Shown one piece after another: positions 1 to 21,057 of a stretch of 21,057 nt of DNA. The translations under genes were made by a program, and so were the position numbers. The notes under the pieces are model-generated. The model did no database searches. It saw only the letters and a list, made by a program, of their open reading frames with translations, and had not been told where the DNA came from. Numbering within the stretch: the stretch's first letter is position 1; every line of letters begins with the position of its first letter. The stretch is from Spirogloea muscicola (Eukaryota > Streptophyta > Zygnematophyceae > Spirogloeales > Spirogloeaceae). The stretch is taken from the NCBI GenBank assembly GCA_009602725.1, contig WELB01000206.1, positions 153,368 to 174,424 on the forward strand, read 5' to 3'.

Positions 1-3000
1 CCGCCGCCGCGAGCCTGGCTCGCCGAGGCGGCGGCAACGGCGGCGGCAGCGGCAGTGCCAAGACCGGCGCCGCGCCTTCGGGCCGCTGGCGGGCCGCCTT
101 CGCCTCGCTGCTCGCCAACCTGAAGAACTACCAAGAGCAGGTGCGCTGCCACCACTCTCTGGCGGCAGGCCGCCACAGTTGCAGGCGACCTCCCGTCATT
201 CACCGCCGCCGTCTTAGGACAGCGGCAGCGGCGTGAGGTGATGCCCCTGCACGGCGGCAATGCTTGCAAGCCGCAAGGCCCCAGCAAGGGCCACGGCAGT
301 CAGGGAGTGCCAGCGCTCGCGCCTTGGGCGAGGCTGCCTCATGGCCTGCCTCTTTGCCAAGGCATCCCTGCAGCAGTGCAGTGACGGTCGTACCTTCGCC
401 GTGTTGCAGGGGATCAAGATCCAGGAGAATGGCAAGGCCGTCCTGTACAGCTGTGGCCTCTGCAACGCCGTCATGTACAGGTGCCCGCAGCAGTCACCAT
501 GCGTCGCCGCCATGCTGCTGTTTCATTGACCGCTTCCTGAACGCAGGCTCTGCGCGTAAGGTCCGGCAAGCCGATCGATCTCTTAGGGGCTCGCAACCAG
601 TCGGCCAGCAGGAGCAGCTAGACTCCTCAGAGTTTCCCCTTGCTTTGCAGTTTCGTCGCCTAGCCACCCATGCGCCCTCCGCCTGCACTCAATTGACCTC
701 ACGTGTCTGCTCCCCCTTCCAGCGATCACACTCTTAGCGATCACATCAATGGCAAGAGGCATGCGCGGCAGTTCGTCGCCAAGGCTGCGCAGCTGCAAGG
801 GTCCGTCGAGGCTGCACTGCCCGACGATGGAAGGCAATCAGGTCGTTTGTTGTCTGGAAATGCACGCACCAGCTCATGTGCTATCAGTCTCTCGGAGTGA
901 GTCTGTGCTTGTAGCTTATCCAGCAGCTTCTCACAAGCACATCTCTTATGCTGGGGAGCAGAAGTCGCAGCTGCTGCAGAGGCTGGACGCTCATCGCAAA
1001 GCATACCCACAAATGACTTGCAGCCAAAAGTAATTTAGTCAGTCTCGAACAAAAAGGCAAGCTGCTCAGTCTCTGTTCAACATGGCTGCAGGCAGTGGAG
1101 AAGCCAACAGAGGCAGCCTCAGATCAAGGAGCACACCACCAAAGAGAGCAGCCGTTGTTCCCATCAACACAAATCTTGACAGAGGTGCAGAGGGGACTAT
1201 GGAGAATGGTGCTTCCTATGAGGGCAGGGCAGATTTGCAAGAAGGTAGGGAGGGGGAGGTCATGCCTGCAAAGGCAGCCAACAAGAAGCGGGGGAGGTTG
1301 AGCAGCACCAAAGCGGCTGCTGGTGCTCCGTCTCAGTCCCCTAAGGCCAAGAGGAAACCAAAAGCGGACGCACCTTTGCCTAAGGCGGAGCTGGTCAAAG
1401 CCCTCAGACCTGTGGCAAACGGCAAGGCATCCAAGATCAAACAGGGGGCAGTTGACGGGGGGGGGACTCCGGAAACAAGTGGCCACATCAGTTTCAGCCT
1501 TCCGTCAAACAGGCAGCCGGGGAGTTTTCCACACGAAGCTCTTCCTAACCTACAGATGGACCAGACAGGAGCAATGAGGAGCTCGACGCCTGGACAGGCT
1601 TGCATGCACTCAGGGGGGAAGCTCATGTTTGCTCTTATCACCTTCGACTTTGACGACACTGTGGGCAGAGGGGGTAATTGGCAGTCCAAGAGTACCTCAA
1701 ACTCCGTTGAGGATGGTACCACGGACATCACTGTCCTGTCACCACCTCTGGAACGCGTGACAGAGCTCGAAGGCGCAAGAACACTCCCGTGTACACCGGA
1801 TGCTGAGCCTCCAACTGCAAGTGGAGACGATGCAGATACTCGGATGCAGGAAGGTGTGCCTGCCAGACCGGTCCAGTCAGCACAGCCCAGTGCTGGCGAA
1901 GGGGACGCAGCCTTGGCGCCTGACCAGTTGACTGCTCGTGAACCAGGAGATGGCCTGCCAAAACAGCCAGCAGTGACAGGTGGTTGTGATACAATTGGCA
2001 GACCTGGCTCACAGGAGCTTGCGATTGAGCTTTTTTCGGAGAAGCGGGCTGCAAAAGTGGTGGCCCGCAGTGCTGGGAGGTCGAAGGCCATGCCGGCAGA
2101 ACGAAGTTGCTTCATCTGCCGACAACTGCTGGTGAAGGGAGCCGAAGTGGCGGCCCTTTGGAATACACGCACTGGCCGCATTGCTTGCAGCACCCGCAAT
2201 CACACTGGCGTGAGTACTTGAACCCTCCATTGCCCAACATAGAATTGCAAGCCCTAGATGAAGACAACTGTGCGCCAAAGCCTTTCTAGTATGCCAGCAT
2301 GTGGATGACGTGTTCAAAAAGATCTCAAATTGTTCTGCAGAAAGCCGACTTGGGGCACTCAGACATTGATAGGAGACACCTCTTGCAGACCCTCCTCTTA
2401 CAGCCACTATTTAATTTGACCAGCGCAATCTTGTCTTTTATACATCTCACAAGAATGGCTAATTGCTTAGTAGACCAATGTTCTTTGGATTTGCAGGTCT
2501 TCCATGTCTTCCACAGCCGATGCCTTGCTGACTGGGTGGCTCTTTGCCAAGCCAAGGCCTTCTCAGCCCTTTATCCTGATGCCAGGCCTCCACTAGAGAG
2601 TGCAGCTCGCGTGCAACATCCAGCAGGAGCAGAGAATTCTGGTGAACCGCCCGTGCCGCCGCTATCAGATGAGGTTGTTGAAGGAGATGGACCTGGTGCT
2701 CTTACAGAAGTTTCCGCCAGCACTTTCCATTCACGACAAGTGGACGGTCGATCATTGAATAGTGGTGCAGTGTTGGCCGACCTGCAACCTCTGGAAGGGC
2801 CAATATGCCCTGAGTGCCAGGGCACTGGTGTCCTGCCAGTTGCCGGTGGCTTGGAGAGGCCTCGATACCGACTTGCGCAGGTTGGCTATTCACACCACCT
2901 CAAGATATCTACTAGCAGACTCCCTCACTTTACAGACCTGCTCACATTGCTATCAAGAATGGGCACCACATGGAATGGAGCAGCTGCACAAGTGCACGAC

Positions 3001-3599
3001 TGCATGTACATGATGACTTCAAGTTCGACAGGATGTGCACCAATGTAGTGCAGAACTCGTTAGAGGCAACATCAAATCTCAGCAAGTGTTTGGTGGTGCA
3101 GATATACGACTGCATAATGGAGCTGGTTCAGACCCGGAAGACCTGGAGTGAGCAAGCAGATGGAATGGTTGCTGCTGCAAGTTCCACAACGACTCCCTGT
3201 ATCTCCTTGAGCAATGCCAAACAGCAGCAGGTCCTTGAATCGACTTTGCTCCTAGCTTCAAGACCTCCGCTCTGCCAAGTGTGCTGCCTGGGCACACTTC
3301 GAGTAGTTTGTAGAAAACAAAGGAACAATTGTGTGCAGGAAGTAGTAACATGAAACTGCAGCTCCAGGTGTGCACTCTACGTGATGTCGGCTGATCCAAC
3401 GCTGTGACTTTTCAAGCAGGTCATACAGGAAGTCCATAAGACGTTGGAGAAATTCAAAGCAGGGAGCCAGAGGCTCCTGACAGCTTTTCCAACCTCAGTG
3501 TGGGTTGCTAAACCACCGTTTTATTCATGCAGTATGAGCCTTAGTTTGTGGCAAATGTGGTGGACACATGCATGCTATGCACACTCCGTGGCTGTGTAA
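1..3599 (+). CDS. U1/matrin-type C2H2 zinc-finger protein with C-terminal Cys/His (RING-like) module; 5' partial
   Basis: Six exons fit in frame: 3-140 (runs off the left edge), 410-480, 723-841, 1092-2209, 2497-2880 and 3420-3599 (stop TAA), giving about 669 residues. Exons 2-3 form a CX2C-X12-HX5H finger (CGLC ... HINGKRH), the U1-C/matrin spacing typical of RNA-binding or splicing-related proteins. Exon 4 encodes a long polar, probably disordered region with Lys/Arg-rich stretches near 1285-1380 that could act as nuclear localisation signals. It ends in CFIC (from 2108), followed across the intron by HVFHSRCLADW and, from 2806, CPECQGTG. This resembles a degenerate RING-like zinc module that I recall from plant proteins of unknown function. 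Molecular function is unknown; a nuclear, nucleic-acid-associated role is inference. The last exon is supported mainly by matching phase and open frame, so its 3' end is the least certain part. Confidence 0.75.
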
Positions 3600-3646
3600 A
3601 AGACTGTCAATAATAATCACACACACAGAATTTACTAACAACAATC

Positions 3647-3651
3647 TGTAA
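3647..3651 (+). other. TGTAA poly(A) signal, zinc-finger gene
   Basis: TGTAA, the chlorophyte-type polyadenylation motif, lies about 50 bp after the stop codon at 3597-3599. Five bases are easily found by chance, so this is a position-based call. Confidence 0.35.
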
Positions 3652-4055
3652 TATGACCGCAGGATCTGTGGAACCAGTGTCAAGGACCACTCAAAGGTCC
3701 AGGTTTAGTGGCCTGCAATGTATCCTGCTGACATTGCGAGGACTTCGGTGCACCTCATCACTGCTGGATCAGCCCAAGGGCACTGTAGAGTAGATGGATC
3801 CATCTTCCAGGTGGGCACTGTACAATGTACAATGTAGCATATGTGGTAGGTTGCTTGTCGCAAGCTTCTATGAAATGACGCTGATCCATGGGCGGAATAA
3901 TCCTTCTTGACATGCATCATCTGTCCAGGCTATCAGCGTCACAGTAAGACACAATGTAGCACAGACTCATGTGGTCTGAGACTAGACAAGCAGGAAAAGC
4001 CACTCCGTTGGCTGCGGAATGAGCTTGGTAGCGCTAAATCGCAGTGGTTGACCTA

Positions 4056-4060
4056 TTACA
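4056..4060 (-). other. TGTAA poly(A) signal, serine hydrolase gene
   Basis: TTACA on the + strand reads TGTAA on the - strand, about 210 bp after the hydrolase stop. The spacing is similar to that seen for the Rpn5 gene. The call rests on position and motif only. Confidence 0.35.
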
Positions 4061-4267
4061 TTCATCAGAATTGTTGCAGCAGGATTGAGCAGAGCTTTGC
4101 AAGCAAGTCTACTGAATGGTGCTGCCAGAATAATCAACAAGTCCAGATGAGTGATGTGTATAAAAGAGTGGAGTGCCTCAACAACAGTAGTCATATAGGC
4201 TGAGTGCCTGCATCTGCATGCTAAGCAAAGTGCTTCATTCTCACTCAACCAAAAGTCATCGATGTAA

Positions 4268-7200
4268 TTATTGGTTCAGGTAATACTTGTACAGTTGCTT
4301 CACTAAGGACTGCAGCCCAATCCTAGTTGGGGCCACAACTTCAGCACATGCCGAGCTTATGTGTACCTGGCTAAATTGAGAAGGTTGGTCTCTCATAGCT
4401 GGCTTCGCACATTCACGAGCATCAAGGTCTACATTTGACTTCGGATTGCAATTAGAGCCAGACACTTCTTCTTCTTCTTCTTCTTCTGTCAAGGAATGAG
4501 CAAGCCAAGTTTCTTTTCTATCTCCGACTGCGGCAATCAGAGAGTGTTGCAGCAGATCTTGTGTCTGCTCTGCAATGCACATTGTCAAAGTGCTGGCAAG
4601 TGCGACTGTTAGGTTGCTTGCAGAAGCAAGCTCAGCATCGATCATGCCCGTCGGATGACTGCAGCTGCTGGCAGCTGTAAACAGCAGAGTTGCTTTGCTT
4701 CCCTCTCCCAAGGTGCAAGCTTGCCCATCTGCACAAGCCTCTTGGTCAGAATGCGCTCCTTGCTGACGGGCCAGATTGATCTGGGACGGAGTGTCGGCAA
4801 GCTCATCTGCCACCCAAGCTGCCTTTGCCTGAGACTCTGTGCACTCAAAAGCCCCAGCCCCCGATGTCCCTGTCTCGTGACATTTATGATGTGAGTCGCT
4901 CTTTGTTCTGCTCGATGTCAGGCCAACCGTGCCACAGCTCACCACTGATGATCTGCGCTTGGCGACTCCTTGCAACGAGCTTTCAGCGGGGCGTTGCATC
5001 AGCTCTGGCAGTTGTTGGCTTTCTTCAACAAGCTCTGAGCAGGGCTGAATCTCCCAGTTGGAGGTCAGTGGCTTGTTGACGGTATACCTGTGTGGGACCT
5101 GGTGAGAGTGAACAGCATATGGGCTGCTCAATTGCACTTGCTGTTGCATTGCCAGATGCTACAAAGCGTCCTTGTACTTGAGCAAGTATGAGGCCGCTGG
5201 AACTATGAGTTTGAGACCACTGAAGCACAGCTGAGGACCACAGAACAACATAGCTAAGTGAAGACCTGGTGTCCGAGCTGGAAATACCTGCCAGATAGCT
5301 CGAGCTATGACCTCTCCCAGATCGGCTGCCAGGCGGAGGGCTGTGTCATACTCGTACTTATCATCGTCGAGCACGCCATTGGCATTGGTGTAAATTGACA
5401 TAGACATGAAGAAGGACCTCCCTGTCTCAACATCAAAGACGTACCTGCCAACAACACCAGCAACAAGGTGGCCAGCTGAATAGCAGAAGGAGACCCGTCA
5501 GGAAGATCTGACAGAGCATTCGTTTTGATCTGCGGCACCAGCAGAGCGAGTGTACTATGAATTGCGTTATTGGGAATATGTATTCTCACGAGTTATCCAC
5601 GGTGAAGCCATAGGCCTGACCGACCTTGTTGTATACCCTAAGCGCCGCCTTAGGCCGTACTTTGCAAAGGCCCGGCAGGAAGAACTGCCCCATGATCAGC
5701 ACAACACAACTAAGTCATGGCCCCTTCTAGTGTGCCCTGCACAGTATACTCTCCTCTTTCCACTTGTACTAGTGCATGTAGCCAGTCCAAAGTCACTCAG
5801 GGGACAGAGTTGCAGCAGCACTGACCTTACAGTAGTCATCAGGAAATTCCTTGGCTGAATAACGAGGACTATGTGACTGAGAGGGGTACTGCAGCATTGC
5901 ATCCTGAAGGAGTTGTCTTTGGCCACTGCTCAACAGCAAACCAGGGCTTCCAGGCTGTAATGGGAAAAACAGTCACTCCGAGGGGTATTGACTTAGCAGC
6001 CCGATGCCATTCACAAGTTGCTGTTAGGGCCCAAGTCAGGTTGTGAGCTTGAAAGGGACATAGTACACCCACAGTCCATGGGAGATGAGGGACGTGGCTG
6101 ACCAGCCAACGGAGCATCTTGGAGTAGGAGCACCCACATGGATGTCGCTTCTCATGAGCTTCACCAGTAGGTCCTGGATGTCCACCAGCGAAGCTACATT
6201 CTTCACTGAAAAGTCCATGGGCTTCTTCACCTGAACATGACTGACGCAGCTACTTGAGTCCGAGGAATTAAGTATCGGATGCGCTGCTGGCACATGCAGG
6301 GCAACCTCATTCTCCCTGGCCAGAGAGGCTGTATAATCAAAGTGAAAGGTGAGATAATGAGAAACAGGAGAACTGGGGAGGATAATGAAAGACAGTACCA
6401 GCTGGCTTCCATCTTTGACATACGCCTTCCCAACCAGAGTGCCCAGAAGGTGCCTGTTGGGGGGAAGTTCAGCCAAGTTGTGCTTGGGCGGGATGCTGAA
6501 GGCCTGCTGCTCCACACTAATCTCCAGCGGCTCGCAGAAATGGTTCTCCTCTGCAGTCAGTGGCACAGATAGCCTGTGACGCAGCCTCACGCTGCTCAAG
6601 CCAGCATCCCACCTGCGCGCCACCATAGAAACTACCCTTCCTGACTAAGGAGTGCTAGCAGTGCGGATGACCTCGCCCGGCCTCCTTCATCACGAAGACA
6701 GTGAGAGCGCCAGAAGTCATGCACGCACAGGGACAGAAGGGCGTACATTGCTTGGTTGAGTCGCTTTTGTCCGACCAAGGCGTAGAGCCGGTTGTAAGCC
6801 TGATTGTCAGACACCTGCACAGAGAGTCCAACTCAGCTGGTGGCCTCCATCTCTCTTACGCTGGTGACACTGTCAGGGCTACAAGCTACAGCTGCAGTCG
6901 CGTCATGCCCAGCTTACTCGCGCAGCTTAAAGAGCAACACCCGTGACACTCACGAACAACGAGTGGACACCGCGGCCAATAAGTCTGATCAGACTCTCAA
7001 AGAAGCCAATGCTGGACCTTGCTCTGCAAGACAGGCGCCATTGCCATTGCCCAGAAAAGCCGACCAGGCTGGACTCATTGGCAGGTGGAGAGCCTTGCCA
7101 AGAACAGCTTGCGGATCTCGTGGGCCACTGTGATCGCTCCTCCGTTCAGGTTGGACGGATCCTTGTCTTGGGCGTCCGGGTAGCTGCTAAACAGTGGCAG

Positions 7201-7922
7201 CACCGTGAGGGGCGTAGTTGGGCTCAACTCAACACCTGGTGAGCCCACACCGCTCAGAGTCAAGTGGTGCTATGTAGGATATGGAAGGAGTGGGTGGAGG
7301 ATGGGGAAGGTTGCCCTACGCCTGCCCATCCGAGCAGAAGCTGTCCCTGCTGCAGGCTGCTGATCCGAAGGCAGGCCAGCTGATCACCAGCAGGAGCGTA
7401 CCCAGGCTGGTTTGCAAGCGCGACAGCTCCTGGAGGGCCGCGATGGCAGCACAGATCTTGATGGAGCTGGAGCAAGCCCAAGCAGAGCCACGAAGATGGC
7501 AACGCCAGCGTTAGGTGCCGCTGCAGCCACTCGGCAAGGGCGGCGAGGCTTGCAGGCGGCACAGCGACGCAGGGGTCTGGAGTCCATCACGCCGACGCGG
7601 CTGCTGCAGGAGGAGGCCCAGGCGAGGGCCCGCCGAGGACCTGGCGGGGTAGAAGTACTCCTCGTCGGCCCGGAAGCCGTGGCGCAGCAGCTCGGGCTCG
7701 CCGCCGCGCCCTGCCTCGCGCACCTCCGACACCAGCACCTGAGCGGTGCGCTGGCTGGTCAGTGGTCAGCGAGCTGCGGCGACGGCCAGCAGGCCGGGGC
7801 AGGGAGGGAGGCGCGCGTGCCTGGAAGCGCAGCTCGGGCGCGCGCTCCATGGCGGCGCCGAACTGCCGCGGGTGCGCCGCCAGCACGGCGCGCAGGAAGG
7901 CGGAGTCCCGCGCCGCCGCCAT
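4268..7922 (-). CDS. SxxK serine hydrolase, class A beta-lactamase fold (beta-lactamase2 type), with C-terminal extension
   Basis: Eleven exons (- strand): 7922-7821, 7738-7641, 7466-7402, 7235-7099, 6814-6747, 6612-6399, 6230-6138, 5954-5826, 5702-5590, 5444-5288, 5098-4268; 668 residues. The penicillin-recognising triad is present: S67-S-I-K70 (SxxK, split by intron 2), S136-D-N138, and K328-V-G330 in place of KTG. Motifs such as YFYPAS, SDNQAYNRLY, RHRLSV, PMDFS and YNKVGQAYGF match a bacterial, largely Bacteroidetes, serine-hydrolase family as I remember it. Those proteins end near residue 392; the last exon adds 276 polar residues with an E7 run and no domain I recognise. Introns 1 and 4 use GC donors. 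Junction 8 (5825-5703) lacks a canonical in-frame acceptor. Start M at 7922 was chosen; an in-frame ATG at 7982 would add 20 residues. No signal peptide is evident. Activity could be an esterase, DD-peptidase or beta-lactamase; the substrate is unknown. Confidence 0.9.
4465..4487 (-). repeat. (GAA)n microsatellite inside the hydrolase last exon
   Basis: About 7.5 perfect CTT/TTC units on the + strand. Read on the - strand they encode seven consecutive glutamates in the C-terminal extension. The repeat is in frame, so unit changes would alter length without a frameshift. Confidence 0.85.
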
Positions 7923-8158
7923 GGCCGCGCCTTGCCCCGCAGAAGCGAAGCACGGCAAGCCTCTGCTATTGTCCGTTCGCATGACTTATGAACGGCCGCT
8001 GAATGGCTCCCGGCTCTCAAAGCCATTCGCCTTCACGTTGGAAGAGCTGTCGCCCTCACGCCGGGGCCTCCNGCCGCAGCTCCGCCGGCATCGCGCCTGA
8101 GAGCTGGCAAGGTGATCGATGCCCCACCCCTCTTCAGTAGGCTGCGCACACGAGAGCC
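7923..8158. promoter_or_regulatory. Shared divergent promoter region, hydrolase / M14 carboxypeptidase
   Basis: About 236 bp separate the chosen start codons of the two head-to-head genes (about 176 bp if the hydrolase starts at 7982). The region is GC-rich and contains an unresolved base at 8072. I see no clear TATA box. A shared promoter is inferred from layout only. Confidence 0.5.
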
Positions 8159-11100
8159 ATGGAAAGGTGGCACCGTGCCGCTTGCCGCTCTGAGTCTCCT
8201 CGCGCCGAGGCCTTTGATGGCTCACACTGTGGCCGCTCGAGTAGCTCACGACCGCGTGGCGGGGACGGACAGGTACGCAGGCCCCCCGCCCTGGCTCAGC
8301 CCGACTTCGAGCTGTACCACCACAGGTCAGTCGACCCTTCCTTCGTGCGCGAAGTTCGTCCACTATGCTGCATTGTGCCACTTGCACTGCACTCCCAGGA
8401 GCGGCAATGTGCAGCAATGTCTGCCAAGACTGCTGCAGTATGCTACATATGTAGCAGGACTGGATTAGTGTGTCCCTTTGCAAGGGCACGTGATGCTCAT
8501 CGTTCTCATAATCGCGACTCTGTCTCCTGTCTCGCCTCTGTTCACCTCTGCTTGCTTGCAGTGATGCCTTGTTTGCTGAGGTCGATGCCTTTGCAGCACG
8601 TCATGCAGGCCTTGTCCAAGTGTGTATACCTTCTTACAGCGACAGCAACCTCTCTGTACTCGGTCGTCAATCATTTTGTGCCTTACGAAGTGTATTTGCA
8701 ATGGCAAGGGTAGGAGCCCATTGCTCCGCATCTGGATGATGTGCCACTTTGAACCGCAAACCTTCTCTGGCTCGTTTCAGGTAGAGAAGCGGAGCCGGCA
8801 TGCAGGCAACTACAGCACAAGCTTGACAATTGTTACCATTGGCCAACAGGAGCAGACTTTCGATCATCGCATCCGCGTCTTGCTTGTAAGACACTGCACT
8901 GCATTTTGCTGGTTGCCCAGCAGATGTTGTTGCCTATGTTTTCCACAGCCCTGGTAGCTCATGCAAGCATTCCAGGCCTCCCAGGGGACTCCTTATATTG
9001 TGTTGCTTTCCAGCATGCTCTGCCGGTATTTGGTTGCCTCCAAGAAGTTGGACTTACCACAACCTTACAAATTTCACATGACTTCTCTGGGCTTCTGCCA
9101 AGTCAGGAGTGTGGGCAGCATGCCAGGGAGCCAATCACTTCGGAGTTGGCGCTGAGCTTGATAGCAGTGCTAGTGGGAGAGTACCTTGTTCCAGGATTGT
9201 CACAGAAAGCTCTCCAGCGCCTCCTTTCCAACCTGCTCATTAAGGTAGGGGGCTCAGCATAAGGCAGCACAGTCAATCAAACTAGGGGTGGTGGTTCATA
9301 CAATCTCATCCTTTGATTGCATTCGCAAATTAGTCTGCAGCCCTTGTCAGGGCCAGGCATCCATCTCAGATTTGCCCCCGCCACCTCTTGATGACTGCTG
9401 CCATGGTATGCAGATTATCCCTTTGGAGAATGTGAGTGGACGTAAGCTCTTCGAAGCCGGGGCATTTTGTGAGAGGAAAAATGGTGAATGACTACAAGTG
9501 CCGCCTCTCTTGTTTCGAAGTCATGCAAGTCAGTATCTCGGAAGTTTGTGCATACGAGGGGCAAAGAGCTATTTTGGCTGAGCGAGGCCGTACAAACTGC
9601 TCTTCAAGCACTATGCCTGGTTGCAGGGCGTGGGGTTGACCTCAACCGGAACTGGGGTCTCGATTGGGGCAAAAAGGAAAAGGTCTGCCCTCGCTGCTGA
9701 CATTATTTGTGTGGATATGCATGATGGCGAGTTGTGATCAGGCTTGCTGTCAGCAAGGGTAGGCTCGCCCACTTGGGCTGAAGTGAAGCATTCATTGCAG
9801 TAGCTGGGCTGAATGTTGATCATGACAGGACTATGACCCTAAGGAAGAGTTTCCTGGCACAGGGCCCTTCAGCGAGCCAGAGTCGCAGCTCCTTCGGCAG
9901 CTTGCTGTTGACTTCAGGCCCCATTTGTGGGTGAATGTTCATTCTGGTTCGGAGGTGAGGTGCCAGACTCAACTTGTCAAAGCAGCATAGAAACCAAAAA
10001 GTGGAAAAGGGACAGTAACTGCTGCTTTGAAGCACAAAGCTTCATGACCCTTGCTCAGAGTCCTGATCCTGTAGACATATTGACAAATTTCTCATGACAA
10101 TCCTGCACAGGCTCTGTTCATCCCCTATGACCACCGAAGCAGCGTGCCTCAGGATGGATCAGCAGAGCCAGTTGTGGAGCTATTAAGTAAGCTTAATGCG
10201 TGGCACTGCTCAAACGGCTGTGCTGTTGGCTCTGGAGGAGCATATGTAGGGTGAGCGCCTCTCCTTTGGTTGCTCTTTCACCTACATGCAGTACATGTGT
10301 AGTTTGATGAAGGTGCGTCGCAGTAATTAGCTACTTTACTATCTAGCAATTAGCTTCTTTACTATCTAGCAAGGGCCAGTGTCAAACAGCCATGGATTGT
10401 TTGCGAGAGGCTGATCATGTTGCCATGTCGTGCAGGTACCTGGCACATGGCACGGCAGTTGATCACCTCTTTGAGATTTTAGGTGTCCCAATTGCTGTGA
10501 CATTGGAGGTACACTTACACTAGAGGACCATAAGATGGCCTTTGCATCTGCGAGGACAAACGTCACGGTGCTGTGCTTATTAAACACTCTGCTCAATGTG
10601 CCAGAACTTCATCATTGCATGTGGCAGATATACGGAGATGAGAGTGCCCATGTCGATGATTGTTTTCGAGCATTCAACCCCGTCAATACCACAGACTTTT
10701 CGGTGAGCTGTCACGAGTACATCTCCCGCCTCAGCTTGTAATTACCTCCACTGTTTTTGCTGCTTTGGCCAGTTTGAATCTGTACAGGTTGCGAGTGTTG
10801 CTGTTCTACTTGGAGATGATGATATTGGAGCATTTGGTCCTCTGATTAGAGGATACAGACCTGATAATTGTCAAAGCATGAGGGTGCAGAGAGTGTTGAA
10901 GAAGTGGACAGCCCTTTTCGTCTCACTCCTCAACAGCCTGCCGCAGACACTTGAGGCTATACCACAGCGCCTCAAGCACCAGTATGCCTGGTCTAGAGCC
11001 CCAGCTAGTGATGTTTGGTTGCTACGTATGTCCTGGCCACCAGACCCATATCAGGAGGTGCAGGTGCAGACTCTCAGATTGTGCTTTGCGGTCTTACTGG

Positions 11101-11195
11101 GTCTGTGCGCAGGCCTTCTCCTTCTCCATTGTTTGCGTCGCACAGCACGGCTGTGGGTCATTAGGAGGAGACACCTTGTCCAGGGCCTCATTTAG
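8159..11195 (+). CDS. Plant-type M14 zinc metallocarboxypeptidase with C-terminal transmembrane anchor
   Basis: Eleven exons: 8159-8325, 8562-8619, 8781-8885, 9107-9244, 9414-9483, 9627-9682, 9829-9954, 10111-10250, 10436-10508, 10628-10702, 10890-11195; 437 residues, all junctions in phase. The catalytic set of family M14 is complete: zinc ligands H115 and E118 (GQHARE) and H236 (NVHSG), substrate-binding N186/R187 (DLNRNW), Y288, and catalytic E311 (TLEIYGD). It hydrolyses C-terminal residues from peptides. From memory the sequence closely tracks the Arabidopsis zinc carboxypeptidase At5g42320 (for example CERKNGRGVDLNRNWG and FNPVN). Residues 398-418 form a hydrophobic helix followed by an Arg-rich tail, consistent with a type I membrane protein whose catalytic domain lies in the lumen or outside. 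The predicted N-terminus has no signal peptide, so the first exon or start may be wrong. The gene is divergent from the SxxK hydrolase. Confidence 0.94.
10325..10370 (+). repeat. 23-bp tandem duplication in a carboxypeptidase intron
   Basis: Two head-to-tail 23-bp units (10325-10347 and 10348-10370) differ at one position. They lie in the intron between exons 8 and 9, 65 bp before the acceptor. Probably a recent slippage duplication without coding effect. Confidence 0.9.
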
Positions 11196-11972
11196 CCGAA
11201 CATCACTAGCAAATGTTTAGTTTCTAAAGGCCACCCACTGAGAGGCAAGCAACAACCAAGGAGGCACTTAAAGAGGACAAGTATCTGAAATTTAAGTCCA
11301 CTGCTCAGCTTAGACGTCACACCATGAGCCTGCTTGCATCTCTTCACCAATCTGTAGACTGACATCCAGCAGAGCAAATTTGATGGTGAGTATTCAGGTC
11401 GGTCTTCATGTCTCCAATGCTGCTCCCTTATGTACTGCATGATTCTGTCAGTGTTGGTATTAAATGTCAGTGTTTCACACTAGGTCGCTTTTCTTCCACA
11501 CGAGGGCCTCAGCATTGCACAGGCGCAGGCATAGGCCTGCTGGAGGTATGGTTGCAGCTAAAAGCTTCTGGTAAGAAGACCACCCAGCCTTCCACAGCCT
11601 TCAGAGTCCTGTTGAACTTTGGCAGCACGACATATCACAATGTCAAGGAGCAAAACAAGAGGTGCTGGCTTCGCATCAAATACACATCCCCTCAATCGCC
11701 TTCTTGTGTGGTCATGCTCTTACCAACTTCCTTGATCAATTTGTCACGTGCACAGCCACTGCCCCTGGGGACGAGCTACCACAACTATTGATATCACATG
11801 CCAGAAAAGGCTCAGTCTACAAGAGCTTTCAATGTCAGCACCTTGCTCTACACGGGCACCAATTAGTTGAAATTGGTGATTTACTAACTAAACGATCAGT
11901 AAATAGGGCGCCACCACTGGAGACAGATGACTTTCTGACAAAACATCAGGAGAGACCATCTAAAGTTCACAA
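11196..11972. other. Convergent 3' intergenic region, M14 gene / PDZ gene
   Basis: Between the stop codons of two converging genes. The open frames here, such as 11408-11791 on the + strand, have no recognisable motif and no coding look. I assign the stretch to the two 3' UTRs and spacer. Confidence 0.55.
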
Positions 11973-12963
11973 CTATGCTTGATACCTAGCACTTCCATTC
12001 TCGCCCATAGGTCTGCACTTCTGCACCTCGATTGTTACCTGGCAACATATGACTTCCGGTTAGCAAACGCTCTTGTAAGGTGATACATGTGTATATATTG
12101 GTGGCATTTGTGCTGAGCCTCAACATTGTGTAAGCCAACAAGAACCATGTGTGCTCAAGGTATGGTGGCTATCAAGACAAGCACAATATCACTGTGAAAA
12201 TAGATCTGAAGATTAGCCTGGAGTAACACTGCAGCTGACCTTTATATGAGCTGGATGTGTGCCAATTGCCGCCATGACCTGCATGAAGTAAGTGCTGATT
12301 GAGTAAGAGCAGCATTAAGAGCCGCTAAAATCGACATATGCACAACTAGATGGAGGTGCAGCCTGAGCATGACCATTGTTTCAGTACAAGATGGACTAAC
12401 CGTGTCAAAGCGCTCGCCCTTCACATTAAGGCGCACAATTTGCATGCCCTTTCGAACTCTTACGCCACCATATGACTCCTCCCTGCTGTAGACAATAGCG
12501 CTGGTAGCAATGAGCTCATCACCAACGTCCACTAGTCCAGACTTGTCGGCATTGCCTTCGGGCACCACCTCTGCCACAAATATCCCACCAGACCTGTCCT
12601 CCTCCAGCACCAAGCCTGCAGATTGCATCAGGAATGGTCGACAACACCCTCATGCATGCAGCCTCTCTACATGTGGTCAAGCCCACCTCAGTCTGGCTCT
12701 TGATCTATGTCAGCTCTTGTTCTTTGTCAGCAACTGCAAACAACGTGGAGTAGGAGGCCAGTTGGGCACACCGAGTGGCTTGCCGAGCTCGACTTTGATG
12801 CGGCTGCACCCTGGTGGTGGAGCATCTCTCTGCTTGGTGTCGCCTGATAGCTCAGCAGGCCCAAGCTGAGCTGCAGCAATGCAGCGCTTTGATTGGCCCT
12901 TTGCGCACTTTCCAAGGCCGAGAGGTGCAGCCCTCTTGAAGATGCTGAGCTCCGGCAAAGAGG
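11973..12963 (-). CDS. Small PDZ-domain protein, probably chloroplast-targeted; 5' end unresolved
   Basis: Exons (- strand): 12963 (uncertain) to 12772, 12615-12401, 12278-12240, 12038-11973 (stop TAG); the last three junctions agree in phase. The PDZ-like core begins with VELGKPLGLVLEED and continues with GIFVAEVVPEGNADKSG, VGDELIATSA and GMQIVRLNVKGERFDT, ending VMAAIGTHP and VTIEVQKC. It carries the PLG peptide-binding loop and the GNADKSG helix turn typical of plastid PDZ proteins such as ENH1-like proteins. No rubredoxin or protease domain follows; the protein stops 21 residues into the last exon. The likely role is as a scaffold or adaptor, partner unknown. The first exon shown could start at 12963 or at a nearer acceptor. 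I could not find an ATG in phase; a transit-peptide exon may lie in 12990-13340, where a G12 run and an n spoil the frame. Confidence 0.83.
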
Positions 12964-12989
12964 CTGCAGAATGGAACGGCGCCGACGGT

Positions 12990-13344
12990 CATCACCAGTG
13001 TGTAACTGCGCGACGGTGGCGGCAGCAGCCCTCTCATGCAGAAAAGAGAAGCAGGGTTGATGGCAGCAGCTCCTCTTGCAGCTTTGACGCCCTGCCCAGC
13101 TCGAGCAGTCACGCCTGGAGGACGCAAGGGGCAGCGCTGCGCAGCACGGTGGTCGGGCCTCCCGCGCCCGTCGCAAGGCGGCCGGGGGGGGGGGGCAGCC
13201 CGGGAGCGAAGGCAAGGGGCGGCAGAGGGCTTGCCTGCGAGGCGGCGGGGCGCGGCGCCGGCGCGGGGAGCAGCTGGCGGGCGGCGANGCGCCGGCGTCC
13301 CTCGGCTGCGCTGAATCACCAATCGCTGACGCGGGGGTACTCAA
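12990..13344 (-). other. Possible transit-peptide exon of the PDZ gene in a GC-rich island
   Basis: The - strand frame from 13344 is rich in Ala, Arg, Ser and Pro, like a chloroplast transit peptide. It has a phase-1 donor (GTGACT) near 13112 that would join in phase to the acceptor at 12963. It lacks an ATG, and the stretch contains 12 Gs in a row (13184-13195) and an unresolved base at 13288, so an assembly error may hide the true start. Suggestive only. Confidence 0.3.
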
Positions 13345-13651
13345 TGATCGCGCCCTGTCTGCCTAGCTCGTGGCTCCGCAAACACAGTCATGAACACCCT
13401 CTTCATGCACCTGGCTGGCTTTCACAGCGGCTCTTCTGACATCTGGCCGCTCTTCTTCTTCCACAGCCACTGCCCAGGCAACCCACCGTCGCAACTTCTC
13501 AATCCACCGCCCGTGCTTCGTTAGAGCGCCACCAGACCCCACCTTGGTGAGCTTTCTACCGGCTCCTGCATCCACTCCAAAGCACCATCCACTGGTACTC
13601 CCTTTTCTCCCCCCTAGCCAGCTCATTACCCAGTTAACAGGACATTTGTAA

Positions 13652-13703
13652 GGCTAGAATTGGCCTCCCTTTCAATTTCATGCGCACCGCGCGCCTTCTC
13701 TCT
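13652..13703 (-). repeat. 52-bp repeat copy A, matching the LINE 3' terminus
   Basis: It matches 18700-18750 with two substitutions and one single-base gap, in the same orientation. The match ends abruptly on both sides. It may be a 5'-truncated relic of the LINE, the tail of a SINE that uses the same 3' end, or an older dispersed repeat. Confidence 0.85.
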
Positions 13704-14039
13704 CTTCTCAGGAGAACAAGTTGCCAGCTGGCTGACTTCCTCTCTACCTCCAGGCCCACCGCCACTGACACAAACAGCACCCAGAGTGTGCGCTTTGCTT
13801 GCATGCAAGTCCACCTTGTCCCTACATAGCCGCTGTCCTATTTGGTTGCCTCTGAAGTGACAAGCCCAACCGGGCGGGTGGGCAGTAGGCCACGGAGCTG
13901 GCCCCGTGGTATCCCCTGGTATCCCCCGGCTTCAAGCACGCTCACAATGCCAGCGACCGTAAATCACCACATCTGCACCCCTTGCAGCTTCTGGCAATCA
14001 TACTTGTCACCCACTCTCTCCTGTGTCATGTGCATCCCT

Positions 14040-14044
14040 TTACA
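14040..14044 (-). other. TGTAA poly(A) signal, Rpn5 gene
   Basis: TTACA on the + strand lies about 205 bp beyond the Rpn5 stop. Position and motif only. Confidence 0.35.
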
Positions 14045-14248
14045 TGCACAGCTGCCTCTCTAACTTCTGCCTGTGCCCAACACACTGCAGATCATGCAAT
14101 ATGATCCTGCTCCTTGACATTCTGTAGCAGTGGAAAGAATCAACAGCCAAGAGAGGCTGGTTGCAGTGAGCTCCTCAAACAATGAGCCTTTGCTTGCACC
14201 GACACACAGAGGTTGCTGGCTGGCACCACTGCCAATTGGAAAGCATGC

Positions 14249-17200
14249 TCAATTCACCTTCAAGTTGACCTTGTGCACCATCGTCTCCTTGTGAATCTGA
14301 TGGCAGCTCTTCTCCACCAAGTCCAGAAGCTTCTCTATGCTTATGGACCAGGTATTCAGGACCTCATTGCTGTCCTTGCGGCCCTGCTTCATGAGAAATT
14401 GACTGAGGTAAATGACACAGGAGGAGGACAGGCAAAATAGGACATAAACCATGCAGTCTCATTAGGATCTCCTGAAAAGAGCTACTTGCTTCAATCAAAT
14501 ATGGGACTTACCTGGAAAGAAACAACACTAGCAGGTCGATCGACCTTCGCATACAATGCTCTAGAGACGACCATTTCCGAGAGATGCTTTTCAGTGTCCT
14601 GCTCGACAGAGGACACATGATGCATACAGTTGAGGTATCAGTATCAGCCTGGTGCTCAGCCTGGTGGAACGGCCATTTACAACATGGGAACAAGTACGTG
14701 CCCCTTCAACAGTTGCCCTCAAACTTACAGCCATGGGAAGATCCAAAAGCTCCGAGAGTCGCTTCAAGTGGATTCTGGTATAGTACTTAGATATCACCAG
14801 AATGTTCTGAAGACCACATTAGAAAATGTCAGGATAACCTGATAAAACTAAATATAGGCAAAACACGATCCCCTGCCTCACAGGCATGTCCTGCATCCAC
14901 AATCAACATACTGTGGTGGGATGACTGCCTAATGTGAGCTTACATGCTCTATGACTCTTTGACGGAGAGTTTCCAGGGCTTTCCCACCAGCCTCGCCTCC
15001 AAAGAGTTCGTTCTGCTCCCCAAGCTCATAGCCATATTCGGTGGCAAGATGTGGCCAATTGACAACTTCCATGGTGATGAAAAGCTTCAGCAGGGACCTG
15101 ACATACAGTCAGACAATTGTGCTTGATACCAAGTCAGAAGCCCCATCACTTGGAAATGATTGCCTATCCACAGTACATGCTCCATTCTTTGCTTACAGTG
15201 GTCACCAAACTAGCAGAATTTGCAGGCTGCTAACCTGAACTTGGGAAGCTCTCGGAGTTTCTTATCCTCATACGTGCTATGCAGCAGGCTTGATTGCATG
15301 CTGTCATGAGGTGCAAGTGTAAGGTACCAGCATATTCGCTTCAAGACCTGTTTCACATTTGGATGCCAGCCTACATCAAAAGGGTGACTGCATTGAATAT
15401 CTACCAAATAACAACGGGCATAAAGGGTTGCACGGGCAATGGGCAAGCAATGGAGCACATCAAAGATGAGCTAAGCATTGACAGCCAAGTGGAAAGGCAC
15501 GTACAGATTGCCATTTGGTGGGGTCATCCTGAATTGACGGACTATCATATATTGATTGATAGCACCGACAGATCTCCAAGTAGTCACTGTTGTTGGAATT
15601 ATATCTGTGAAGTTTCTGTAAAGAGTGAGGACTTGTCGCTTGATGCACACCTTGATGCAGATGTTACTTCTTGATAGCCTTTGAGACCATCGTCCTTGGC
15701 AAACATAGACGGAGGCAGACTCACCCCTAGCTAGAAGCATGGCCTTTGCTACAGCAGTTGATGCCTTCAAAAAGTGTGACCAGCCTGACATACCTGATCA
15801 TCAGTTCGTAATATATCTGCTTAAGTTCTGGAAGCGTGGGTATATCTGGAGCAGCAGCCTCCACAACAGTGGCATCCATTGCCCGACCCTTCTTCTTCTC
15901 CTTTTTTGGTTCCTCGGTGAAAACACGAGGGTTGATCTTCTTCGCCAATATTTGCGCCCTCATGTAGTCTTTATGGTCCAAGCAGAGTCGAACCTGACAA
16001 CAATCTGAGGCAAGTGAGTGCCTACACCTACGTCCTTCAACTCTGGTGCCTATGTTGCTGCTCTGCACAGCTAAAAGCATGTGAAAAGCCTGCTCCTGTG
16101 GAGAACAGACATAGGCGAGCTCAAAAGTAAGGAGACTCCTGGCTTCATTTCTTCTACTACCTGCTTATGCTTAAATGAGTAACTTGACATATCTGAGCAC
16201 GAAAATACCTGCTCCAGTATGAATGCTATCTTCTCTGTTTTGGCCATAGCACCAAAGGTTTCTACCTGCAGCCAACAGCTGACTGCATCAGCATACGATT
16301 GATTGAGATAGAATCACAACCTGCATAGTCACTGCAAACGATTCCTGTGTGCCTTGCTTTGTGCATCAGAATTGGACAAATGATCAAACAGATGCCCATG
16401 CTGTCATCAGGGCGCATGTACAACAACTTACTTACCGCCACTTCCTGCATAATTTCTGCAGCTTCTTTTACTTCTCCTTGATCCTCTTTGATCTTTGCCA
16501 GCTTCTTTGTCAATCGAGCTCTCTCAATCTCTACATATATCTGCACAGTATAGTTTTGAATCCAAAAAGATGAGCACATATGCATCAGCAGACAGCAGCA
16601 CAATTCTTCAGTGGATCCTCTACCCTCTGCCAAATTCTAAGACCCCTGATCCTTTTGTCCAAAAGCGAGACTTGAACAGCCCTTTCTCGTTTGAAACTGC
16701 CTAATAGCAGTCTTTCACTTTGTGGCACCAAAGGTGCCTGGCCCAGGCAAATCTCTTGATGCGGAAAGATGAGCAAACTGGGGGCACAACTTCCAGTTGA
16801 CATTCAGGCGAGGGAGACCTTGTTCAGTCTTTGCGCATGCTACCTGCATATCATATTCTGACAAACAAATCTACCTTGCCCGCAGTAACGTTGTTCAAGG
16901 TCTTGATGAGCTCCATGCGGGTATCCAAGTCAGGTGTTGCATCAACATAGGTCATGGCCTCCTTTACCATTGCAGTTATTGCCTGGATCATGGACAATGT
17001 AACGAAGTTCAGGGTTCAGCAGAGAAGACAAGATCATCTATCTCTGAGCAACTGGGAGTTTATTAACGACGTCTACAGGCATACTAAGAGGTGAAGCTAA
17101 ATTAGTGTCTAGCATCTATACTGTGGCTATGCTGAACTCGAAGATGTACAGATATGAGCTACAAGCTTGCCCAAAGGAAGCCTGTAATAATTTGCAATTG

Positions 17201-18113
17201 TTACCGCATGCATGCACGCCCTTGACGCCCTTGTCTCGAGCTGACTCAGAAGAAAGCTGGAATACAGTTGTCTTCCAACAGCTTCTACTGTATCTCAGCT
17301 GTTACCTGCTTGAGCTGAGCTCGCCGTTTTGCAAGAAGCATGATGTGCTCATTGAGGACCTTCCATGCCTTTGCCTCGTAGCAGATTTGAATAATAGCCA
17401 GAACCACTTTCCTAGTAGAGACCACATCTGCCGCCTGTCCAAGCACAATGATAGCGATGTCAAGCCAGCTGCTCTTTACGCACGACCCAACTTGACTACA
17501 GCCTACTACAAGTAATTGACAAAAAGTGTTGAGCATTGCCATGAAAGAGCTCCAGTCCCAAACAAGCGCCCAACGACAAGCCTCTGCCACCTAAACAAAC
17601 TACAACAAGGTACAACACTTCTAGTGTATCGCCTCCTCTTCAACGGCAGTCATCATATCAGTCTGCAGTAGAAGGCGTGCCGGCGGCTACCACTGATACA
17701 CAGCTACTGAAAGCGAGCCTCGAGGACAGAGATGCAGCAGTGCTGAGAGCAGTACCAGTCGCATCTGCTTCTCCAGGGTCAGGAGGTTCTCCAAGGCCTT
17801 GTTTAGCTTTCCGTCCTGCTCCGCTCAAAAGCCAGAGTCGAAAGATGAGCTTGGGAGCCAAGTACGGGGGGGCCGCCATGCATGTGCGCAAAGCTGGTCA
17901 GCAGGATACGCGCTGCGAGCTTCTGTAAGGAGAGGGCACACCCAGGCGGTGCTAGGTCAGTACAGCCACCTGCCGCGCCAGCTCCCTCTGCGCATCGATG
18001 TCTTTGTCCAGGTTGTCCTGGTCGATCGCACGGTTCTCCCCAGGAGCCTCTGCCTTGGCATCGGCAGCAGGCACAGTGGGCCTGGCCTCCGAGTCCTCCT
18101 CCATGGCGCTCAT
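14249..18113 (-). CDS. RPN5: 26S proteasome regulatory subunit Rpn5 / PSMD12
   Basis: Thirteen exons (- strand): 18113-17970, 17818-17756, 17434-17306, 16982-16875, 16540-16436, 16265-16209, 15993-15794, 15604-15505, 15347-15235, 15097-14944, 14806-14729, 14598-14512, 14383-14249 (stop). All junctions are canonical and in phase, giving 490 residues; homologues have about 440-460, and the excess is an acidic N-terminus. Rpn5 is a PCI-domain scaffold of the 19S lid, acting in ubiquitin-dependent protein degradation in nucleus and cytosol. Diagnostic stretches: [57 protein letters not shown] and IYYELMIRY. In the C-terminal PCI domain (about residues 300-450): [44 protein letters not shown] and [12 protein letters not shown] Lys-rich insert ([10 protein letters not shown]) after exon 7's helix is as in other Rpn5 proteins. 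Start M1 at 18113 has a second ATG three codons on. It is a single housekeeping gene in tandem behind the PDZ gene. Confidence 0.96.
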
Positions 18114-18699
18114 GGCGGCGCAGAGAGCGCGCCTTTCCCTTTCTCGTCCAACCAGGCAATATCCTCTCTCACTTGGCCGTAATTGGAGAGGTCCCGCCCG
18201 CCGGCGCTCGCGAGAACGGCGACCGAGGGGACGCTTGGTCAAGAGGTCTCAGTTCAAGAGGCTCGCCGCTCACGGACGGGGCGGTCGCACAGCAGCGCCG
18301 GCCTGGCTCTCGGCTTCCGGGAGAGGAGGGCACGCCGGCGCGGGTGCCGCCACCGCGGCGGCCTCCTGGACGCGGGCCGCGGCGGCGGCCCCTGCGAGGG
18401 CGTCGACGGCGCGAGGGACGTGAGCGCGATTGGGGGTTGGGGCGTACGGGGCTTTGAGCGGCCGACCGCCGGACGAGGACGCAACGGCCCAACGCCGCCA
18501 CGCCGCCCCGTTGCGTCATGCTGGCCGCTCCAGGGAGCCCCGGCAACGCGCCCCTTTCCCATGGGGCCTTCCGGCCCTTTCTGACCGCATACAACCCTCT
18601 GGGCTGGCCTCTCACAGGCATTGCCGTAGAGTGGAAGAGCTGGTTCTCTTTTCTTGGGCAAAGGTGTCAAATTGCGGCTGATAGGAGGTGATCGCTACG
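18114..18699. other. GC-rich upstream region of Rpn5 up to the LINE end
   Basis: Very GC-rich DNA next to the Rpn5 start, presumably its promoter. Several overlapping Arg/Pro/Gly-rich open frames exist on both strands but look like composition artefacts. The LINE 3' end abuts it at about 18700. Confidence 0.55.
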
Positions 18700-18750
18700 G
18701 GCTAGGATTGCCTCCCTTTCAATATCATGCGCACCGCGCGCCTTCTCTCT
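18700..18750 (-). repeat. 51-bp repeat copy B at the LINE 3' end
   Basis: It pairs with 13652-13703 (about 49 of 52 aligned positions identical). It lies at the far end of the LINE 3' UTR, just before the GC-rich Rpn5 upstream DNA. Confidence 0.85.
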
Positions 18751-18821
18751 ACGAAGAAGTGGCACTCCCAATGGGGGCAAGGGCTGCGAAAAAGAAGAAA
18801 GGGCTCACCCATTGAGGATAT

Positions 18822-18840
18822 GGGCTGGAACAGCCAGCCC
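18822..18840 (-). other. Hairpin in the LINE 3' UTR
   Basis: A perfect 7-bp stem (GGGCTGG / CCAGCCC) with a 5-base loop lies about 105 bp after the ORF stop. LINE reverse transcriptases often recognise a 3' UTR stem-loop in their template RNA; that role here is inference. Confidence 0.6.
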
Positions 18841-18945
18841 AAGAAAAAGAATGAACACAGTTCAAAAAGGGGGCTAAGCGAAGCACTTAGGTGAAGCACT
18901 AAGAAAGGCAAGCACACAAGAAGAAACAAAGCAGCTACTAATCAC

Positions 18946-21057
18946 TCAGTAACCCCTGCTAAGCAGTCGCAGGTCAGAGAGACTATGCTCCTGGAAGTAT
19001 GTCCCCTGGCCAGAGCCAGAGGCAGCAGCGAGGGCTCGGCCGGCACGCAGGTGCAGCGCGCGGGCCATTGACCTCTGCAGCGAGACGGCCAGGCGCATGC
19101 GGTACACCTGGGCGAGCGACCCAGCTGCAGGGAAGTCCACCGACACCCCATGGAAGCGGCGGGCGACGGCGTGACGGGCAAGCTGGTGGAGCAGGTCGAG
19201 CCACCGAGCACCCAACGCCCCGTGTGTGTCGATGGCCAGCGGGAAGAACTCGTCAGCTGGCGGATGGTCTGCGTACTTGAGTTCTTTGGCACGAGCGGCG
19301 CAGGCGACCGCATACCCAGGCTTGGTTGCACACTGGGCTGGGTGGGATCGGTCGAATGCGTCGGTAGTCACCACGTCCAGGAGGAGACGTGGCCCGCCGA
19401 CCTGTGGGGTGGCCACCAGGTCCACACGACGGGCGTGGACACCGTCGGCTCTGGCCTGGATCGGCATGATCCCAGAGTGCTCCGCTGCCACAGAGAAGCC
19501 AGCCTCCACCAGGATGCCGTGCATTGCTTCCCGGAGGCGGTCATGGGCCGCTGTCCGCTCTCCGCCGTGCGAGCAGCGCAGAACGTGAGCGGCCAGCTCC
19601 CCCTGCTCGGCCCCGCGCTCACCACACTCACATTGACGCACGCCCTGGAGGCATGGCGGCGGCAGGCCGAGGAGCCTGTGGACGGCACTCCAGAATACCT
19701 CGTCCGGGAGGGCGAGGGCGTCGTTGAGTGGGAGGGCCTGGAGCCACGCCGCTGCCCCCGGGGAAGCGGCCGAGTGGAGTCTCGCGCGCCCGCGCAGGTC
19801 GGCCTCGGGGAGCTGCAGCACGGTGGTGGTGTAGGCGGCCTTGTCGACGACGGCCGCGAAGCGCGCTTGGACCTGCAGGTCAGCGGTGTGCGCGAGGTGC
19901 GCAAAGGAGACCGCCTGGCCGGCCAGGTCCGGGTGCGCCGCGATCAGCTCCTGGTGGGCGGTGCGAAGCGACTCCTGGAACGGCAGCGCGCCCGTGTCGA
20001 CCTCCACCACCGCCTGCTCCAGTGCACGCCGGCCGTGGACGATGAAGCGCTGGGCCACGGAGGCGGCAGTCTGCGCCCAGCTGCCGAGGTATGCAGCCCT
20101 GCAAGAGCGGACGAGCGGGCGCAGGCCGAGACCCCCGTGGCTGAGGGGTAGCGCCGCCTGGTGGATAGCGGCTGGCGACTGTAGGAAGCCCGGGTGGTGG
20201 ACCAGGGCCGCCAAACTCGCCACCATGCCGGCGTCGAAGGCCTTGTACACCGCCAACGCCTCTGGGGACGGCGGGGTGGCCCGCGTCAAGTACTGGGGCC
20301 GCTGCCCGATAGCCTTGGTCAACATGGCCAATGACAGCTGCATATCGTCCAGCTCGGGAAGCCGGGCCGCAGGCAGAAGGTGCTCCGCAAGGCGGGCTCG
20401 CAGCTGCCCCTCCACGAAGGCCGGCGTGCCGATGGGAACTCCCAGGAGGGTGAAGCCGTCTGCCGGAGTCCGGCAGCCCGGGGGCAGCGCCAGGGTGGGT
20501 AGGATCTCGCCAGGGGACCAAGCCGCGCACTTCGCCGGCCGGATGGTCAGGCCGAGGGGGGCCAGCTGCTGCGTGAAAGTGGCGAAGGCCGCCGCCACGT
20601 CTTCCGGAGGGCCGACTATGGTGGTGTCATCCGCGAAGGTGGGGAGAAGGACTCCTGGGTGGGCCGCTGCGGTAGCCTGCAGAGCCCGGTTGTGCGCGAG
20701 CGCAAAGAAGAAGCCGGCGAGGGGGTCCCCTTGCCGCGTGCCCGAGCGGGACTGCAGGACCTCCACCTGATCACCCCCTGTCCACCAGAGGAGGTCGCTG
20801 GGCTGACCGTACCCCAAGCGGAAAAAGGGGACCAGGGAGGGGAAGGAGGCCCGGAGCTCCTCCGCAATGCAGGCGCGCTCCACGGTGTTGAAGGCGTTTG
20901 CCACGTCGACGGCAAGCACCAGCCAGCTCGGGTGCTGGTCCAAGGTTGCACGGACCCCGTGGACGACGGCCTCACCCCCACTCCGCAGCCCCGCGCCGTA
21001 CTGGTGTGGCGCCATGTGCACCTGCGCCGGCCCCGCATGCTGCTGCCAGAGTACGCG
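18946..21057 (-). CDS. LINE reverse transcriptase with C-terminal restriction-like endonuclease; 5' partial
   Basis: 704 codons are open from the right edge to the stop, with no introns and high GC. RT motifs in order: block A LAVDVANAFNTV (catalytic Asp near 20907), block B SGTRQGDPLAGFFFALA, block C FADD at 20637-20626 in place of the usual YADD. A thumb region follows. Next come a Cys/His motif (CECG, then HVLRCSHGG) and a PD-(D/E)xK-like nuclease (RADGVHARRVD, then LLLDVVTTD, then a conserved Lys region ATKPGY). This order, RT then zinc motif then nuclease, is that of restriction-like-endonuclease LINEs. The protein nicks target DNA and primes reverse transcription from the nick. The N-terminal RT fingers and any APE endonuclease or DNA-binding fingers lie outside the window. 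Confidence 0.94.
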   Translation of the reverse strand, partial: RVLWQQHAGPAQVHMAPHQYGAGLRSGGEAVVHGVRATLDQHPSWLVLAVDVANAFNTVERACIAEELRASFPSLVPFFRLGYGQPSDLLWWTGGDQVEVLQSRSGTRQGDPLAGFFFALAHNRALQATAAAHPGVLLPTFADDTTIVGPPEDVAAAFATFTQQLAPLGLTIRPAKCAAWSPGEILPTLALPPGCRTPADGFTLLGVPIGTPAFVEGQLRARLAEHLLPAARLPELDDMQLSLAMLTKAIGQRPQYLTRATPPSPEALAVYKAFDAGMVASLAALVHHPGFLQSPAAIHQAALPLSHGGLGLRPLVRSCRAAYLGSWAQTAASVAQRFIVHGRRALEQAVVEVDTGALPFQESLRTAHQELIAAHPDLAGQAVSFAHLAHTADLQVQARFAAVVDKAAYTTTVLQLPEADLRGRARLHSAASPGAAAWLQALPLNDALALPDEVFWSAVHRLLGLPPPCLQGVRQCECGERGAEQGELAAHVLRCSHGGERTAAHDRLREAMHGILVEAGFSVAAEHSGIMPIQARADGVHARRVDLVATPQVGGPRLLLDVVTTDAFDRSHPAQCATKPGYAVACAARAKELKYADHPPADEFFPLAIDTHGALGARWLDLLHQLARHAVARRFHGVSVDFPAAGSLAQVYRMRLAVSLQRSMARALHLRAGRALAAASGSGQGTYFQEHSLSDLRLLSRGY

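Follow-up and report, generated by a model that had tools for sequence, protein, structure and literature searches.

Penicillin-recognising acyl-serine enzymes are, to our knowledge, few in eukaryotes, and a gene for an SxxK serine hydrolase of bacterial type in the genome of the alga Spirogloea muscicola raises the question of where it came from and what its product might do in such a cell. The gene lies in a window of 21,057 nucleotides (contig WELB01000206.1, positions 153,368 to 174,424; the window denotes this whole stretch), to which all coordinates given below refer.

Gene structure, second copy and selection

The gene occupies the minus strand from position 7922 to 4268, where 11 exons are spliced into an open frame of 1,989 nucleotides, encoding 662 amino acids followed by a stop codon. 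Eight of the ten introns are bounded by GT-AG, and introns 1 and 4 by GC-AG. Exon 1 (7821..7922) opens with the start codon at 7922 and encodes the conserved N-terminal helix without a long extension ahead of it. Exon 2 (7641..7738) ends inside the codon of the catalytic serine, after its second base, and exon 3 (7402..7466) supplies the remainder of the SxxK motif (S67-S-I-K70), the phase-2 intron 2 cutting the Ser67 codon AGC after AG. Exon 4 (7099..7235), which precedes a GC-AG intron, is followed by exon 5 (6747..6814) with the S136-D-N138 motif, by exon 6 (6399..6612) with the H169-R170-L171 block, whose Leu171 is aligned with the class A deacylation glutamate, and by exon 7 (6138..6230) with the PMDF/KN block. 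Exon 8 (5826..5954) is given by the exon model and the second copy described below, while exon 9 (5590..5684) contains K322-V-G324 and the AYGF block, exon 10 (5288..5444) is the final exon of the catalytic domain, up to residue 386, and exon 11 (4268..5098) encodes a tail without a Pfam match, whose frame is open in both copies. The 11 exons and the intron-split SxxK motif claimed in an earlier, sequence-only reading of this DNA are borne out by the splicing to an uninterrupted frame and by the divided serine codon; with its motifs and second copy, the exon model is confirmed far beyond chance.

A second genomic copy of the gene was found on contig C222 of the assembly (153 Mb in 471 contigs). 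Window positions 1-13228 and 13719-17030, the latter being the end of the compared piece, align with C222 in long blocks of 87-92% identity, so that C222 represents another haplotype or a segmental duplication. The C222 copy contains the same ten introns with every splice-site dinucleotide kept. The ATG at 7922 is present there as well, and the in-frame upstream ATG (7982) is absent; the 5' flanks of the two copies have diverged by 23%, and 8 gaps occur over their 278 bp.

Identity between the copies reaches 89.1-98.5% in exons 1-10 and 88.1% in exon 11, and the introns show 68-90% with many length changes. The 57 substitutions in exons 1-10 comprise 38 synonymous and 19 non-synonymous changes (dN 0.022, dS 0.151, dN/dS 0.145), and no indel occurs in these 1,158 bp against 26 in 1,666 bp of introns. 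In exon 11, dN/dS amounts to 0.99 and a single 6-base in-frame indel is present; when its 93 substitutions were placed at random, only 2.5% of 5,000 trials gave a frame without a new stop. It follows from these results that exons 1-10, the catalytic part, are under purifying selection, whereas the exon-11 tail is probably translated yet nearly unconstrained.

Copy numbers in the genome are uneven, with three for the PBP, three for the MurF-like gene, four for the RuBisCO small subunit (exon-split matches on four contigs) and two for the SxxK gene, which suggests polyploidy or mixed haplotypes in the assembly. The RuBisCO small-subunit matches are in keeping with an alga of the green lineage. 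Exons matching PF13354 were also encountered on contigs C128, C85 and C15 (L008-L010) and, in part, on C238 (L011), where they form a second exon-split gene beside exons that look SET-domain-like by eye. Their candidacy as paralogues was rejected, tblastn with the window protein giving only chance-level matches (E >=0.4), and they seem to represent another gene of class A-like type.

Several other features are found in the window. The SxxK gene is arranged head-to-head with the exons of an M14 zinc carboxypeptidase at about 8567-11195 on the plus strand; these exons carry the motifs HAREP, GVDLNRNW, NVHSGSE and TLEIYGD, their joined peptides match PF00246 (E 2.7e-26), and a hydrophobic stretch near the C-terminus, judged by eye, suggests a membrane anchor. 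On the minus strand are an exon of a PSMD12-type proteasome subunit (15730-16164; PF22241, E 2.1e-7), a LINE-like reverse transcriptase frame that stays open up to the window end (18949-21057; PF00078, E 9.3e-13) and a weak PDZ match (12245-12649; 21.7 bits against the Pfam cut-off of 23.2).

Family membership and bacterial relatives

The algal protein matches Pfam PF13354 (Beta-lactamase2) with E 4.2e-13 and 49.6 bits, the cut-off being 22, and scores 18.9 bits with the NCBIfam class A beta-lactamase model, under the cut-off of 200; a PDB sequence search with the algal protein alone gave no match at E 1. The motifs S67xxK70, S136DN138 and K322VG324 are intact in both algal copies. A scan of prokaryotic species genomes returned at least 584 relatives among 592 candidate stretches, from which the best 80 were kept, favouring close matches; of the 63 positions that at least 85% of these best 80 of 584 have in common, the algal protein retains 55. 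The earlier assignment to SxxK serine hydrolases with intact SxxK, SDN and KVG motifs is thereby upheld.

The top matches among the best 80 of 584 belong to Planctomycetota MAGs, two Acidobacteriota MAGs and one unassigned bacterium, binning errors being possible in the labels of bacterial MAGs. The best single-genome match among those listed (E 1.6e-97, 47%) is full-length and intronless, and the five nearest sampled bacterial proteins (L019, L014, L016, L017 and L012) show 44-46% identity over 370-383 aligned residues. By tblastn, identity to the alga is 35-47% for the non-algal members of its clade, described below, and 30-39% for Bacteroidota, among the matches listed. Searches by phylum, for which genomes were drawn evenly from the larger groups with those already known to match included, gave no E-value better than that of L014 and one partial match of 48% over 169 residues.

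A first tree, of 82 rows, has both algal copies inside a 21-row Planctomycetota-dominated clade with support of 100/100. A second tree of 59 rows (2 algal, 48 of the 80 relatives and 9 additional genome loci) places them in a 30-row clade, again with 100/100, as its first branch with weak support (88/52); left out of it were L098 (the same gene as L022), L103 (partial), L092, L093, L104, L106 and L107 (duplicates) and L108 (Bacteroidota). A long, fully supported branch parts the alga from all 56 sampled Bacteroidota rows. A constraint test with the alga on the Bacteroidota side gave no rejection, because the alga stands at the base of the planctomycete end in an unrooted tree, a split already contained in the best tree (88/52). 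The bacterial source proposed at the outset holds among the bacteria sampled, and the Bacteroidetes-like donor proposed with it is not supported, given the 100/100 grouping with the Planctomycetota-dominated clade in both trees. A bacterial source of planctomycete-type affinity is thus well supported within this sampling, and the alga may be either sister to the planctomycete clade or inside it (88/52, in trees that hold bacterial and algal rows only).

Vertical inheritance of a gene long present in eukaryotes or green plants, its bacterial look being due to bacteria-only sampling, is considered unlikely. Ten introns common to two copies at a synonymous distance of 0.15 would suit such a history, as would the first-branching place of the alga within its clade in the second tree, but the relatives are patchy among bacteria (matches in 12/392 genomes of the phylum of L014, 3/297 of that of L012 and 36/198 of that of L030), the alga joins one bacterial clade at 100/100, and the open-access literature yielded nothing on PF13354 together with algae, which is weak evidence. 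Among the open-access papers listed for beta-lactamases, green algae, PBPs and gene transfer, none describes the SxxK gene. Plasmid and phage collections gave no tblastn match at E 1e-3, and IMG/VR scans gave no relative; two IMG/VR loci picked by motif pattern were rejected by eye as unrelated phage-like frames.

Active site, location and gene context

A structure predicted with AlphaFold2 for the close bacterial relative L014, from an alignment of 66 of the 80 retained relatives, has a pLDDT of 96.2 and a pTM of 0.93. Foldseek and VIA-align place this model with the class A beta-lactamases (Z 24.9, rmsd 3.0, 251/391 residues aligned to a class A enzyme). An alignment to class A beta-lactamases, proposed when the gene was first noticed, finds their fold in the prediction for this relative, a model of L014 and not of the algal protein, with the deacylation glutamate not conserved. 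The position aligned with Glu166, the general base in the class A omega loop, is occupied by Leu in 77 and by Phe in 3 of the best 80 of 584 relatives, and by Leu171 in the alga. It was placed by HMMER alignment to 5gs8, with moderate confidence in that stretch, and the HRL block falls on the omega-loop glutamate. In any register over residues 150-217, acidic residues (Glu or Asp) occupy a given column in at most 48 of the best 80 of 584 relatives. Another base may take the place of the Glu166 equivalent, such as algal Glu178 or Glu179, which lie slightly downstream of the aligned position. Judged from these alignments, the class A deacylation glutamate appears not to be conserved in the family, and efficient beta-lactam destruction is unlikely for that reason.

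Where the algal enzyme would act is suggested by its N-terminus. By a simple hydropathy rule, which is crude and was applied to uncurated starts, 73 of 79 relatives (from the best 80 of 584, one without a PASxxK string being left out) have a hydrophobic stretch resembling a leader ahead of the domain; the first 45 algal residues fall below this rule. The algal enzyme is probably cytosolic, since the bacterial leader is missing, and the lack of a long extension ahead of the mature-domain helix argues for the same location.

Candidate genes of peptidoglycan synthesis are present in the host genome. Contigs C107, C56 and C3 (L111, L112) carry an exon-split PF00912 domain and, after it, PF00905, the arrangement of a bifunctional class A PBP. 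MurF-like exons on C39, C8 and C42 span most of the TIGR01143 model; their identity as MurF is only probable, because the best single exon scores 93 bits against a TIGR01143 cut-off of 288.6. Contigs C149 and C435 carry a further, weaker set of Mur-ligase matches. These genes suggest that the genome encodes at least part of a peptidoglycan pathway, and some prasinophytes have kept the whole pathway (PMC4815162). The earlier premise that algae of this kind do not make peptidoglycan is weakened by the PBP and probable MurF exons and, with the prasinophyte case, is no safe basis for argument.

A D,D-peptidase at work in the plastid, where it would trim peptidoglycan made by the alga itself, could be envisaged in such a host, and is a doubtful reading, held somewhat less likely than vertical descent. 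With the PBP exons (C107, C56, C3) and MurF-like exons (C39, C8, C42), a D-Ala-D-Ala-type substrate may exist; a peptidase would be compatible with fold and motifs, and the Ala/Arg-rich first algal residues could act as a weak targeting signal. It has to contend, however, with an exon 1 that aligns with the mature bacterial enzyme start with few residues ahead, with poor conservation between copies of the sequence 5' of the start codon, and with a search for D-Ala-D-Ala ligase in the alga that gave sub-cut-off matches only (E 0.3).

Gene order in the bacterial relatives offers hints of a substrate. In 15 of 26 clade relatives with usable flank, the hydrolase gene has a LysA-type (diaminopimelate-decarboxylase-type) gene upstream on the same strand, directly adjoining it in 12 and at 1.1-1.4 kb in L033, L052 and L097; the count covers 28 loci minus L022 and L025, whose upstream flanks are almost absent. 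All four LysA-type neighbours scanned score above the TIGR01048 cut-off. The link of LysA to peptidoglycan peptides is indirect, because LysA is a general lysine-synthesis gene and 11 of the 26 flanked relatives have no LysA neighbour. In the planctomycetes L013, L015, L017, L018 and L020, a BioF-like enzyme is found further upstream, giving the order BioF-like, LysA, SxxK hydrolase; one such enzyme scanned from the clade scores below the bioF cut-off. The open-access literature searched contained nothing linking diaminopimelate decarboxylase with a PF13354-type hydrolase. Compared with the L013 LysA, the alga shows weak single-exon matches (39-40%), which give no sign that an algal lysA arrived with the SxxK gene.

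On the Bacteroidota side, 12 of 61 loci (some of the 61 with incomplete flank) have a BioF-like gene as their immediate upstream neighbour. Among 55 of 56 same-strand neighbours scanned (one beside L032 and 57 on the opposite strand were left out), aminotransferase-fold enzymes are commonest (21/55) and PF01427, the D-Ala-D-Ala dipeptidase family, appears in 2/55. NlpC/P60 is directly downstream in L046 and L090, so that only a few copies on this side adjoin peptidoglycan-peptide enzymes (NlpC/P60, PF01427). A DUF1611 neighbour suspected in L063 was rejected, reading by eye as fructose-bisphosphate-aldolase-like. The gene context hints at diaminopimelate- or D-Ala-containing substrates.

The possibility that the enzyme is a detoxifying esterase or beta-lactamase, for which the bacterial gene context would be irrelevant, agrees with the predicted class A fold of the L014 relative and its SxxK-SDN-KxG triad. 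It is regarded as just as doubtful as the plastid D,D-peptidase, given that the deacylation glutamate is not conserved in the best 80 of 584 relatives and that the natural protein LRA-5, which is class A-like but has no Glu166, shows negligible activity on beta-lactams (PMC12777564). Bacterial contamination or a decaying pseudogene, for which nothing was found, is ruled out by the ten introns with their splice sites, the PSMD12-type, M14 and reverse-transcriptase exons in the window and a second copy under purifying selection (dN/dS 0.145), in agreement with the first description of the locus as a nuclear gene.

Proposed role and comparison with known systems

The explanation that we consider probable is that of a nuclear acyl-serine hydrolase gene with a class A fold, derived by old transfer from a Planctomycetota-branch bacterium, its product probably cytosolic and possibly acting on peptidoglycan-derived peptides. 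The donor would have been a bacterium on the Planctomycetota-dominated branch of the uncharacterised PF13354 family, and ten introns and the variable C-terminal tail would have been gained after the transfer. In the predicted reaction, a small substrate, amide or ester, would acylate Ser67, with Lys70 activating this serine and Ser136 and Lys322 assisting, and the acyl-enzyme would then be hydrolysed or transferred. Function is assigned at the level of a predicted acyl-serine hydrolase only; D-amino-acid or diaminopimelate peptides from peptidoglycan would be the most likely, if weakly supported, substrate class. A bolder version, which we hold to be rather improbable, would make the protein a eukaryotic cytosolic muropeptide hydrolase by which the alga recycles or senses D-amino-acid or diaminopimelate peptides, whether these stem from peptidoglycan of its own plastids or from bacteria. 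Such an enzyme would combine the class A fold with the absence of the deacylation glutamate, and would come from a planctomycete-like bacterium in which its gene is often LysA-linked.

The intron-rich algal copy, maintained by selection, of an uncharacterised bacterial branch, set in a host genome with class A PBP and probable MurF genes, provides a testable case of a bacterial enzyme reused in a eukaryotic cell. The analysis also brings to light a recurring bacterial gene pair of diaminopimelate decarboxylase and SxxK hydrolase.

The closest known counterparts are the proteins of the planctomycete PF13354 branch (L019, L014, L016, L017 and L012), which resemble the algal protein over their full length and share its motifs and blocks; the bacterial genes are intronless and mostly encode a hydrophobic leader, whereas the algal gene is interrupted by ten introns, and its product lacks the leader and bears an additional tail. 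With class A beta-lactamases of CTX-M type, the family has in common the predicted fold of the L014 model and SxxK, SDN and KxG, but it is about 130 residues longer and is without a conserved deacylation glutamate. LRA-5 (PDB 8EO5) and Streptomyces cacaoi BlaB (PDB 2wuq) are class A-fold proteins among the structural matches to the L014 model, and LRA-5 likewise lacks Glu166 (PMC12777564). Both are bacterial proteins of about 270-320 residues and match the family profile weakly (E 0.023 and 0.082). PBPs of green-lineage plastids are cross-linking enzymes of a peptidoglycan pathway, of PF00905 type. Those in moss and Micromonas are penicillin-recognising acyl-serine enzymes of photosynthetic eukaryotes (PMC4815162), and the window gene differs from them in belonging to another family with another source.
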